From the NCBI RefSeq assembly GCF_021044685.1, contig NZ_CP088014.1:3210001-3274000 (forward strand): a stretch of 64,000 nucleotides of DNA, in the 5' to 3' direction. Each line of letters starts with the position of its first letter. The stretch's first letter is position 1. This DNA comes from Bradyrhizobium daqingense (GTDB taxonomy: Bacteria > Pseudomonadota > Alphaproteobacteria > Rhizobiales > Xanthobacteraceae). The notes beneath the pieces are model-generated. The model saw only the letters and a list, made by a program, of their open reading frames with translations, made no database searches and was not told the origin of the DNA. This document shows, piece after piece, positions 1 to 64,000 of the stretch. Position numbers and translations under genes: made by a program.

Positions 1-683
1 CCAACTCCGCCAAATACGGCGCGCTTGCCGATTCCACCGGCAATGTCGAAGTGGTCTGGCGCCTCGATCCGTCTTCCAGCCTCGTCATCGAATGGAAGGA
101 GAGCGGCGGCCCGCCGGTGCAGCCGCCCTCGCGGCGCGGCTTCGGCACCACGATCATCGAGCGCTCGGTGCCGTTCGATCTCAAGGGCGATGCCGAAATC
201 CGCTTCGACCTCCTGGGTGTGCAGGCGAAATTCGTCATTCCCCCCAATTTCGTCCAGCTATTGCCGTCCATCGCGGGAGCCGCCATGCGCATTGAAGAGC
301 AGAAATCCGCCAAGCCCAGGATTTCCGAGACGGCCCTGATTGTCGAGGACAACCTGATCATCGCGATGGCCGCCGAGGTCATCCTGCTCGACCTCGGCGC
401 CCGCCACGTCGACACCGCCGCGACCGTCGATCAGGCGCTGCGCTCGATCGAGCGCGCCCGGCCGAGCTTTGCCCTGCTCGATCTCAACCTCGGCAGCGAG
501 AGCAGCATCAAGGTGGCGCAGAAGCTGAAGGAGATCGGCGTGCCCTTCATGTTCGCGACCGGCTATGGCGAGCGCGCGCCGCTCCCGGCGGAGCTGGCCT
601 CGGTGCCGGTGGTTCAGAAGCCCTACACGCTGGAAGTGGTCGAGAACGCGCTCGGTAAATTGCAGCAGGTTAGCGCCGGGTAA
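1..683 (+). CDS. HWE-type sensor histidine kinase with C-terminal receiver domain (5' partial)
   Basis: The reading frame is open from base 3, so the gene starts upstream of the window; TAA is at 681-683. The first visible residues, NSAKYGALA, match the N-box of the HATPase domain of HWE/HisKA_2 kinases, and the following GFGTTIIERSV segment fits the end of that domain. After a short linker comes a receiver domain (about residues 105-220 of the visible part) with the acidic pair in IVEDN, a phospho-acceptor Asp in LLDLNL, and Lys in QKPY. Role: signal-transducing hybrid kinase; the input domain is outside the window. HWE family call is secure, ligand unknown. Confidence 0.85.
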   Translation, partial: NSAKYGALADSTGNVEVVWRLDPSSSLVIEWKESGGPPVQPPSRRGFGTTIIERSVPFDLKGDAEIRFDLLGVQAKFVIPPNFVQLLPSIAGAAMRIEEQKSAKPRISETALIVEDNLIIAMAAEVILLDLGARHVDTAATVDQALRSIERARPSFALLDLNLGSESSIKVAQKLKEIGVPFMFATGYGERAPLPAELASVPVVQKPYTLEVVENALGKLQQVSAG

Positions 684-940
684 ACCTTCGCGTGCCGAGC
701 TCTGCATGGCGCTGCGGACTTCTGCGCGCCTTTGCATGGATGCCGATAAAATCAGCACGTTTTGTGCGGGCCGGCCCTGCGCGCGCGAACAATTTGAAGG
801 TTCAATTAACGAGTGTCCCCCATTGTGTCGCGGTGCAGCGTGAGTCGCATCGACGCGATACGCGGCTGCCAGGGTGGCCGGCGCCATCGCCGGAATCGTT
901 CGGCCGCCCGAAGTGACATGCATCTGGGTGGACAGTGGGA

Positions 941-2950
941 ATGCCGAAGTTTCGTTTGCGGATCAGGGGACGCCTGTACGCAGGCTTCATGGCCCTCGTG
1001 GCGGTCGGTCTGGTGATGGCGGTGGTTGCCGTCTGGAATTTGCGGACGGTGCAGGATCAGGTCGCAAGACAATCCGCGCTATCGGACAGCACGGCGCGGG
1101 TGCTGGAGATCTCGACCCATCTGCAGGCGATCCAGCGCGCCAATCTGCGCTACGTCTATGACGCCAATGAGTCCGCCATGAAGGAAGCCCAGGAGCGGGA
1201 AGCCGCGGCGACGGAGCTGTTGCAGGTCGGGGCCAAAGGCGCGCTCTCGGAGGAGCGGAAGAAGCTCTACAACGGCCTCATCGACGACATCGCCAAGATG
1301 CGACGCCTGCGCGACAATCTCGCCGACGCCGTCAATGAAGCGAGGACGGGCAAGGCGACGCTGCTGCCGAGCGGAGAGGACCTGGCCGTTAAGACGGGCA
1401 AGCTGGTCGATACGGCGCGCGCTGCCGTCGACGAAGACACCGCGGCCCTGGTCGCCGACCTCGAATCCAGGGTTCTCCTGGTCCGGATCGCAAACTGGCG
1501 TTTCCTGGCGCTGCGCGACGCGCAGGGACCGGCGAATTTCAGGGCGAGTGTGGACAGGGCGGCACAACGGCTCGCAGGCATCGAGAAGAGCCCGCAAGCC
1601 GCGGAGTTGCGCGCCACGCTCGCGCCGGTGAAGACCTCGCTCGGAATGTACAAATCCGCGTTCGAGACGACGTCGGCCGCGATGCTTCAGGCCGACGAGA
1701 TCTATCACAAGAGCCTCGCGCCGCTGATCGTCGACAGCATCGCCAGGCTCAAGGCCGCGGAAGTGACGCTGAAGACGGACTATCAGGACTCGCGCAGCCA
1801 TGCCGAAGCCGTGATCGCGGGCACGACGACCGTTCAGGAAGTCGCAGGCGGTCTCGCCATCCTGTTCGGCGGCATCGTCGCCTTCCTGATCGCCCGCAGC
1901 ATCGTCGGGCCGCTGGCCTCGATGACGCGCGCGATGGGGCAACTGGCCGGCGGCAATCTCGCGGTCGAGATTCCCGGGCGCGGCAAGGCCGACGAGATCG
2001 GCGACATGGCCAAGGCGATCCAGGTGTTCAAGGACAACATGATCGACACCGAGCGCATGCGCGCCGAACAGACCGAGCTCGAGGCGCGGCAGGCCGAGAC
2101 CCGCAAGCAAGACATGGTCAGGCTCGCCGACCAGTTCGAGCAGGCCGTCGGCGAGATCGTCAATACCGTGTCGTCGGCATCGAACGAGCTCGAGGCCTCG
2201 GCCGGCACGCTGACCACGACCGCCTCGCGCGCCCAGGACCTTTCGACCGAGGTGGCCTCCGCATCGCAGGAAGCCACCGCCAACGTGCAGGCAGTCGCCT
2301 CGGCCACCGAGGAGCTGTCCTCCTCGGTCGGCGAGATCGCCCGTCAGGTGCAGGAATCCGCCCGGATCGCAGGCGAGGCCGTCGGCCAGGCCAGCAGGAC
2401 CAATGACCGCGTCGGCGAGCTCTCCAAGGCGGCGGCGCGGATCGGCGACGTGGTCGAGCTGATCAGCACCATCGCCGGCCAGACCAATCTCCTCGCGCTC
2501 AATGCCACCATCGAGGCCGCCCGGGCGGGCGAAGCCGGCCGCGGCTTTGCCGTCGTCGCGACCGAGGTCAAGGCGCTGGCCGAGCAGACCGCGAAGGCCA
2601 CGGGCGAGATCGGCCAGCAGATCGCGAGCATCCAGGCCGCCACCGAGCAGTCGGTCGGCGCCATCAGGGAGATCAGCGGCACCATCGAGCGGCTGTCGGA
2701 GATCTCCGCGACGGTTGCGGCCGCCGTGGAGGAGCAGGGGGCAGCCACGCGGGAAATCTCCCGCAACGTGCAGCAGGCCGCCCAGGGCACCCAGCGCGTC
2801 TCGACCAATATCGGCGACGTGCAGCGCGGCGCCTCCGAGACCGGCTCGGCCTCCTCGCAGGTGCTCTCCGCGGCGCGGTCGTTGTCGGCCGACAGCAATC
2901 GTCTCAAGGTCGAGGTTGCGAGATTCCTGGAGACGGTTCACGCCGCCTGA
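941..2950 (+). CDS. methyl-accepting chemotaxis protein
   Basis: Membrane chemoreceptor of 669 aa. TM1 is about residues 12-33, a long all-helical periplasmic sensor follows (about 35-300, long enough for a helical bimodular type), TM2 is about 308-328, then HAMP (330-382) and the cytoplasmic signalling domain. The conserved hairpin tip [18 protein letters not shown] lies near residues 510-530 and contacts CheA/CheW. No C-terminal CheR/CheB pentapeptide is seen. A GTG at 935 is in frame two codons upstream, but GGTGGA at 927-932 sits better before ATG 941. It is paralogous to the receptor at 49058. The ligand cannot be read from sequence. Confidence 0.93.
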
Positions 2951-2963
2951 GCTTTGGAAGCAA

Positions 2964-2989
2964 GAGGCCACGCGCATCCGCGTGGCCTC
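2964..2989. terminator. hairpin between convergent genes
   Basis: Perfect 11-bp stem (GAGGCCACGCG / CGCGTGGCCTC) with a 4-base loop, placed between the chemoreceptor stop and the convergent GST gene. No T-run follows on either strand, so it may act as a processing or stabilising hairpin rather than a canonical intrinsic terminator. Confidence 0.55.
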
Positions 2990-3008
2990 GAACAACGGCG
3001 CGGCGCGA

Positions 3009-3695
3009 TCAGGCCACCTTGGTCGTCATGTGCTTGAACATGTTGGCCCGCGCCTCCTCGTCCATCTCGGCCTTGAAGGTGAACTTGTCCTTCAGCGCGA
3101 TGGCGCGCGCGGCTGCCGGCCGCGCCGAGATCTCGTCCACCAGCCGTTTCACGTTCGGGTATCGCGCAAAGGCGTCGTCACCGAGCTTGAACGGCACCAT
3201 CCGCGCCCAGCCCCACATCGCCATGTCGACGATCGAATAGCTGTCGCCGACCATGTATGGGCGGCCTTTGAGGTGACCGTCGAGAATCCTGTAGTGGCGG
3301 TCGGTCTCGTACTGGTAGCGGTTGTGGGCGTAGTCGTGATTCTGCTCCTTCGGCGCGAAGTGCTTGAAGTGCACGGCCTGTCCCGAATACGGCCCGACGC
3401 CGGTCGCAACGAACATCAGCCAGGACAGCGTCTCGCCGCGCACGCTGGGCGGGGGCAGAAACTTGCCGGTCTTCTCGGCGAGATAGAGCAGGATGGCGTT
3501 TGAGTCGAACACGATGGTGCCGTTGTCGTCGATCGCCGGCACCTTGCCGTTCGGATTGATCTCGAGGTAGTCCGGCGTGAACTGCTCGCCCTTGCGGGTG
3601 TCGATCTTCACCGGCTCGTACGGCAGTCCCGCCTCTTCGAGATAGAGCGCGACCTTGGTCGGGTTCGGCGATCCGTTGAAATAGAATTTGAGCAT
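3009..3695 (-). CDS. glutathione S-transferase family protein
   Basis: Cytosolic GST of 228 aa. The N-terminal thioredoxin-like domain contains FYFNGSPNPTKV and the cis-Pro/glutathione-binding run GKVPAIDD followed by FDSNAIL; an all-helical C-terminal domain follows. The pattern SPNPTKV...FDSNAILLYLAE resembles the Ure2p/Nu-like GSTs. The frame is open for another 28 codons upstream, but GGGGAG lies 4-5 bases before the ATG at 3695 and MLKFYF is the normal start of this fold. Likely glutathione-dependent detoxification or disulfide reduction; substrate unknown. Confidence 0.9.
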   Translation of the reverse strand: MLKFYFNGSPNPTKVALYLEEAGLPYEPVKIDTRKGEQFTPDYLEINPNGKVPAIDDNGTIVFDSNAILLYLAEKTGKFLPPPSVRGETLSWLMFVATGVGPYSGQAVHFKHFAPKEQNHDYAHNRYQYETDRHYRILDGHLKGRPYMVGDSYSIVDMAMWGWARMVPFKLGDDAFARYPNVKRLVDEISARPAAARAIALKDKFTFKAEMDEEARANMFKHMTTKVA

Positions 3696-3818
3696 CGATC
3701 TCCCCAATGTTGTTGCCGAGAGCGGGCGCGGTGTCATTGCCGCACTCCCCTCTTGCCCGAACCTGCTCCGCGAGAGCAACCGGCGAGTTTGCCGGGCGGT
3801 GTCTGCGCGTTGCGCAGA

Positions 3819-4145
3819 TCAGGAGGCGTAACAAAGGCCGATGGCCGCCGTAACGACCATCGCCGCGCCCACGGCCTCCAGCCGCAATCCGAGCCTCGCG
3901 GCGAGATGCATATCCGACGCCCGCGCCTTGCGCTCCGATCCGCGCGCGTAGCCGTGCACGATGACGTCATGGTTGAAATTGTCGTGCGCCTCGTTGCTGC
4001 TGGCGAGCCCGACGCAGACCACGAGCACGCCGAACAGGGCGAGGCCGAAGAAGCCCAGCAGCGCGATCAGGAACATCGGGAACATGCCGAGCAGGAAGAT
4101 CGGCAAGAGCGGCACCAGCAGCAATGTCTCGGACTGTCGTCGCAT
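3819..4145 (-). CDS. small membrane protein, function unknown
   Basis: 108 aa. Residues 7-50 are strongly hydrophobic and form one long or two close membrane segments (LLLVPLLPIFLLGMFPMFLI then LLGFFGLALFGVLVVCVGL); a polar middle part (SSNEAHDNFNHDVIVHGYARG) precedes a final hydrophobic stretch at about 90-106. Coding is supported by the clean hydrophobic/polar alternation and by the lack of any competing frame. I do not recognise a family. It is followed upstream by a GTAGGGTGGGC-type repeat and ccrM. Confidence 0.65.
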   Translation of the reverse strand: MRRQSETLLLVPLLPIFLLGMFPMFLIALLGFFGLALFGVLVVCVGLASSNEAHDNFNHDVIVHGYARGSERKARASDMHLAARLGLRLEAVGAAMVVTAAIGLCYAS

Positions 4146-4212
4146 GGGAGCCGGACCGGGACGGGACTGATCAGGGAAATCTAGTCCTGCCTGGCGCCTC
4201 CTTCAAGATGCC

Positions 4213-4249
4213 GCAGGGTGGGCAAGCTTTCGCTTTGCCCACCCTACGA
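4213..4249. repeat. GTAGGGTGGGCAAAG palindromic repeat, short copy
   Basis: Inverted repeat GCAGGGTGGGCAAG ... CTTTGCCCACCCTACG with almost no internal spacer. Two longer copies are at 7502-7589 and 55170-55262, where the same arms enclose about 50-60 bases. Confidence 0.8.
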
Positions 4250-4263
4250 GATCGCGAAAGCCG

Positions 4264-5410
<1,147 letters not shown>

Positions 5411-5807
5411 AGGCGACGCTGTCGGCGACGCGGGACCAAACAACCGACTGACCGTTACATTGAAGCGGCAAAGTAAAAATCGACTTAACCCGCCGCTTTC
5501 GTGGGCAACGCTCGCATCGCGTTCTGCGTGCATGTCGTCGTGCGCATACGCCGTGTTTTACAGTGTATTTCGCGGTTGCTTGCGTTGCGGAAGCAATCAA
5601 GGCTCCAAAAAGGCCGCAAATTTCTCTCGGAAAAAATTGCTCGACCCTCGGAAAAATTTGCTGGCACCGGCATGCTGTCGCACTAGGCAATTTTTGCCGG
5701 CCACGATATTGATAAAAGCAACGGAAATTTTACGTGTGTGGCGCGTTGAGCTTTTGCGTTGATGCGCACCGACGAACTTGAACCAGGACCCCGAGGGGAC
5801 GGCCGCC
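5411..5807. other. AT-rich intergenic region between ccrM and the metallopeptidase
   Basis: About 400 bases between divergent genes with clearly lower GC than the surroundings at 5590-5760. It includes two close copies of CTCGGAAAAA(A)(A)TT at about 5627 and 5655 and a small hairpin GGCAA-TTT-TTGCC near 5697. A 100-codon open frame on the plus strand has no recognisable features and I do not call it. The region probably holds both promoters. Confidence 0.5.
5473..5488 (-). promoter_or_regulatory. candidate CtrA box upstream of ccrM
   Basis: Read on the minus strand: TTAA, seven bases, TTTAC. This differs by one base from the alphaproteobacterial CtrA full site TTAA-N7-TTAAC. It lies about 82-97 bases upstream of the ccrM start codon, a sensible distance for an activator of this gene. 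The function is inferred from the Caulobacter precedent. Confidence 0.5.
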
Positions 5808-6746
5808 ATGCGTTACGATGACTTCCGCCGCAGCGACGACATCGAGGATCGTCGCGACGAAGGTGGTGGCTTTGGCGGCGGCGGAGGCGGCGGGTTCGGC
5901 CTGCCCATGGGCGGCGGCGGGCTCGGCATCGGCACCATCATCATCCTCGGCCTGGTCGGCTATGCCTTCGGCATCGATCCGCGCATCCTGATCGGCGGCG
6001 CCGAGATTCTCACCGGCGGCGGCCATGCGCCGACCTACCAGACCGATCGCCAGTCCTCTTCCGGCAAGCGCGGCGCGCCCACCGACGAGATGGGCAGCAT
6101 GATCTCGGGCATCCTCGGCGAAATCGACGACCGCTGGACCGAGATCTTCCAGGCCAACGGCCAGACCTATACCGGTCCGAAGATCGTGCTGTTCCGCAAC
6201 GCCACCAATGGCGGCCGCTGCGGCATGGCGCAGTCGGCGATGGGCCCGTTCTATTGCCCGCCGGACCGCACCATCTTCCTCGACACCAGCTTCTTCCGCG
6301 AGGTCGAGACCCGCTTCCGCGGCTGCTCCGGCAAGTCGGCGTGCAATTTCACCACGGCCTACATCATCGCGCACGAGGTCGGACACCACATCCAGAATCT
6401 GCTCGGCATCATTCCGCGCGTGACACGCCTGCAGCAGCAGGCCGGCAGCAAGGCCGAGGCCAATGCGCTTCAGGTGAAGGTGGAGCTGCAGGCCGACTGC
6501 CTGTCCGGCGTCTGGGTCAATCGCGAGGCCAAGAAGCGGCCGAACTTCCTCGAGCCCGGCGACATCGACGCCGCCCTGTCCACGGCGAGCGCGATCGGCG
6601 ACGATACGCTGCAGCGCCAGGCCACGGGACGCGTCGTGCCGGATTCCTTCACCCACGGCTCGGCGGCGCAGCGCAAGCAGTGGTTCATGACCGGCTATCA
6701 GCAGGGCACGGTCCAGGCCTGCAACACGTTCGGTGGTGGGCAATAG
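5808..6746 (+). CDS. neutral zinc metallopeptidase (YpfJ family)
   Basis: 312 aa membrane-anchored protein. The N-terminus is acidic/arginine-rich (DDFRRSDDIEDRR), then a glycine-rich stretch and one membrane segment (about residues 40-58, GIGTIIILGLVGYAFGI). The zinc-binding motif HEVGH is at residues 189-193 in the block ending at AYIIAHEVGHHIQ; an ELQADCLSG block downstream supplies the further conserved acidic residues. The frame is open upstream to a TTG at 5778, but the ATG at 5808 follows GAGGGG and matches the family start. The family is conserved in proteobacteria; the substrate is unknown. Confidence 0.92.
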   Translation: MRYDDFRRSDDIEDRRDEGGGFGGGGGGGFGLPMGGGGLGIGTIIILGLVGYAFGIDPRILIGGAEILTGGGHAPTYQTDRQSSSGKRGAPTDEMGSMISGILGEIDDRWTEIFQANGQTYTGPKIVLFRNATNGGRCGMAQSAMGPFYCPPDRTIFLDTSFFREVETRFRGCSGKSACNFTTAYIIAHEVGHHIQNLLGIIPRVTRLQQQAGSKAEANALQVKVELQADCLSGVWVNREAKKRPNFLEPGDIDAALSTASAIGDDTLQRQATGRVVPDSFTHGSAAQRKQWFMTGYQQGTVQACNTFGGGQ

Positions 6747-6753
6747 CGGAGGC

Positions 6754-6884
6754 CTCGTGCCCCGGACGCGGCGCAGCATGGATCGCTGCGCTGCTGAGCC
6801 GGGGCCCCACAGCCTCGGTTCAAGCAGATGGGTCCCGGCTCTGCGAAGCAGCGCTTACGCGCTGCATCGCGTCCGGGACACAAG
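6754..6884. repeat. long palindromic dispersed repeat (CTCGTGCCCCGGACGC family), copy 1
   Basis: About 131 bases bounded by inverted ends CTCGTGCCCCGGACGC and GCGTCCGGGACACAAG, with an inner inverted pair GAGCCGGGGCCC / GGGTCCCGGCTC. The same structure occurs at 35076-35223. It fills nearly the whole gap before moaB. Confidence 0.85.
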
Positions 6885-6897
6885 AGGATAGAGCACA

Positions 6898-7461
6898 ATG
6901 GCCTCCATCGACGAGACAAAGCAGTTCATCCCGCTCAACATCGCGGTGCTCACCGTGTCGGACACCCGCGCGCTCGCCGACGACAAGTCGGGGCAGACGC
7001 TGGCCGACCGCCTGACCGAGGCGGGCCATCATCTGGCCGCGCGCGAGATCGTCACCGACGACGTCGAGGCGATCCGCGCCGTGATCCGCCGCTGGATCGC
7101 GGATGCCGGCGTCGATGTCGTCATCACCACCGGCGGCACCGGCTTTACGGGACGCGACGTCACGCCGGAGGCGATCGAGCCGTTGTTCGAGAAGCGCATG
7201 GACGGCTTCTCGATCGCGTTCCACATGCTGAGCCACGCCAAGATCGGCACGTCGACGATCCAGAGCCGCGCAACCGCGGGCGTCACGGGCGCGACCTACA
7301 TCTTCTGCCTGCCCGGCTCGCCCGGCGCCTGCCGCGACGGCTGGGACGGCATCCTCAAGGCCCAGCTCGACTATCGTACGCGCCCCTGCAATTTCGTCGA
7401 GATCATGCCGCGCCTGGACGAGCATCTGCGAAGGCCGAAGGCGCAGGGCGCGACGGTATAG
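6898..7461 (+). CDS. moaB: molybdenum cofactor biosynthesis protein B
   Basis: 187 aa of the MoaB/MogA (MPT-binding) fold. The signature TTGGTGFTGRD (about residues 79-89) followed by VTPEAIEPLF and, later, LPGSPGACRD is diagnostic. The family acts late in molybdopterin synthesis, by adenylylating molybdopterin or assisting that step, so it supplies molybdoenzymes such as nitrate reductase and formate dehydrogenase. The gene stands alone between two repeat elements; the ATG at 6898 follows an AGAGGA-rich stretch within the end of the upstream repeat spacer. Confidence 0.94.
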   Translation: MASIDETKQFIPLNIAVLTVSDTRALADDKSGQTLADRLTEAGHHLAAREIVTDDVEAIRAVIRRWIADAGVDVVITTGGTGFTGRDVTPEAIEPLFEKRMDGFSIAFHMLSHAKIGTSTIQSRATAGVTGATYIFCLPGSPGACRDGWDGILKAQLDYRTRPCNFVEIMPRLDEHLRRPKAQGATV

Positions 7462-7501
7462 TCGCGGATAGCTCTCGGGCGTCTTGTCACACGATCAGTA
7501 T

Positions 7502-7589
7502 CGTAGGGGCAAAGCGAAGCTGCCCACGACGTCTGCCGCAAGGCTTGATCGGTGGGCACGGCGCTAATGCGCCTTTGCCCACCCTACGA
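7502..7589. repeat. GTAGGGTGGGCAAAG palindromic repeat, long copy
   Basis: Arms CGTAGGGGCAAAGCGAAG...GCCCAC and GTGGGCA...TTTGCCCACCCTACGA enclose about 50 bases. Located between the convergent moaB and MarR-GNAT genes. Left arm has lost the TGGG of the other copies. Confidence 0.8.
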
Positions 7590-7668
7590 TTTCTGGTCGG
7601 TCAGGTGACATGGCTTCTCCACAAGGGGCGAGGGCACGGTCATGCGCATCTTGCTCGCTGCGAGAGCG

Positions 7669-8598
7669 CTACAGATCCATTTCCCAGGTCTCCCCAACCA
7701 GATCCTGCCCGAAGTTGCGATGCGGCTCGGCGGCGACGAGCTTGAAGCCCGCACTTTTGTAGATGCCGCGGGCAGCGACGAGGATGCTCTGCGTCCACAG
7801 CGTCATCCTGCTGTAGCCTCTCTCGCGGGCGCCCTGGATGCATTGCTCGACCAGCGCGCGGCCGACGCCGAGTCCCCGCGCTTTCTTCTCCACCTGCAAC
7901 AGGCGCAGCTTGGCGACCTCGTCACTGGCCTTGACCAGAAAGACCGAGCCGACGGGCTCGCCGTCCACTTCCGCGATCCAGCAGTGCTCGCGCGCGGCGT
8001 CGTAGTTCCTGATGAACTGCGCGCAGATCTCGGCGACCAGCGCCTCGTAGCTGATGTCCCAGCCGTAGTCGGCGGCATAGGCGGCGCCCTGTCGCGAGAT
8101 GACCCATCCCATGTCGCCCACGCGGTGGCTGCGCAGCATGAAAGCCGCAGGCTGGGATCGACATTGCTCCAGCACGGCCTCAATGGTCGCCATCGCCTGC
8201 GTCAGCCGCGTTGCATCGTCGGCCGAAAGCGGAGCCAGCATGGCCGCGACCTCGTTGTGCGAGCTCTGATTCAGCTTGGCAAATATCTGGCGACCCTTGG
8301 CGGTGAGGCTGAGCTGGTATTGCCTGCGATCGGCGGGTAGGGGCCTCCGCGTGATAAGCCCCTTTTCGTCGAAGCTTTGCACGATGCGGCTGAGATAGCC
8401 GGGGTCGAGACCGAGCTCGTTGCCGATCTCCTTGGCTGCGATGTCATCCCGATGGGCGAGCTCGTAGAGCACGCGGGCCTCGCTGAGCGAGAACGGGCTC
8501 TGTCCAAGGTGCTGGTCGAGTACGCCGAGCTTGCGGGTATAAAAGCGGTTGAAAGCGCGAACCGCAGCGATCTGGTCGTCGATGCCGTTGATTGCCAT
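7669..8598 (-). CDS. MarR-type winged helix fused to GNAT acetyltransferase
   Basis: 309 aa with two domains. Residues about 15-145 form a MarR DNA-binding domain (LSEARVLYELAH, then LDPGYLSRIVQSFDEKGLITR as recognition helix and wing). Residues about 155-308 form a GNAT domain with the acetyl-CoA loop ARGLGVGRALVEQ and a final IYKSAGFKLV beta-strand region. Such fusions are known and are usually annotated as bifunctional regulators; the acetylation substrate is not known. Start ATG at 8598 gives the normal short N-terminus. A strong palindrome 18 bases upstream (8616-8647) suggests autoregulation. Confidence 0.92.
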   Translation of the reverse strand: MAINGIDDQIAAVRAFNRFYTRKLGVLDQHLGQSPFSLSEARVLYELAHRDDIAAKEIGNELGLDPGYLSRIVQSFDEKGLITRRPLPADRRQYQLSLTAKGRQIFAKLNQSSHNEVAAMLAPLSADDATRLTQAMATIEAVLEQCRSQPAAFMLRSHRVGDMGWVISRQGAAYAADYGWDISYEALVAEICAQFIRNYDAAREHCWIAEVDGEPVGSVFLVKASDEVAKLRLLQVEKKARGLGVGRALVEQCIQGARERGYSRMTLWTQSILVAARGIYKSAGFKLVAAEPHRNFGQDLVGETWEMDL

Positions 8599-8615
8599 GA
8601 GGTCACCTCAATGCT

Positions 8616-8647
8616 TGCCATTGTCAAATAATTATTTGACTTTGGCA
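8616..8647. promoter_or_regulatory. operator palindrome of the MarR-GNAT gene
   Basis: The core GTCAAATAATTATTTGAC (8623-8640) is a perfect 18-bp palindrome. Flanks TGCCATT and TTTGGCA extend the dyad to 32 bp with one mismatched pair. It lies 18 bases upstream of the start codon at 8598, and AT content contrasts with the GC-rich surroundings. MarR proteins bind such dyads at their own promoters, so this is the likely operator. Confidence 0.8.
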
Positions 8648-8661
8648 AGTATCTGGCGCCG

Positions 8662-9237
8662 TCACCCGGCCATGACGATCCGGCTGCGCAGCATGGTGCG
8701 GGACGAGCGCCCGACCCGGCGGAGCAGCCGTGCCTCGGCGCGGCGGGCCTGCGGCGGGTATCCGCCGAGCCGATCATAATGATCGCGCGCGATCAAAAGC
8801 CCCTGATCGCCGAGCGGGCCCACGAGCTTGCGGGCCACGGCGCGAAGGACGTCGCGGACTCCGGTGTCGGCATAAGGTGAGCGCGCATAGCGAAACACCG
8901 CCGCGCGATCCCGCCCGCTCGCGGATACGGCCTGGATGAACTGGGTGGTCTCCTCGATCCAGCCGGTCTCCAGCACAGCGCCGGCCGGCAGGAACATCAG
9001 CCACGGCGAGCGAGCCTGGCGTGCGCCGGCGGCGAAGGCGGAAGCTTGGGAGGAAGGCTCGATGCCGATGAAACGGCAACCGGCAACGTCGGCGACGCGT
9101 TCGATGACGCCGTTACCGGCGCCATCGACCAGGAGCACTTCCCGGATGATGCCGGCAGCCGCGCCGGGAACGAGCGCGGCCAGCGTTGCGACTGCCGTCT
9201 GCTCGACACCCTCGGTCGGAATGATGACGCTCAGCAT
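8662..9237 (-). CDS. family 2-like glycosyltransferase, short
   Basis: 191 aa. The N-terminal MLSVIIPTEG, EVLLVDGAG and FAAGARQARSPWLMFLPAGAVLETGWI segments follow the nucleotide-binding half of GT-A fold glycosyltransferases (GT2). The usual DXD is not obvious: LPAGAVLE stands where DDD is normally found, so catalytic activity is uncertain. The protein is shorter than typical GT2 enzymes (about 230-300 aa) and ends in a basic tail RRAEARLLRRVGRSSRTMLRSR. Acceptor and sugar are unknown. The stop is only 15 bases from the palindromic operator of the downstream gene. Confidence 0.75.
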   Translation of the reverse strand: MLSVIIPTEGVEQTAVATLAALVPGAAAGIIREVLLVDGAGNGVIERVADVAGCRFIGIEPSSQASAFAAGARQARSPWLMFLPAGAVLETGWIEETTQFIQAVSASGRDRAAVFRYARSPYADTGVRDVLRAVARKLVGPLGDQGLLIARDHYDRLGGYPPQARRAEARLLRRVGRSSRTMLRSRIVMAG

Positions 9238-9546
9238 GATTGAGACTTCAATGTCTGCAATTCGGGAGAAGCGTAGCTCTTCATGATGTTGTCATAAACA
9301 CGTGACGCTGCCGAGTGCAACTTTCCGGCGGCGTCTCGGCATGCAATGGTAAACTCCATCGCAGCCGAATATGTCGTGCGCAGGATGTAATACTGCCGAA
9401 TGTTTCGGCACGAGTTCATCCGGACCGTATTAATCCGGACGACCGTGGAGCACCCAGCCGCGTCTGCAATCGTAGAGGTAGTGGATCGGGCTGCAACGCC
9501 CTGGCGAACGGGAAGAGCATGGGATTTGTGCCGACGGAGGCTTTGC
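9238..9546. other. intergenic region with inverted repeats
   Basis: 309 bases between divergent genes. It contains a perfect 7-bp dyad TGCCGAA-TGT-TTCGGCA (9394-9410), a wider pair TGCCGAG (9309-9315) / CTCGGCA (9335-9341), and a direct repeat ATCCGGAC at about 9418 and 9435. No convincing gene is seen. The frame of the downstream gene is open back to 9400, but its ribosome site places the start at 9547. Confidence 0.5.
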
Positions 9547-10389
9547 ATGAACGCCGATCACCTTGCCGCCAGCGCCGCGGCCGCAACGCCGAAGCAGGAC
9601 GCTGCGCCAACGTTGCGGATTCGCGCGCTGATGCTCGGCGACCGCATCAACGCTTCCGGCCTCGAGCTCGGCACGTTGGTGTCCTCGACGCCGGCCGCCT
9701 TCCGCGTCCATGCCGGTCTCGTCGTGGTCTTCCGCTACGGCGTCGTGGTGCTGATCGGTCTTTTGCCTTCGGAGGAGAAGGTCGTGATCGACAGTCTGAA
9801 GCCGCGCGTGATCGGCGAGCTCAGCCCCTCTGAGGAGGAGACCGCGCAGGCGCAGCTGTGCAAGGACGAGAACGCCGAGGCGATCCAGCCGGGCGGGCCG
9901 ATCTGCCTCGCCAAATTCACCGATGACCGCCTGCTCCTGGTTGCGGACGCGCTCGCCAAGAGCACCTCGCTCGCGCGCGACGAGCGGCGCGTCGCCGCGG
10001 TCTTCGACGTGATCGAGCCGTTCGCGCGGGAGCTCGCCGAGAACGGCCGCACCCCGCGCCGGCGCAAGGGGATCTTGCAGCTCATCGGCAACGCGCTGCT
10101 GGTGCAGCAGCGCGTCGCCGGACGTGTCGCGGTGGCCGAGAAACCCGATGTGCTCTGGGAGAAGCCCGAGCTCGACCGCCTCTACGCCCGCCTCGAGGAC
10201 GAGTACGAGCTGAAAGAGCGCCTCGACACGCTCGAGCGCAAGCTCACGGCCGTGTCGGAGACCGCCAACGCCCTGACCGACATCATCGATACCCAGCGCT
10301 CGCTCCGCCTGGAGATCGCAGTGGTGGTCCTGATTTTGATCGAGGTCGCGATGGGGTCCTTCCAGTTGTGGTCGGGGATGCCGCATTAG
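9547..10389 (+). CDS. DUF155 (RMD1/RMND1/Sif2-like) membrane-anchored protein
   Basis: 280 aa. It has the layout of DUF155 proteins: a soluble domain with VVVFRYGVVVLIGL, a central helical part (DERRVAAVFDVIEPFARELAE), a charged coiled-coil-like segment (LDRLYARLEDEYELKERLDTLERKL), and a C-terminal membrane anchor (about residues 257-275, LRLEIAVVVLILIEVAMGSF). GGAGG at 9536-9540 with a 6-base spacer selects ATG 9547 over the earlier ATG at 9400. Eukaryotic relatives (RMND1, Rmd1) are mitochondrial proteins linked to translation and septin/microtubule functions; the bacterial role is not established. Confidence 0.82.
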   Translation: MNADHLAASAAAATPKQDAAPTLRIRALMLGDRINASGLELGTLVSSTPAAFRVHAGLVVVFRYGVVVLIGLLPSEEKVVIDSLKPRVIGELSPSEEETAQAQLCKDENAEAIQPGGPICLAKFTDDRLLLVADALAKSTSLARDERRVAAVFDVIEPFARELAENGRTPRRRKGILQLIGNALLVQQRVAGRVAVAEKPDVLWEKPELDRLYARLEDEYELKERLDTLERKLTAVSETANALTDIIDTQRSLRLEIAVVVLILIEVAMGSFQLWSGMPH

Positions 10390-10452
10390 GGCGGGGGTGG
10401 AGCGAACGTGCCGCTCGATCGAGGAGCCCGCGAGCGAGCTGCGTGTTGTTGT

Positions 10453-10475
10453 GCCCTCTCCTTGTGGGAGAGGGC
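10453..10475. terminator. GC-rich hairpin after the DUF155 gene
   Basis: A 9-bp stem (GCCCTCTCC / GGAGAGGGC) with a short TTGTG loop, between two convergent genes. The following bases (AGCAACGCAAG) are not a T-run. The sequence CCCTCTCC...GGAGAGGG followed by ACTTGGGTCAGGGGTG looks like yet another dispersed palindromic repeat. Confidence 0.45.
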
Positions 10476-10568
10476 AGCAACGCAAGCAGATACGAACTCA
10501 CTTGGGTCAGGGGTGTCTCCGCGCGCTCGCGTGGTGCGTCGTGGGACGCGCCGTGCCGCATTCTTCGA

Positions 10569-10645
10569 CATTGCGAGCGGAGCGAAGCAATTCAGAATCC
10601 CGCCGCAGGGTCAGTCCGGATTGCTTCGCTTCGCTCGCAATGACG
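10569..10645. repeat. CATTGCGAG/CTCGCAATG palindromic repeat, copy 1
   Basis: Arms CATTGCGAGCGGAGCGAAGC and GCTTCGCTTCGCTCGCAATG, each followed inward by a CAG/CCGGATTG block, enclose about 35 bases. Five further copies or half copies are at 18798, 24581, 28135, 39201 and 58866. Lies between the convergent DUF155 and ackA genes. Confidence 0.85.
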
Positions 10646-10664
10646 GTTTGGCTGACGTCACGCG

Positions 10665-11861
10665 CTAATCGGACGAGATCTCCATCCCTTGCAGCACCGC
10701 CGCGCAATGCCGCGCGATCGCCAGCTCCTCATTCGTCGGAACGATGTACACCTCAACAGCGCCATCGCCCCAGCCGATCCGTTCGCGCGCGGCATCATTT
10801 GCAGCAGCATCTATCCGCACGCCGAGCCAGCCAAGACGCTCACCGATCGCGCTACGGATCTCCTTGGCATGCTCGCCGATGCCGCCGGTGAAGACCAGGC
10901 AGTCCAGTCCACCGAGCGTGGTCGCCATCATCGCGATCTCTTGCGCCGCGCGGAGGACGAAGAGACCGATTGCTTCGCGCGCCGCGGCCGTGCCGCTCGC
11001 GAGCAGCGTGCGCATGTCCGCGGAGAGACCGGAGACGCCGAGCAGGCCGGACTCGTGATAGAGCAGGTGCTGGACCTGCTCGACGGACATGTTCTCGTGC
11101 TGTTGCACATAGAGCAGCACGCCGGGATCGATCGTGCCGCAGCGCGTGCCCATCACGAGGCCGTCGAGCGGCGTCAGTCCCATCGTGGTGTCGACGCTGC
11201 TTCCATCGCGCAGGGCGCACAGGCTCGCGCCATTGCCGAGATGGGCGATGACCGTGCGCTTTGCAACAAGCTCAGGCGCGATCTCGGCGAGGCGCCTGGC
11301 GATGTATTCGAAGGAGAGGCCGTGGAAGCCGTAGCGTCGGATGCCGCGCTGCTCGAATTGCCTGGGAATCGCGAAACGGCGCGCCGTCGGCGACAGGCTG
11401 TGGTGGAAGGCGGTGTCGAAGCACGCGATTTGCACCAGATCCGGCTGGATCGCCTGGATGGTGCGGACGGACTCCAGACAGCGCGGCTGGTGCAACGGAG
11501 CCAGCGGCGTCAGCGCCTCCAGCCTTGCGTAGACCTCGTCCGTCAGGACGACCGGTCCGGAATAGTCCGGTCCGCCGTGGACGATGCGGTGACCGACCGC
11601 GCGCAGGCGGCGCGCCCCGAAACGCTCCTCGATGAACGCCAGCACGTCGGCGAACAGATGACCGCCGTCCGTATCTGACGCATCCCTCCGCTTCTCGAAT
11701 AGATCCTCGCCTGCGGGACTTTTCACCATGAGCCGGGGCATTGCCTCGTGCTCGTCGACCAGGCCGTTGCAGAGCAGGGCAGGGCCGGCGGCCGTCAGCT
11801 CGAACAGGCCGAACTTGATGCTCGACGATCCCGCGTTGAGGACAAGGACCATGTCCGACAT
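10665..11861 (-). CDS. ackA: acetate kinase
   Basis: 398 aa, the usual family length. Starts MSDMVLVLNAGSSSIKFGLFEL, which carries the N-terminal adenine/phosphate motif NAGSSS; later blocks GHRIVHGG, CFDTAFH and VFTGGIGEHAKEIR are typical of acetokinases. It interconverts acetyl phosphate plus ADP with acetate plus ATP. It is placed 4 bases after the phosphoketolase, so the pair forms a phosphoketolase-acetate kinase operon that turns sugar phosphates into acetate with ATP gain. ATG 11861 is chosen; ATG 11852 (MVLVLNAG) is an alternative. Upstream phosphoketolase is interrupted, so the source of acetyl phosphate may be Pta elsewhere. Confidence 0.95.
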   Translation of the reverse strand: MSDMVLVLNAGSSSIKFGLFELTAAGPALLCNGLVDEHEAMPRLMVKSPAGEDLFEKRRDASDTDGGHLFADVLAFIEERFGARRLRAVGHRIVHGGPDYSGPVVLTDEVYARLEALTPLAPLHQPRCLESVRTIQAIQPDLVQIACFDTAFHHSLSPTARRFAIPRQFEQRGIRRYGFHGLSFEYIARRLAEIAPELVAKRTVIAHLGNGASLCALRDGSSVDTTMGLTPLDGLVMGTRCGTIDPGVLLYVQQHENMSVEQVQHLLYHESGLLGVSGLSADMRTLLASGTAAAREAIGLFVLRAAQEIAMMATTLGGLDCLVFTGGIGEHAKEIRSAIGERLGWLGVRIDAAANDAARERIGWGDGAVEVYIVPTNEELAIARHCAAVLQGMEISSD

Positions 11862-11865
11862 GGCT

Positions 11866-14280
11866 TCAGTCGCCGGCTTCGGCCGGCGTGTTGCCGCCGG
11901 CGCTGTTCGGCCAGACCCAGCCCTGAACCTCGGGCATGTCCTCGCCGTGCTCGCGGACATAGCGCGAGTGTTCGATCAGCTTGTCGCGGAACTGCTGCTT
12001 CACCTGTGCTGCCTTCGTCGCGAGGCCCGGCACGCGCTCGATTGCCTCGATGGCGAGATGATAGCGGTCGAGCTTGTTTAGCACGACCATGTCGAACGGC
12101 GTCGTCGTGGTGCCTTCCTCGATAAAGCCGCGCACATGCATGCCGGCATGGTTGGTGCGGTTATAGGTCAGCCGGTGAATGAGGTAAGGGTAGCCATGAT
12201 AGGCGAAGATGACGGGCTTGTCCGCTGTGAACAGGCCGTCGAAGTCACGGTCGGAGAGGCCGTGCGGATGCTGTTCCCGGGGTTGCAGCGTCATTAGATC
12301 GACGACGTTGACGACGCGGATCTTCAGGTCAGGCAGCGCCTTGCGCAGGAGGTCGACGGCGGCGAGCGTCTCCAATGTGGGCACGTCGCCGGCGCAGGCC
12401 ATCACCACGTCGGGCTCTGCATTTGCATCCTCCGTGCCGGCCCAGCTCCAGATGCCGATCCCGGCATCGCAATGCGTCGCCGCATCCTGCATCGACAACC
12501 ATTGCGGCGCCGGCTGCTTGCCGGCGACGATGACGTTGATGCGGTTATAGGTGCGCAGGCAGTGATCGGCGATCCACAGCAGCGTATTGGCGTCCGGCGG
12601 GAAATAGATGCGGACGATGTCGGCCTTCTTGTTGGCGACGAGGTCGACGAAGCCGGGGTCCTGATGGCTGAAGCCGTTATGGTCCTGGCGCCAGACATGC
12701 GACGTGAGCAGGTAATTGAGTGAGGCGATCGGGCGGCGCCACGGCAACTCGCGTGTCACCTTCAGCCATTTGGCGTGCTGGTTGAACATGGAATCGACGA
12801 TGTGGATGAAGGCCTCGTAGCAGGAGAAGAAGCCGTGTCTGCCGGTGAGCAGATAGCCCTCGAGCCAGCCCTGGCAGAGATGCTCGCTGAGAACCTCCAT
12901 CACGCGGCCGTCCTGCGCGAGATGAACGTCGTAAGGTTCGGTCGGCTCCATCCAGACGCGTTCGGTGGCCTCGAACACCGCGTCCAGCCGGTTTGACGCG
13001 GTCTCGTCCGGACCCATGATGCGGAAGTTGCGTTCCTTTGCATTGAGGCGGATGACGTCGCGCAGGAATTTGCCGAGCTCGCGCGTGGCTTCGGCGATGA
13101 CGCTGCCGGGCTGCGGCACCTCCACGGCGAAGCTGCGGAAGTCCGGCAGCTTCAGCTCCTTCTTGAGGAGACCGCCATTGGCGTGCGGATTGGCGCCCAT
13201 CCGCCGCTGGCCGTCGGGTGCCAGCGCCTGAAGCTCGGGAATGAGTGCACCGTTGTCATCGAACAGCTTGTCCGGCTCGTAGCTGCGCATCCAGTCTTCG
13301 AGCACCTTGAGGTGCGCAGGGTTGTCGCGGCAGCCTGAAACGGGAACCTGGTGAGCGCGCCAAAAGCCTTCGACCTTCTTGCCGTCGACCTCCTTCGGCC
13401 CGGTCCAGCCCTTGGGGCTGCGCAGCACGATCATCGGCCAGCGCGGCCGCTCGATCGTCTTGCGCCCGTCGCGGGCGTGCTGCTGGATCGAGCGGATGCT
13501 GGCGAGTGCGACGTCGAGCGCATCGGCCATGGTCTGGTGCATCAATCTGGGATCGTCGCCTTCGACGAACAGCGGCTCATGGCCGAACCCGCGGAAGAGG
13601 TCGCGGATCTCCTCGTCCCGCATCCGCCCGAGCACGGTCGGGTTGGCGATCTTGTAGCCGTTGAGATGCAGGATCGGCAGCACCGCACCGTCATGCGCAG
13701 GGTTGAGGAACTTGTTGGAGTGCCAGGACGCAGCTAACGGGCCGGTCTCCGCCTCGCCGTCGCCGACGACGCAGGCAACGATCAGATCAGGATCGTCGAA
13801 TGCGGCCCCATAGGCGTGAACCAGCGCGTAGCCGAGTTCGCCGCCTTCATGGATCGAGCCGGGCGTCTCCGGAGCGGCGTGGCTCGGAATGCCGCCGGGG
13901 AAGGAGAACTGCCTGAACAGCTTGCGCATTCCGTCCGCATCGCGGGCGATGTCGGGATAGATCTCGCTGTAGCTGCCTTCGAGATAGGTGTTGGCGACCA
14001 TGCCCGGGCCGCCATGGCCGGGGCCGCAGACCTAGATCACGCTGATGTCCAACGCACGGATCACGCGATTGAGATGGGCATAGATGAAGTTCAAGCCGGG
14101 CGTCGTGCCCCAATGGCCGAGCAAACGCGGCTTGATATGCGCGGGCCGCAGCGGCTCGCGCAGCAGGGGATTGTCGAGCAGGTAGATTTGCCCGACGGAA
14201 AGGTAGTTCGCAGCGCGCCAATAGCGATCGAGCAGATCGAGGTCGTTGCTCGCCGCTCGCGATTGTTGTTGATTTGTCAT
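11866..14280 (-). pseudogene. xfp: xylulose-5-phosphate/fructose-6-phosphate phosphoketolase with in-frame TAG
   Basis: Spans 804 codons, the full length of bacterial phosphoketolase, but a TAG codon at 14032-14034 interrupts it after 82 residues. The frame reads ISVI[14 protein letters not shown]. The residue at that position in this family is normally Tyr, and TAC to TAG is one base. The downstream part keeps the thiamine-diphosphate enzyme features, including [16 protein letters not shown] and the C-terminal [13 protein letters not shown] block. The intact enzyme is cytosolic and forms acetyl phosphate from xylulose-5-P or fructose-6-P. A new start after the stop (for example ATG 14001) would lack the conserved N-terminus. 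Either a recent nonsense mutation or a sequencing error; no other defects are seen. Confidence 0.85.
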
Positions 14281-14451
14281 GTTGTTGCCGACCTTCACCC
14301 AGCGATCGTCACCAACTGTGTTCCGGCGCGATCGATCCGTGACGGGCATCAAACGAAATCGTGGTGACAGGGGTGTTGCGGGAGGTCAAAGGCGTGCGCC
14401 CGTAATATTGGCGCTACTGTGCATGGGGTTGTTTTCACGCTTTTGGTTTGT

Positions 14452-14483
14452 GTTCTTGATTTGTTCTGGACGCGTGCTATCTT
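14452..14483 (+). promoter_or_regulatory. LexA (SOS) box and promoter of the radical SAM gene
   Basis: GTTC (14452-14455), seven bases, GTTC (14463-14466) is a perfect match to the alphaproteobacterial LexA site GTTC-N7-GTTC. It overlaps a -35-like TTGATT (14456-14461), with TATCTT (14478-14483) as -10 after 16 bases. LexA bound here would block RNA polymerase. The -10 is only 6 bases from the ATG at 14490, so the transcript may be almost leaderless. Confidence 0.8.
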
Positions 14484-14489
14484 CGCGGC

Positions 14490-15665
14490 ATGAGTCCAGC
14501 ATCCTCTCATGCTCTCAAGCACCCGCCGGTCAAGGCGCCCTCCGAGCCGGCGGGTGCGGACTCTGACTTACCGGAGGACTTTCCAGAACTTGGCGTCGCC
14601 ATCGGCCGCGCGCGCCGGCGCGGGCGGGGTGCGCAGTCCAACGCCAGCGGCCGTTACGAGGCCGAGGCGCGGGTCGCCTTCGACGATGGCTGGCAGAGTC
14701 TCGAGGAGCTGCCGCCGTTCAAGACCAGCGTCGGCGTCGACACCTCGCGCAAGGTGATCACCCGCAACGATTCCCCCGATATCGGCTTCGACCGCTCGAT
14801 CAATCCCTATCGCGGCTGCGAGCACGGCTGCGTTTATTGCTTCGCGCGGCCGACCCACGCCTATCTCGGCCTGTCGCCCGGGCTCGACTTCGAGTCGAAA
14901 CTGTTCGCCAAGCCCGATGCGCCGACGCTGCTCGAGAAGGAGCTCGCCGCGTCCAGCTATGAGCCGCGCATGATTGCGATCGGCACCAACACCGATCCCT
15001 ATCAGCCGATCGAGCGCGAGCGGAAGATCATGCGAGGCATCCTCGAAGTGCTGGAGCGCGCCGGCCATCCCGTCGGCATCGTCACCAAATCGGCGCTGGT
15101 AGTGCGCGATATCGACATTCTTTCGCGGATGGCCAAGCGCAATCTCGCCAAGGTCGCCATCTCCGTCACTACGCTCGATCCGAAGCTCGCACGCACCATG
15201 GAGCCGCGCGCCTCGACGCCGCCGAAGCGGCTGGAGGCGCTGAAGCAGCTCTCTGAGGCCGGCATTCCGACGACGGTGATGGTCGCGCCGGTGATCCCCG
15301 CGCTGAACGATTCCGAGATCGAGCGCATCCTCGATGCCGCCGCCCATGCCGGGGTCAAGGAAGCTGCTTACGTGCTGCTGCGGCTGCCGCTGGAGGTGCG
15401 CGATCTCTTCCGCGAATGGCTGATGGCGAACTATCCGGATCGCTATCGGCACGTCTTCACGCTGATCCGCGACATGCGCGGCGGCCGCGACTACGATGCG
15501 AAATGGGGCGAGCGGATGAAGGGAACCGGCCCAATGGCCTGGACCATCGGCCGCCGCTTCGAGATCGCCTGCGACAGGCTCGGCCTCAACAAGCGCCGCT
15601 CCAGGCTGACGACGGATCACTTCGCGCGGCCGAAGCGGAACGGTGATCAGCTCAGCCTGTTCTGA
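14490..15665 (+). CDS. PA0069-family radical SAM protein
   Basis: 391 aa. The radical SAM cluster ligands are in RGCEHGCVYC: Cys110, Cys114 and Cys117. Flanking blocks FARPTHAYLGLSPGLDFE, IGTNTDPYQP and VTKSALVVRD are characteristic of the PA0069/Rv2578c group, which is distantly related to spore photoproduct lyase. The reaction is not established. The N-terminal 60 residues are basic and low complexity. The gene is monocistronic and preceded by a perfect LexA box, which suggests a DNA-damage-inducible role. Start ATG at 14490 lies directly after the promoter; no good Shine-Dalgarno is visible. Confidence 0.9.
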   Translation: MSPASSHALKHPPVKAPSEPAGADSDLPEDFPELGVAIGRARRRGRGAQSNASGRYEAEARVAFDDGWQSLEELPPFKTSVGVDTSRKVITRNDSPDIGFDRSINPYRGCEHGCVYCFARPTHAYLGLSPGLDFESKLFAKPDAPTLLEKELAASSYEPRMIAIGTNTDPYQPIERERKIMRGILEVLERAGHPVGIVTKSALVVRDIDILSRMAKRNLAKVAISVTTLDPKLARTMEPRASTPPKRLEALKQLSEAGIPTTVMVAPVIPALNDSEIERILDAAAHAGVKEAAYVLLRLPLEVRDLFREWLMANYPDRYRHVFTLIRDMRGGRDYDAKWGERMKGTGPMAWTIGRRFEIACDRLGLNKRRSRLTTDHFARPKRNGDQLSLF

Positions 15666-15688
15666 CCGGAGAATTAGAAGAGGCTCGC

Positions 15689-16144
15689 ATGGCCAAGAAA
15701 CTCCCCGTGCCGGTGCCGCGGCTCACCGTCATCACGTTAGGTGTGAGCGACATCCGCGCCAGCATCGCTTTTTACGACGCGCTCGGTTTTTCACGCCGGC
15801 TGAAGGCAACCGGTGACGCCGTCGCCTTCTACGATACCGGCGGCCCGGTGCTTGCCCTGTTTCCCTGGGATCAGCTTGCGGCCGATGCCACCTTGCCGGA
15901 CAAGCCGCGGCCGCAGGCCTTCCGCGGCATGACGCTCGCCTGGAATTGCGCAACGCGCGAGGAGGTCGACACCGTGTTGGCCTTCGCGGTCAGCAAGGGA
16001 GCGAGGCTGCTGAAGGCCGCGGGTGAGACCGATTACGGCGGCTATTGCGGCTATTTTGCCGATCCGGACGGCCATGTCTGGGAGGCCGTGGTCGCTCCCG
16101 GCATCGAGGTCGGTGAAGACCGACGGGTGCATCTGGCGGCGTAG
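15689..16144 (+). CDS. VOC (glyoxalase/bleomycin-resistance) family protein
   Basis: 151 aa. Two beta-alpha-beta-beta-beta units: the first begins [25 protein letters not shown], the second ends [12 protein letters not shown], both diagnostic of the vicinal oxygen chelate fold. The family includes glyoxalase I, dioxygenases and drug-binding proteins; here no metal ligand set is distinctive enough to name a substrate. Sits 23 bases after the radical SAM gene and may be cotranscribed with it, with its own AGAAGAGG ribosome site before ATG 15689. Confidence 0.88.
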
Positions 16145-16217
16145 GGCCAGCCTGAATAGCGGGAATTATCTCGGGTTCCCGGTTGCGCCGGCCGGGCAGC
16201 TTGCGCACGATCCCGGC

Positions 16218-17054
16218 ATGATTCGGGACAAGTCTGCCAAGAAGCCGGCCAGGGGTGCGCCAGAGAAGGGCACACCAGCGAAGGATGCTACGCCCGGCAA
16301 GGCGGCCAAAGCTCCTGCCGGCAAGAAGGGCATCATCGCCATCGCGCCGCCGAGCTTCCGCCGCGAGCGCGCGCTGATCAAGCGCGGCGTCTGGCCGGTC
16401 GCCGGTTGCGACGAGGCCGGCCGCGGCCCGCTCGCCGGCCCCGTGGTGGCGGCGGCGGTGATCCTCGATCCCGACCGTATCCCGCGCGGCATCGACGATT
16501 CCAAGCGGCTGACCGCCGAGGAGCGCGAAAAATTGTTCGACAAGATCTGCGCCACCGCGCAGGTCTCTGTCGCCGTCGCCTCGCCCTCGCGAATAGACCG
16601 CGACAATATCCTGCGTGCCTCGTTGTGGGCGCTCAAGCGCGCGGTGGTGGCTTTGCCCGAACAGCCCCGGCACGTGTTCGTCGACGGCCGCGATCGGCTC
16701 GATACCGAATGCGACTGCGAGGCGGTGATCGGCGGCGACGGCATCGTGTCGTCGATCGCGGCGGCATCCATCGTCGCCAAGGTCACCCGCGACCGTCTGA
16801 TGTGCGCGCTGGCACAGGACTGCCCCGGCTACGGCTTCGAGCAACACAAGGGCTACGCCGTCCCCGAGCATCTCGACGCCCTCGACCGTCTCGGCCCCTC
16901 CATCCACCACCGCAGCTTCTTCGCCCCCGTCGCCGCCGCTCGCGCCAAGCACATGCCGTGGACGGTCGAGCCGGTGCAGGACCTGTTCACGGTGACCGAG
17001 GTCGAGGTGCAGGTGGAGGCGGCCGTGGAGATCAACGCGACGGCAAATCTCTAG
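16218..17054 (+). CDS. rnhB: ribonuclease HII
   Basis: 278 aa. The catalytic domain starts near residue 58 with [23 protein letters not shown]; Asp65 and Glu66 are the first catalytic pair, and the later DGRD and [10 protein letters not shown] blocks are conserved. It removes ribonucleotides and RNA primers from DNA-RNA hybrids. The first 40 residues are a Lys/Ala/Pro-rich tail absent from compact RNase HII enzymes. The frame extends upstream to 16023 without conserved content; ATG 16218 is chosen because it begins the basic tail. Confidence 0.94.
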
Positions 17055-17078
17055 GGTTGGCTCCACGGCTTCTCCATC

Positions 17079-17163
17079 CGTCATGGTCGGGCTTGACCCG
17101 GCCATCCACGTCTTTCCCGCGGCAGGAAGAACGTGGATGCCTGGGACAAGCCTCGGCATGACG
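17079..17163. repeat. CGTCATGCCCGGGCTTG palindromic repeat, copy 1
   Basis: Arms CGTCATGGTCGGGCTTGACC...CATCCACG and CGTGGATGCC...CAAGCCTCGGCATGACG. Further copies at 31822, 41190 and 54494. Confidence 0.85.
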
Positions 17164-17261
17164 ACCTGCAGCGGTTGCCACGACGCACAGCGCCCCTTAT
17201 CAAAGTAGCCATGAGCGAATAGGGCCGGCTGGACGGGTTGGCTGCATCTTTCGGACGTTGC

Positions 17262-18770
17262 ATGCGGTTTACCTCCCTGGTCATCGAGCTCATTCGCGCC
17301 CGGCCGCGGCTGATCGTGTGGATCGCCGTGCTGCTGCAGGCTGCGATGTGGCTGTTCGTCGCGCTGGTGTTCTACCGCAGCCCGCCCGGCACCCTTGCGA
17401 CGCTGCTGGCCTTCGGCCGCGAGTACCAGGTCGGCACCGATCTCGGCCCGCCCTTGCCGATCTGGCTGGCCGACATCGCCTATCGCGCCGCCGGCGGCCA
17501 CATGCTGGGCGTCTATGTGCTCGCCCAGCTCTGCGAGATCGCAACCTTCATTGCGCTCTATCATCTCGCCCGCGCCGTGGTCGGCTCGCAGCAGGCGGTG
17601 CTCGCCGTGCTCTTGACCATGACGGTGCTGGCCTTCTCCTCGCCTGCGCTGGACTTCGGGCCCCTGGTGCTGGCGCGGCCGCTCTGGGCGCTGTTGCTGC
17701 TGCACTCCTGGCAAATCATCGGCCAGCGCCGCGGCAATGCCTGGTTTGCCTGGTCGATCGAGGCCGGCCTCTTGTTGCTCACGACGCCTGCCGCGATCTT
17801 CCTCCTCCTGTTGATCGTCGCCTTCGCGGTTTCGACCGCCGGCGGCCGCAGGACGTTGCGTGGGCTCGATCCGCTGTTCGCATTGATCGTGGTCGCCGTG
17901 CTGGCGCTGCCCTATGCGGTCTGGCTGATGCGTGCCGAGACGTTGACGCTGCCGGCCTTGCCGCAGGGATCCGAGCTCAACGCGCGCGCGCTGCACGCAG
18001 CCTGGCTGCTTGGTGGGCTCGTGCTTGGCGCGGCGGCGATCCCCGCATTGACTTTCCTCAATACCGGCCTGTTTGCCGGCAAGGGCGAGGAGCCGCCGAT
18101 CATCTACCGGCCGCCGGTCGCGCCGCTCGCGCGCAATTTCGTCTATTTCTTCGCGGTCGCGCCCGCACTCGGCGCGGTGCTGATCTCCGGCCTGCTCGGG
18201 CTCGAATCCGTCGTCGGCGGCGCCGGCGTCGTGCTGCTGATGTCGGGCCTCGCCGTGGTCGTTGCCGCCGGCGATCTGATCGCGATGCGCCGCGCGCGAA
18301 TGCTGCGCATGGTCTGGGCCGCCGCGGTCGTGGCGCCTGCCATCGGCGTCGTGCTTGCCGTCCTGCTCATGCCCTGGACCGGCACCAACGAGATCGCGAC
18401 CTCGATGCCGGGGCGCGCCATCGCGGATTTCTTCGACGAAAGCTTTGCCCGCCGCACCAACCAACGCCTGCGCGCGGTCGCCGGCGAGACTCAGCTTGCG
18501 AGCCTGATCACGCTGCATTCCGGCCGGCCGCATCTGTTCATCGACGACGATCCTGCGCGCACGCCGTGGATGAACCAGACCAAATTCAGAGAGACCGGCG
18601 GTGTCGTGGTTTGGCGCGCTTCCGACACCGCGGGCACGCCGCCGCCGGAGATCCTGAAGCGCTTCCCCGGCATCGTGCCGGAAGTCCCGCGCGCCTTCGA
18701 ATGGCTGGTTACCGGCCGCCAGCAGCTGCTGCGCATCGGCTGGGCCATCGTGCGGCCGAAGGGGACCTAG
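17262..18770 (+). CDS. glycosyltransferase family 39-like membrane protein
   Basis: 502 aa with about ten hydrophobic segments. TM1 is about residues 20-42, followed by a loop containing EYQVGTDLGPPLPIWL, which resembles the first loop of GT39/ArnT-like transferases where the catalytic acidic residue lies. The last 130 residues form a soluble domain (FFDESFARRTNQRLRAVAGE...). Such enzymes move a sugar from a polyprenyl-phosphate donor to a lipid or protein on the periplasmic side. Acceptor not predictable. ATG 17262 is preferred over the upstream frame start at 17238. The gene is isolated. Confidence 0.78.
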   Translation: MRFTSLVIELIRARPRLIVWIAVLLQAAMWLFVALVFYRSPPGTLATLLAFGREYQVGTDLGPPLPIWLADIAYRAAGGHMLGVYVLAQLCEIATFIALYHLARAVVGSQQAVLAVLLTMTVLAFSSPALDFGPLVLARPLWALLLLHSWQIIGQRRGNAWFAWSIEAGLLLLTTPAAIFLLLLIVAFAVSTAGGRRTLRGLDPLFALIVVAVLALPYAVWLMRAETLTLPALPQGSELNARALHAAWLLGGLVLGAAAIPALTFLNTGLFAGKGEEPPIIYRPPVAPLARNFVYFFAVAPALGAVLISGLLGLESVVGGAGVVLLMSGLAVVVAAGDLIAMRRARMLRMVWAAAVVAPAIGVVLAVLLMPWTGTNEIATSMPGRAIADFFDESFARRTNQRLRAVAGETQLASLITLHSGRPHLFIDDDPARTPWMNQTKFRETGGVVVWRASDTAGTPPPEILKRFPGIVPEVPRAFEWLVTGRQQLLRIGWAIVRPKGT

Positions 18771-18797
18771 CGCTCTCGGATATCTCCACGGGGGCGG

Positions 18798-18829
18798 TCT
18801 GGATTGTTTCGCTGCGCTCGCAATGACGA
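18798..18829. repeat. CTCGCAATG repeat, right half only
   Basis: TCTGGATTGTTTCGCTGCGCTCGCAATGACGAG corresponds to the right arm of the CATTGCGAG family; the left arm is missing. Lies between the convergent GT39-like and uracil glycosylase genes. Confidence 0.7.
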
Positions 18830-18839
18830 GGATGGAGCG

Positions 18840-19652
18840 TCACGCGTCTTGCGCCAGCGCCTTCGCGATCGACCGTAGATCCTGCCACGCCAGCCGCTTG
18901 TAGGCCGGCGAGCGCAACAGATAGGCCGGGTGAAACGTCGGCAGCGCGCGAATGGTGCGCTGGCCGGTCTCATAGTCGAACCAGCGCCCGCGCGTGCGCA
19001 TGATGCCGTCGCGCGTCGACAGCAGCGTCTGCGTCGAGGGATTGCCGAGCGTCACCAGCACATCCGGATCGACCAGCTCGATCTGGCGCTGGATGAAGGG
19101 CAGGCAGATCTGAGTCTCCTGCGGCGTCGGCGTGCGGTTGCCGGGCGGCCGCCAGGGTATGACGTTGGCGATGTAGGCGGTGGTGCGATTGAGGCCTATG
19201 GCGCCGATCATCAGATCGAGCAGCTTGCCGCTGCGGCCGACGAAGGGCAGCCCTTCGATGTCCTCGTCGCGCCCCGGCGCCTCGCCGACGAACATGACGC
19301 GCGCCTTGGGATTGCCGTCGGCGAACACCAGCCGCGTCGCGGTGTGCTTCAGCGCGCAGCCCTCGAAGCTCTGCATCAGCTCGCGCAGCGCCTCCAGTGT
19401 CGGCGCGGTGCGCGCGGCCTCGCGTGCGGACGCGATCGCAACGTCCGGTGCAGGGGCGGTCTCGCCGCGCATGACCGTGGGCGCGGCGAGCGGCCGCGGC
19501 GCCTCGACCGGAGCTGCCGCGCGCGGCGCCGGCGGTGGGGCATCCAATTCCGCCAGGCGGTCGATCGGTTCCTCCGCGAGCGCGCAGTCGACGCCGGCCT
19601 CCAGATAGAAGGCGAGAAGCTCGCGGACGGTGGGTGCGGGTTCGGGTATCAT
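18840..19652 (-). CDS. family 4-type uracil-DNA glycosylase
   Basis: 270 aa. Motif A GEAPG is at residues 123-127, then [10 protein letters not shown]; motif B HPAYL is at 241-245. It excises uracil from DNA at the start of base-excision repair. Family 4 enzymes hold a [4Fe-4S] cluster with four Cys. By alignment to the Thermotoga type, Cys99 and Cys183 remain, but the other two positions are Phe96 and Trp167 (NVIPWRPP for NVVKCRPP). The cluster is thus probably absent. An N-terminal 85-residue Pro/Ala-rich extension precedes the fold. Divergent from the ETF-QO gene, 144 bases away. Confidence 0.88.
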
Positions 19653-19796
19653 TGGAAAGTCTGACTATTAGTTCAGTTTAAGGCGCCTTGCACCCCCTTG
19701 CACACCGGCGAAACGCATTTCCGAGGTTGTCCTGCCCGGAAAAATCGGAAACAAGAGGGCGCAATGACCAAGGACCGTCTCAAGGGCTGAGATCAG

Positions 19797-21458
19797 ATGA
19801 GCACCGAAGAACTTCCCCCGCGCGAATCCATGGAATTCGACGTCGTCATCGTCGGCGCCGGCCCCTCGGGCCTTGCCGCGGCGATCCGGCTGAAGCAGCT
19901 CAACGCCGATCTCAATGTCGTCGTGGTGGAGAAGGGCTCCGAGGTCGGCGCGCACATTCTCTCGGGCGCCGTGATCGATCCAGCCGGGCTCGACAAGCTG
20001 ATCCCGGACTGGCGCGAGGATTCCGATTGTCCGCTGAAGACGCAGGTGAAGGACGACCGCTTTTACTGGATGACCGGCGCCGGCGCGATCAAGCTGCCGA
20101 ACTTCATGATGCCGCCACTGATGAACAACCATCACTGCTACATCGGCTCGCTTGGCAATGTCTGCCGCTGGCTGGCGCGCAAGGCCGAGGCGCTCGGGGT
20201 CGAGATCTATCCGGGCTTTGCCGCCGCTGAAGTGCTCTATGACGAGGAGGGCAAGGTCAAGGGCATCGCCACCGGCGACATGGGCATCGGGCGTGACGGC
20301 AAGCCGAAGGATTCCTTCACCCGCGGCATGGAATTGCTCGGCAAGTACACGCTGTTCGCCGAAGGCGCCCGCGGCAGCCTGACCAAGCAGCTCATCAACA
20401 AATTCGCGCTGGACGCCAAGAGCGAGCCGCCGAAATTCGGCATCGGCCTCAAGGAAGTCTGGCAGATCGATCCCGCCAAGCACCAGAAGGGAATGATCCA
20501 GCATTCCTTCGGCTGGCCGCTCGACATGAAGACCGGCGGCGGCTCGTTCCTCTATCACTACGACGACAATCTCGTCGCCGTCGGTTTCGTCGTGCATCTC
20601 AACTACGACGATCCCTATCTGTCGCCGTTCGACGAGTTCCAGCGCTTCAAGACCCATCCCTCGATCCGCGGCACGTTCGACGGCGCCAAGCGGCTCGCTT
20701 ACGGCGCGCGCGCCATCACCGAAGGCGGTTATCAGTCGGTGCCGAAGCTCAGCTTTCCCGGCGGCGCGCTGATCGGCTGCGCGGCCGGCTTCGTCAACGT
20801 GCCGCGCATCAAGGGCGTGCACAATGCGATGGGCACCGGCATGCTCGCGGCCGAGCATGTCGCAGCCGCGCTTGCCGCAGAGCGCGCCAATGACGAGCTC
20901 GTCGAATACGAGAACGCCTGGCGGTCCTCGTCGGTCGGCAAGGACCTGTTCCTGGTCCGCAACGTCAAGCCGCTGTGGTCGAAATTCGGCACCGTGCTGG
21001 GCGTTGCGCTGGGCGGCTTCGACATGTGGTGCAACACGCTGTTTGGCGCGTCGCTGTTCGGCACGCAGTCCCACCTCAAGCATGACCGCGCCACGCTCGA
21101 TCCGGCCAAGCAGCACGCGCCCAAGAATTACCCCAAGCCGGACGGCAAGATCTCCTTCGACAAGCTGTCCTCGGTATTCCTGTCCAACACCAATCATGAG
21201 GAGGACCAGCCGGTCCATCTCAAGGTGACCGACATGAACCTCCAGAAGACCTCCGAGCACGACGTCTATGCCGGTCCCTCGAACCGTTATTGCCCCGCTG
21301 GCGTCTATGAGTGGGTCGAGGAGGGGACGAGCCCGCGCTTCCAGATCAACGCCCAGAATTGCGTCCACTGCAAAACCTGCGACGTGAAGGACCCCAACGG
21401 CAACATCACCTGGGTTCCTCCGGAGGGAGGCGGCGGTCCGAACTACGAGGCGATGTAA
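19797..21458 (+). CDS. electron transfer flavoprotein-ubiquinone oxidoreductase
   Basis: 553 aa. FAD-binding dinucleotide fold near the N-terminus (DVVIVGAGPSGLAAAIRL, about residues 12-29), a long ubiquinone/FAD domain, and a C-terminal [4Fe-4S] domain with CPAGVYEW and NCVHCKTCDVKDP. It passes electrons from reduced ETF, fed by acyl-CoA and other dehydrogenases, to ubiquinone at the inner membrane. The ETF subunits are not in this window. Length equals the family norm. A start at ATG 19797 leads quickly into the FAD motif; the gene appears monocistronic. Confidence 0.95.
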   Translation: MSTEELPPRESMEFDVVIVGAGPSGLAAAIRLKQLNADLNVVVVEKGSEVGAHILSGAVIDPAGLDKLIPDWREDSDCPLKTQVKDDRFYWMTGAGAIKLPNFMMPPLMNNHHCYIGSLGNVCRWLARKAEALGVEIYPGFAAAEVLYDEEGKVKGIATGDMGIGRDGKPKDSFTRGMELLGKYTLFAEGARGSLTKQLINKFALDAKSEPPKFGIGLKEVWQIDPAKHQKGMIQHSFGWPLDMKTGGGSFLYHYDDNLVAVGFVVHLNYDDPYLSPFDEFQRFKTHPSIRGTFDGAKRLAYGARAITEGGYQSVPKLSFPGGALIGCAAGFVNVPRIKGVHNAMGTGMLAAEHVAAALAAERANDELVEYENAWRSSSVGKDLFLVRNVKPLWSKFGTVLGVALGGFDMWCNTLFGASLFGTQSHLKHDRATLDPAKQHAPKNYPKPDGKISFDKLSSVFLSNTNHEEDQPVHLKVTDMNLQKTSEHDVYAGPSNRYCPAGVYEWVEEGTSPRFQINAQNCVHCKTCDVKDPNGNITWVPPEGGGGPNYEAM

Positions 21459-21781
21459 GGCCGAATCCCGTCCAGCCCGGGCCAATGTGACCAAGGTTAC
21501 GTGGCTCTGGCGTGTGCGCACGTTCGCGTGAGAACCGGGCGGCGGAAGCGGCTCGCGGCCACGATAAGGCCATAGTAGCGGCGTCTTGGGGCGCTGTTGG
21601 CGGATTCACTTGGCCGGTCTGGGGCGTGCGGCGCGATCGCCCGGTCCGAATCCTTGCGGCGAAGCGCCAAAAGCGGCATTGTCGGCCTGACGGTTCCGGG
21701 TCCCGATGCCACCGGCCGCGTTCGCATGCGATACGGCCCTCTGCTGCAAACCCAGGCACTACCAACTCAAGGCGAGCCCTG
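21459..21781. other. gene-free region upstream of the TPR gene
   Basis: 323 bases. A near-palindrome GTGACC-AA-GGTTAC is at 21487-21500. The TPR frame is open back to 21512, but the upstream 90 codons are basic and low in meaning, and the signal peptide begins at 21782. I see no other gene or RNA. Confidence 0.45.
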
Positions 21782-23578
21782 ATGTTTTCAAATCGTTTCA
21801 ACCGCTGGACTGCTGCCGCCATCGCCCTCATGGGCACCGCGCTCGTGGCGGTCCCCGGCGCGGTCCTGGCGCAGACGCCGGACCACCCGGAGAACACGGC
21901 GGCGCAGTTTCCGACGCGAAACGATCTGAAGTCGCTGACCGGTGCCGGCAGCTATCTCGCCGCCCGCCACGCCAGCGTCGAGCGTGACGCGGCCTCGGCC
22001 GCCGCATTCTACCGCTCCGCCCTGCGCACCGACCCGAAGAACAACGAGCTGCTCGACCGCGCCTTCATCTCGTCGGTCGCCGACGGCGACATCGAGGAGG
22101 CGGTCAAGCTCGCCGAGCGCATCCTCACCATCGACAAGACCAACCGCGTCGCGCGCCTCGTCGTCGGCGTGCACGATCTCAAGCTGAAGAAGTACGCGTC
22201 GGCCCAAACCAACATCAACCAGTCGATCCGTGGTCCCATCACCGATCTCGTCGCCACGCTGCTGTCGGGCTGGGCTGCCTATGGCGCGGGCGATGCCAAG
22301 GGTGGTGTCGCCACCATCGACAAGTTGACAGGTCCCGAATGGTATCCGCTGTTCAAGGACCTCCACACCGGCATGATCCTCGAGCTCTCCGGCAAGGAGA
22401 AGGACGCCGGCACGCGCTTCGAGCGCGCCTACAAGCTCGACGATTCCATGCTGCGCGTCACTGAAGCCTATGGGCGCTGGCTGTCGCGCAACAAGGATTC
22501 CGCCGCGGCGACCAATGTCTACCAGGCCTTCGACAAGAAGCTCGCGCGTCATCCGCTGATTCAGGAAGGCCTGCGCGACACCAAGGCCGGCAAGAAGATG
22601 TCGCCGCTGGTCGATTCGGCGCAAGCGGGCGCTGCCGAAGCGCTCTACGGCATCGGCGCCACGCTGACCCGCCGCGGCGGCGAGGATCTGGCGCTGGTCT
22701 ATCTTCAACTGGCGCTCTACCTCCAGCCCAGCCATCCGCTGGCGCTGCTCTCGCTCGCCGATCTCTATGAATCGGTGAAGCGGCCGAAGATGGCGATCAA
22801 GGTCTACGAGCGCGTGCCCGCGTCCTCGCCCCTCAAGCGCAACGCGCAGATCCAGCTGGCCATCGACCTCGATTCCGCCGACCGCACCGACGAGGCGATC
22901 AAGATACTGAAGGGCGTCACGTCGGAGGATCCCAAGGACCTCGAAGCCATCATGGCGCTCGGCAACATCGAGCGCGGCCGCAAGCGGTTCAACGATTGCG
23001 GCGCGACCTATTCGCAAGGCATCGAGGTGCTCCCGGCCGGCAACGACAAGGCCAACAGCGTCTGGTACTATTATCGCGGCATCTGCGAGGAGCGCTCCAA
23101 GCAGTGGAGCAAGGCCGAGGCCGACATGAAGAAGGCACTGGAGCTCCAGCCCGACCAGCCTCATGTCCTCAACTATCTCGGCTATTCCTGGATCGACCAG
23201 GGCGTGAATCTCGACGAAGGCATGAAGATGATCAAACGTGCCGTCGAGCAGCGTCCCGACGACGGCTATATCGTCGATTCCCTCGGCTGGGCCTACTACC
23301 GCATCGGCAATTACGAGGAAGCGGTGAAGAACCTCGAGCGCGCGATCGATCTCAAGCCCGAGGACCCCACCATCAACGACCACCTCGGCGATGCCTATTG
23401 GCGCGTCGGCCGCACGCTGGAAGCCAAATTCCAGTGGTCGCATGCGCGCGATCTCAAGCCCGAGCCGGAAGAGCTGCCGAAGATCGAGGCCAAGATCGCC
23501 AACGGCCTTCCGGACGACAACTCGAACTCTTCCGCGGCGCAGGCCGAGAAGAAGAAGGACGACGGCAGGGGCGGCTGA
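21782..23578 (+). CDS. exported tetratricopeptide repeat protein
   Basis: 598 aa. A signal peptide is clear: basic RFNRW, hydrophobic AAAIALMGTALVAVPGAVL, and AQT as cleavage region (about residue 30). The mature part is a superhelix of TPR motifs; the best are near the C-terminus (PHVLNYLGYSWIDQG, DGYIVDSLGWAYYRIGNYEEAVKN in two adjacent units, TINDHLGDAYWRVGR). It is a periplasmic or lipoprotein-like scaffold; partners are unknown. ATG 21782 is chosen because the signal peptide starts there. It is followed after 110 bases by ispE, which is probably unrelated. Confidence 0.88.
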   Translation: MFSNRFNRWTAAAIALMGTALVAVPGAVLAQTPDHPENTAAQFPTRNDLKSLTGAGSYLAARHASVERDAASAAAFYRSALRTDPKNNELLDRAFISSVADGDIEEAVKLAERILTIDKTNRVARLVVGVHDLKLKKYASAQTNINQSIRGPITDLVATLLSGWAAYGAGDAKGGVATIDKLTGPEWYPLFKDLHTGMILELSGKEKDAGTRFERAYKLDDSMLRVTEAYGRWLSRNKDSAAATNVYQAFDKKLARHPLIQEGLRDTKAGKKMSPLVDSAQAGAAEALYGIGATLTRRGGEDLALVYLQLALYLQPSHPLALLSLADLYESVKRPKMAIKVYERVPASSPLKRNAQIQLAIDLDSADRTDEAIKILKGVTSEDPKDLEAIMALGNIERGRKRFNDCGATYSQGIEVLPAGNDKANSVWYYYRGICEERSKQWSKAEADMKKALELQPDQPHVLNYLGYSWIDQGVNLDEGMKMIKRAVEQRPDDGYIVDSLGWAYYRIGNYEEAVKNLERAIDLKPEDPTINDHLGDAYWRVGRTLEAKFQWSHARDLKPEPEELPKIEAKIANGLPDDNSNSSAAQAEKKKDDGRGG

Positions 23579-23688
23579 GCTGGCGCTTGATCCGGAAAAG
23601 TGTGTAGCGGTTTTCCTCGCGACAAACGCTGAACGCGTTTCCGCGGAGATCATGCGCAACGAGAATCTGAAGTTGGGGCGTGTGGCCG

Positions 23689-24573
23689 ATGTCGGCGTTG
23701 ATTGAAGAGGGGCGCGCGAAGGTCAATTTGAGCCTTCGCGTCGTCGGCCGTCGTGCCGACGGCTATCATGATCTCGAAAGCGTGGTCGCGTTTGCCGACT
23801 GCGCCGACCGGCTGACGCTGGAGCCGGGCGGCGAGCTGAAGCTCACCACCACCGGACCGTTGGCTGCGGCTTGCGGCGATACCGCCGACAATCTCGTGAT
23901 CAAGGCGGCGAGGCTCCTGGCCGAGGCGGTGCCGGGCCTGAAGCTCGGCGCCTTCGCGCTCGACAAGGTGCTCCCCGTCGCAGCCGGCATCGGCGGCGGC
24001 TCGGCGGATGCCGCGGCGGCGCTGCGGCTCCTGGCGCGTCTCAACGATCTGCCGCTCGATGATCCCCGCATTAAGAAGGTCGCGCTCGCGACCGGCGCGG
24101 ACGTGCCGGTGTGCCTCGTCTCGCGCGCCTGCGACATGACCGGGGTCGGCGAGCAGCTGTTGCCGCTGGCGTTGCCGAGCATGCCCTGTGTCATGGTCAA
24201 TCCGCGCCTGCCGGTCGCGACCCAGGACGTGTTCAAGGCGCTGGGCTTGCGCAACGGCGAGCTCTTGGTCGGCGTCACCGACGTCATCCGCGCCGCGGCC
24301 TGGCCGGAGGAGGGCCGCTCCATCGCCGATTGGATCGAGGTTCTCGAGACGGTGGGCAACGACCTCGAAGCGCCCGCGATGCGCATCGAGCCCGTGATCG
24401 GCGATGTGCTGCAAGCCTTGCGCGATTCCGGCGGCGTCAAGCTCGCCCGCATGTCCGGCTCGGGCGCGACCTGCTTCGCCATCTATAGCGTGCCGGCCGA
24501 TGCGCACGCCGCCGCCGAAAGGATCCGGCGCGATCACCCCGGCTGGTGGGTGCATGCGGGGACGTTGAGCTAG
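23689..24573 (+). CDS. ispE: 4-diphosphocytidyl-2-C-methyl-D-erythritol kinase
   Basis: 294 aa GHMP kinase. The N-terminal ARAKVNLSLRV-like block (GRAKVNLSLRVVGRRADGYH), the ATP-binding PVAAGIGGGSADAAAAL, and the C-terminal MSGSGATCFA loop are diagnostic of IspE. It phosphorylates CDP-methylerythritol in the methylerythritol-phosphate route to isoprenoids, thus feeding the polyprenyl synthase elsewhere in this window. ATG 23689 and GTG 23680 are both possible starts; ATG gives the normal short N-terminus. Confidence 0.95.
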   Translation: MSALIEEGRAKVNLSLRVVGRRADGYHDLESVVAFADCADRLTLEPGGELKLTTTGPLAAACGDTADNLVIKAARLLAEAVPGLKLGAFALDKVLPVAAGIGGGSADAAAALRLLARLNDLPLDDPRIKKVALATGADVPVCLVSRACDMTGVGEQLLPLALPSMPCVMVNPRLPVATQDVFKALGLRNGELLVGVTDVIRAAAWPEEGRSIADWIEVLETVGNDLEAPAMRIEPVIGDVLQALRDSGGVKLARMSGSGATCFAIYSVPADAHAAAERIRRDHPGWWVHAGTLS

Positions 24574-24580
24574 GTCCGAC

Positions 24581-24660
24581 CGTCATTGCGAGCGCAGCGA
24601 AGCAATCCAGAATCGCTCCGCGGTGACAGCCTGGATTGCTTCGCTGCGCTCGCAATGACG
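24581..24660. repeat. CATTGCGAG/CTCGCAATG palindromic repeat, copy 3
   Basis: Full copy: CGTCATTGCGAGCGCAGCG ... CGCTGCGCTCGCAATGACG, enclosing AAGCAATCCAGA / CTGGATTGCTT and about 18 unique bases. Between convergent ispE and hydrolase genes. Confidence 0.88.
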
Positions 24661-24674
24661 TGGATGTAGTTACG

Positions 24675-25553
24675 TTATTCCGCGCTGTCCGGGTCCAACC
24701 CGAGAAACCGCCGGATCTCGCCCAACACCTCCTCCGGCTTGTCATGCTGCAGCCAGTGGCCCGCGCCGGCGATGGTCTCGATGCGCGCGTTCGGGAAATA
24801 GCGCTCCAGGCCTGCCGCTTTTGCGCCCGCCAGAAAGCTTTCGCCGGCATTCAGCAGCAGCGTCGGGCAGGCGATGCGCGACCACAGCGCGACGTGGTCG
24901 TCCGGCCAGAGCCGGTGCGGGACGCTGGCGCGCTGATAGGGATCGAACTTCCAGCTAAAGGTGCCGTCCTCGTTCTGCCGCGCGCCATGCGTGGCGAGAT
25001 GCAGCGCGAGGTCGCGAGAGAGCCGCTTGTTATGAAGTACCATCTGCGCGGCTGCCTCCTCGAGGGTCCGGTAGCGGCGCGGCGTACGGTCGTGCAGCCT
25101 GTCGAGCTGGGCCACCCATTTGCCGATGCGCTCATGCACCGGCGGTTTTTGCGCATCCGGCGACATGGTCACACCGTCGAGCACGACCAGCTTGGTGACC
25201 AGCTCGGGGAACGATCCTGAAAAGATCAGGCTCACCATGCCGCCCATCGAATGGCCGACGAGAGTGACGTCAGGTGCTGCGATGCTGCGGATCAGCTGCG
25301 CAAGATCGTAAACATACTCCGTCAGCGCGTAGCTGCCGCCCTTGGTCCAGTCGGAATCGCCGTGACCGCGCAGGTCCGGTGCGATGACGTGGAAATGCGG
25401 CTGCAACGATCGCGCGATCACGTCCCAGCTCCGGCAATGATCGCGGCCGCCGTGAACCAGGATGGCGACGGGCGCGCTTTCGTTGCCCCAGTCCGCGTAG
25501 TGCAGCCGCAGGCCGTGCGACTCGTAATAGCGGCTTTGCGGCGCATCAGCCAT
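24675..25553 (-). CDS. alpha/beta hydrolase
   Basis: 292 aa. Oxyanion region VHGGRDHCRSW, nucleophile elbow GHSMGG with Ser, and C-terminal GAGHWLQHD with the catalytic His; the acid is probably in the LLLNAGES region. Its stop follows a C-terminal LGLDPDSAE. The start ATG (25551-25553) overlaps the end of the LysE-family gene by 8 bases, so the two are translated from one transcript. Soluble esterase-like enzyme; the substrate cannot be inferred, though the pairing with an exporter hints at a common metabolite. Confidence 0.9.
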   Translation of the reverse strand: MADAPQSRYYESHGLRLHYADWGNESAPVAILVHGGRDHCRSWDVIARSLQPHFHVIAPDLRGHGDSDWTKGGSYALTEYVYDLAQLIRSIAAPDVTLVGHSMGGMVSLIFSGSFPELVTKLVVLDGVTMSPDAQKPPVHERIGKWVAQLDRLHDRTPRRYRTLEEAAAQMVLHNKRLSRDLALHLATHGARQNEDGTFSWKFDPYQRASVPHRLWPDDHVALWSRIACPTLLLNAGESFLAGAKAAGLERYFPNARIETIAGAGHWLQHDKPEEVLGEIRRFLGLDPDSAE

Positions 25554-26178
25554 TTGCCGGCCGCCGCGCCAGCGCAAGCGAGAGACCGAGCCCCGCGATG
25601 AAGACGCCGGAGCCCTGCGTGAGACGCCGCATCAGATGCGGCCGTCCGATCAGCTGCGCGCGCGTTGCCGAGGCCATCAGCACCACCACGACGTCGGCGA
25701 GCGTGTTCAGGGCCACCGAGATCGCACCGAGCACGATGAATTGCAGCGTGGGGTTCGATCCCGCAGGATCGAGGAACTGTGGAATGAAGGCGAGGAAGAA
25801 CGCCGCGGTCTTGGGGTTCAGCGCCTCGACCAGCACGCCGTCGCGGAACGCGCGCTTGTCGCCGATGGGCTCGCCCGCGAGCGTCAGCACGCGGCCGGCG
25901 TTGCGAAACGTCTTGATGCCGAGCCAGACCAGATAGAGCGCGCCGACGAATTTCACGGCCGCAAACAGCTCGGCGCTGGCCAGGATGATCGCGGAGATAC
26001 CGAGACTGCCCGCCACCACATGAACCAGTCCGCCCAGTGCCGTGCCCGCGGTCGATGCATAACCGCTGGCGCGCCCCTCCGACAAGGTCCGTGCGGCGAC
26101 GTAGAAGATGCCGGGGCCGGGAACGGCGGCAATGAGGACAGCGGCGGCCAGGAACAGCCAGAAATTCGGTTCGATCAT
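25546..26178 (-). CDS. LysE/RhtB family amino acid exporter
   Basis: 210 aa inner-membrane protein with six hydrophobic segments. The start MIEPNFWLFLAAAVLIAAVPGPGIFYV carries the family signature VPGPG. Later EALNPKTAAFFLAFIPQF is also typical. Members export amino acids or their analogues. The frame is open 16 codons further upstream, but MIEP at 26178 is the usual start. It overlaps the downstream hydrolase and lies 56 bases downstream of the KAS gene stop, so it may be part of the same transcription unit as HxlR-KAS. Confidence 0.92.
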   Translation of the reverse strand: MIEPNFWLFLAAAVLIAAVPGPGIFYVAARTLSEGRASGYASTAGTALGGLVHVVAGSLGISAIILASAELFAAVKFVGALYLVWLGIKTFRNAGRVLTLAGEPIGDKRAFRDGVLVEALNPKTAAFFLAFIPQFLDPAGSNPTLQFIVLGAISVALNTLADVVVVLMASATRAQLIGRPHLMRRLTQGSGVFIAGLGLSLALARRPANG

Positions 26179-26234
26179 GCTGTTTTGGTAACGAAGCCTG
26201 CCGCGATTGCAAGGCTCTCGTTCCAAGACGTCGT

Positions 26235-27497
26235 TCAGCCCATCCGGCGGAAGATCACGCTCGCGTTCACCCCGCCGAAGCCGAATCCGTTGGAGATGGC
26301 ATGCTGCATCGGCATCGGCCGCGCGCTGCCTGCGACGATGTCGATACCATCCGCGCCGGGATCAGGGTTTTCGAGATTGAGCGTCGGCGGCGCGATCTGG
26401 TCACGCAAGGCGAGCACGGCGAAGATCGCTTCCAGCCCGCCGGCGGCGCCGAGCAGATGGCCGGTGGCCGATTTGGTCGCGCTGACGGCAATGCCGCGGT
26501 TGCGGCCGAACAGGGCGGCGATCGCGCCGAGCTCGCTCTCGTCGCCGGCCGGGGTCGAGGTCGCATGCGCATTGAGGTGCTGCACATCCGCGGGTGCAAG
26601 CTTCGCCTGCCGTAGCGCGATCTCCATGGCGCGACGGGCGCCGTCGCCATCGGGTGGGCCCGACGTCATGTGATAGGCATCCGCGGTCGTGCCGTAGCCG
26701 ATGATCTCCGCGATCGGTGTCGCACCGCGCGCCAGCGCATGCTCCAGCGCTTCGATCACCAGGATGCCGGCGCCTTCGCCCATCACGAAGCCGTCGCGAT
26801 CGCGATCGAACGGGCGCGAGGCGCGGGCGGGCGCGTCGTTGAAGCCGCTCGAGAGCGCGCGGGCCGCTGCAAAGCCGCCGAGGCTGACGATGTCGATGCA
26901 AGCCTCCGCGCCGCCGCAGATCGCGACATCGGCTTCGCCTGATCGGAGCATGCGCGCGGCATCGCCGATGGCCTGCACGCCGGCGGCGCAGGCCGTGACG
27001 GGCGTGCCCAGCGCGCCCCTAAAGCCGTATTTGATCGAGACATGACCGGCGGCGAGATTGGCGAGGAACGAGGGGATCGTGAAGGGCGAGAGCCGGCGGA
27101 CGCCGCGCTGCTCGGTGATGCGCACAGCCTCCGCCATCGCCGGAAAGCCGCCGACGCCGGAGGCGATGATCGTCGCGGTGCGCTCCAGTGCGCCAGCGTC
27201 CTGCGGCGTCCATCCGGCCTGCGCGACCGCTTCTGCGGTGGCGAGCAGCGCGAACAGGATGAAGCGGTCCATCTTGCGCTGGTCTTTCGGCGCGGCTGCC
27301 TGCGCGGGATCGAAGCCGCCCTCGGCGTCATCGGCCCGGTCCGGCACGCGCCCGGCGATGCGCGCCGGCAGCACCTGCGCCCATTCGGGCAACGGACGCA
27401 GTCCGCTTTGACCTGCGAGCAGCCGCCGCCACGACAATTCGACACCGCAGCCGAGGGGCGACACCGCGCCCATTCCCGTCACGACGATACGGCGCAT
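26235..27497 (-). CDS. beta-ketoacyl-ACP synthase (KAS II type)
   Basis: 420 aa thiolase-fold enzyme. The catalytic triad is complete: Cys170 in TACAAG, His311 in NAHATSTPAGD, and His347 in KSATGHLLGAAGG. It condenses malonyl-ACP with an acyl-ACP. The housekeeping fabF normally sits with acpP and fabG, which are absent here, so this is an accessory KAS, perhaps for an unusual fatty acid or polyketide-like product. It starts 1 base after the HxlR regulator stop, so both are one operon under the palindromic operator at 28032-28054. Confidence 0.92.
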   Translation of the reverse strand: MRRIVVTGMGAVSPLGCGVELSWRRLLAGQSGLRPLPEWAQVLPARIAGRVPDRADDAEGGFDPAQAAAPKDQRKMDRFILFALLATAEAVAQAGWTPQDAGALERTATIIASGVGGFPAMAEAVRITEQRGVRRLSPFTIPSFLANLAAGHVSIKYGFRGALGTPVTACAAGVQAIGDAARMLRSGEADVAICGGAEACIDIVSLGGFAAARALSSGFNDAPARASRPFDRDRDGFVMGEGAGILVIEALEHALARGATPIAEIIGYGTTADAYHMTSGPPDGDGARRAMEIALRQAKLAPADVQHLNAHATSTPAGDESELGAIAALFGRNRGIAVSATKSATGHLLGAAGGLEAIFAVLALRDQIAPPTLNLENPDPGADGIDIVAGSARPMPMQHAISNGFGFGGVNASVIFRRMG

Positions 27498-27498
27498 G

Positions 27499-28014
27499 TC
27501 AGTCTCCAGCCGGCGCGATGGCCGGGTTCATGGCTTTGAGCGAAGCGAGGCGCGCGCGCATCCCGCGGCTGGCGCGGGGGCCTGCGACCACCACCGCATT
27601 GGCGAGCGTGATCGGCCGCATGTCGGCGGCATCGACCACGACCGGATCGAGCGGGCGGACGTCGCTGCGGTTCGCCAGCAGGATGGATTCGCCCTTGGGC
27701 GCGAGATGCTTGTTGCCCCAGGCGAGCAGCGCCACGATCACCGGGAAGAAGTCCCGCGCCTTGTCCGTCAGCACATATTCGTAGCGCGGCGGTCGCTCCT
27801 GATAGCGGCGGCGGACGAACATGCCGCTTTCGGTGAGATGCGCAAGCCGCCGCGACAGGATGTTCGGCGCAATGCCGAGGCTCTGCGAGAACTCGTCGAA
27901 CTTCGTCGCCCCCTGAAGCGCATCGCGCAGGATCAGGATGCTCCACCATTCGCCGACGGTTTCCACGGCGCGGCCGACGGGGCATTCCTGGACGGACGGG
28001 GATTTGGGCTGCAT
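27499..28014 (-). CDS. HxlR-family transcriptional regulator
   Basis: 171 aa. HxlR winged-helix features are present: CPVGRAVETVGEWWSILILRDAL with Cys11, then LGIAPNILSRRLAHLTESGMF (recognition helix) and RYQERPPRYEYVLTDKARDF (wing). An extra C-terminal part of about 60 residues (LANRSDVRPLDPVVVDAADMRPI...) is present, as in several rhizobial members. It probably binds the perfect dyad 18 bases upstream of its start codon and controls itself and the KAS gene, in response to an unknown redox or aromatic/aldehyde signal. Confidence 0.92.
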   Translation of the reverse strand: MQPKSPSVQECPVGRAVETVGEWWSILILRDALQGATKFDEFSQSLGIAPNILSRRLAHLTESGMFVRRRYQERPPRYEYVLTDKARDFFPVIVALLAWGNKHLAPKGESILLANRSDVRPLDPVVVDAADMRPITLANAVVVAGPRASRGMRARLASLKAMNPAIAPAGD

Positions 28015-28031
28015 GAGCGGAACGTAGGTCA

Positions 28032-28054
28032 GTGACTTGCAAAATGCAAGTCAC
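28032..28054. promoter_or_regulatory. HxlR operator
   Basis: Perfect inverted repeat GTGACTTGCA-AAA-TGCAAGTCAC (10-bp arms, 3-base centre), 18 bases upstream of the HxlR start. The inner ACTTGCA...TGCAAGT pattern fits HxlR-type operators (often TACTTGCA-like). Autoregulation is inferred. Confidence 0.82.
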
Positions 28055-28134
28055 AAGGCAGAAAGCCGCGAGGCGCGGAGCAGTAGCTTCATTCTGTGAA
28101 TGCGAGTTGGGGAAAGAGTCGGCGCACCTTGCTT

Positions 28135-28220
28135 CGTCATTGCGAGCGAAGCGAAGCAATCCAGACCGCTTCCGCAGAATGATTCTGGATTGCTTCGTCG
28201 CTGCGCCCCTCGCAATGACG
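28135..28220. repeat. CATTGCGAG/CTCGCAATG palindromic repeat, copy 4
   Basis: CGTCATTGCGAGCGAAGCG ... CTGCGCCCCTCGCAATGACG with AAGCAATCCAGA and TCTGGATTGCTT inside. Between the HxlR promoter and the 3' end of the prenyl synthase gene. Confidence 0.85.
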
Positions 28221-28266
28221 GTTGATTCAGTCGCGACTACTTCAACGGCGCTGTCCGACGAGAAGC

Positions 28267-29274
28267 CTAATGCGACCGTGCCAGACAGAACGCCACGACT
28301 TGCTCCAGCGCGCTCTTCATCGGCGAGGACGGGAACAGGGCCAGCGCGTCCACGGCCATGGCGCCGTAGTGCTGGGCGCGGCTCAGCGTGTCCTCGAGCG
28401 CGCGGTGCTTGTTCATCAAGCCGATGGCGTGATCGAGATCGGAATCGCCGATCTCGCCGCGCTCGAGCGCGCGGATCCAGAAGGCGCGCTCGGTGTCGTT
28501 GCCGCGGCGGAAGGCGAGCACGACGGGGAGGGTGATCTTGCCCTCGCGGAAATCGTCGCCGGTGTTCTTGCCGAGCTTTGCGCTCTTGCCGCCGTAGTCG
28601 AGCACGTCGTCGACCAGCTGGAAGGCGATGCCGAGATTCATGCCGACCGAGCGGCAGGCGGTCTGCTCGGCCTTCGGACGGTTGGCGATCACGGGGCCGA
28701 CCTCGCAGGCGGCCGCGAACAGCTCGGCGGTCTTGCCGCGGATCACGGCGAGATACTCGTCCTCGGTGGTCGCCGTGTTCTTGGCGGCCGCAAGCTGCAT
28801 CACCTCGCCCTCGGCGATGGTGGCGGCGGCCGCGGAGAGGATGTCGAGCGCGCGCAGCGAGCCGACCTCGACCATCATGCGGAAGGCCTGGCCGAGCAGG
28901 AAGTCGCCGACCAGCACGCTCGCCTCGTTGCCCCAGAGCATGCGCGCCGACAGCTTGCCGCGGCGCATCTCGCTCTCGTCGACGACGTCGTCATGGAGCA
29001 GGGTGGCCGTGTGCATGAACTCGACGGAGGCCGCGAGCTTGATGTGGCCGTCGCCGGCGTATCCGGCGAGGTTGGCCATGGCGAGGGTGAGCATCGGCCG
29101 CAGGCGCTTGCCGCCGGAGGAGATCAGATGGTTGGCGACCTCCGGGATCATGGTCACGTCCGAGCCGGTCCGCGACAGGATCGTGGCGTTGACGCGCGCC
29201 ATGTCAGGGGCGACAAGGTCAACCAGCTCTTCGATCGACGCGCCGGGAGTTTCGAAAGGTACGATGACGGCCAC
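28267..29274 (-). CDS. ispB: long-chain polyprenyl diphosphate synthase (ubiquinone side chain)
   Basis: 335 aa, all-alpha prenyltransferase. First Asp-rich motif HDDVVD (about residues 95-99) and second LVDDVLDYGG (about 218-222); GGKRLRP binds diphosphate. The residue group before the first motif is small (MHTATLL), as in long-chain enzymes. It elongates farnesyl diphosphate with isopentenyl diphosphate; rhizobia use ubiquinone-10, so a decaprenyl product (DdsA) is expected, though chain length cannot be read. TTG 29286 is open, but GTG at 29274 has GGAG at the right distance and starts MAVIVPF, so I use it. Confidence 0.92.
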   Translation of the reverse strand: MAVIVPFETPGASIEELVDLVAPDMARVNATILSRTGSDVTMIPEVANHLISSGGKRLRPMLTLAMANLAGYAGDGHIKLAASVEFMHTATLLHDDVVDESEMRRGKLSARMLWGNEASVLVGDFLLGQAFRMMVEVGSLRALDILSAAAATIAEGEVMQLAAAKNTATTEDEYLAVIRGKTAELFAAACEVGPVIANRPKAEQTACRSVGMNLGIAFQLVDDVLDYGGKSAKLGKNTGDDFREGKITLPVVLAFRRGNDTERAFWIRALERGEIGDSDLDHAIGLMNKHRALEDTLSRAQHYGAMAVDALALFPSSPMKSALEQVVAFCLARSH

Positions 29275-29391
29275 GCCGGTCTCCAATATTTGCCCCGGAA
29301 GGGCTATTCTGATGGAAAGACAATAGAAACTGGCGGCGGATGCGGCAAGGCCCGCAGAACCATTGACATTTGCCGCTGCCCCCTTTCAGGC

Positions 29392-29396
29392 AGGAG
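29392..29396 (+). promoter_or_regulatory. Shine-Dalgarno that selects a TTG start
   Basis: AGGAG 8 bases before TTG 29405. The upstream ATG-like starts (29363) have no such signal. Confidence 0.65.
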
Positions 29397-29404
29397 ACCT
29401 GCAT

Positions 29405-29632
29405 TTGCGTGAACTGGTTCGGACCAACGACATGGTACTGGTGTCGGCGATCGGTGCGCTGCTCGACGGCGCCAATATCCATCATCTGGTGCTCGACCAG
29501 AACATGAGCATCATCGAGGGCTCCCTCGGCATCCTGCCGCGGCGGATCCTGGTGCATGAGGACGACGCCGAGGAGGCCAGGGCGCTCCTCACCGAGGCCG
29601 GCCTCAGCCACGAATTGCGCGGCGATGATTGA
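29405..29632 (+). CDS. DUF2007 domain protein
   Basis: 75 aa from a TTG start: MRELVRTNDMVLVSAIGALLDGA then the IHHLVLDQNMSIIEGSLGILPRRILVHEDD core of DUF2007 (putative signal-transducing domain, GlnB-like fold). The family binds no known ligand. The last 8 bases overlap the start of the methyltransferase gene, so the two are translationally coupled. It is divergent from the prenyl synthase. An upstream start in the track of the frame would add 14 residues without conservation. Confidence 0.82.
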   Translation: MRELVRTNDMVLVSAIGALLDGANIHHLVLDQNMSIIEGSLGILPRRILVHEDDAEEARALLTEAGLSHELRGDD

Positions 29633-30392
29633 GGCCGCAACTGACATCACCGAGGACGCCTTTCTCGGCGGTCAGCTGCGGCTGAGGCAGAAGCGGAGCG
29701 GCCATCGCGCCGGGCACGACGCCATCCTGCTCGCGGCGGCGACACAGGCCAAGGCAGGCGATCATGTGGTGGATCTCGGCGCCGGCATCGGCGCGGCGGG
29801 CCTTGCGCTGGCCCGGCGCGTGGCGGGAATCCACCTCAGCCTGGTCGAGATCGATCCGGAACTGGCGGAGCTCGCGCGCACCAATGCGGCGGCGAATGGG
29901 ATGACGGCGAAGACGATCCTGCTCGACGTCACAGCCGATGCGCAGGCGTTTGCCGAAAATGGGCTCGGGCCTGACAGCGCCGATGTGGTGCTGATGAATC
30001 CGCCCTTCAACGATCCGGCGCGACATCGTGGCTCGCCGGACCAGGCACGCCATAGTGCGCATGTCGCGACGGAGCAGACCCTGCATGCGTGGGTGCATGC
30101 AGCACGGCGCATCCTTCGTTCGAATGGTGTGCTGACGCTGATCTGGCGCGCGGATGGGATTGCGGACGTTCTGGCAGCGCTGTCACGTGGCTTCGGCAGC
30201 CTGTCGGTTCAGCCGGTTCATGGCGAAGCGGGACGGCCGGCGATCCGCATCCTGGTGCGCGCGGTGAAAGGCGGCCGCGCCGCGCCGCGCCTGCTGCCGG
30301 GGCTCGTGCTCAACGACGAGTCACGCGTGCCCAAGAACGAGGTGAAGGAGATTTTGGAAGGGAGAGCGGTCTTGCCGCTGGCGGTGCCGTGA
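29625..30392 (+). CDS. tRNA1(Val) (adenine(37)-N6)-methyltransferase-like enzyme
   Basis: 255 aa Rossmann methyltransferase. SAM motif DLGAGIGAAG is at residues 50-59, the acidic loop LVEIDPEL at 73-80, and the N6-adenine catalytic motif NPPF at 125-128. The order and the N-terminal GGQLRLRQKRSGHRAGHDAILLA block match the TrmN6/YfiC group that methylates A37 of tRNAVal. The substrate is inferred from the family. Start ATG 29625 overlaps the DUF2007 gene stop by 8 bases. Confidence 0.85.
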   Translation: MIEAATDITEDAFLGGQLRLRQKRSGHRAGHDAILLAAATQAKAGDHVVDLGAGIGAAGLALARRVAGIHLSLVEIDPELAELARTNAAANGMTAKTILLDVTADAQAFAENGLGPDSADVVLMNPPFNDPARHRGSPDQARHSAHVATEQTLHAWVHAARRILRSNGVLTLIWRADGIADVLAALSRGFGSLSVQPVHGEAGRPAIRILVRAVKGGRAAPRLLPGLVLNDESRVPKNEVKEILEGRAVLPLAVP

Positions 30393-30396
30393 CGGC

Positions 30397-30495
30397 TTAC
30401 TGCGGAAGCGATTCCGACTGCTGCTCTTGCGGCGTCGTCAGGCGGATCGCCATGAACAGCGCACCGATCAGCAGCATCAGCAGATAGATTTTCAT
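30397..30495 (-). CDS. 32-aa single-pass membrane protein
   Basis: Reads MKIYLLMLLIGALFMAIRLT followed by TPQEQQSESLPQ and TAA. Residues 3-18 are a hydrophobic helix and the tail is polar and glutamine-rich. GGAGA (30501-30505) lies 5 bases before the ATG, a very good ribosome site. It converges with the methyltransferase gene, ending 4 bases from its stop, and is divergent from the S49 peptidase gene. I do not recognise a family. Signal and spacing make a real small protein likely. Confidence 0.7.
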   Translation of the reverse strand: MKIYLLMLLIGALFMAIRLTTPQEQQSESLPQ

Positions 30496-30606
30496 GGCGT
30501 TCTCCACTGCCTCATTGCAGCCTCCCAACGGAAAATCTGCAAAACACGTTCCAGGCACTTCCAATGACAGTCGCGTGATAAGAAATGGTTAAACAGAGGT
30601 AACGGC

Positions 30607-31515
30607 ATGGCCGAACAATTGAACGATCGTGAGAGTTCCGGCCTGGCCGACAAGCTCATGCAATATCTTCCGGCGCGGTTCCGTCCGGGCACGGCGGTGG
30701 TGCCGGTGATCCGCCTCTCTGGCGTGATCGGCGCGGTGACGCCGCTGCGACCGGGCATGACCCTCGCGGGTGTCGCGCGCGTGCTGGAGCGGGCGTTTTC
30801 CTATCGCAACGCCAAGGCGGTGGCGCTGGTGATCAACTCGCCCGGCGGCTCGCCGGTGCAGTCGCGCCAGATCTATCTGCGCATCAAGCAGCTCGCGGCT
30901 GAGAAGAAGCTGCCTGTGCTCGTCTTCGTCGAGGACGTCGCGGCCTCCGGCGGCTACATGATCGCCTGCGCGGGCGACGAGATCATCTGCGATCCCTCCT
31001 CGATCCTCGGCTCGATCGGCGTCGTCGGCGGCAGCTTCGGTTTCCAGGACGCGATCAGGCGGCTCGGCATCGAGCGGCGCCTCTACACCGCCGGTGCGCA
31101 CAAGGCGATGCTCGACCCGTTCCTCCCGGAGAACCCGGATGACGTCGCCAAGCTCAAGGCGATCCAGCGCGAGATCCACCGCATCTTCATCGCGCTGGTC
31201 AAGGACAGCCGCAGCACGCGGCTGAAGGGTGATGACGACACGCTGTTCACGGGCGAATACTGGGCCGGCGAGAGTGCGGTCGCGCTGGGACTGGCCGACA
31301 GCATCGGCGACCTCCGCTCAACTCTTCGTGCCCGCTATGGCGAGAAGGTTCTCACCCCCGTGATTGCCCAGCCGACCGGCCTGTTGTCCGGCCTGATGGG
31401 GCGGAAATCGCCGGGCGCGGGGCAGCTTTCGGCTCTGGAATCAATCGCCGGCCTGCCGGACGAGCTGATCTCGGCGGTCGAGACGCGGGCGATTTGGGCG
31501 AAATTCGGGTTCTAG
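30607..31515 (+). CDS. S49 family (SppA/SohB-like) serine peptidase
   Basis: 302 aa. Crotonase-like fold with NSPGGSPVQSRQIY, nucleophile Ser114 in ASGGYM, and Lys166 in AHKAMLDPF, the Ser-Lys dyad of S49 peptidases. It has no obvious N-terminal membrane segment, unlike E. coli SppA and SohB, so it may work in the cytosol or be peripherally bound. Known family members digest signal peptides and membrane remnants. The ATG 30607 follows GAGG; the gene is monocistronic. Confidence 0.9.
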   Translation: MAEQLNDRESSGLADKLMQYLPARFRPGTAVVPVIRLSGVIGAVTPLRPGMTLAGVARVLERAFSYRNAKAVALVINSPGGSPVQSRQIYLRIKQLAAEKKLPVLVFVEDVAASGGYMIACAGDEIICDPSSILGSIGVVGGSFGFQDAIRRLGIERRLYTAGAHKAMLDPFLPENPDDVAKLKAIQREIHRIFIALVKDSRSTRLKGDDDTLFTGEYWAGESAVALGLADSIGDLRSTLRARYGEKVLTPVIAQPTGLLSGLMGRKSPGAGQLSALESIAGLPDELISAVETRAIWAKFGF

Positions 31516-31619
31516 GCAACGCCCTCCCGCGCCATTTGGCCCGGGCGGCGCCAATTGCGGCGCAGGTCCATCTGCGCAACAATGCGCGTGGGGGCTGAGC
31601 ATGAGACAAGGATCGACCG

Positions 31620-31811
31620 ATGCCGCCGTTCGTCGCTTTCGCGGGCGTCCTGGGCGGGCTTGCCGTGGTCCGCTGGGCCTACAAGACCGCACTCCGGATC
31701 AACCAGGAGCTGGAGGAGATGCGCCTGTCGCGCGTCGCCGAGGCCGCCCCCATGGGGGACATCAAGACGCTGAAGCGTGACCCCGTGACCGGAGCCTACC
31801 GGCCGGGTTAG
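31620..31811 (+). CDS. small membrane-anchored protein, function unknown
   Basis: 63 aa. Residues 4-20 (FVAFAGVLGGLAVVRWA) form a membrane helix; a charged helix follows (TALRINQELEEMRLSR) and a C-terminal MGDIKTLKRDPVTGAYRPG. The last motif (KRDP.TG.Y.P) is a pattern I associate with short proteins of rhizobia. A good ribosome site GGATCGACCG is weak. Called because of its clean domain pattern and position between S49 and glyQ. Confidence 0.7.
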   Translation: MPPFVAFAGVLGGLAVVRWAYKTALRINQELEEMRLSRVAEAAPMGDIKTLKRDPVTGAYRPG

Positions 31812-31821
31812 TTGCACTACT

Positions 31822-31907
31822 CGTCATGCCCGGGCTTGTCCCGGGCATCCACGTTCTTCGAACCGCGAGAAGTGTCGTGGATGGCCGGGACAAGCCCTGC
31901 CATAACG
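31822..31907. repeat. CGTCATGCCCGGGCTTG palindromic repeat, copy 2
   Basis: CGTCATGCCCGGGCTTGTCC ... CCGGGACAAGCCCTGCCATAACGG with CATCCACG / CGTGGATG inside. Upstream of glyQ. Confidence 0.85.
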
Positions 31908-32007
31908 GAGAACTGGGCCCGAATCCACCCCCCTTCGCCTTGATTCCCACCCCCGCCGTCGATACGGTCCCGCGCGATTCAACCCCCCGCGAGAGCCCGA
32001 TCTGACG

Positions 32008-32946
32008 ATGGACGCCTCCTTGCCCGCCCATATGCGCCCGGAACGCTCGTTCCAGGGCTTCATCCTCGCGCTCCAGCGGTTCTGGGCCGAGCAAGGCTGC
32101 GTGATCCTGCAGCCCTACGACATGGAGATGGGGGCGGGCACCTTCCATCCGGCGACCACGCTGCGCGCGCTCGGGCCGAAACCCTGGAACGCGGCCTATG
32201 TGCAGCCCTCGCGCCGGCCCAAGGACGGCCGCTACGGCGAAAATCCGAACCGGATGCAGCACTATTACCAGTTCCAGGTGATCATGAAGCCATCGCCGCC
32301 GAACCTTCAGGAGCTGTACCTGAAGTCGCTCGCCGCGATCGGCATCGATTCCGCCGTGCACGACATCCGCTTCGTCGAGGACGATTGGGAAAGCCCGACG
32401 CTGGGTGCCTGGGGCCTCGGTTGGGAGTGCTGGTGCGACGGCATGGAGGTCAGCCAGTTCACCTATTTCCAGCAGGTCGCCGGCTTCGAATGCGCGCCGG
32501 TCGCGGGTGAGCTCACCTACGGGCTCGAGCGCCTCGCGATGTATGTGCAGGGCGTCGACCGCGTCTACGACCTCAATTTTAATGGCCGCGATGGCGATCA
32601 GAAGGTCACTTATGGCGACGTCTTCCTGCAGGCGGAGCAGGAATATTCCCGGCACAATTTCGAGTATGCCGACACAGCGATGCTGTTCGAGCAGTTCAAG
32701 ATGGCCGAAGCAGCCTGCCGGAAATATCTCGAAGCCGGCTGGCGCGAAGGCGGCAACAAGAAGCAACATTTGATGGCGCTGCCGGCCTACGATCAATGCA
32801 TCAAGGCGAGCCACGTCTTCAACCTGCTCGATGCACGCGGCGTGATCTCCGTGACCGAGCGGCAGAGCTACATTCTGCGTGTGCGGGAATTGGCAAAAGC
32901 CTGCGGCGAAGCCTGGATCCATACTGAAGCGGGCGGAGCGGCCTGA
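32008..32946 (+). CDS. glyQ: glycyl-tRNA synthetase alpha subunit
   Basis: 312 aa class II synthetase catalytic subunit of the alpha2-beta2 GlyRS. Starts with [37 protein letters not shown], the family motif; the ATP-binding residues lie in [18 protein letters not shown] and the motif 3 region. It activates glycine and, with GlyS, charges tRNAGly. It overlaps glyS by one base (TGATG), so the two are translationally coupled. Confidence 0.97.
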
Positions 32947-35060
32947 TGCCCGATCTTTTGCTTGAACTGTTCTCGGAAGAAATCCCCGCGCGCATGCAGG
33001 CCAAAGCAGCGGACGATTTGCGCCGCATGGTCACCGACAAGCTGGTCGCCGAGGGCCTCGTTTACGAAGGCGCGAAGGCGTTCGCGACCCCGCGCCGCCT
33101 CGCGCTGACCGTGCACGGCATCCCTGCGCGCCAGCCCGACCTGAAGACCGAACGCCGGGGACCAAAAGTCGGCGCGCCCGATGCGGCCGTGCAGGGCTTC
33201 CTGAAGGGGACAGGTCTGAAGTCGCTGGATGAGGCAAAGATCCAGCGCGATCCCAAGGGCGATTTCTACATCGGATTGATCGAGAAGCCCGGCCGCGACG
33301 CCATCGACGTGCTCGCCGAAATCCTGCCCGTGATCATCCGCACCTTCCCCTGGCCGAAATCGATGCGCTGGGGCGCGCGCTCCGGCAAGCCGGGCTCGCT
33401 GAACTGGGTGCGTCCGCTGCACGCGATCACCGCGACCTTCGGCCCCGAGACCGAAGAGCCCGACGTCGTGAAGTTCGAGGTCGACGGCATCGAGGCGGGC
33501 CAGACCACGTATGGTCATCGCTTCCTGGCGCCGGCGCCCATTCAGGTGCGCCGGTTCGAGGATTACGAGGCGAAGCTGCTCGCCGCGAAAGTCGTGCTCG
33601 ATCCGGAGCGACGCAAGAACACGATCCTGGCTGACGCCAAGCAGCTTGCGTTTGCGCAAGGCTACGAGCTCGTCGAGGACCCGAACCTGCTCGATGAGGT
33701 CGCCGGCCTCGTCGAATGGCCGGTCGTGCTGATGGGCTCGTTCGAGCCGGAATTTTTGGCGACGCCCTCCGAAGTGATCCGCGCCACCATCCGCAACAAC
33801 CAGAAATGCTTCGTCGTCAGCGATCCCAAAACGGGCAAGCTCGCCAACAAGTTCATCCTGGTCGCCAACATCGAGGCGACCGACGGTGGCGCGACCATCA
33901 TCGCCGGCAACGAGCGCGTGATCCGCGCACGGCTGTCGGACGCGAAGTTCTTCTACGAGACGGACCTGAAGACCAGGCTTGAGGAGCGGCTGCCGAAGTT
34001 CGAGCAGATCGTGTTCCACGAGAAGCTGGGCACGCAAGCGGAACGCATCAAGCGCATTGAGCGGCTTGCCGCGGAGATCGCGCCGCTGATCGGCGCCGAT
34101 GTCGCCAAGGCGACGCGCGCTGCGCATCTGGCGAAAGCGGATTTGCTGACCGAAGTCGTCGGCGAATTCCCCGAGGTGCAAGGCCTGATGGGGAAGTATT
34201 ACGCGCTGGCGCAGGGCGAGGATGCTTCCGTCGCCGCCGCCTGCGAGGAGCACTACAAGCCGCAAGGCCCCGCCGATCGTGTGCCGACTGATCCGGTCAG
34301 CGTTGCGGTGGCGCTCGCCGACAAGATCGATACGCTGGTCGGCTTCTGGGCGATCGACGAGAAGCCGACGGGCAGCAAGGACCCGTATGCGCTGCGACGT
34401 GCGGCGCTGGGTGTGATCCGGCTGATTGCCGAGAACGCGCTGCGGCTGTCGCTGATGAAGGTAGCCGAGTCCGCAATTCTTGGGTTGAAGGAAACGGGCA
34501 CAAACTACGCCCTCACTGATCCGAACAAGCTCCCAAGCGACCTGCTCGCCTTCTTCGCCGACCGCCTAAAAGTCCAGCTCCGTGAGCAGGGCGCGCGGCA
34601 TGATCTCGTCGATGCCGTGTTCGCGCTCGGCGACCAGGATGATCTCCTGATGATCGTCCGCCGTGTCGAGGCGCTCGGAAAGTTGCTCGACAGCGATGAC
34701 GGCAAGAACCTGCTCGCCGGCACCAAGCGCGCCAGCAACATCCTCTCGATCGAGGAGAAGAAGGACAAGCGCGCGTTCGACGGCGGGCCGGATGCTGCGC
34801 TGTACAGCCTCAACGAAGAAAAGGCGCTGGCGAAGGCGATCGGCGAGGTGAAGGCGGAAGCAAGCGCCGCCGTCGCCAAGGAAGATTTCGCTGCCGCCAT
34901 GAGCGCGATGGCCAAGCTGCGTCCGCCGGTCGATGCGTTCTTCGACAAGGTTCGCGTCAACGACGATGATGCGAAAGTGCGCGAGAACCGCCTGAAGCTG
35001 CTGAACGAGATCCGCAGCGCCACGCGCGCGGTGGCGGATTTTTCGAAGATCCAGGATTAG
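32946..35060 (+). CDS. glyS: glycyl-tRNA synthetase beta subunit
   Basis: 704 aa, the usual length. Starts [36 protein letters not shown] and the C-terminal HD-like part (RIAELRAL-equivalent [24 protein letters not shown]) are typical. The beta subunit binds tRNAGly and supports the alpha catalytic subunit. Followed by the palindromic repeat at 35076 and a strong bidirectional terminator at 35235-35289. Confidence 0.97.
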
Positions 35061-35075
35061 GACGAGGTATCGCAG

Positions 35076-35223
35076 CTCGTGCCCCGGACGCTGCGCAGTG
35101 CGCCGCGTCTTCGCGGCGTGATGCGCTGCAGAGCCGGGGCCCATGTTGCCGCGTGCTCGTAGCCCCCTGGGTCCCGGCTCTGCGGCGCAACGCTTGCGCG
35201 TTGCGCCTTGTCCGGGACACGAG
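35076..35223. repeat. long palindromic dispersed repeat (CTCGTGCCCCGGACGC family), copy 2
   Basis: 148 bases, ends CTCGTGCCCCGGACGC and GTCCGGGACACGAG; inner pair AGAGCCGGGGCCC / GGGTCCCGGCTCTG. Two extra hairpin arms (CGCGGCGTGATGCG, GCGCAACGCTTGCGC) distinguish it from the shorter copy at 6754-6884. Confidence 0.85.
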
Positions 35224-35234
35224 AGTAACGTCAC

Positions 35235-35289
35235 AAAAAATGCCCCGCCCGGCGGGGGGAGAACCGGGCGGGGCTGATGTCCGTTTTTT
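35235..35289. terminator. bidirectional intrinsic terminator
   Basis: 11-bp perfect stem GCCCCGCCCGG (35242-35252) / CCGGGCGGGGC (35264-35274). A6 lies just before it (35235-35240) and T6 after it (35284-35289), so it can stop glyS on the plus strand and the convergent exported-protein gene on the minus strand. Confidence 0.88.
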
Positions 35290-35351
35290 ACACTGCTCGC
35301 GCCAGCCTGATGTGACGCGCCGGACATCTAGTCGATCTCAGTTGGTTTCTC

Positions 35352-35705
35352 TCAGTCGATCACCTCGACGATGCGGCGTGAGCGCGGCTCGACCAGCACG
35401 GTCTCGCCGTTCACGACGGTGTAGCGATAGGTGGTGGCGCCGAAACGTTGCGGCACGTCATAATAGGTGACGCCGGCCTCGGGTAAGGTGGCGCCGACCA
35501 CCACGCGATCCGGGACACGGAAGGCCGGCACACGTTGTTCGACGACATAATCGCGGAAGGCCGGCCGCTGATCGGCCGCAATGGTCGGCTCACTGTCGAC
35601 CACGGCGGGCGCGCGTCCGACGGTCACACCGCTTTGCGCCTGCGCCGCAAGAGGCGAGCCGATCGCGGCCGCGAGCGCTGCAAGAGCAAGAATCCTGTTC
35701 CGCAT
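35352..35705 (-). CDS. exported DUF1236-type protein
   Basis: 117 aa. A signal peptide is clear (MRNRILALAALAAAIGSPLAAQAQ, cut after AQA). The mature part, with FRDYVVEQRVPAF, VGATLPEAGVTYYDVP, YRYTVVNGETVLVEPRSRRIVEVI, matches the short DUF1236 family of rhizobial periplasmic proteins (function unknown). AAGGAG is 6 bases before ATG 35705, which is why this start is used though the frame is open to 35813. Confidence 0.82.
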   Translation of the reverse strand: MRNRILALAALAAAIGSPLAAQAQSGVTVGRAPAVVDSEPTIAADQRPAFRDYVVEQRVPAFRVPDRVVVGATLPEAGVTYYDVPQRFGATTYRYTVVNGETVLVEPRSRRIVEVID

Positions 35706-35929
35706 GGACAACTCCTTCGACGTGATTTTTCGGATGCGCCAATGGCGCGATCGCTTGCCAATGCATGCACCCTTGGCAATGTTCCGGGAAAAGCCCTGCC
35801 GCATCAGCGGCAATTTCGGGCAGTTTCGTGGGCGCCGGGAACCCGCGTTGGCGTCACGCGTCTCTACTCGCGGAACCGGGGCCGCTATGATCCGCCCGCG
35901 AATCGTCCACCTCCACAGAAAGATAATTC

Positions 35930-36085
35930 ATGCACATCACCGTCGCCCACATTTCGCCGATCCTGTCGTTGATTGCGGGCGTGCTCATCCTGATCATGCC
36001 GCGGCTGCTCAATCTGATCGTCGCGATCTTCCTCATCGTGAACGGCGCGATCGGGCTCGGGCTCCTGAAGTGGCTCCGCTTCTAG
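35930..36085 (+). CDS. DUF3096-like 51-aa membrane protein
   Basis: 51 aa (MHITVAHISPILSLIAGVLI then LIMPRLLNLIVAIFLIVNGAIGLGLLKWLRF). Two membrane helices separated by a Pro-Arg turn (IMPRLLNL), the typical layout of DUF3096 proteins, often annotated YqaE-like or hypothetical. AGAAAGATAATTC precedes ATG 35930. No neighbour suggests a role. Too short for many gene finders but well defined. Confidence 0.75.
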   Translation: MHITVAHISPILSLIAGVLILIMPRLLNLIVAIFLIVNGAIGLGLLKWLRF

Positions 36086-36183
36086 GCGGTTTCACTTTTC
36101 GGAACTGTCCGTCTTGCGCGGGCCCGCCCAAAATGGTGTAAGGCCCGCGATTTCCCATTCCTCTCGCAGGTTGTGTGCAAGCT

Positions 36184-39123
<2,940 letters not shown>

Positions 39124-39147
39124 GACGCGTTGAAATGTTGAATGCGA

Positions 39148-39180
39148 AGAGGCGGGGCCAAGCCCCGCCTCTTTTGTTTT
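39148..39180 (+). terminator. ppdK intrinsic terminator
   Basis: 11-bp stem AGAGGCGGGGC / GCCCCGCCTCT with a CAA loop, then TTTGTTTT. Lies 25 bases after the ppdK stop. Confidence 0.9.
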
Positions 39181-39200
39181 GCGCAACGCTCTCACCACCT

Positions 39201-39294
39201 GTCATTGCGAGGAGCCCTTGCGACGAAGCAATCCAGAATCCCTCCGCAGAGGCAGTCTGGATTGCTTCGTCGCTCCGCTCCTCGCAATGACGAG
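39201..39294. repeat. CATTGCGAG/CTCGCAATG palindromic repeat, copy 5
   Basis: GTCATTGCGAGGAGCCCTTG ... CTCCGCTCCTCGCAATGACGAG. The 5' arm has the extended GAGGAGCCCTTGCGACGAAGC type shared with the copy at 58866, differing from the shorter GAGCGCAGCG type. Confidence 0.85.
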
Positions 39295-39315
39295 GGCGTG
39301 GCACGCGCTCGCCAG

Positions 39316-39420
39316 TGTCGTCGCCCGGCTTGACCGGGCGACCCAGTACTCCGAGACAGAAGTGATTTACTCGAGAGGCAGCGGCGTACTGGATGCCCCG
39401 CCTTCGCGGAGCATGACAGC
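39316..39420. repeat. GTCGCCCGGCTTGACCGGGCGAC palindromic repeat
   Basis: A GTCGCCCGG / CCGGGCGAC hairpin starts a repeat of about 105 bases that ends with GTACTGGATGCCCCGCC and GCGGAGCATGACAG. Resembles known rhizobial palindromes; only one copy in this window. Confidence 0.6.
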
Positions 39421-39721
39421 TGTGGTGCGGAGGCATCTTGTGAAGCGCTAAACAGCGGAACCCCCGTCGTCCCGTAATGATACGCGTGCGCAAGAGTTCC
39501 TTCACCATTCGCGTTGACCGATTGTTTACCGCTTCACGTAAGCGCGCATTCAGCAACACGCGCGATCTCCCGTGAAAACACCTGTGTTCGCTTGAGTGTG
39601 CCGTGCGCGCAACGCGGATTAACGCCCCGGCAACCTAAATTGGATACTTACGATAAAGATCGAATTGCACGGATGTACTGACGTTCGGTCCTTCTGGCGT
39701 AAGCGTAGCGTGAGCGTAACG
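39421..39721. other. promoter region of the SleB gene
   Basis: 301 bases without a gene. A TTGACC (39517) and AT-rich ATTGGATACTTACGATAAAG (39642-39661) may be promoter elements. Just before the ATG come near-repeats GCGTAA, GCGTAG, GCGTGA, GCGTAA (39698-39720). No RNA is recognised. Confidence 0.4.
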
Positions 39722-41167
39722 ATGTCAGTGTTGCGTAACCATCCGAAGGGCGCGCGGTTCGCGTCCTTCGGCATCGGTCTCTGCATCTTCGCATTGATGC
39801 CGAGAGAGATCGGCTATCAGGACATTGCCTCGCTGTTGGCACGTCAACCCGGCGTCGCCGAGCGGTGGCAGAAGCAGGTCTTTTCCGCCGCGTCCTCCAT
39901 TCAGCTGGCAACTTACAGCTTCTCCCGGCCCATTGGCACTTCCGTTCCGCAGAGCGCGATGGTTCGCCTCGCGAGCATCGATGGCCGCGACGTCACCGGC
40001 GCGATCAGCCGCAATCCGGCGCTGCAGGCGCCGCCGCGCTACCAGGCCGCCGATTTTCCCAAGGTCGACCGTTCGCTGAAGGGCGACCGCCTCGCGATCG
40101 CAACTCCGACCACGTCTCCCGACACGGCTGCGCCGTCAGCGCCCGCGCAGGAAGATCCCGCGACGTCGAACATTTCAGTGTTCGGTGCCAAGACGGCCGC
40201 CTTGCCGCAACCGATGTCGCCGGAAACCGCAGCCGCGCTCGATCCCGAGCTCCAGGAAGCGCTCCGCGCGCCGCCGCTGCCGCAATACACCAATACGCCG
40301 CAGGCGAGCGACGCTGCGCGCGCGCTCGCGGTACAGCCGCTGGAAGCGCTGAAGCGGGTTGCTGCGCCGGCCGCGCCCGCGCGCGATCCCTTCAGCGTCA
40401 AGACGTCGAATCTTTTCTTCGGCAGCTCGTCGCTCGGCGGCAGTCTCGAAAGCATCGAAAGCTGGCAGCCCGGGGCCGAGCCGCTGATCGTGACGCCTGA
40501 TCCCGACATGAAGGTGACGGCCTCGCTATCGCCGCCGACGGCAGAGATTGCCAAGGACATCGAGAGCGGCGAAAGCGTCGCGCCGAAGGGCGAGGTCAAC
40601 GCCGACAACCAACGCACCAAATCGCCGGCGGAGCGGCTCGCGCTCGACGACAAGTCGCGCGCCAAGTCCGAGAAGTGTCTTGCCGAAGCCGTTTACTTCG
40701 AGGCCCGCGGCGAAGCCGTGCGCGGCCAGATCGCGGTGGCGCAAGTGGTGATGAACCGCGTCTTCTCCGGCAAATATCCCGACACCGTGTGCGGCGCGGT
40801 CTACCAGAACAAGCACCGGCACCTGGCCTGCCAGTTCACCTTCGCCTGCGACAACAACACCGACGTGATCCGCGAGCCCGAGATGTGGGAGCGCGCCAAG
40901 AAGATTTCGAAGGCCATGCTCGACGGTCAGATCTGGCTGCCCGAGGTCGGCAAGTCCACGCATTATCATGCCTATTGGGTGCGCCCGTCCTGGGTCGCCG
41001 AGATGAAGAAGATGTACAAGACCGGCGTGCACACCTTCTACCGCCCGCGCAAATGGGGCGACGGCAGCGAGGCGCCGGCCTGGGGGACGCCCGCACAGAC
41101 CGCGGCGCTCTCCGCCGAACTCGCGCAGGAAGCCAAGAGTTCCGCCGAGATGGGCGAGCGGCGATAG
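39722..41167 (+). CDS. SleB-type cell wall hydrolase
   Basis: 481 aa. After a basic start, residues 16-30 are hydrophobic (FASFGIGLCIFALM), likely a membrane anchor or uncut signal. A long Pro/Ala-rich linker of about 290 residues follows, then the Hydrolase_2 (SleB) domain at about 335-445, with the catalytic Glu region LAEAVYFEARGEAVRGQIAVAQVVMNRV and a CQFTFACD disulfide region. It probably cleaves peptidoglycan in the periplasm for remodelling, not spore germination. ATG 39722 is the first with a sensible N-terminus. Confidence 0.88.
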   Translation: MSVLRNHPKGARFASFGIGLCIFALMPREIGYQDIASLLARQPGVAERWQKQVFSAASSIQLATYSFSRPIGTSVPQSAMVRLASIDGRDVTGAISRNPALQAPPRYQAADFPKVDRSLKGDRLAIATPTTSPDTAAPSAPAQEDPATSNISVFGAKTAALPQPMSPETAAALDPELQEALRAPPLPQYTNTPQASDAARALAVQPLEALKRVAAPAAPARDPFSVKTSNLFFGSSSLGGSLESIESWQPGAEPLIVTPDPDMKVTASLSPPTAEIAKDIESGESVAPKGEVNADNQRTKSPAERLALDDKSRAKSEKCLAEAVYFEARGEAVRGQIAVAQVVMNRVFSGKYPDTVCGAVYQNKHRHLACQFTFACDNNTDVIREPEMWERAKKISKAMLDGQIWLPEVGKSTHYHAYWVRPSWVAEMKKMYKTGVHTFYRPRKWGDGSEAPAWGTPAQTAALSAELAQEAKSSAEMGERR

Positions 41168-41189
41168 CTGGGCGTCAAGGTCTCCATTG

Positions 41190-41276
41190 CGTCATGGCCG
41201 GGCTTGTCCCGGCCATCCACGTTCTTAGGTCCGTGCGGCAAGGCCGTGGATGCCCGGGACAAGCCCGGGCATGACG
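41190..41276. repeat. CGTCATGCCCGGGCTTG palindromic repeat, copy 3
   Basis: CGTCATGGCCGGGCTTGTCC ... GACAAGCCCGGGCATGACG, with CATCCACG / CGTGGATG inside. In the gap between the convergent SleB and nadC genes. Confidence 0.85.
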
Positions 41277-41297
41277 ATCTCGTGCAGGTCGCCCCGC

Positions 41298-42176
41298 TCA
41301 CGCTTCGATATCCAGCGCGCAGTCGAAATTCGGCGCCGAATGCGTCAGCGCACCGGCCGAGGCGTAGTCGACACCCGTCGCCGCAATGGCTGCGATCGAA
41401 TCCAGCGTGACGCCGCCGGATGCCTCCAGCTCGAGCCGGCCTTCGTTGAGCCTCACGGCCTCACGCAGCGTGGCGAGGTCCATGTTGTCGAGCAGCACGG
41501 CGTCGGCCATTCCGGTGGTCAGCACCTCGCGCAGCTGCGCCAGCGTGTCCACCTCGATCTCGATCTTGACAAGATGGCCGGCATGGGCGCGAGCGCGCTC
41601 CAGCACCGGGCGGATGCCGCCGGCGACCGCGATGTGGTTGTCCTTGATCAGGATCGCATCGTCGAGGCCGAAGCGGTGATTGAAGCCGCCGCCGCAGCGC
41701 ACGGCATATTTCTCCAGCGCGCGCAGGCCGGGGGTCGTCTTGCGCGTGCAACAAATGCGCATGTTCGTGCCTTCGGTGCGGGCGACATAGTCGGCCGTGA
41801 GCGTCGCGACGCCGGAGAGGCGCCCGACGAAGTTGAGCGCGGTCCGCTCCGCCGTGAGAATGGCGCGCGCGGGCCCTGAGATCGTCAGCACATGCTGCCC
41901 GCGGGCAACTCGTGCGGCGTCGCGGACATGCGCGCGCACCTCGATGTCGGAGGATAGCTTCTGCAGCGTTGCCAGCGCGAGCAGCAATCCCGCAATCACG
42001 CCGGACTGGCGTGCGACCAGGATCGCCTGCGCCGTCGTTGCTTCCGGAATCGTTGCCAGCGAGGTGACATCGCCGGCGCGTCCGAGATCCTCGTCGAGCG
42101 CGCGATGCACGGCTGCGTCAATCGCGAGCGGCGAGAGGAAGGCGTCGGGATAGAGCAGTGAGGTTGCGGTGATCAT
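41298..42176 (-). CDS. nadC: nicotinate-nucleotide pyrophosphorylase (carboxylating)
   Basis: 292 aa, full length. QPRTase features: [12 protein letters not shown] near residue 30, [21 protein letters not shown], and the C-terminal barrel with [26 protein letters not shown]. It converts quinolinate and PRPP to nicotinate mononucleotide, the last step of the de novo branch. It starts 11 bases after the nadB stop and ends the nadA-nadB-nadC operon. Confidence 0.96.
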
Positions 42177-42187
42177 GGAGAACTCCC

Positions 42188-43795
42188 TCAGGCCAGCATG
42201 GGTTGCGCAATGCGCGGTGTTGAGCTATCGGCGAGGCCGTCCGCGACCTCGCGCATAGCGGCGAGCGTGGTCATCGTTCTCCGCGCCGGATCAGGGAGCT
42301 CAGCCGGGTGATCCGAGCGGAAGTGCGCGCCGCGGCTCTCGCGCCGGGTCCAGGCCGCGGCGGTCACGAGCAGCGCGGCCGTCGCCATGTTGCGCAGCGC
42401 GATGCTCGCAGCTTCGCGCTCGAGCGCGGCGAAGCTGCGCACAGCCTCTGCAAGCCCATCGGCCTCGCGGATCACGCCGACACGTCCACTCATCATCGCC
42501 CGGAGCCGTTTCACGGCCGCAGCATCCGGTACGGCGCCGTGCGACGTCACCAACGCCTCGGGTAGCCGCGCAGGCGAGGGAACGGCACAGCCGGCGATGT
42601 CCTCGGCAACGCGCGCAGCATAGACGACGGCCTCCAGCAGCGAATTGGACGCGAGCCGGTTGGCGCCATGCGCGCCGGTGCAGGACACTTCGCCGGCCGC
42701 CCACAGCCCGTCGATCGAGCTGCGGCCGCGCGCATCCACGGCAACGCCCCCCATGTGGTAATGCGCGGCCGGCGCGATCGGGATGGCCTGGCTGGCGGGA
42801 TCGATGCCTGCCGCGATGCAGCTCGCATGAACGGTCGGAAATCTCTCGGCGAAGCGCGCGCCCAGCGCCTGGCGCGCATCGAGGAACGCGCCGCGCCCGG
42901 CCGCGATCTCGGCGAATACGCCGCGCGCGACGATGTCACGCGGTGCGAGCTCGGCGAGCGGATGGCGCGCGGTCATGAAGCGCTCGCCGCGGCCGTTGAT
43001 CAGCGTGGCGCCTTCGCCGCGCAGTGCCTCCGTTGCGAGGGGCGCGGGATCACGCCCGGCCATGATGGCGGTGGGGTGGAACTGCACGAATTCGGGATCG
43101 GCGATCACGGCACCGGCGCGTGCGGCGATCGCAAGGCCGGAGCCGCCGGCCTCGCGCGGATTGGTGGTGATGGCGTAGAGATGCCCGAGGCCGCCAGTGG
43201 CGAGCACGATCGCGCGCGCGGCGAGGAGGATCGGCCGTGCCGAGGGATTGCTGGCATCGCGCAGCTGAAGACCGGTGACCGCGCCGTCCTCGGTGAACAA
43301 CGCTTCGGCGGCGAGACCTTCGACGATGCGGATCGACGGCGTGCGGCGCACGGCCTCGCTCAGCGCGGCGATGATCGCAGCGCCCGCGCCGTCGCCGCGC
43401 ACATGCACGATGCGGCGTGCCGAGTGTGCCGCCTCGCGCCCCGTGGCGAGCCTGCCTTCGAGATCGCGGTCGAACGGCACGCCATAGGCGAGCAGGTCAT
43501 GAATGCAGGGAGCAGCCTCTCGCGCGATCCTCAGCGCGACCGCTTCGTCGACGAGGCCGCCGCCGACGGCAATGGTATCGGCGGCGTGTGCTTCCGGCGT
43601 ATCGCCGTCGGCCATCGCCGCAGCGATGCCGCCTTGCGCCCAGGCAGAGGAGGCGCCCTGTCCGAGCGGCGCGGCCGATATCAGCGTCACCGGTCGCGGC
43701 GCAAGCTTCAGCGCGCAGAACAATCCGGCGAGGCCGGCACCGACGATGACGACGTGGTCGGTGCCGGGGGTGAGGTTGTTGATGTTGTTTGTCAT
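42188..43795 (-). CDS. nadB: L-aspartate oxidase
   Basis: 535 aa. FAD site [13 protein letters not shown] near the N-terminus, [23 protein letters not shown], and the conserved substrate block [14 protein letters not shown]. It oxidises L-aspartate to iminoaspartate, which NadA condenses to quinolinate. GAGGAA is 6 bases before ATG 43795; the frame continues upstream into the repeat at 43816, but those residues are repeat-encoded ([10 protein letters not shown]) and not part of the protein. Confidence 0.95.
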
Positions 43796-43815
43796 GACGT
43801 TTCCTCTTGCTCCAC

Positions 43816-43958
43816 CGTCGTCCCCGCGAAGGCGGGGACCCATAACCCCAGGGAGTAGTTTCGACGCGAGCTTGTCACCACGAGTCATCGCCAAATATCT
43901 GCCTGTGGTTATGGGTCCCGGATCTTCGCTCCGCTTCGCTGCGCTTGTCCGGGACGAC
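43816..43958. repeat. CGTCGTCCCCGCGAAGGCGGGGAC palindromic repeat inside the nad operon
   Basis: 143 bases in the nadA-nadB gap: left arm CGTCGTCCCC with a GCGAAGGCGGGGACCCATAACC hairpin region, right arm GGTTATGGGTCCCGG ... GTCCGGGACGAC. The transcript must pass through it, so it could shape mRNA stability between the two genes. Confidence 0.78.
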
Positions 43959-43985
43959 AGCTGTGGTCGTTGCTGCGCTTCGTAC

Positions 43986-45092
43986 TCAGTTCCTCAGATT
44001 GATCATCCGCTCGACCGATCGCCTTGCACGCGCCGCAAGTGCGGGGTCGATCGTCACCTCCTCGCGGAGCGTCAACAGGCTCTCCAGGATGTTCGCGAGC
44101 GTGATGCGCTTCATGTGCGGGCAGAGATTGCAGGGGCGCAGCATCTCCACATCGGGCAGCTCGGCACGCACATTGTCGGCCATCGAGCATTCCGTGATCA
44201 TCACCAGCCGCCGCGGCCGCTTGTTGCGGACCCAGCTGATCATGTGCGCGGTCGAGCCGGTGAAGTCGGCTTCCGCCAGCACGTCCGGCGGACATTCGGG
44301 ATGCGCGATGATCTGCACCGAAGGATCGGCTTCGCGAAGGCCGCGCAGCTCATCGCCGGTGAAGCGCTCATGCACCTCGCAGGCGCCCTTCCAGGCAATG
44401 ATCTTCACGTCGGTCTTGGACGCGACGTAAGTTGCGAGATAGCGGTCGGGCAGGAAGATCACGCTGGGCGCGTTCAGGCTCTCGACCACCTGCACCGCGT
44501 TCGACGAGGTGCAGCAGATGTCGACCTCGGCCTTCACCTCCGCCGAGGTGTTGACGTAGGCGACGACAGGCACGCGGGGAAATTTCTCGCGGAGCAGGCG
44601 CACGTCGGCGCCGGTGATGCTGGCGGCGAGGGAGCAGCCGGCGCGCGAATCCGGGATCAGCACGGTCTTGCCCGGGTTGAGCAGCTTCGCGGTCTCCGCC
44701 ATGAAGTGCACACCGCACTGCACGATGATGTCGGCCTTCACCTTGGTGGCTTCGACCGCGAGCTGGAGCGAGTCGCCGCCGATGTCGGCAACGCAGTGAA
44801 AGATCTCCGGCGCCTGGTAATTGTGCGCGAGGATCACGGCGTTCCGCGCATGCTTCAGCTCGTTGATGGCCTTGATCGTCGGTGCCATCAGCGGCCATTC
44901 GATCGGCGGGATCACGTGCTTCACGCGTTCGTAGAGGGATGCCGTGGCGCGCTCGACTTCGGGTGTCCATTCCAGCGCGGGCATCGGCAGGGCGAGTCCA
45001 GGCCGGGCGGGCGCGGTGCTAGGGCGGCTGATGGTTTGGCCGTGCGGCCGTTCGGCGAAATCGTCGGGGCCGTAGATTGCGGTAATGGGCAT
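43986..45092 (-). CDS. nadA: quinolinate synthase A
   Basis: 368 aa. The three [4Fe-4S] cysteines lie in [17 protein letters not shown] and [17 protein letters not shown] and [11 protein letters not shown] are family blocks. It condenses iminoaspartate with dihydroxyacetone phosphate. GGGAGG is 5 bases before ATG 45092, so the longer frame start at 45122, which lies in the operator, is rejected. First gene of nadABC, driven from the region holding two NAD operators. Confidence 0.96.
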
Positions 45093-45112
45093 CGGAGCCT
45101 CCCTTGCATGTA

Positions 45113-45133
45113 ATATACTCAATATGAGTATAT
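45113..45133. promoter_or_regulatory. proximal NAD operator of nadABC
   Basis: ATATACTC-AATAT-GAGTATAT: perfect 8-bp arms and a 5-base centre. 20 bases upstream of nadA ATG. Same pattern as the site 76 bases further on. Probably bound by a NrtR/NadQ-type regulator such as the one at 53497. Confidence 0.8.
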
Positions 45134-45188
45134 GTAGAGCCTGAGTAATCCGGCCAAGAGGCCGGACCAGAATGTCATTGAGACTCTT

Positions 45189-45209
45189 ATATGCTCAGTA
45201 TGAGTAAAA
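45189..45209. promoter_or_regulatory. distal NAD operator overlapping the nadA promoter
   Basis: ATATGCTC-AGTAT-GAGTAAAA, the same core (TRCTCARTATGAGTA) as the proximal site. On the minus strand it lies between a -35-like TTTGTT and a -10 TATAAG, so occupancy would block transcription. A half-site TGAGTA at 45142-45147 lies between the two operators. Bases 45210-45426 hold no gene. Confidence 0.78.
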
Positions 45210-45426
45210 CAAAAATAACACGCTTTCCGAAGATGCGCTAGGTGGAGGCGCACACATTCCCGTCAAGTCGGCGGGCCCGCCTCGGACCGGACGCAGGAAA
45301 CGCAATGCTCCCACGGCAGCCCTTCGTGGAATGCAATCGTTTTCGACTTGGGATTTTCATGCAGATGCATTAAACGGCTTGCAAGCGGCTGCTGATTTGC
45401 GAATCCGACGACAGACGAGGAACACC

Positions 45427-46680
45427 ATGTCGACACAGGTAGGCGAGCTCAGGCAGGCCTCACGTGCCTCCAACTGGCGCACCCCGGCCGTCATCATCCT
45501 CTGCGGCTGTGCGATCGGCATGCTCGGCTTCGGCCCGCGCTCGGCGCTGGGCTTCTTCGTGCAGCCGATGAGCCATGAGTTCGCCTGGGGCCGCGACGTG
45601 TTCGGTCTTGCGATCGCCGTGCAGAACCTGTTGTGGGGTCTGGGCCAGCCCGTCGCGGGCGCGGTTGCCGATCGTTTCGGCTTGTTCCGCGTGATGTGTG
45701 TCGGTGCTCTCCTATATGCCGGCGGCCTGATCCTGATGCGCTACTCCTCGACACCGCTATCACTCGACATCGGCGCCGGCGTCATGATCGGCTTCGGTCT
45801 CGCCGGCTGCTCGTTCAACCTGGTGCTGTCGGCATTCAGCAAGCTCCTGCCGCCGGAGAAGCGTGGCCTCGCCCTCGGTGCCGGCACTGCGGCGGGATCG
45901 TTCGGCCAGTTCCTGTTTGCGCCGATCGGCGTCGCGCTGATCGACAATTTCGGCTGGCAGCAGGCGCTCTCCGTCTTCGGCTTCCTGATGCTGCTGATCA
46001 TTCCGCTGTCGCTGGCACTGTCGACGCCGCCGGTCGCAGCACCGACCGACACGGCGCCTGCCGACGAGCAGACCATCACGAAGGCGCTCGCCGAAGCCTT
46101 CGGCCACCGCTCCTACGTGCTCCTGGTGCTCGGCTTTTTCACCTGCGGCTTTCAGCTCGCTTTCGTCACCGTGCATCTGCCGGCCTTCCTGGTCGATAAC
46201 GGCATCACGGCGCAAACCGGCGGCTGGGTAATCGCGGCGATCGGCCTATTCAACATCGTGGGCTCGCTCAGCGTCGGCTACCTCCAGAATTCGCTGCCCA
46301 AGCGCTACATCCTCTCCACCATCTACTTCACCCGCGCGCTCGCGACGCTCGCCTTCATCTCGTTCCCGATCACGCCGTTCTCGGCGATCGCATTCGGTGC
46401 GGTCTCGGGGCTGACCTGGTTGTCGACAGTGCCGCCGACCTCGGCGCTGGTCGCGCTGATGTTCGGCACGCGCTGGCTCGCCACGCTCTATGGCTTTGCC
46501 TTCGTCAGCCATCAGATCGGCGGCTTCCTCGGCGTCTGGCTGGGCGGCATCGTGTTCGAACGTTTCGGTTCCTACACGCCGATCTGGTGGCTCTCGATCT
46601 TGTTCGGTGTGCTCTCCGCGCTGATCAATCTTCCGATCGTGGAGAAACCGGTTCAGCGAGCGGTTGCGCAGCCTGCCTGA
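45427..46680 (+). CDS. MFS transporter
   Basis: 417 aa with 12 membrane segments. AVADRFGLFRV between TM2 and TM3 is the MFS motif A variant, and the halves are separated by a cytoplasmic loop PPVAAPTDTAPADEQTITKAL. It is similar in arrangement to oxalate/monocarboxylate-type permeases, but the substrate is not predictable. It is divergent from nadABC; the operators lie over 200 bases away, so coregulation is possible but weak. ATG 45427 is chosen over an upstream ATG at 45331 because the first TM then starts near residue 20. Confidence 0.85.
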   Translation: MSTQVGELRQASRASNWRTPAVIILCGCAIGMLGFGPRSALGFFVQPMSHEFAWGRDVFGLAIAVQNLLWGLGQPVAGAVADRFGLFRVMCVGALLYAGGLILMRYSSTPLSLDIGAGVMIGFGLAGCSFNLVLSAFSKLLPPEKRGLALGAGTAAGSFGQFLFAPIGVALIDNFGWQQALSVFGFLMLLIIPLSLALSTPPVAAPTDTAPADEQTITKALAEAFGHRSYVLLVLGFFTCGFQLAFVTVHLPAFLVDNGITAQTGGWVIAAIGLFNIVGSLSVGYLQNSLPKRYILSTIYFTRALATLAFISFPITPFSAIAFGAVSGLTWLSTVPPTSALVALMFGTRWLATLYGFAFVSHQIGGFLGVWLGGIVFERFGSYTPIWWLSILFGVLSALINLPIVEKPVQRAVAQPA

Positions 46681-46722
46681 TCGGCTAAACATCCCCGACA
46701 AACAAAGTCAGGGAGTTCAGTC

Positions 46723-47709
46723 GTGGGCACATTCAAAGCGATCCGGATCGACAAGGCGGACAAGGGCACCACCGCGCAGCTGACGCAGTTCGACGAGGCC
46801 GAACTGATGGACGGCGACGTCACCATCCGCGTGGAATGGTCGACGCTGAACTACAAGGACGGCCTTGCGCTCACAGGCAAGGCGCCGGTAGTGCGCCGCT
46901 TCCCGATGATCGCGGGCATCGATTTCGCCGGCACGGTCGAAGCGTCCTCGCACCCGCATTGGAAGGCGGGCGACAAGGTGGTCTGCACCGGCTGGGGCAT
47001 GGGCGAGACCCATCTCGGCGCTTATGCCGAGAAGGCGCGGGTGAAGGGCGATTGGCTGGTCGCTCTGCCGCAGGGCCTGTCGGCGCGCGACGCCATGGCG
47101 ATCGGTACCGCCGGCTTCACCGCGATGCTCTCGGTGCTGGCGCTGGAGAAACACGGTATCTCGCCGAAGAGCGGCCCGGTCGTGGTGACGGGCGCCGCCG
47201 GCGGCGTCGGCTCGGTTGCGACCGCGGTGCTGTCGAAGCTCGGCTACCACGTCATCGCCTCGACCGGCCGCCCCGCGGAGGCCGACTACCTGAAGCACCT
47301 GGGCGCGGCCGAGGTGATCGACCGCAACGAATTGTCGGCGCCGGCAAAGCCCCTGGCCAAGGAGCGCTGGGCGGGTGGCGTCGACAGCGTCGGCTCGACC
47401 ACGCTCGCCAATCTCCTGTCGATGACGAAATACGGTGGAGCGATCGCGGCCTGCGGCCTTGCGGCCGGCATGGACCTGCCGTCATCGGTCGCACCGTTCA
47501 TTTTGCGCGGAGTGTGCCTTCTCGGCATCGATTCGGTTATGTGCCCGATCGAGCCGCGGAAAGCCGCCTGGCAGCGTCTGGCGTCCGATCTGGATCGGAC
47601 GAAACTAACTGAAATCACTAAGGAAATTTCGCTGTCCGAGGCGCCCGACTGGGGCGCAAAAATCCTGGCCGGCGAAGTCCGCGGCCGCATCGTGGTAAAA
47701 ATTGTCTGA
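46723..47709 (+). CDS. MDR-family NADPH-dependent reductase (AcuI/YhdH-like)
   Basis: 328 aa. Zinc-free medium-chain reductase: N-terminal GroES-like part ([31 protein letters not shown]) and Rossmann part with [21 protein letters not shown]. This combination marks the YhdH/AcuI group that reduces acryloyl-CoA and similar enoyl compounds. Starts with GTG 46723 after AGGGAG at 7-8 bases. The gene lies 42 bases downstream of the MFS gene and may be cotranscribed. Confidence 0.9.
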
Positions 47710-47727
47710 CGGCGTTCAGACTTTACC

Positions 47728-47756
47728 AACCAAGCTGCTCCAATGTTGCCTTGGTT
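47728..47756. repeat. inverted repeat between the reductase and exported-protein genes
   Basis: AACCAAG (47728-47734) and CTTGGTT (47750-47756), flanked by TTACC / GGTAA in partial dyad. It may be a weak terminator or an operator; no T-run. Confidence 0.5.
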
Positions 47757-47824
47757 AGTATGGTAAGCAGCGGGTAAAGGAAAATAAGGCATCGCCCGCT
47801 GCTGGGGTCGGTTCGGAGTTGAGC

Positions 47825-48424
47825 ATGCTTGCGCGTATTGTGTTGGGGGCTGTCACGGCGACGGCGATGTTTGCGCCGGCCATTGCTGGAAGCATGAATG
47901 CCGACGAGGCGCGCCGCTTCGTCGCCGGCAAGGTGTTCGCCTTCACCTGTTTCGACGGCACACGTGGTGCAGGCCGCATCCTCGACGACCTCGGCGCCGC
48001 CGGTGCCGTGCAGTTCTCGGGTGCCGGCCCGGTCAAGCATCTCCGCCTGCCCGGCAACACGCTCCAGATCCGCGGCCAGAACGTCTGCGCCTCGATCAAG
48101 GGAATTCCGTTCGAGCCCTGTTTCAACCTGGAAAAGACCGATGATCGCAGCTTCCGCGGCTCGGTCTCGGGCATGGGCTTTGCCTATTGCGACTTCCACC
48201 ATCAGGGCGGCAATCAGATGCTGATGGCGCGCGCCGCCGCGCGTCCGCGCTCGCTGCGCGCATCGGAGCGCACTGGATCGATCGCTGCACCCCACACCGA
48301 AGTTGCCGCGCGGGTTGAGACGCCGCGCGTCGAGAGTGGTCGTCTGGAGCCGGTGAAGTCCGAAGCCAAATCGGAACCCGCGAAGACCGAGGCCCCGTTG
48401 GAGCTCCGCCGCTCGACGCAGTGA
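47825..48424 (+). CDS. exported protein of unknown function
   Basis: 199 aa. Signal peptide MLARIVLGAVTATAMFAPAIAG, then a 115-residue domain with paired Cys (FTCFDGTRGAGR, NVCASIKG, EPCFNLEK, FAYCDFHH), suggesting disulfides in the periplasm. The C-terminal 60 residues are polar and low complexity (KSEAKSEPAKTEA). CGGAG lies 6 bases before ATG 47825; the TTG 47819 is rejected. I do not recognise the family. Confidence 0.8.
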   Translation: MLARIVLGAVTATAMFAPAIAGSMNADEARRFVAGKVFAFTCFDGTRGAGRILDDLGAAGAVQFSGAGPVKHLRLPGNTLQIRGQNVCASIKGIPFEPCFNLEKTDDRSFRGSVSGMGFAYCDFHHQGGNQMLMARAAARPRSLRASERTGSIAAPHTEVAARVETPRVESGRLEPVKSEAKSEPAKTEAPLELRRSTQ

Positions 48425-48584
48425 GTTGGCTGCGGGACTCTCCATACACTCGTTTTCGTTGAAAGCATCGATCGGGCACGAAGCTGCCGCGCCGTAGTCA
48501 TACGGGCGGCGGCTTTCATGCGTTGGTAGCTGTTCGCGTCACAGTTTGCGAACGGCCGGGGACGCGGCCCTATGCAAGGGTTCA

Positions 48585-48824
48585 ATGATGTCGCTTTACT
48601 TCTTCCGCATCAGCACCGGCCGCTATTCCGGCGCCGCCGATCAGCCCTACGAGTTCGAGGACCGCGCAGCGGCGTGGACCGAAATGACCGAGGTCTGCGC
48701 CAATCTGCTCGGCAGCATCGCCCGCGGCCTGAAGCCGAACGGCGAGTGGCGCATGGAGCTGCTCGACGAAAACAAGAAGCCGGTCTTTTGTATCAGCCTC
48801 GTCGGAGAGGTTGTGAGCCGGTAG
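48585..48824 (+). CDS. DUF6894-like small protein
   Basis: 79 aa: SLYFFRISTGRYSGAADQPYEFEDRAAAWTEMTEVCANLLG with conserved RDAAW-type start of DUF6894 and a hydrophobic C-terminal strand (VFCISLVGEVV). Short cytosolic proteins of this family are abundant in Bradyrhizobium and have no known role. ATG 48585 and 48588 are adjacent; AGGG precedes them. Confidence 0.78.
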   Translation: MMSLYFFRISTGRYSGAADQPYEFEDRAAAWTEMTEVCANLLGSIARGLKPNGEWRMELLDENKKPVFCISLVGEVVSR

Positions 48825-49057
48825 ACCAAAATTCGCCTTCGCCGCTGGAGCAGCAAGGGCGGGAACGACGTCCAAGGGCCGTTCAGTCGTCCCGTAGTTT
48901 TACGTAGGAGCATGTTAACGACTGCTTGCGACAATGCGGCGCAATCTTACGGGATAAGAACCAGCCAGCATTGTTGAACTGACCCCGCCCGGTCGTCCGT
49001 CGTGACGCCTGAGGCGCGGGTGACGTGCGCGTTGCCGGTATCATCGGGATTTGTGTG

Positions 49058-50746
49058 ATGTCGAAGTTGTCGATCGTTTTCAAGCTGCTGACCGTGCTGT
49101 CGATCCTCGTGCTCTCGCTCGCCGGTGTCGGCGTGATGGCGATCGGCACGATGCAGAACATCAACGCCCACACCATTGAGATCGCGGAGAGCTGGCTGCC
49201 GAGCGTGCGGGCTCTCGGCTCGATGCGCGCTGACATCAACGAGCTGCGCGTCGCGCTGCGCCTGCACCTGATGCAGGACACCGCCGAAGGCAAGGAGGCC
49301 GCCGAGAAGCGGCTCGCAGGCCTGCGCGAGCGCATCGAGAAGACTCGCAAGGTCTACGAACCGCTGATCAACGCCGCAGAGGAGCGCTCACTCTACGAGC
49401 AATGGACCAAGGCGTGGGCCGAGTATCTGAATGGTGTGCAGGACGTCATGGCGCTGTCGCGCAAGAGCGTCGGGCGCTTCCCGACCGACGCCAACGAGAT
49501 GTTGCAGACCAAGGTGGCGAAGATGGCCCAGGCGGCCGATCCGCTGCTTCAGAGAGGCATCGAGCTCAACAACAAGGGCGCCGAACTGGAGACGAAGCAG
49601 GCGGCTGACAGCTACGCCTTGATCTTCCGCGTGCTCGTGGGCGTCATCATCGCGGCCGTCCTGATCGCGATCGGCGCGGCCTATTATCTCGTGCGCGACG
49701 TCTCTCGCGGCATTGCCTCGATCATCCGTCCGATGCAATCGCTCGGCGAAGGCGACCTATCGGCCGAGGTGCCGCATCGCGGCGAGAACACCGAGATCGG
49801 CGCGATGGCCGATGCGCTCCAGATCTTCAAGGAGGCGCTGATCGCCAAGAAGGCCGCCGACGAGGCGGCCAGGCTCGACGCCGAGGCCAAGATCGAGCGC
49901 GGCCGCCGCGTCGATGCCATCACCCGCAAGTTCGAAGCCATGATCGGCGAGGTCGTCGGCACCGTCTCTTCGGCATCGACCGAGCTCGAGGCATCCGCAT
50001 CGACGCTGACCAATACGGCGCAGCGCGGTCAGGAGCTTGCGACCGTCGTCGCAGCGGCCTCCGAGGAAGCCTCCACCAACGTCCAGGCCGTGGCCTCCGC
50101 CTCGGAGGAACTGTCCTCCTCCATCACCGAGATCAGCCGCCGCGTTCAGGACTCGGCGCGGATGGCCGCGGAAGCCGTCGAGCAGGCGGCGCGCACCAAC
50201 GAGCGCGTCAACGCCTTGTCGCAGGCGGCCTCGCGCATCGGCGACGTCGTCGAGCTCATCAACACCATCGCGGGCCAGACCAACCTGCTGGCGCTGAACG
50301 CGACCATCGAGGCGGCGCGCGCGGGCGAAGCCGGCCGCGGCTTCGCGGTCGTCGCGTCCGAGGTCAAGGCGCTGGCGGAGCAGACCGCGAAAGCGACCGG
50401 CGAGATCGGCGCGCAGGTGTCGGGCATCCAATCCGCCACCCAGGAATCGGTCAGCGCCATCCAGGAGATCGGCGGCACCATCGAGCGGCTGTCCGAAGTG
50501 TCCGCGGCGATTGCCGCCGCCGTCGAGGAGCAGGGCGCGGCGACGCAGGAGATTTCTCGCAACGTGCAGCAGGCCTCAGTCGGCACGCAGGAGGTCTCGG
50601 CGAACATCACCGACGTGCAGCGCGGTGCGATCGAGACCGGTGAGGCCTCGGTCGAAGTGCTGTCAGCGGCGAAGTCGCTCGCGACCGACAGCACCCGCCT
50701 GAAGGTCGAGGTCGCGCAGTTCCTGGAATCGGTGCGCGCGGCCTGA
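49058..50746 (+). CDS. methyl-accepting chemotaxis protein (4HB type)
   Basis: 562 aa. TM1 is about residues 8-30, then a four-helix-bundle ligand domain (about 35-185), TM2 about 187-207, HAMP 208-262, and the signalling domain with tip [18 protein letters not shown] near 407-424. Very similar in its cytoplasmic half to the receptor at 941. No CheR-binding pentapeptide at the C-terminus (FLESVRAA). Ligand unknown. Confidence 0.93.
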   Translation: MSKLSIVFKLLTVLSILVLSLAGVGVMAIGTMQNINAHTIEIAESWLPSVRALGSMRADINELRVALRLHLMQDTAEGKEAAEKRLAGLRERIEKTRKVYEPLINAAEERSLYEQWTKAWAEYLNGVQDVMALSRKSVGRFPTDANEMLQTKVAKMAQAADPLLQRGIELNNKGAELETKQAADSYALIFRVLVGVIIAAVLIAIGAAYYLVRDVSRGIASIIRPMQSLGEGDLSAEVPHRGENTEIGAMADALQIFKEALIAKKAADEAARLDAEAKIERGRRVDAITRKFEAMIGEVVGTVSSASTELEASASTLTNTAQRGQELATVVAAASEEASTNVQAVASASEELSSSITEISRRVQDSARMAAEAVEQAARTNERVNALSQAASRIGDVVELINTIAGQTNLLALNATIEAARAGEAGRGFAVVASEVKALAEQTAKATGEIGAQVSGIQSATQESVSAIQEIGGTIERLSEVSAAIAAAVEEQGAATQEISRNVQQASVGTQEVSANITDVQRGAIETGEASVEVLSAAKSLATDSTRLKVEVAQFLESVRAA

Positions 50747-50750
50747 TCCT

Positions 50751-53450
50751 TCAGCTGCTCGCCTGCGGAGCCGGCGGCGGTGCGATCTGCCGCCGGAACA
50801 GGATGCGCTGGTAGAGCCAGCCGATCGCCACCAGCACGACGCCGAGGCACATGAACGACAGCGCGCGATAGACGCCTGTCAGCGTCGACATGTCGATGAC
50901 GAAGGCCTTCAGGATCGTCAGCGCGATGACCGCGGCGGAGGCGAGCCGCGCCCGCTCCGAATTGACGAGGATGCCGACGCCGAGCAGCACCACGCCGAAG
51001 GCGAGCCAGCCGATCGAATAGGTGTATTGCTCCGCGCCCGTGGTGCCGCCGTAGAGCAGGACCGGGCCGTGATAGAAGCGTCGGATCTCCAGGGTCACAT
51101 AGCTGAGTGCGAACACCAGTGCGCCACCTGCGATCGTGTTGGCGTAGGCGACGGAGCGATGTCCCGCCACTGCATAGGACAGCAGCAGCATCAGCACGGC
51201 CGGCAGGGCATAGCCGAGCAGCAGCAGGTTGAACACGAGACCGCCGACGTCGACGCCGGAGAACAGCAACGGGTTCTCCAGGATCAGGAGGCCGAACACG
51301 CTGATGACGCCGGCGATCGCCGTGAGCGCGATTGCGCCGACATTGTGCACGAGGCTGCCGCTGCGCAGCCGCAGCCGTTCCAGCCCGATCGCCATCGCCA
51401 GCGTGGTGCAGACCTGCAGCGCGAATTCGAGCAGCGAGGGGGCCGCAGTCATGCGGCCGCCGGTGGCAAAGTGGCGGATTTCCATGAAGGCGAGCAGCGC
51501 GGTGAACAGAATGGCCGCGGCCTCGACCATGCGCAGCGGCGCGTCGTCGGCGCGGCGGCGCAGGAAGATGCTCGCACCCCAGAACGATGCGGCGGGTAGG
51601 CCGTAGCCCCAGAGCAGCCAGTTGAAGATCGGCGTGGTGCCGACGGCATCGCCGACGATACGCGGATCATAAGCGATGCGTGCGGTGACGATCGCGGCGA
51701 AGATCGCCGCGAGCCAGCGCAGGAACGGGATCGGCCGCTGCATCGAGATCCAGGCCGTGCCGAGCGACATCAGCGCGAGCGCGATGGTGAGCCAGCCCTT
51801 CTCCAGCGCGAAGGTCAGCGCCAGCGCCAGTGCGCCGAGCGTGCCGGTCGCGAACAGCGCAATGGATGTGGCAAGCCCCGGTCGATCCTCGCGGCGCGAG
51901 AGGGCTTCGGTCGCAGCACCGAAGCCGGTAGCGAGCAGCACGGCGAGGATCGCAAACGGGATCGAGCGGTCGAGATGGGCAATGCGTGCGTAGAGCGCAA
52001 CCAGGATCGCGATCGGGGTTGCGACCGCTGCCGCCGACCACACCACCGGAATGACGGCCGAGTTCGACCGGCCCTGCGCCAGGAAGCCGGCAATGCCGAA
52101 GCCGGCAGCGAAGATCGCGGCCGTCAGCAGATGCAGCGTCACGGAGCCATCGATCGCCGTCGGCCCGACACCGGCAATCGGGCCGCTCGGCAGCACCAGC
52201 ATGTCGGGATTGGCGCGCACCGCCCATTCGGCGAACACGATGAAGACGGTTGCGCCCGCCGCGCCCAGCGCACCGGTCGCGGCCGGCGCGCGCCAGGCGA
52301 CGAACAGTGTTCCGGCGACCAGCAGCGCGAAGGCGATCAGCGCCAGATCGGCATGTGCGCTCGACAGCACGATCAGCATCGCACCGAACAGATAGGCGCC
52401 GAGCGAGCTCGATGACACCGGCTCGATCTCGCCGTCCTCGATCGTCGGTCCGAACATGAAGCCGCAAACGACGAGCAGCGCGGCCAGCACGAAGCCGGCG
52501 ATCACATGGAAAGCATGCGGCGCGACCTGAAGGTGGCCGGTATCGAGGCCGGGGAAGGTCCAGAGCACGGCGAACGCGATCGTGGTCACGGCGAGCCAGC
52601 GCCATAGACGGATGCGGGCGAGGCCGAAGCTCGCGGCGGTGACGACGGCGAGATAGATATAGAGCGCCCAATAGTCCGGCTTGCCGCTGGAGACGAGGAT
52701 CGGCGTCACGAAGGCACCGACGACGCCGAGGCCCGCGAGCGCCGGGCCGTGCAGGAGTGCGGCGGCGAGTGTCCCCATGGCGACGATGCCGAGCAGCACG
52801 AAGGCCGTGGCAGGCACCAGGAAGCCGTAGAGCGCATAGGCGGCATAGATGGTGGCGAACGCCACTGCCGTTCCGGCCGCGGTGAGGATCGCGGGGATGT
52901 TGGCGATCGGCAGCGCCTCGATGGTCGAGATGCTTTCCTTGCGGCGCGTCCATTCGCCGGCGCCCAGCAGCGCCAGCGCGAACAGGCCGCCCAGGAACAC
53001 GCGCACGCCGGGGCCGAGCAGGCCGGCCTCGATCGAATAGCGCACCATGAAGAAGCCGCCGAGCGCGAGCGTAAGCCCGCCGATCCACACCACCCAGCGC
53101 GTGCCGAGCCGCTCCTCGAAGCCGGGGGCGGGCGCGGGCAGTGGCGGCGGCGGTGCGGCCTCAGGGGTCGTCTCAAGCGGCGGCTCAGCAGCGTCGGTGA
53201 TGGACGGGGCCAGCGCAAGCTCCGCGTCGGGCGCTAGCGGCGGCGGCTCTGCCTGCGTTGGTGCGGGCGTCTCTGCCTGCACCCACGCAGGCACGGGCGG
53301 CGGCTGCACCGGCCGCTGCGCGTATACCATTTCTTCGAGCGAGCTCAGCCGCCGCCGCAGCTCGGCCGCCTGGCTCGAGGCCTTGATCGCGATGAAGAAG
53401 GCGGCGATCGCGATGATCAACGCGAAGACGTCAAACGGGCCGTCGAACAT
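50751..53450 (-). CDS. DUF2339 multi-pass membrane protein
   Basis: 899 aa with about 25 hydrophobic segments. N-terminal TM (residues 3-21), a short coiled-coil region with RRRLSSLEEMV, and a Pro-rich linker (PPPVPAWVQAETPAPTQAEPPPLAP) precede the long membrane domain, whose conserved start is ERLGTRWVVWIGGLTLALGG. DUF2339 proteins have no established role. GC-rich and full length. It ends 5 bases from the convergent chemoreceptor stop. Confidence 0.88.
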   Translation of the reverse strand: MFDGPFDVFALIIAIAAFFIAIKASSQAAELRRRLSSLEEMVYAQRPVQPPPVPAWVQAETPAPTQAEPPPLAPDAELALAPSITDAAEPPLETTPEAAPPPPLPAPAPGFEERLGTRWVVWIGGLTLALGGFFMVRYSIEAGLLGPGVRVFLGGLFALALLGAGEWTRRKESISTIEALPIANIPAILTAAGTAVAFATIYAAYALYGFLVPATAFVLLGIVAMGTLAAALLHGPALAGLGVVGAFVTPILVSSGKPDYWALYIYLAVVTAASFGLARIRLWRWLAVTTIAFAVLWTFPGLDTGHLQVAPHAFHVIAGFVLAALLVVCGFMFGPTIEDGEIEPVSSSSLGAYLFGAMLIVLSSAHADLALIAFALLVAGTLFVAWRAPAATGALGAAGATVFIVFAEWAVRANPDMLVLPSGPIAGVGPTAIDGSVTLHLLTAAIFAAGFGIAGFLAQGRSNSAVIPVVWSAAAVATPIAILVALYARIAHLDRSIPFAILAVLLATGFGAATEALSRREDRPGLATSIALFATGTLGALALALTFALEKGWLTIALALMSLGTAWISMQRPIPFLRWLAAIFAAIVTARIAYDPRIVGDAVGTTPIFNWLLWGYGLPAASFWGASIFLRRRADDAPLRMVEAAAILFTALLAFMEIRHFATGGRMTAAPSLLEFALQVCTTLAMAIGLERLRLRSGSLVHNVGAIALTAIAGVISVFGLLILENPLLFSGVDVGGLVFNLLLLGYALPAVLMLLLSYAVAGHRSVAYANTIAGGALVFALSYVTLEIRRFYHGPVLLYGGTTGAEQYTYSIGWLAFGVVLLGVGILVNSERARLASAAVIALTILKAFVIDMSTLTGVYRALSFMCLGVVLVAIGWLYQRILFRRQIAPPPAPQASS

Positions 53451-53496
53451 GAAGCCTCCAGGCGACCGGCGGGCAGGGCGGCCGCGAAATCCTTGT

Positions 53497-54465
53497 CTAG
53501 CGCCGGGAGCGCACGCCCAAGCCCGGCGCGGGCCGCTCCTGAAGCACGTCGCGGCGAAAGCGATAGAGTGCTGCCGGGCGTCCGCCGGTCTGTGTCGACA
53601 TCACTCCGGTCGGTTCGACCAGGGCTTCCGTTTCGACGAGGCGGCGGAAATTCTGTTTGTGCAGGTGCCGGCCGGAGATGGCCTCCACCGTATGCTGCAA
53701 TTCGGTGAGTGTGAATTCGGCGGCCAAAAGTTCAAACACCACAGGGCGATACTTCAGTTTTGCCCGCAGCCGCGCGATCGCCGTGGCGAGAATCCGGCGG
53801 TGGTCGAACCGCATCGAGGTCCCGAGCGCGGGAAGTGCCTTGCGCGCTAATGCCGCAGGGCGGCCGTCGCGCCGTGCCTCCTCGATCAGCCCTGCCTCGT
53901 ACAGGAGCTCGTAGCGGTCGAGCACGCGCTCCTCGTCCCAGGGCGCACCATCGAGACCGAAATAGAACCGCACGCGATCCTTCCGCGGCAGCGCGCGCGT
54001 CGTCTCCGGCGTCTCCTCCTCGGCCCACCTCGTCAGCGCCGGAATGATATCGCGGGCGATGATGTCCGGCGGCTGCTCGCGCCAGTCCTCCCAGGGGAAG
54101 AAGCGGTACCATGGCTCGAAGCTGGCGCTGGTCGCTGCGAGCTCGCCACCGGAAGCACGCGTCAACGCGAGATAGCCGATCGAGACCATATGCGCGCCGG
54201 TGTCGCCGGCCTCGGCATGACGGCCGCGATCGCCGAACGTGTAGAGCTGTTCGACATAGCCGAGACGCAGGCCGGTCTGCTCCTCGACCCAGGCGCGCAG
54301 GCCGATCTCGAAGGTGCGGTGGGCGAGCGCATCGAACGGGCCGAACGGCAGGCCGGCAAGCCCGTCACCGCCGCGAGCGGTGAGGATCAGCGGCTCGTGG
54401 TCCTCGATCGCGACGATCGCGGCGGTGAGGCCGATTTCGATCGGCGTCAGCAGCGTCTCGCTCAT
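53497..54465 (-). CDS. NAD-biosynthesis transcriptional regulator (NrtR/NadQ family)
   Basis: 322 aa. Residues 10-150 form a Nudix-related domain with a broken Nudix box: the region GPFDALAHRTFEIGL then RAWVEEQTGL (about 42-65) lacks the catalytic R-E pair, suggesting ligand sensing, not hydrolysis. Residues about 240-305 form the winged helix characteristic of NrtR-like regulators, with FELLAAEFTLTELQHTVEAI and HKQNFRRLVET, ending GGRPAALYRF. Such proteins control NAD synthesis and are called NadQ in alphaproteobacteria. The operators at 45113-45209 are obvious candidate targets, about 8 kb away. Isolated gene. Confidence 0.82.
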   Translation of the reverse strand: MSETLLTPIEIGLTAAIVAIEDHEPLILTARGGDGLAGLPFGPFDALAHRTFEIGLRAWVEEQTGLRLGYVEQLYTFGDRGRHAEAGDTGAHMVSIGYLALTRASGGELAATSASFEPWYRFFPWEDWREQPPDIIARDIIPALTRWAEEETPETTRALPRKDRVRFYFGLDGAPWDEERVLDRYELLYEAGLIEEARRDGRPAALARKALPALGTSMRFDHRRILATAIARLRAKLKYRPVVFELLAAEFTLTELQHTVEAISGRHLHKQNFRRLVETEALVEPTGVMSTQTGGRPAALYRFRRDVLQERPAPGLGVRSRR

Positions 54466-54493
54466 GCGATGATCGCAAGTGGTGCCACAAACT

Positions 54494-54579
54494 CGTCATG
54501 CCCGGGCTTGTCCCGGGCATCCACGTGCTTCTGGCAGCGACGAAGGTCGTGGATGGCCGGGACTAGCCCGGCCATGACG
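54494..54579. repeat. CGTCATGCCCGGGCTTG palindromic repeat, copy 4
   Basis: CGTCATGCCCGGGCTTGTCC ... GACTAGCCCGGCCATGACG, with CATCCACG / CGTGGATG inside. Between the upstream end of the regulator gene and the phosphatase gene. Confidence 0.85.
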
Positions 54580-54628
54580 GTGCGGAGACATCCGGGCACG
54601 AACGCGCGAGCGATGTAGCCCCCTGCCG

Positions 54629-55135
54629 TCATTCGAGCTCGATCACGAAGGGGCGGCCCTCGACCATCATCGCGCCCGGGCCCATCTCGTCGAGCGCGCG
54701 CAGCATCCGGCCGTTGCGTCCCAATGCGCGATCGGCGAGGCCGACGATGCGCCGGTTCGGCGAGGCGATCGGCGAGGCCGCGCGGATCTTCCTGGCGATC
54801 TCGATTTCGTCACGGTTCGGATTGAGCGCGCACACCGCTGCAAACGCGCTCGCGGTGGAGCGGCTGATGCCGGCGTAGCAATGCACCACCAGCGGCGCTG
54901 AGCGGTCCCAGCCGCGCACGAAGTTCAGCACCTGCTCGATATGCGTCTCCGACGGCGCGACAAAGCCGTCCATCTCCTCGGTGATGTCGTCCATCGACAC
55001 CTTGAGATGGTTGGCCGGCAGCACCGACACCGGCCGCGCCACCTGCTCGACATTGGCCATCACGGTCAGCACGTGGCTGGCCTTGGTGAGGCGGACGGTT
55101 TCGGGAAGCGCGGCGAGGGAACAGACGTGGATCAT
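54629..55135 (-). CDS. tyrosine phosphatase-like protein
   Basis: 168 aa. CX5R loop HCYAGISRS: Cys86 and Arg92, flanked by VLNFVRGWDRSAPLVV, the usual cysteine-phosphatase layout. Probable general acid in the DDITEEMDG region. Substrate unknown (phosphotyrosine, phosphoinositide or other). The frame is open much further upstream through a repeat, but MIHVCSLAAL at 55135 is a natural start. Confidence 0.85.
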   Translation of the reverse strand: MIHVCSLAALPETVRLTKASHVLTVMANVEQVARPVSVLPANHLKVSMDDITEEMDGFVAPSETHIEQVLNFVRGWDRSAPLVVHCYAGISRSTASAFAAVCALNPNRDEIEIARKIRAASPIASPNRRIVGLADRALGRNGRMLRALDEMGPGAMMVEGRPFVIELE

Positions 55136-55169
55136 GGCGTACCTTTTGCCGCGGATTATAGCGAGCGAT

Positions 55170-55262
55170 CGTAGGGTGGGCAAAGCGAAGCGTGCCCACC
55201 ACTTTCGTCGCAACTGGGAAAAGTCGGTGGACGGTGCAAGAGCGCGTTTGCCCACCCTACGA
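55170..55262. repeat. GTAGGGTGGGCAAAG palindromic repeat, long copy 2
   Basis: CGTAGGGTGGGCAAAGCGAAG ... CGTTTGCCCACCCTACGAG, about 93 bases with AAGTCGGTGGACGGTGCA in the interior. Between the phosphatase and the HD-domain gene. Confidence 0.85.
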
Positions 55263-55280
55263 GGCAACGAAGGAATGATG

Positions 55281-55895
55281 CTACGCGAACACCGCGTCGA
55301 ACCGCTCCAGAAACTGCTTCTCGGCCCGCGCCGCGGTCCAGGGCGTGAGGTAGTCGCGCCGGACGCTGTCGGCGAGGCCGGGATCCTTGCCGAACAGGCG
55401 CCGCGCCTCGCTCTCGCTGAAGCCGGCAAGCTCGGTCGCTTCCAGATAGGCCGCGCCGCGATCGGCGGCCTTGATGGCCTGCGTGATTTCCTCCGGCAGC
55501 TCCGGCGGCAGGCCGAAGCGAATGTGGATGGCGCCGAGCAGGCGCTTCTCGACTGCCTTGTAATGGCCGTCGAGCACCGCCTTGAACGGCGAGATCATGT
55601 CGCCGATCACATATTCGGGTGCATCGTGCAGCAGTGCCGCAAGCCGCATGCGCTGATCGACGCCTGGCATTTCGTGCCGCATCACGGTCTCCACGAGGAG
55701 CGTGTGCTGCGCAACCGAGAAGATATGCGCGCCCGTCGTCTGCCCGTTCCAGCGCGCGACGCGCGCCAAGCCATGTGCGATGTCGGCGATCTCGATATCG
55801 AGCGGCGAGGGATCGAGCAGGTCGAGCCGCCGGCCGGACAGCATGCGCTGCCAGGCGCGGGACTGCGCATCGCGCGCGGTCTTCTTCGCCGTCAT
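55281..55895 (-). CDS. HD-domain hydrolase (YfbR/5'-deoxynucleotidase-like)
   Basis: 204 aa. HD-domain metal ligands His57 or His64 (AHIFSVAQH), His90-Asp91 (LLHDAPE) and a distal Asp in KAADRGA; the E94 after HD fits HDc proteins of the YfbR group that dephosphorylate nucleotides. The ATG (55893-55895) overlaps the tag stop (ATGA), so it is the last gene of the ygfZ-tag-HD operon. Exact nucleotide substrate is unknown. Confidence 0.86.
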   Translation of the reverse strand: MTAKKTARDAQSRAWQRMLSGRRLDLLDPSPLDIEIADIAHGLARVARWNGQTTGAHIFSVAQHTLLVETVMRHEMPGVDQRMRLAALLHDAPEYVIGDMISPFKAVLDGHYKAVEKRLLGAIHIRFGLPPELPEEITQAIKAADRGAAYLEATELAGFSESEARRLFGKDPGLADSVRRDYLTPWTAARAEKQFLERFDAVFA

Positions 55896-56518
55896 TTGGA
55901 CTTGAGACGCGGCTTGCGCTGCGTCTTGCCGCAGCTCGCGTGGCAATGGCAGTCGACAAGATGGTCGTTGACCATGCCGGTCGCCTGCATGAAGGCATAG
56001 ACGATGGTCGGGCCGACGAACTTGAAGCCGCGCGAGGACAGCTCCTTGGAGATCTGCACGGACAGCGGCGTCGAGGCCGGCACGCTCGCGGTGGTCTTGA
56101 AGTGGTTGACCTTGGGCTTTCCGTCCATGAAGTCCCACAGCAGCTTCGAGAAGCCGGGCCCCTTCTCCATGATGTCGAGATACGATTTCGCGCTCAAGAT
56201 CGTGCCGTCGATCTTGGCCTTGTTGCGCACGATGCCGGCATCGTTCATCAGCGCATGAATCTTCTTCTCGTTGTAGCGCGCGATCTTCTCCGGCTGGAAA
56301 TCGTCAAAGGCTTTGCGGAAATTGTCGCGCTTGCGCAGGATCGTGATCCAGGACAGGCCGGCCTGGAAACCGTCGAGGATCAGCTTCTCATAGAGCGCGC
56401 GGTCGTCATATTCCGGCACGCCCCATTCGGTGTCGTGATAGGCGACATAGAGCGGATCTTCGCCGGGCCAGGGGCAACGCGTCTTTCCGTCGGGATGCAG
56501 GCGAGGGGCGCGGCTCAT
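55892..56518 (-). CDS. tag: DNA-3-methyladenine glycosylase I
   Basis: 208 aa. Starts with the zinc-binding pattern CPWPGEDPLYVAYHDTEWGVPEYDDRALYEKLILDGFQAGLSW, the Tag signature, and ends with NDHLVDCHCH that completes the zinc site. It removes N3-methyladenine from alkylated DNA. It overlaps ygfZ at its start and the HD gene at its end (both ATGA), giving a tightly coupled operon. Confidence 0.96.
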   Translation of the reverse strand: MSRAPRLHPDGKTRCPWPGEDPLYVAYHDTEWGVPEYDDRALYEKLILDGFQAGLSWITILRKRDNFRKAFDDFQPEKIARYNEKKIHALMNDAGIVRNKAKIDGTILSAKSYLDIMEKGPGFSKLLWDFMDGKPKVNHFKTTASVPASTPLSVQISKELSSRGFKFVGPTIVYAFMQATGMVNDHLVDCHCHASCGKTQRKPRLKSK

Positions 56519-57396
56519 GCGATGGGTTGCTTGGTTGGAATGCGCACGCTCTCGGGTTCCGCGAGCGTCAGTTCGAGGCCGCCGGCGGTGAGCGGCTGGC
56601 CGGCGTCGAGGGCGTCCGCAACGCGGTCGATGCGCACCAGCGCGATGCCTTTGCCGCCGGCGGTCGAGCCGATGGTGCCGACTTGCTTGTCGCCGGCGAG
56701 AATGGCGGCGCCGGCCTCGGGCGCGGGACCGTCGAGCAACACTTTCACACTGCGGGTGCGCGCGGTGCCGCGATGCTGCATGCGCGAGACGACCTCCTGG
56801 CCGACATAGCAGCCTTTGTCGAAATCGACGCCGGCAAGCCGGTCCATGTTGGTCTCGTGCGGGAACGCATCGCTGTACATGAAGTCCAGCCCGCCGCGCG
56901 GAACGCCGAGCGCGATGCGGTGGGACTCGTACTCGGTGGGCTCGACGAGCTCTGCGCCGATCAGATCGGACAGCTTCTGCTTGAGATCTTCGGGGATCAG
57001 GATGCGAAAGCCGAGGCCTTCATTGCGCGGATCGGCAAAGGCAAGGTCCGGCTGCGCCGCGAGTGGGCCACCCCAGGCGGCGAGCACGCCGAGATTGTCG
57101 GACAGGTTTTCCACCGTGACCTTGGCGCGCAGCTTGTAGAATTTCAGCTTGGTCGCGAATATTTCCGCCAACGCTTTCGGGCAGTCGATCAGGAACCCGC
57201 CGCCATGGCCGGCGGGGACCTCCGTGATCAGGAAATCCACGACGATCTTGCCCTGAGGCGTCAGCAGCGCGCCAAATCGCCCCAGGCCCGGCTTGAGCCT
57301 GTCGAGGTCGGTCGTGATGAGGCCGTTGAGGAAGTTGCGCGCATCCTCGCCCGCGACCTTGACCACACCCCGGTCGGGAAGAAACGCTGATTTCAT
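56515..57396 (-). CDS. ygfZ: folate-binding Fe-S cluster repair protein YgfZ
   Basis: 293 aa of the GcvT-like fold. The family signature KGCYVGQE is at residues 194-201 and includes the conserved Cys. YgfZ assists iron-sulfur cluster repair and tRNA methylthiolation in a folate-dependent manner. The ATG at 57396 (MKSAFLPDRG) is preferred; the frame is open 15 codons upstream. First gene of an operon and divergent from the dihydroorotase gene, 101 bases away. Confidence 0.94.
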   Translation of the reverse strand: MKSAFLPDRGVVKVAGEDARNFLNGLITTDLDRLKPGLGRFGALLTPQGKIVVDFLITEVPAGHGGGFLIDCPKALAEIFATKLKFYKLRAKVTVENLSDNLGVLAAWGGPLAAQPDLAFADPRNEGLGFRILIPEDLKQKLSDLIGAELVEPTEYESHRIALGVPRGGLDFMYSDAFPHETNMDRLAGVDFDKGCYVGQEVVSRMQHRGTARTRSVKVLLDGPAPEAGAAILAGDKQVGTIGSTAGGKGIALVRIDRVADALDAGQPLTAGGLELTLAEPESVRIPTKQPIA

Positions 57397-57497
57397 GCGA
57401 AAATCTCTTGCGACATGTTGCTCCGGAACGTAAGCCCGCAAGGCAAAAACGACAAGACCTCGAGCCCTGCGCTTGGGGATGAGAGAGGCCCTTTGCC

Positions 57498-58832
57498 ATG
57501 ACCCAGCGTTTCGACGTGATCCTCAAAGGCGGCACGGTGGTCAACCAGGACGGCGAGGGTGTTCGCGATATCGGCATCAGCAATGGTCGCATTGCCGAGC
57601 TGGGTCCGCTGTCGCAAGGCTCAGCTGCCGAGGTGATCGACTGCAAGGGCCTGCACATCCTGCCTGGCGTGATGGACACGCAGGTGCATTTCCGCGAGCC
57701 CGGGCTGGAGCAGAAGGAAGACCTCGAGACCGGCTCGCGCAGCGCCGTCATGGGCGGCGTCACCGCCGTGTTCGAGATGCCGAACACCTCTCCGCTCACA
57801 GTGACCGAAGCCACCTTCACCGACAAGGTCAAGCGTGCCCATCACCGCATGCATTGCGATTTCGCCTTCTTCATCGGCGGCACCCGCGAGAACGTGCAGG
57901 ATCTGCCGGTGCTGGAGCGTGCGCCGGGCTGCGCCGGAGTCAAGGTGTTCATCGGCTCATCCACCGGCGCGCTGCTGGTGGAGGACGACGAAAGCCTGCG
58001 CCGCATCTTCCAGGTGATCCGCCGCCGCGCCGCGTTCCATGCCGAGGACGAGTACCGCCTCAACGATCGCAAATCGCTGCGGATCGAGGGCGACGCGCGC
58101 TCGCATCCGGTCTGGCGCGACGAGACCGCGGCGCTGATGGCGACGCAGCGCCTCGTCAAGCTGGCGCACGAGACCGGCAAGCGCATCCACGTGCTGCACA
58201 TCTCGACCAAGGAAGAGATCGAGTTCCTGCGCGATCACAAGGACGTCGCCTCCTGCGAGGCGACGCCGCATCATCTCACGCTGGTCGCGCCCGAATGCTA
58301 CGAGCGGCTCGGCACGCTGGCGCAGATGAATCCGCCGGTGCGCGGGGCAGATCATCGCGCCGGCATCTGGCGCGGCATCGAGCAGGGCATCATCGACGTG
58401 CTCGGCTCCGACCACGCGCCGCATACGCTGGAAGAGAAGTCGAAGACCTATCCGGCCTCGCCCTCGGGCATGACCGGCGTGCAGACGCTGGTCCCGATCA
58501 TGCTCGATCACGTCAACGCCGGCCGGCTCTCGCTGGCAAGGTTCGTCGATCTCACCAGCGCCGGACCCGCGCGTCTCTACAACATGGCCTGCAAGGGCCG
58601 CATCGCCGCCGGCTACGACGCCGACTTCACCATCGTTGACCTCAAGCGCAGTGAGACCATCACCAACAAATGGGTGGCGTCCAAGGCCGGCTGGACGCCC
58701 TATGACGGGTTGCGCGTCACGGGTTGGCCCGTCGGTACCTTCATCCGCGGCCGCCGCGTGATGTGGCAGGGCGAGCTGGTGACGCCTTCGCAAGGCGAGC
58801 CGGTGCGGTTTCTGGAGACGTTGAAGCAGTAG
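57498..58832 (+). CDS. pyrC: dihydroorotase (type I)
   Basis: 444 aa amidohydrolase. Metal-binding DTQVHFREPG at about residues 60-69 (His in the HxH-equivalent VHF), a Lys-bearing KVFIGSSTG, and GSDHAPHT near 309-316. It closes carbamoyl-aspartate to dihydroorotate in pyrimidine synthesis. The class I (PyrC-like) pattern with Glu/Asp ligands is fitting; the aspartate transcarbamoylase is not nearby. Other amidohydrolases (hydantoinase-like) share this fold, but the REPG motif favours dihydroorotase. Confidence 0.9.
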   Translation: MTQRFDVILKGGTVVNQDGEGVRDIGISNGRIAELGPLSQGSAAEVIDCKGLHILPGVMDTQVHFREPGLEQKEDLETGSRSAVMGGVTAVFEMPNTSPLTVTEATFTDKVKRAHHRMHCDFAFFIGGTRENVQDLPVLERAPGCAGVKVFIGSSTGALLVEDDESLRRIFQVIRRRAAFHAEDEYRLNDRKSLRIEGDARSHPVWRDETAALMATQRLVKLAHETGKRIHVLHISTKEEIEFLRDHKDVASCEATPHHLTLVAPECYERLGTLAQMNPPVRGADHRAGIWRGIEQGIIDVLGSDHAPHTLEEKSKTYPASPSGMTGVQTLVPIMLDHVNAGRLSLARFVDLTSAGPARLYNMACKGRIAAGYDADFTIVDLKRSETITNKWVASKAGWTPYDGLRVTGWPVGTFIRGRRVMWQGELVTPSQGEPVRFLETLKQ

Positions 58833-58865
58833 GTTGCGACCATCGGGGGACGATCGCACCATCCC

Positions 58866-58954
58866 CGTCATTGCGAGGAGCCCTTGCGACGAAGCAATCC
58901 AGGCTGCCTCCGCGGAGGGATTTCTGGATTGCTTCGCTGCGCTCGCAATGACGA
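58866..58954. repeat. CATTGCGAG/CTCGCAATG palindromic repeat, copy 6
   Basis: CGTCATTGCGAGGAGCCCTTG ... CTGCGCTCGCAATGACGAG. The left arm is the same long type as at 39201; the right arm is the short CGCTGCGCTCG type, so it is a mixed copy. Confidence 0.85.
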
Positions 58955-58995
58955 GGGGAGAGGTCTAACTTCCTCTCAAACGGGAGCGCCGTCCG

Positions 58996-59865
58996 ATGTC
59001 CCAGCCATCCCCCCTCATCACCACTGAGCAGCTCGCCGCCATCCTCGGCGATCCCAACCTCCGCGTCTACGACTGCACCACCTACAACGAGCCGGTGCCG
59101 CCGGGCAGCGAGGTGCCCTATCGCGCGGTGCCCGGCGACAAGACGTTCGCGGCCGGCCACATCCCGGGCGCCGATTTCCTCGATCTGCAGGGCGAGTTCT
59201 CCGACGCCTCGTCGGAGCAGTTCTTCATGATGCCCGATGTGGCCCAGCTGGAGGCCGCCTTCGGCCGCCACGGCCTCGATGCGGGCAAGACCATCGTGCT
59301 CTACAGCATCGGCAGCATGATGTGGTCGACGCGGTTCTGGTGGATGCTGCGCTCGCTCGGCGTCGATGCGCGCGTGCTCGACGGCGGTTTCGACAAATGG
59401 AAGGAAGAGGGGCGGCCGGTCGAGACCGGCGCGCCCAAGGGCTATCCGGTCACGACCTTCAAGGCCACGCCGCGCGCGGGCTTCTTCGTCGACAAGACCG
59501 CGGTGATGTCGCGGATCGGCGATCCCGCGACCGTCATCGTCAACGCGCTCGGTCCGCAGTTTCATCAGGGTCTCGAGCCGAGCCGCTACGGCCGGCCCGG
59601 CCGCGTTCCCGGCAGCGTCAACGTTCCCGCCGCGACGCTCACCAACGCGGACAAGACGCTGACGACGCTTGCGGATGCCGAAGCGAAATTCGCCGCGGCA
59701 GGCGTCACGCGCGACAAGAGCGTGATCCTCTATTGCGGCGGCGGCATCTCGGCCACGATCGATCTGCTGCTGCTGACCCAGCTCGGCTACGACAGGCTGA
59801 CGCTGTACGACGCATCGATGGGCGAGTGGGCAAGGGATCCAGCGCTGCCGATCGAGACCGACTGA
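58996..59865 (+). CDS. rhodanese/mercaptopyruvate sulfurtransferase
   Basis: 289 aa with two rhodanese domains. The C-terminal active domain has catalytic Cys247 in YCGGGIS. The loop GGGISA differs from both the rhodanese (CRKGVT) and typical MST (CGSGVT) forms, but the CG.G pattern is closer to mercaptopyruvate sulfurtransferases. It transfers sulfur to thiols or cyanide. AGGAGCGCC-like bases precede the ATG. Confidence 0.88.
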   Translation: MSQPSPLITTEQLAAILGDPNLRVYDCTTYNEPVPPGSEVPYRAVPGDKTFAAGHIPGADFLDLQGEFSDASSEQFFMMPDVAQLEAAFGRHGLDAGKTIVLYSIGSMMWSTRFWWMLRSLGVDARVLDGGFDKWKEEGRPVETGAPKGYPVTTFKATPRAGFFVDKTAVMSRIGDPATVIVNALGPQFHQGLEPSRYGRPGRVPGSVNVPAATLTNADKTLTTLADAEAKFAAAGVTRDKSVILYCGGGISATIDLLLLTQLGYDRLTLYDASMGEWARDPALPIETD

Positions 59866-60002
59866 GGCGCGCATTCCCGGCGCCACCGGGAACATGTCCC
59901 GGTCATCGCGAGACTAATGCTTGTCCGCGTTTAATCGCCATCGTGCGATAAACGCGTCAGACTGCGCGACGCTTTTCGCAAAGTCATTCATCCGTCAACT
60001 GG

Positions 60003-60029
60003 CCCCGCCCGCGTGGCGGGGTCATTTTT
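60003..60029 (+). terminator. intrinsic terminator downstream of the sulfurtransferase
   Basis: CCCCGCC (60003-60009) and GGCGGGG (60015-60021) with a CGCGT loop, then TCATTTTT. Confidence 0.75.
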
Positions 60030-60036
60030 CGACGGC

Positions 60037-60303
60037 TCACTGCCTTGCGAGGCTGACCGAGAATTCGCCGTTGCGGATGCGGCCGGGAAAGCCCTCGACG
60101 AATTTCGCCACCGCGTCCTCGCCATAGGTGCCGACCAGTTCGGCAAAGGCGGCGAACAAGCTCGCCTGCGCCAGGCAGTCGCCGTCGACGCCGTCATGGC
60201 GCGCTTCGGCCCAGGCTTCGTTGAGATAGCTCAGTGCGGCCTGCTTCTGCTCGTGATCGGGCAGCGGCGCGCGGGCGGGGGCGTAGGAAATCGGCTGGCT
60301 CAT
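60037..60303 (-). CDS. 88-aa conserved protein, function unknown
   Basis: 88 aa, mostly helical: EQKQAALSYLNEAWAEARHDGVDGDCLAQASLFAAFAELVGTYGEDAVAKFVEGFPGRIRNGEFSV. No Cys pairs, no membrane segment. Probably a soluble helical protein; similar ORFs are known to me in rhizobial genomes, but I cannot name a domain. A CtrA-like box lies about 90 bases upstream. Confidence 0.72.
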   Translation of the reverse strand: MSQPISYAPARAPLPDHEQKQAALSYLNEAWAEARHDGVDGDCLAQASLFAAFAELVGTYGEDAVAKFVEGFPGRIRNGEFSVSLARQ

Positions 60304-60390
60304 GAAACTCGGTCAGGGCTGGGGCGCGATCCACGGCGATGCGCTGTGCGAGAGGTGTAGCACGGGCGTTAACGGCCGCTAGGCCACATC

Positions 60391-60406
60391 TTTAAGAAAG
60401 GTTAAC
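60391..60406. promoter_or_regulatory. CtrA-like box upstream of the 88-aa gene
   Basis: TTTA, seven bases, TTAAC: one mismatch to TTAA-N7-TTAAC. It lies 88-103 bases upstream of the start at 60303, roughly the same distance as the box at ccrM. Weak by itself. Confidence 0.3.
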
Positions 60407-60514
60407 GGCTGTGAACAAAGTCGATGACAGAGTTCCAGCCGCACGCGCCAAGCCCAACCCTTATGGTGAGGAGCGTGCGAAGCACGCGTCTGCCCGCGGC
60501 CGGAAGAGATGAGC

Positions 60515-60892
60515 TCAGTTCGCATAGCGCGCCGTCAAATCCCGCGAGATCTTCGAGCCTTCCTCGATATAGCGGCGGATCGCCACCGTCGCCGCCGGCG
60601 TGCAGCTCCGGTAGGTCTGCTGAAAGCCGTTATAGCCGCGGTTGAAGCCCGCGATCATGCGGGTGCGGCGTTCGCCCGAGGGTGTTTCGGCATCGATCAG
60701 CGCCTGCATCTCGTTGCGCCACTTGTTTCCCTCGTTGGACCCGCAGATGCCGCGCAGATAGTGCAGGCCGCCCAGGATCTCGGCCAGCCGCTGCAGGTCG
60801 CCGTCAAACGGCGCCGCCACGCCCTGGGCCCGGGCGGGCACGCAGGCGCAGGCGAGAATCAGGGCAAAAATGGCCGGAAATCGCGTGGACAT
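60515..60892 (-). CDS. TIGR02301 family exported protein
   Basis: 125 aa. Signal peptide MSTRFPAIFALILACACVPARAQ, then a helical domain with LAEILGGLHYLRGICGSNEGNKWRNEMQALIDAE and YRSCTPAATVAIRRYIEEGSKI, which matches TIGR02301 (alphaproteobacterial hypothetical). Two Cys (ICGSNEG, RSCTP) may form a disulfide. ATG 60892 selected for the signal peptide. It is the last gene of the unit starting at 61876. Confidence 0.85.
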   Translation of the reverse strand: MSTRFPAIFALILACACVPARAQGVAAPFDGDLQRLAEILGGLHYLRGICGSNEGNKWRNEMQALIDAETPSGERRTRMIAGFNRGYNGFQQTYRSCTPAATVAIRRYIEEGSKISRDLTARYAN

Positions 60893-60937
60893 CGGCGGCT
60901 GTATGCCCCCTCGGGGCGGTGGAAGCAAGGCGGGGCG

Positions 60938-61372
60938 TCAGGGCCCGATCAGGCGTGCGGCCGACTGGATCACCTCTTCCAGCCCCCCGGTCAGCTTAAG
61001 GTCGCCGAGGCCCGCCAGGGCATCCGGGGCGATCCAGCGGTAGTCGTCGAGCTCGTCGTTCAGAGCCGGCTCCTTGGCCACCCAGCGCGCGGCAAAGGAC
61101 ATGATCAGATAATGGCCGGCGCCGGCCGACGCCGGCAGTACCTCGCGCCAGCCGGCAAGGCCGACGATGTCGATGGCAAGCCCGGTTTCCTCGTCCACTT
61201 CACGCAGCAGGGCCTGGTGCAGCGATTCGCCGAACTCGACCCGGCCTCCGGGCAGCGAATAGAACCCTTTGGCGGGCGAGCGGGCGCGGCGGGTCAGCAG
61301 CACCTTGTCGTCTCGGAAAATCGCGGCGCTGACGGCGATCTGCGGATGGGTGGGCTGGGCTGCCGGCACCAC
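60938..61372 (-). CDS. Nudix hydrolase
   Basis: 144 aa. Intact Nudix box GGRVEFGESLHQALLREVDE then ETGL (residues 42-65) with all catalytic residues (Glu49, Arg57-Glu58, Glu61-Glu62). Likely a nucleoside-diphosphate or ADP-ribose-type hydrolase; the substrate is not predictable. Starts with GTG at 61372, 3 bases after the upstream gene stop, so translational coupling is likely. Confidence 0.9.
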   Translation of the reverse strand: MVPAAQPTHPQIAVSAAIFRDDKVLLTRRARSPAKGFYSLPGGRVEFGESLHQALLREVDEETGLAIDIVGLAGWREVLPASAGAGHYLIMSFAARWVAKEPALNDELDDYRWIAPDALAGLGDLKLTGGLEEVIQSAARLIGP

Positions 61373-61375
61373 GGC

Positions 61376-61876
61376 TCAGTTCGCCATGATGGTGTCGATG
61401 TCGGCTTCCGCGCCGCCATTGATGATGCCGCCGCAGGCCGCGATCAGCGGCTTGACCCAGGCCGTCGCCTGCTCGGCGAGCCGCACGCGCGTCGTGTCCT
61501 TCTCGACCTCGCGCATGGCCGAGCCGACCGCTGATAGAATCGAGGTCATGGTGTCGGTGATGTGGTCGAACTGGGCGCGCACGCTGGGATCGGCTTTCTC
61601 ATAGGCCTCGATGGCGAGATCCCTCGCCTTGAAATTCGACGCCGTGAAATGCTCGGCATAGGAGAGCGGCGACCAGGTCAAGAAGTCTTCCGCGCATTCC
61701 GGCATGTCGGGGACCATTTCCAGCAGCATCACCGCTTCATTGAAATGGTTGAGATAGTCGGTGGCAAGCCCGGTCCGCGGGTTGATGTTGGCGACGCGCA
61801 GCCGTTCGGCCCAGGCGGCGGCCTCGGGGCCCGTCTGTACATGCGTCCGCGCGGGTTGGGAGGCCATTGAGCTCAT
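61376..61876 (-). CDS. conserved alphaproteobacterial protein, function unknown
   Basis: 166 aa, alpha-helical and soluble. DYLNHFNEAVMLLEMVPDMPECAEDFLTWSPLSYAEHF and the helical RVRLAEQATAWVKPLI are compact and conserved-looking. No cofactor motif. The coding frame is clean with a stop just before the Nudix gene. First gene of a three-gene unit (hypothetical, Nudix, TIGR02301). Confidence 0.78.
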   Translation of the reverse strand: MSSMASQPARTHVQTGPEAAAWAERLRVANINPRTGLATDYLNHFNEAVMLLEMVPDMPECAEDFLTWSPLSYAEHFTASNFKARDLAIEAYEKADPSVRAQFDHITDTMTSILSAVGSAMREVEKDTTRVRLAEQATAWVKPLIAACGGIINGGAEADIDTIMAN

Positions 61877-61923
61877 CGGCCGCAGTGTTAACGTTCGGGG
61901 TTAAAAGGACCTGAACGGACCCT

Positions 61924-61947
61924 ATATAGACGGCCTGATATAGACGG
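61924..61947 (+). promoter_or_regulatory. tandem ATATAGACGG elements upstream of SRAP
   Basis: ATATAGACGG occurs at 61924-61933 and 61938-61947, 14 bases apart. They lie just before the ATG at 61954 and look like duplicated -10-type sequences. Confidence 0.35.
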
Positions 61948-61953
61948 TTTGGG

Positions 61954-62718
61954 ATGTGTGGACGCTTCGTCATAACTTCGGCCCCCGCGGCTTTGCGGCA
62001 ACTGTTCGGCTATGTCGAGCAGCCGAATTTCCCGCCTCGGTACAATGTCGCCCCGACACAACCGATTCCCGTCGTGCTGGTCGAGAACGGCGCGCGGCAT
62101 TTCCGCCTGATGCGATGGGGCCTGTTGCCGACCTGGGTCAAGGATCCCCGCGGGTTCACGCTCCTCATCAACGCCCGCTCCGAGACGATTCTCGAGAAGC
62201 CCGCCTTCAAAAAGGCGATCCGGCGGCGGCGCGGCCTGATCCCCGCGGACGGCTATTACGAATGGAAGACGGAGGGCGGCCGCAAGCAGCCGTTCTTCAT
62301 CCACCGCGCCGACGGCGAGCCGCTCGGTTTCGCTGCGGTGTTCGAGACCTGGATGGGGCCGAACGGCGAAGAGCTCGACACGGTTGCGATCGTCACGGCG
62401 GCGGCGGGCGAGGATCTCGCCGCGCTGCATGACCGCGTTCCCGTCACCATCAGCCCGCGCGATTTCGAGCGCTGGCTCGACATCCGCGGCGACGAGGTCG
62501 ATGCGATCCTGCCGCTGCTGACCGCCCCGCGCATCGGCGAGTTCGCCTGGCACCCTGTCTCCACCCGCGTCAACCGCGTAGCCAACGACGACGAGCAGCT
62601 GGCGTTGCCGATCAGCGCCGAGGAGATGGAGGCGGAGGCCGTGGCGGTCAAGCCGAAGAAGGTGGTGCGGAAGGTTACTGCGAGTTCGGCGGATGACGGG
62701 CAGGGGTCGTTGTTTTAG
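61954..62718 (+). CDS. SOS response-associated peptidase / abasic-site protein (SRAP)
   Basis: 254 aa. MCGRF gives the catalytic Cys2, which forms a thiazolidine link to abasic sites in single-stranded DNA after Met removal. NARSET and LHDRVPVTI are the other family blocks. A basic C-terminal tail (KPKKVVRKVTA) follows the domain. No LexA box is seen in its promoter. Confidence 0.93.
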   Translation: MCGRFVITSAPAALRQLFGYVEQPNFPPRYNVAPTQPIPVVLVENGARHFRLMRWGLLPTWVKDPRGFTLLINARSETILEKPAFKKAIRRRRGLIPADGYYEWKTEGGRKQPFFIHRADGEPLGFAAVFETWMGPNGEELDTVAIVTAAAGEDLAALHDRVPVTISPRDFERWLDIRGDEVDAILPLLTAPRIGEFAWHPVSTRVNRVANDDEQLALPISAEEMEAEAVAVKPKKVVRKVTASSADDGQGSLF

Positions 62719-62756
62719 GCGATTGTCTTAGTCGAGCTGGCGCCATTTACTCCGCT

Positions 62757-62793
62757 GTCGTCCCGGACAAGCGAAGCGCGATCCGGGACGACG
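62757..62793. repeat. GTCGTCCCGGA palindrome between convergent genes
   Basis: GTCGTCCCGGA ... TCCGGGACGAC (11-bp arms, 15-base loop), in the 85-base gap between the SRAP and CoA-transferase genes. Resembles the outer ends of the repeat at 43816. Confidence 0.7.
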
Positions 62794-62802
62794 AATAGAG
62801 AC

Positions 62803-63996
62803 CTACACAATCTCCTTCGCCCTCAGCTCCGCAATCGCCGCCGCATCGAATCCCAGCTCGCCCAGCACCGCATCCGTATCCGCCCCCAGCTCCGGCGCCA
62901 TGCGGTCCAGTCTGCCGCCGCCATGCGCGAGCTTGAAGCTGCTGCCGGCAAAGCGCAGCCGGCCGTACGGTGTGTCGAGCTCCTGGATCGCACCTCGCGC
63001 GGCGACCTGCGGATGGTCGATCACCTCCTCGACCTTCCAGATGCTGGCGCAGGGCGCGCCGGCGTCTTCCAGGATCGTCTCCCATTCGCGCGCCGGCTTT
63101 GCCGCAAGCGCCTCCTCGATGATGGCGCGCAGAGCCGGTTCGTTCTCGTTGCGGGAGAACCAGTCGGCGAAACGCGGATCGGTTAGCGTGTCCTCGCGGC
63201 CGAGCGCCGACATCAGCGCGCGGTACTGCTTCTCGTTGTTGACGGCGAGCAGGATGTGGCCGTCGCCGCACTTGAACAAATTCGCCGTGGTCCTGCGGCT
63301 CACCGCCTGGTTGCCTGACAATTGCTGGCGATGGCCGGCGACCGACCAATCCGCGATCTGGCCCGAAAGGAACGCCAGCGTCGCCTCCAGCATGGAGACG
63401 TCGATCAGCTGGCCCTTGCCGGTGCGGTCGCGCTGATACAGCGCGCTCGACACGCCGAAGGCAGCCGTTGCGCCCGACAGCACGTCGCAGACCGCAAAGC
63501 CGGCGCGCGTCGGCCCAGTCTCGGGATGGCCGGTGATTGCCATGATGCCCGACAGCGCCTGCATCTTGCCGTCATAGCCGGGCCGCAAGCGATCGGGACC
63601 GGTTTGGCCGAAGCCGGAGACCGCGCAATAGATCAGCTTCGGATTGATCGCCGAGAGCGCCTCATAGCCGATGCCGAGCTTGTCCATCACGCCCGGGCGG
63701 AAATTCTCCATGACGACGTCGACCTGCGCCGCGAGCTTCTTCACGATCGCGATGGCTTCCGGCTTCTGCAAATCCAGTGTCAGGCTGCGCTTGTTGCCGT
63801 TGACGGCCTGGAACGCGGGCGCCAGGCCGCGCTCTGCCCATTCGCGTGACAGCGGCGTGCGGCGCATGTCCTCGCCCTCGCGCCGCTCGACCTTCATGAC
63901 GTCGGCTCCCAGCAGCGCGAGCTGGTAGCTCGCATAGGGGCCGGCCAGCACTTGCGTGAAGTCCAGGATCTTCACGCCCTCGAACGGTCGCGTCAC
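62803..63996 (-). CDS. family III (CaiB/BaiF) CoA-transferase
   Basis: 397 aa. Starts TRPFEGVKILDFTQVLAGPYAS, and the catalytic Asp is Asp171 in VCDVLSGATA. Family III enzymes form a mixed anhydride with the donor CoA-ester acid and move CoA to oxalate, carnitine, arylpropionates and others; substrate not predictable. Start GTG 63996 is near the window end; an upstream start outside cannot be excluded, but the N-terminal LDFTQ block is the normal beginning. Confidence 0.9.
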   Translation of the reverse strand: MTRPFEGVKILDFTQVLAGPYASYQLALLGADVMKVERREGEDMRRTPLSREWAERGLAPAFQAVNGNKRSLTLDLQKPEAIAIVKKLAAQVDVVMENFRPGVMDKLGIGYEALSAINPKLIYCAVSGFGQTGPDRLRPGYDGKMQALSGIMAITGHPETGPTRAGFAVCDVLSGATAAFGVSSALYQRDRTGKGQLIDVSMLEATLAFLSGQIADWSVAGHRQQLSGNQAVSRRTTANLFKCGDGHILLAVNNEKQYRALMSALGREDTLTDPRFADWFSRNENEPALRAIIEEALAAKPAREWETILEDAGAPCASIWKVEEVIDHPQVAARGAIQELDTPYGRLRFAGSSFKLAHGGGRLDRMAPELGADTDAVLGELGFDAAAIAELRAKEIV

Positions 63997-64000
63997 GTCG

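Follow-up and report, generated by a model that had tools for sequence, protein, structure and literature searches.

The association of radical SAM genes with the SOS response is not new. In the part of Sanchez-Alberola et al. (2012; PMC3323433) on which we draw, LexA boxes are predicted upstream of alpha- and betaproteobacterial genes called splB (COG1533), a radical SAM gene annotated as a photolyase and found there with two divergent LexA motifs. The same part of the article considers the protein a spore photoproduct lyase with a role in photoreactivation, and it does not discuss a clamp-type tail, a missing cysteine or a leaderless promoter. SOS regulation of SplB/COG1533 is also listed for Bacteroidetes, among other groups (PMC8565304). 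The species of the 2012 study include S. meliloti and Paracoccus denitrificans (PMC3323433, same part), and the genes of these two species that we examined are PA0069-like and have perfect boxes. Furthermore, the spore photoproduct lyase-like family TIGR03886 was absent from all 101 genomes examined in the order to which our genome belongs. On these two grounds, the splB gene of 2012 most likely belongs to the PA0069 family, and the SOS link of this family is prior knowledge under another name. Hence, a sequence-only reading of the window (the whole 64-kb stretch of DNA that was analyzed), according to which a link to DNA damage would give the family a testable role, stands as far as the LexA-type box is concerned, but the link is not new. 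PA0069 itself reportedly belongs to the LexA regulon of P. aeruginosa, in a ciprofloxacin transcriptome of 2006. Our search of the literature, with incomplete open-access coverage, found no article on PA0069 with LexA or on Rv2578c with DNA damage.

The closest structurally described system is the spore photoproduct lyase (Geobacillus, PDB 4FHC and mutants). It has in common with the PA0069-family protein of the window a radical SAM core with the CX3CX2C motif, a tyrosine before the last cluster cysteine, and VTK and EP motifs. In contrast to the lyase, the PA0069 protein has no counterpart of Cys140 and ends in a clamp-type C-terminus, and its gene appears to be under SOS control whereas the lyase is under sporulation control. 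The nearest sister family is Rv2578c (NF038135, Actinomycetota), with a score of 226.1 bits, below the cut-off of 430. In the small sample of this family that we examined, the four members end in QESLF, QLTLL, QEPLF, and QLRLL, and GAAC-N4-GTTC precedes two of their genes. Finally, bacterial beta-clamp-binding proteins have the consensus QL(S/D)LF, usually at the C-terminus (PMC9690074). The window protein carries this exact pentapeptide at its extreme C-terminus, and its binding to the clamp is predicted.

The LexA-type box and the promoter of the radical SAM gene

The box GTTCTTGATTTGTTC (14452..14466, + strand) lies 23 nt upstream of the ATG (14490) of the radical SAM gene and is an exact GTTC-N7-GTTC, as had been claimed from the sequence. 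Such a bare match is no proof, since the loose motif, with its eight fixed bases, was found once in the window for 1.67 expected occurrences and is not enriched genome-wide (143 occurrences vs 181 for the reversed control). We thus dropped the counts of the loose motif as evidence, the observed values not being above expectation in either the window or the genome. A refined motif, GTTC-N4-WWT-GTTC, occurs 21 times in the genome and only once as the reversed control, and the site in the window is one of these 21. The decisive evidence for the box is its conservation upstream of orthologues rather than the match alone.

We searched for conserved LexA boxes, a check that the sequence-only reading had proposed, upstream of orthologues. 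These came from 90 genomes of the order, with one per genus in most cases, from 39 genomes of the remaining orders of the class, and from 21 genomes belonging to other classes. Perfect GTTC-N7-GTTC boxes were found in 87 of the 90, 34 of the 39, and none of the 21, respectively, whereas Markov-simulated upstream regions gave means of 1.1 (order) and 0.5 (other orders). For one of the three exceptions within the order, the contig ends shortly upstream. Among 80 named alphaproteobacterial loci, a set that overlaps in lineage with the first one, the box was present in 76 and the reversed control in none. PA0069 genes from 52 families keep the box, in most cases at a constant spacing from the ATG. 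Inside the box the most frequent base of each column averages 89%, in comparison with about 33-38% in the flanking columns; the eight GTTC positions are at 100% by selection, and the unselected positions of the spacer are also high, up to 97%. Given the low values of the flanks, the signal does not reflect general sequence similarity. The comparison thus upholds the idea of a LexA-type site on the radical SAM gene, and the box tracks PA0069 and not its neighbours. The PA0069-family gene is almost certainly under LexA control, judging from this pattern.

Outside the class, the gamma/beta LexA box CTGT-N8-ACAG is found instead in 12 of the 21 orthologues (0.08 expected), and it is absent upstream of the other 9. 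In Aeromonas caviae, for example, the box CTGTATATATAAACAG is located 15 nt before the ATG of the orthologue. Two LexA-type boxes that are unrelated in sequence thus precede this gene in different lineages, and without selection for SOS control this would be difficult to account for. The box, its conservation and the LexA-type boxes of the other classes can be read in the sequences, and from them we infer the binding of LexA. The Xanthomonas-type box TTAG-N6-TACTA occurs in just one of 150 upstream regions. One locus (L182) has no LexA box upstream of its radical SAM gene. A long palindrome, TGATCAATATAGTACGATCGTTCTATATTGATCA, lies immediately ahead of the start there and might serve as operator for a different regulator.

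The box overlaps a putative promoter. A -35-like TTGATT (14456..14461, + strand) lies within it, the TTG being present in about 80% of the orthologous boxes, and a -10-like TATCTT (14478..14483, + strand) corresponds to a TAnnnT found at a fixed distance from the ATG in orthologues. This pair, separated by 16 nt, had been called good, which is not the case in terms of consensus: it matches 8 of 12 positions, i.e., it is weak, and a strict sigma-70 scan of the promoter gave no match. However, the TTG and TAnnnT positions recur in orthologues, with a fixed spacing from the ATG, and the promoter reading is thus partly right. The distance between box and ATG is 23-25 nt in 53 alphaproteobacterial orthologues, and the TAnnnT ends about 6 nt 5' of the ATG. 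With a -10-like element so close, the transcript is most naturally read as starting at the ATG or next to it. The leaderless translation previously raised as a possibility is thus plausible, and we predict a leaderless start for the radical SAM transcript. The fixed distance from box to ATG and the place of the TAnnnT support leaderless expression as a trait of the family.

Family, fold and C-terminal tail of the radical SAM protein

The radical SAM gene (14490..15665, + strand; Radical_SAM PF04055) encodes a protein of 391 aa whose close named relatives are from Bradyrhizobium. The protein matches the NF033668 profile (rSAM_PA0069) over model positions 1-348 of 348 with 582.9 bits, above the cut-off of 360, which bears out its earlier assignment to the PA0069 family. 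Proteins of this family occur in about 90% of the sampled genomes of the order and are found across the phylum. The motif of the iron-sulphur cluster, CX3CX2C (C110, C114, and C117; 14817..14840, + strand), is invariant in 150 sequences.

We compared the AlphaFold model of the protein (pLDDT 86, pTM 0.85) with known structures. The six best PDB matches given by Foldseek are all spore photoproduct lyases (E about 1e-8 to 1e-7), with a moderate similarity (TM 0.42-0.54, about 16% identity), and they are followed, at weaker E-values, by RiPP maturases, NifB, and lipoyl synthase. A library of viral structures returned matches to general radical SAM proteins and nothing more specific. Searches for solved relatives by sequence, with phmmer and with profiles, gave none that was convincing, and the resemblance to spore photoproduct lyase was found by fold comparison only. 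The window protein has no match at E 0.001 to the spore photoproduct lyase family models, and only 3 of 35 members of the PA0069 family match TIGR04070 (spore photoproduct lyase), weakly (about 1e-4).

We then looked for the counterpart of the catalytic Cys140 of the lyase. The full-length profile alignment with hhalign is reliable over residues 196-269 only, i.e., the half with VTK...EP...AP. Hence, the position was placed by spacing and not by superposition, using as anchors a conserved Asp and the Lys of VTK, which are 31 residues apart in both proteins. It corresponds to T166 (14985..14987, + strand) and, placed in this way, is occupied by T, A, I, G, S, or V in the 150 sequences, but never by Cys. 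None of the cysteines outside the cluster is conserved in these sequences, the highest frequency being 26%. The protein thus has a lyase-like fold yet lacks a defining feature of the lyase, and the distant kinship suggested by the sequence-only reading holds for the fold but does not extend to the catalytic cysteine.

The last residues before the stop form a QLSLF pentapeptide (15648..15662, + strand), a predicted beta-sliding-clamp-binding motif. Q387 is found in 149 and L390 in 148 of the 150 sequences, which makes them about as conserved as the cysteines of the cluster. Tails of the form QxxL[FLI] are present in 144 of the 150 sequences, vs 8.5 after shuffling, and QLSLF is their commonest form. 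The exceptions include QLSLGL, QMALDL, and QMRLAF, which fit the hexapeptide form of the clamp-binding motif. The linker preceding the motif varies in length among orthologues. In the AlphaFold model, the tail has a pLDDT of about 54, with a short helix in part of it, and it is probably flexible. The tail and the absence of the lyase cysteine are seen in the sequences; that the protein binds the beta clamp through QLSLF is what we infer, and we regard it as likely. A motif this short might, in principle, be invariant for a different reason. Our searches, with incomplete open-access coverage, found no literature joining a clamp-binding motif with radical SAM proteins, and the C-terminal clamp-type tail seems to be a new point in the searchable literature.

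Among the 176 open reading frames of the window with at least 150 aa, just one other ends in a clamp-type tail. This frame (61939-62718, + strand) ends in QGSLF and reads as a member of SRAP/YedK, the SOS-associated peptidase family, an assignment made by eye from the sequence. A different radical SAM protein (GCAFGCAYC), encoded on a Gemmatirosa plasmid, ends in QLSLGI, a clamp motif of the hexapeptide type.

A model of SOS-induced repair and its alternatives

With moderate confidence, we favour a model in which the radical SAM enzyme is induced by SOS and tethered to the clamp, and repairs or modifies the DNA of stalled forks through a chemistry different from that of the classical lyase. 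LexA bound to the GTTC-N7-GTTC box, over the -35 region, would repress the radical SAM gene. RecA-driven cleavage would remove LexA and allow the synthesis of a leaderless or nearly leaderless transcript, which would probably read on towards rnhB. The enzyme, with its core resembling that of spore photoproduct lyase, would be tethered to the beta sliding clamp by the flexible tail and delivered by it to stalled or gapped forks. The target of its 5'-deoxyadenosyl radical would then be a damaged base or a DNA adduct of a related kind. That DNA is the substrate seems fairly probable.

Each part of this proposal has alternatives. The one closest to the current annotations is a true spore photoproduct lyase (SplB), which would reverse 5-thyminyl-5,6-dihydrothymine, SOS induction thus raising UV repair. 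It agrees with the closest solved fold, with the motifs common to both proteins (CX3CX2C with the preceding Tyr, VTK, and EP), and with the name splB used in the consulted part of PMC3323433. Yet the position of the hydrogen-donor Cys140 never holds a Cys in the 150 sequences, and the lyase models fail to match the window protein at E 0.001, TIGR04070 reaching only 3 of 35 relatives. Spore photoproduct is moreover a minor lesion in vegetative DNA, and we find this reading improbable. One might also imagine an SOS- and clamp-linked enzyme whose substrate is not a lesion but a fork protein, a molecule of the nucleotide pool, or RNA. Sequence cannot reveal a substrate, and the fold also resembles those of RiPP maturases, NifB, and lipoyl synthase. 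However, spore photoproduct lyases occupy the first to sixth ranks, and DNA is favoured by the clamp tag and the SOS control, to which the rnhB neighbourhood can be added; such a substrate is possible, if rather doubtful.

The C-terminal QxxLF could be a structural motif or bind another partner instead of the clamp, given that it is short and that part of the tail forms a short helix in the model. The low confidence of the tail, the variable linker, and the exchange between pentapeptide and hexapeptide clamp forms argue against this, as does the reading of the sole other long frame of the window with such a tail as an SRAP/YedK-type DNA-repair protein. We thus see another role of the tail as unlikely. 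As for the box, a chance match has to be considered, given an expectation of 1.67 loose-motif sites over 64 kb, as has a role at the divergent phosphoketolase gene (xfp). Both ideas are hardly credible, as PA0069 genes of 52 families retain the box at a constant spacing from the ATG. We also discarded xfp as its target because this gene adjoins PA0069 in only 3 of 80 loci and has an in-frame stop here.

The near-invariant clamp tag and an SOS control that operates through more than one LexA motif narrow the search for the function of the PA0069 family to DNA damage at forks. The labels SplB, spore photoproduct lyase, or photolyase given to such genes probably indicate the wrong chemistry. More tentatively, PA0069 and Rv2578c could make up a widespread class of SOS-controlled, clamp-tethered radical SAM repair enzymes, acting on an unnamed fork lesion without the cysteine of spore photoproduct lyase and often co-expressed with RNase HII. 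If the repair model favoured above is right, direct repair by radical SAM enzymes would form a general part of the SOS response rather than a peculiarity of spores.

Neighbouring genes and other putative LexA sites of the genome

A glyoxalase/VOC-family gene (15689..16144, + strand; PF00903) is located 23 nt downstream of the radical SAM gene and is possibly co-transcribed with it. It adjoins the radical SAM gene in just 10 of the 80 named loci. It is followed by rnhB, encoding ribonuclease HII (16161..17054, + strand, start codon uncertain; NF000595, 229.8 bits). In 60 of 77 named loci, rnhB lies downstream on the same strand, often directly. Its expression from the SOS promoter by read-through is possible, and the neighbourhood suggests a ribonucleotide repair linked to SOS. 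On the other side, xfp (- strand) is broken by an in-frame TAG (14032-14034) after ...RALDISVI. Three close relatives (L205, L206, and L209) have no stop at this position, and xfp may be a pseudogene here or be affected by a sequencing error.

The genome encodes a single LexA, and a GTTC-N7-GTTC lies some 100 nt upstream of the lexA gene itself. The refined motif is also found before recA, ssb, and an imuA-like gene, and it occurs at yifB/comM as well. One refined box (L047, C1:7602787-7602801) is located 97 nt before the JetA gene of a Wadjet system, which suggests SOS control of this anti-plasmid system. Two others (L025, C1:1300329, and L043, C1:5689414) precede, by about 40 nt, two paralogues that carry a FAN1 HTH domain. 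Boxes were also found about 20-50 nt before genes of small coiled-coil-like proteins (L036, L038, and L039; C1:3301695, 4470246, and 5069723). One of these proteins was checked and had no NCBIfam match. Two of them start with MDNRINEIRR, and they are possible new SOS small proteins.

Follow-up and report, generated by a model that had tools for sequence, protein, structure and literature searches.

A hairpin at a fixed distance before an operator in the nadABC leader suggests that NadQ may also act by halting RNA polymerase at a termination signal within the leader

How is the nadABC operon of Bradyrhizobium daqingense controlled by a regulator encoded several kilobases away, and why does one of the two operators before nadA appear to lie in the transcribed leader? 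We addressed this question in a 64,000-nucleotide stretch of contig NZ_CP088014.1 (positions 3,210,001 to 3,274,000; hereafter, the window, whose own numbering is used for its features). The three target genes, all on the minus strand, were securely identified by Pfam/NCBIfam profiles: nadA (quinolinate synthase, 43986-45092, with its start at 45092) scored above the cut-offs of TIGR00550 and PRK09375, nadB (L-aspartate oxidase, 42188-43783, start codon approximate) matched NF005701 at 2.7e-226, and nadC (quinolinate phosphoribosyltransferase, 41298-42176) scored above the cut-off of TIGR00078. A divergent MFS transporter gene (45427-46680, plus strand) is a conserved neighbour of nadA.

The core TRCTCARTATGAGTA occurred at two exact places in the window (45116-45130 and 45192-45206), whose centres were 76 bp apart, and six matches were found at ≤3 mismatches, compared with 0.61 expected from shuffles. 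The 21-mer of operator 2 (45113-45133, minus strand), located 21 nt before nadA, matched the published NadQ operator consensus ttATRCTCannntGAGYATaa (PMC5343134) at all capital positions, while operator 1 (45189-45209, minus strand) lies upstream with one mismatch, which bears out the earlier note's claim of two operators at this spacing before nadABC. A genome-wide motif scan, which that note had proposed, located the relaxed core TRCTCANNNTGAGYA at three exact places in the whole 8.0-Mb genome, namely, the two nadA operators and position 515,870. A regulon extending beyond nadABC was rejected, since this sole additional site falls within a 187-aa open reading frame.

The gene at 53497-54465 (minus strand), approximately 8 kb from the operators as previously claimed, encodes a protein with a degenerate Nudix-like N-terminal domain and an NrtR-type winged helix (NrtR_WHD, 3.7e-22). 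Its product matched the crystallised NadQ (7q91-7q94) over nearly its full length (phmmer E = 1.6e-83; residues 13-316 in the match to 7q91), and no second protein with an NrtR-type winged helix was found across the 8.0-Mb Bradyrhizobium genome. The assignment of this gene as an NrtR/NadQ-type regulator was thus confirmed, and no gene elsewhere in the genome, which the earlier note had named as a possible refutation, fitted NadQ better. The Nudix box GPFDALAHRTFEIGLRAWVEEQTGL lacks the R-E pair of GX5EX7REUXEEXGU, also in agreement with that note. Full-length similarity, a winged helix with a non-catalytic Nudix-like N-terminus, and the operator consensus before nadABC together place the protein in NadQ (COG4111), a family named in 2016 (PMC5343134); the operators and the regulator therefore represent an already published family and motif, and not a discovery. 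The NAD-derived ligand that had been suggested found no support: the title of a published paper, cited in PMC11452294, calls NadQ 'Nudix-like, ATP-responsive', and from this title we infer that the ligand is ATP.

The pairing of regulator and operators was further examined by comparing 120 Bradyrhizobium genomes, in which two forms were distinguished. Form A showed approximately 80-100% (nadA) and 80-95% (nadQ) identity to the window, with the two genes some kilobases apart where they were on one contig and the nadA operators 63-138 bp apart; both operators were present in all 69 form-A leaders. Form B showed approximately 65-70% (nadA) and 51-57% (nadQ) identity, with nadQ immediately preceding nadA and an operator spacing of 22 or 27 bp that places the second operator over the ribosome-binding site. 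Form-A nadA was accompanied by form-A nadQ in 69 of 69 genomes and form-B nadA by form-B nadQ in 43 of 43, with no mixed combination, and seven of the eight genomes without a nadA match also had no intact nadQ. Target and regulator have been exchanged, or lost, as a pair, a pattern that speaks for their assignment to each other. Together with the homology to the solved NadQ and the single candidate in the genome, this perfect co-inheritance of types sustained the pairing proposed earlier.

Between the two operators, the nadA strand contains the G+C-rich hairpin TCCGGCC-TCTT-GGCCGGA (45149-45166, minus strand; 7 pairs, dG -14.1 kcal/mol), and the fold of the nadA leader reached z = -3.9. The hairpin had gone unnoticed in the earlier note. 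It is the homologue of an intrinsic terminator in other genera, whereas in the window the T-tract position directly after it (45141-45148, minus strand) has decayed to TTACTCAG; a T-tract is present there in many relatives (e.g., L315, L160, and L295), with T4-T7 in many sister genera. A strict terminator scan called no terminator in the window. The possibility that the hairpin is a dispersed repeat was rejected, as GGCCGGATTNCTCAGGCNC was found exactly in the genome at nadA only and the places with two mismatches had neither hairpin nor operator.

The predicted promoter of the window, CTAGCG-N17-TTATTT (45241-45213), falls in conserved alignment columns. Its -35 element (CTAGCG, 45236-45241, minus strand) is homologous to that of the sister-genera element CTGGCR-N17-GCTATAT, and its -10 element (TTATTT, 45213-45218, minus strand), 17 nt from the -35, was placed by homology. 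The CTGGCR-N17-GCTATAT element lies upstream of the hairpin in the family, and GCTATA is an extended -10 element reported for B. japonicum (PMC4842269). Three leaders (L315, L321, and L330) have a TTGACA promoter upstream of the hairpin, in which the -35 is followed by a NadQ-like operator. An initial candidate for Bradyrhizobium, in which operator 1 formed the spacer between a -35 TTTGAT and a -10 TATTAG, was replaced by CTAGCG-N17-TTATTT after the comparison with sister genera. Operator 1 lies over the predicted start site, and the order is predicted promoter, hairpin, operator 2, and start codon. The earlier placement of one operator at the promoter therefore held for the predicted promoter, but the position of the second, in the predicted leader right behind a terminator-like hairpin, had been missed; it is this position that makes the locus unusual.

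The neighbourhood bears on what the hairpin terminates. It is unlikely to serve as the terminator of the upstream gene because, in 50 of 58 genus and family loci, the upstream neighbour is a divergent MFS gene, and this candidate was rejected. The same observation counts against the broader reading in which the hairpin ends its own or the upstream gene's transcript and nadA is transcribed from a second promoter inside operator 2. Although TATACT/TATGCT-like hexamers are present in that operator, a promoter there would have its -35 in the variable hairpin loop, and many leaders leave only about 25 nt between operator 2 and the start codon; we regard this reading as very improbable.

All 69 form-A leaders were read, and on the nadA strand the stretch separating their operators contained CCGGCC-loop-GGCCGG followed by ATTTCTCA or a close variant in nearly all of them, with the same spacing to the second operator. 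At this position, other genera in the family and the order carried a complete intrinsic terminator, T-tract included, e.g., GCCGGcacacGCCGG-ATGTTTTTGCG (L160) and CCGGTGGTTTCGCCGG-TTGTTTTTTC (L259), and the arrangement recurred across the class with quite different stems, e.g., CCCGATGTGAATTCGGG-CGTTTTTT and GACGGGCAATCGCCGCCCGTC-TTTTTC. To count such cases, we defined a hairpin by a dG of at most -4, at least three T in the next 8 nt, and a base 15-21 nt before the operator core. Such a hairpin occurred in 145 of the 204 alphaproteobacterial nadA leaders that have a NadQ operator, compared with 1.5-4.4% of dinucleotide shuffles of the same sequences, where the leaders are related by descent and their counts are thus not independent. 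By group, it was present in 64 of 69 leaders of genus form A, 0 of 20 of genus form B, 28 of 29 of the family, 39 of 56 of the order, and 14 of 30 of the class, the order and class samples consisting mostly of one or two leaders per genus. The position was kept in 16 leaders with a different hairpin sequence. Approximately 30 leaders outside the group with closely paired operators lacked such a hairpin, some of them having other NadQ architectures. Counting covariation in the MAFFT alignment was abandoned owing to misaligned 5' arms, and an anchored covariation count tries many loop lengths; the conclusions rest on the shuffle control instead.

The distances were informative. The hairpin base was located 17.8 ± 0.83 nt before the downstream operator, whereas the upstream operator was 69 ± 33 nt from the hairpin (n = 119). 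In 26 terminator-bearing leaders, the downstream operator stood alone, with no second operator at ≤3 mismatches within 300 bp, and promoter repression was not evident in them. These values weigh on the idea that NadQ dimers on the two operators are joined by a DNA loop to which the hairpin is incidental. The presence of two operators, often 73-76 bp (approximately 7 turns) apart in the genus, would suit a loop; the operator spacing, however, ranged from 54 to >200 bp while the hairpin-operator distance was fixed, and the single-operator leaders have no partner site. Looping was rejected as the main role of the operator pair since the spacing is too variable, and we consider it highly improbable as an explanation of the arrangement.

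Leader terminators usually belong to RNA attenuation systems, which raises the alternative that the terminator responds to a different signal (an RNA switch in the leader, a protein, or nucleotide pools), with operator 2 acting separately. A riboswitch or other known RNA was rejected, as Rfam covariance models gave chance-level matches alone against the leader (E ~4). The stretch between operator 1 and the hairpin was conserved in neither sequence nor length, so that no antiterminator fold was visible, and the one fixed distance is that to the operator. NadQ-independent attenuation thus seems improbable to us.

The hairpin at a fixed distance before operator 2 suggests instead that NadQ, besides repressing initiation, may halt RNA polymerase at a termination signal within the leader. 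In the mechanism that we propose, NadQ, encoded 8 kb away, would repress nadABC through both operators. On operator 1, which overlaps the promoter and start site, it would block initiation. Operator 2 would lie in the transcribed leader, approximately 18 nt behind the base of the intrinsic-terminator hairpin. Intrinsic terminators release RNA approximately 7-9 nt past the base of the hairpin, and the footprint of RNA polymerase extends approximately 15-18 bp downstream of its active site. Since the operator core lies 18 nt beyond that base, a polymerase that has reached the point of release would overlap the first half-site, and a NadQ dimer on operator 2 should hold it in or just before the T-tract. 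Elongating polymerase stalled with its RNA 3' end there would give the hairpin time to form, leading to release, while the weak terminator would be read through without NadQ. The sequences show the operators, the identity of NadQ, the hairpin together with a T-tract in relatives, the fixed distance from hairpin to operator, and the order of predicted promoter, hairpin, and operator 2; from this arrangement we infer leader transcription, the stalling of RNA polymerase, and its release. Also in favour are the co-inheritance of nadA and nadQ types, the excess of hairpins over shuffles, the recurrence of their position with unrelated stems, the 26 leaders with a lone operator, the lack of the hairpin in all 29 closely spaced pairs, the promoter elements upstream, and the precedent of repressor roadblocks. 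Against it count the decayed T-tract of the window and the approximately 30 leaders that lack the hairpin outside the close-pair group. To this reading, in which NadQ combines promoter repression with stall-and-release at operator 2 and its leader terminator, we assign a probability of roughly 0.55. The wider generalization stands at about even odds, namely, that this is a widespread alphaproteobacterial device in which DNA-bound NadQ serves as a termination switch, its roadblock turning readthrough into termination at a weak terminator approximately 18 nt before the leader operator, in some lineages without any other visible operator.

Plain repression is the main competitor to stall-and-release. 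Here, NadQ would block initiation and form a simple roadblock that Mfd removes, with the hairpin as a passive leader structure contributing only to RNA stability or insulation. Known NadQ biology needs no terminator (PMC5343134), the T-tract has decayed in the window, and leaders with closely paired operators work without a hairpin, which was found in none of the 29 leaders with operators 22-30 bp apart. A passive hairpin, however, would require neither T-tracts nor a class-wide fixed distance to a DNA operator, and we consider plain repression unlikely, if still a serious contender. Under stall-and-release, the weak T-tract of Bradyrhizobium can be accommodated in two ways: the roadblock might replace the pause that a T-tract normally provides, or the device may be decaying in this genus.

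The observations as first stated were correct and already known in kind, and the coupling of hairpin and operator is the new part here. The NadQ (COG4111) regulon published for alpha-, beta-, and gammaproteobacteria has the same regulator, operator consensus, and nadABC targets (PMC5343134; see also the title of Minazzato et al. 2022, J Struct Biol 214:107917), and a leader terminator coupled to the operator, suggested here by the hairpin, is not mentioned in the published text available to us. The NrtR family (NCBIfam NF050029, PF21906) shares the winged-helix domain and NAD-gene targets with the NadQ of the window, but the N-terminal domains of NrtR and NadQ are not alike (PMC5343134), and the window protein scored 64.9 bits against the NrtR equivalog, below the cut-off of 400 (NCBIfam NF050029).

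It is well documented that repressors bound downstream of a start site can form roadblocks (LacI, PurR, GalR, CcpA, and CodY; PMC10310618, PMC4132739), and in these systems, as proposed here, a DNA-bound repressor blocks the elongating polymerase. Removal of the blocked enzyme is generally attributed to Mfd or Rho, with Mfd playing the main part in clearing polymerase stalled at LacI (PMC4132739, PMC10310618), whereas the nadA leaders have a hairpin, with a T-tract in many relatives, at the predicted stall position. Our search of the papers available to us for a repressor roadblock combined with an intrinsic terminator at the stall site found no description of such a device. If the proposal is correct, a conserved cis-acting terminator before a repressor operator would provide simple built-in clearing and a new mode of action for a DNA-binding repressor, and it would explain why NadQ operators are frequently found downstream of the nadA promoter. 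Leader attenuators of the trp type and riboswitches likewise rely on an intrinsic terminator within the leader, upstream of biosynthetic genes; in the nadA leader, by contrast, no antiterminator fold, leader peptide, or aptamer was seen, and the conserved partner of the terminator is a downstream DNA operator.

In genus-level searches, the nadA locus and the regulator gene nadQ occurred in two mutually exclusive forms, with 69 assigned to form A (the type found in the window), 43 to form B, and none mixed (stretches L075–L094). The entire NAD module and its regulator appear as if they had been exchanged as one unit. Separately, nadA was absent, and nadQ absent or broken, in several near-complete genomes of the genus (G155, G178, G181, G223, and G262), from which de novo NAD synthesis has apparently been lost along with its regulator.

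In the form B leaders L075–L080 and L083–L094, the ribosome-binding site ATACTCAcGGAGAGTATAATG was located inside the second operator, within the final 20 nt 5′ of nadA, such that the operator and the Shine-Dalgarno sequence share the same bases. At operator 2, the predicted NadQ site in the nadA leader, the palindrome extended beyond 21 bp in six stretches (L143, L145, L149, L164, L166, and L168). The flanks of this extended palindrome vary yet match each other (CCTAAT/ATTAGG, CCTATAT/ATATAGG, and CTAAAT/ATTTAG), and thus a long hairpin would also form in the RNA, directly 5′ of the ribosome-binding site. A third exact copy of the operator core, TGCTCAACGTGAGCA, was detected at genome position 515870–515884 (L001:1501–1515), within a 187-aa ORF, and is probably a chance occurrence.

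The divergent MFS transporter gene (window 45427–46680, plus strand) is a conserved neighbour of nadA, being present at 50 of 58 loci. Across the genus, a conserved stretch, TTGACGGGAATGTGTGCG, lies upstream of the predicted nadA promoter, approximately 43–60 nt 5′ of the core of operator 1, and may be part of the promoter of this transporter gene. The transporter may be tied to NAD precursors or may share NadQ control with nadA.
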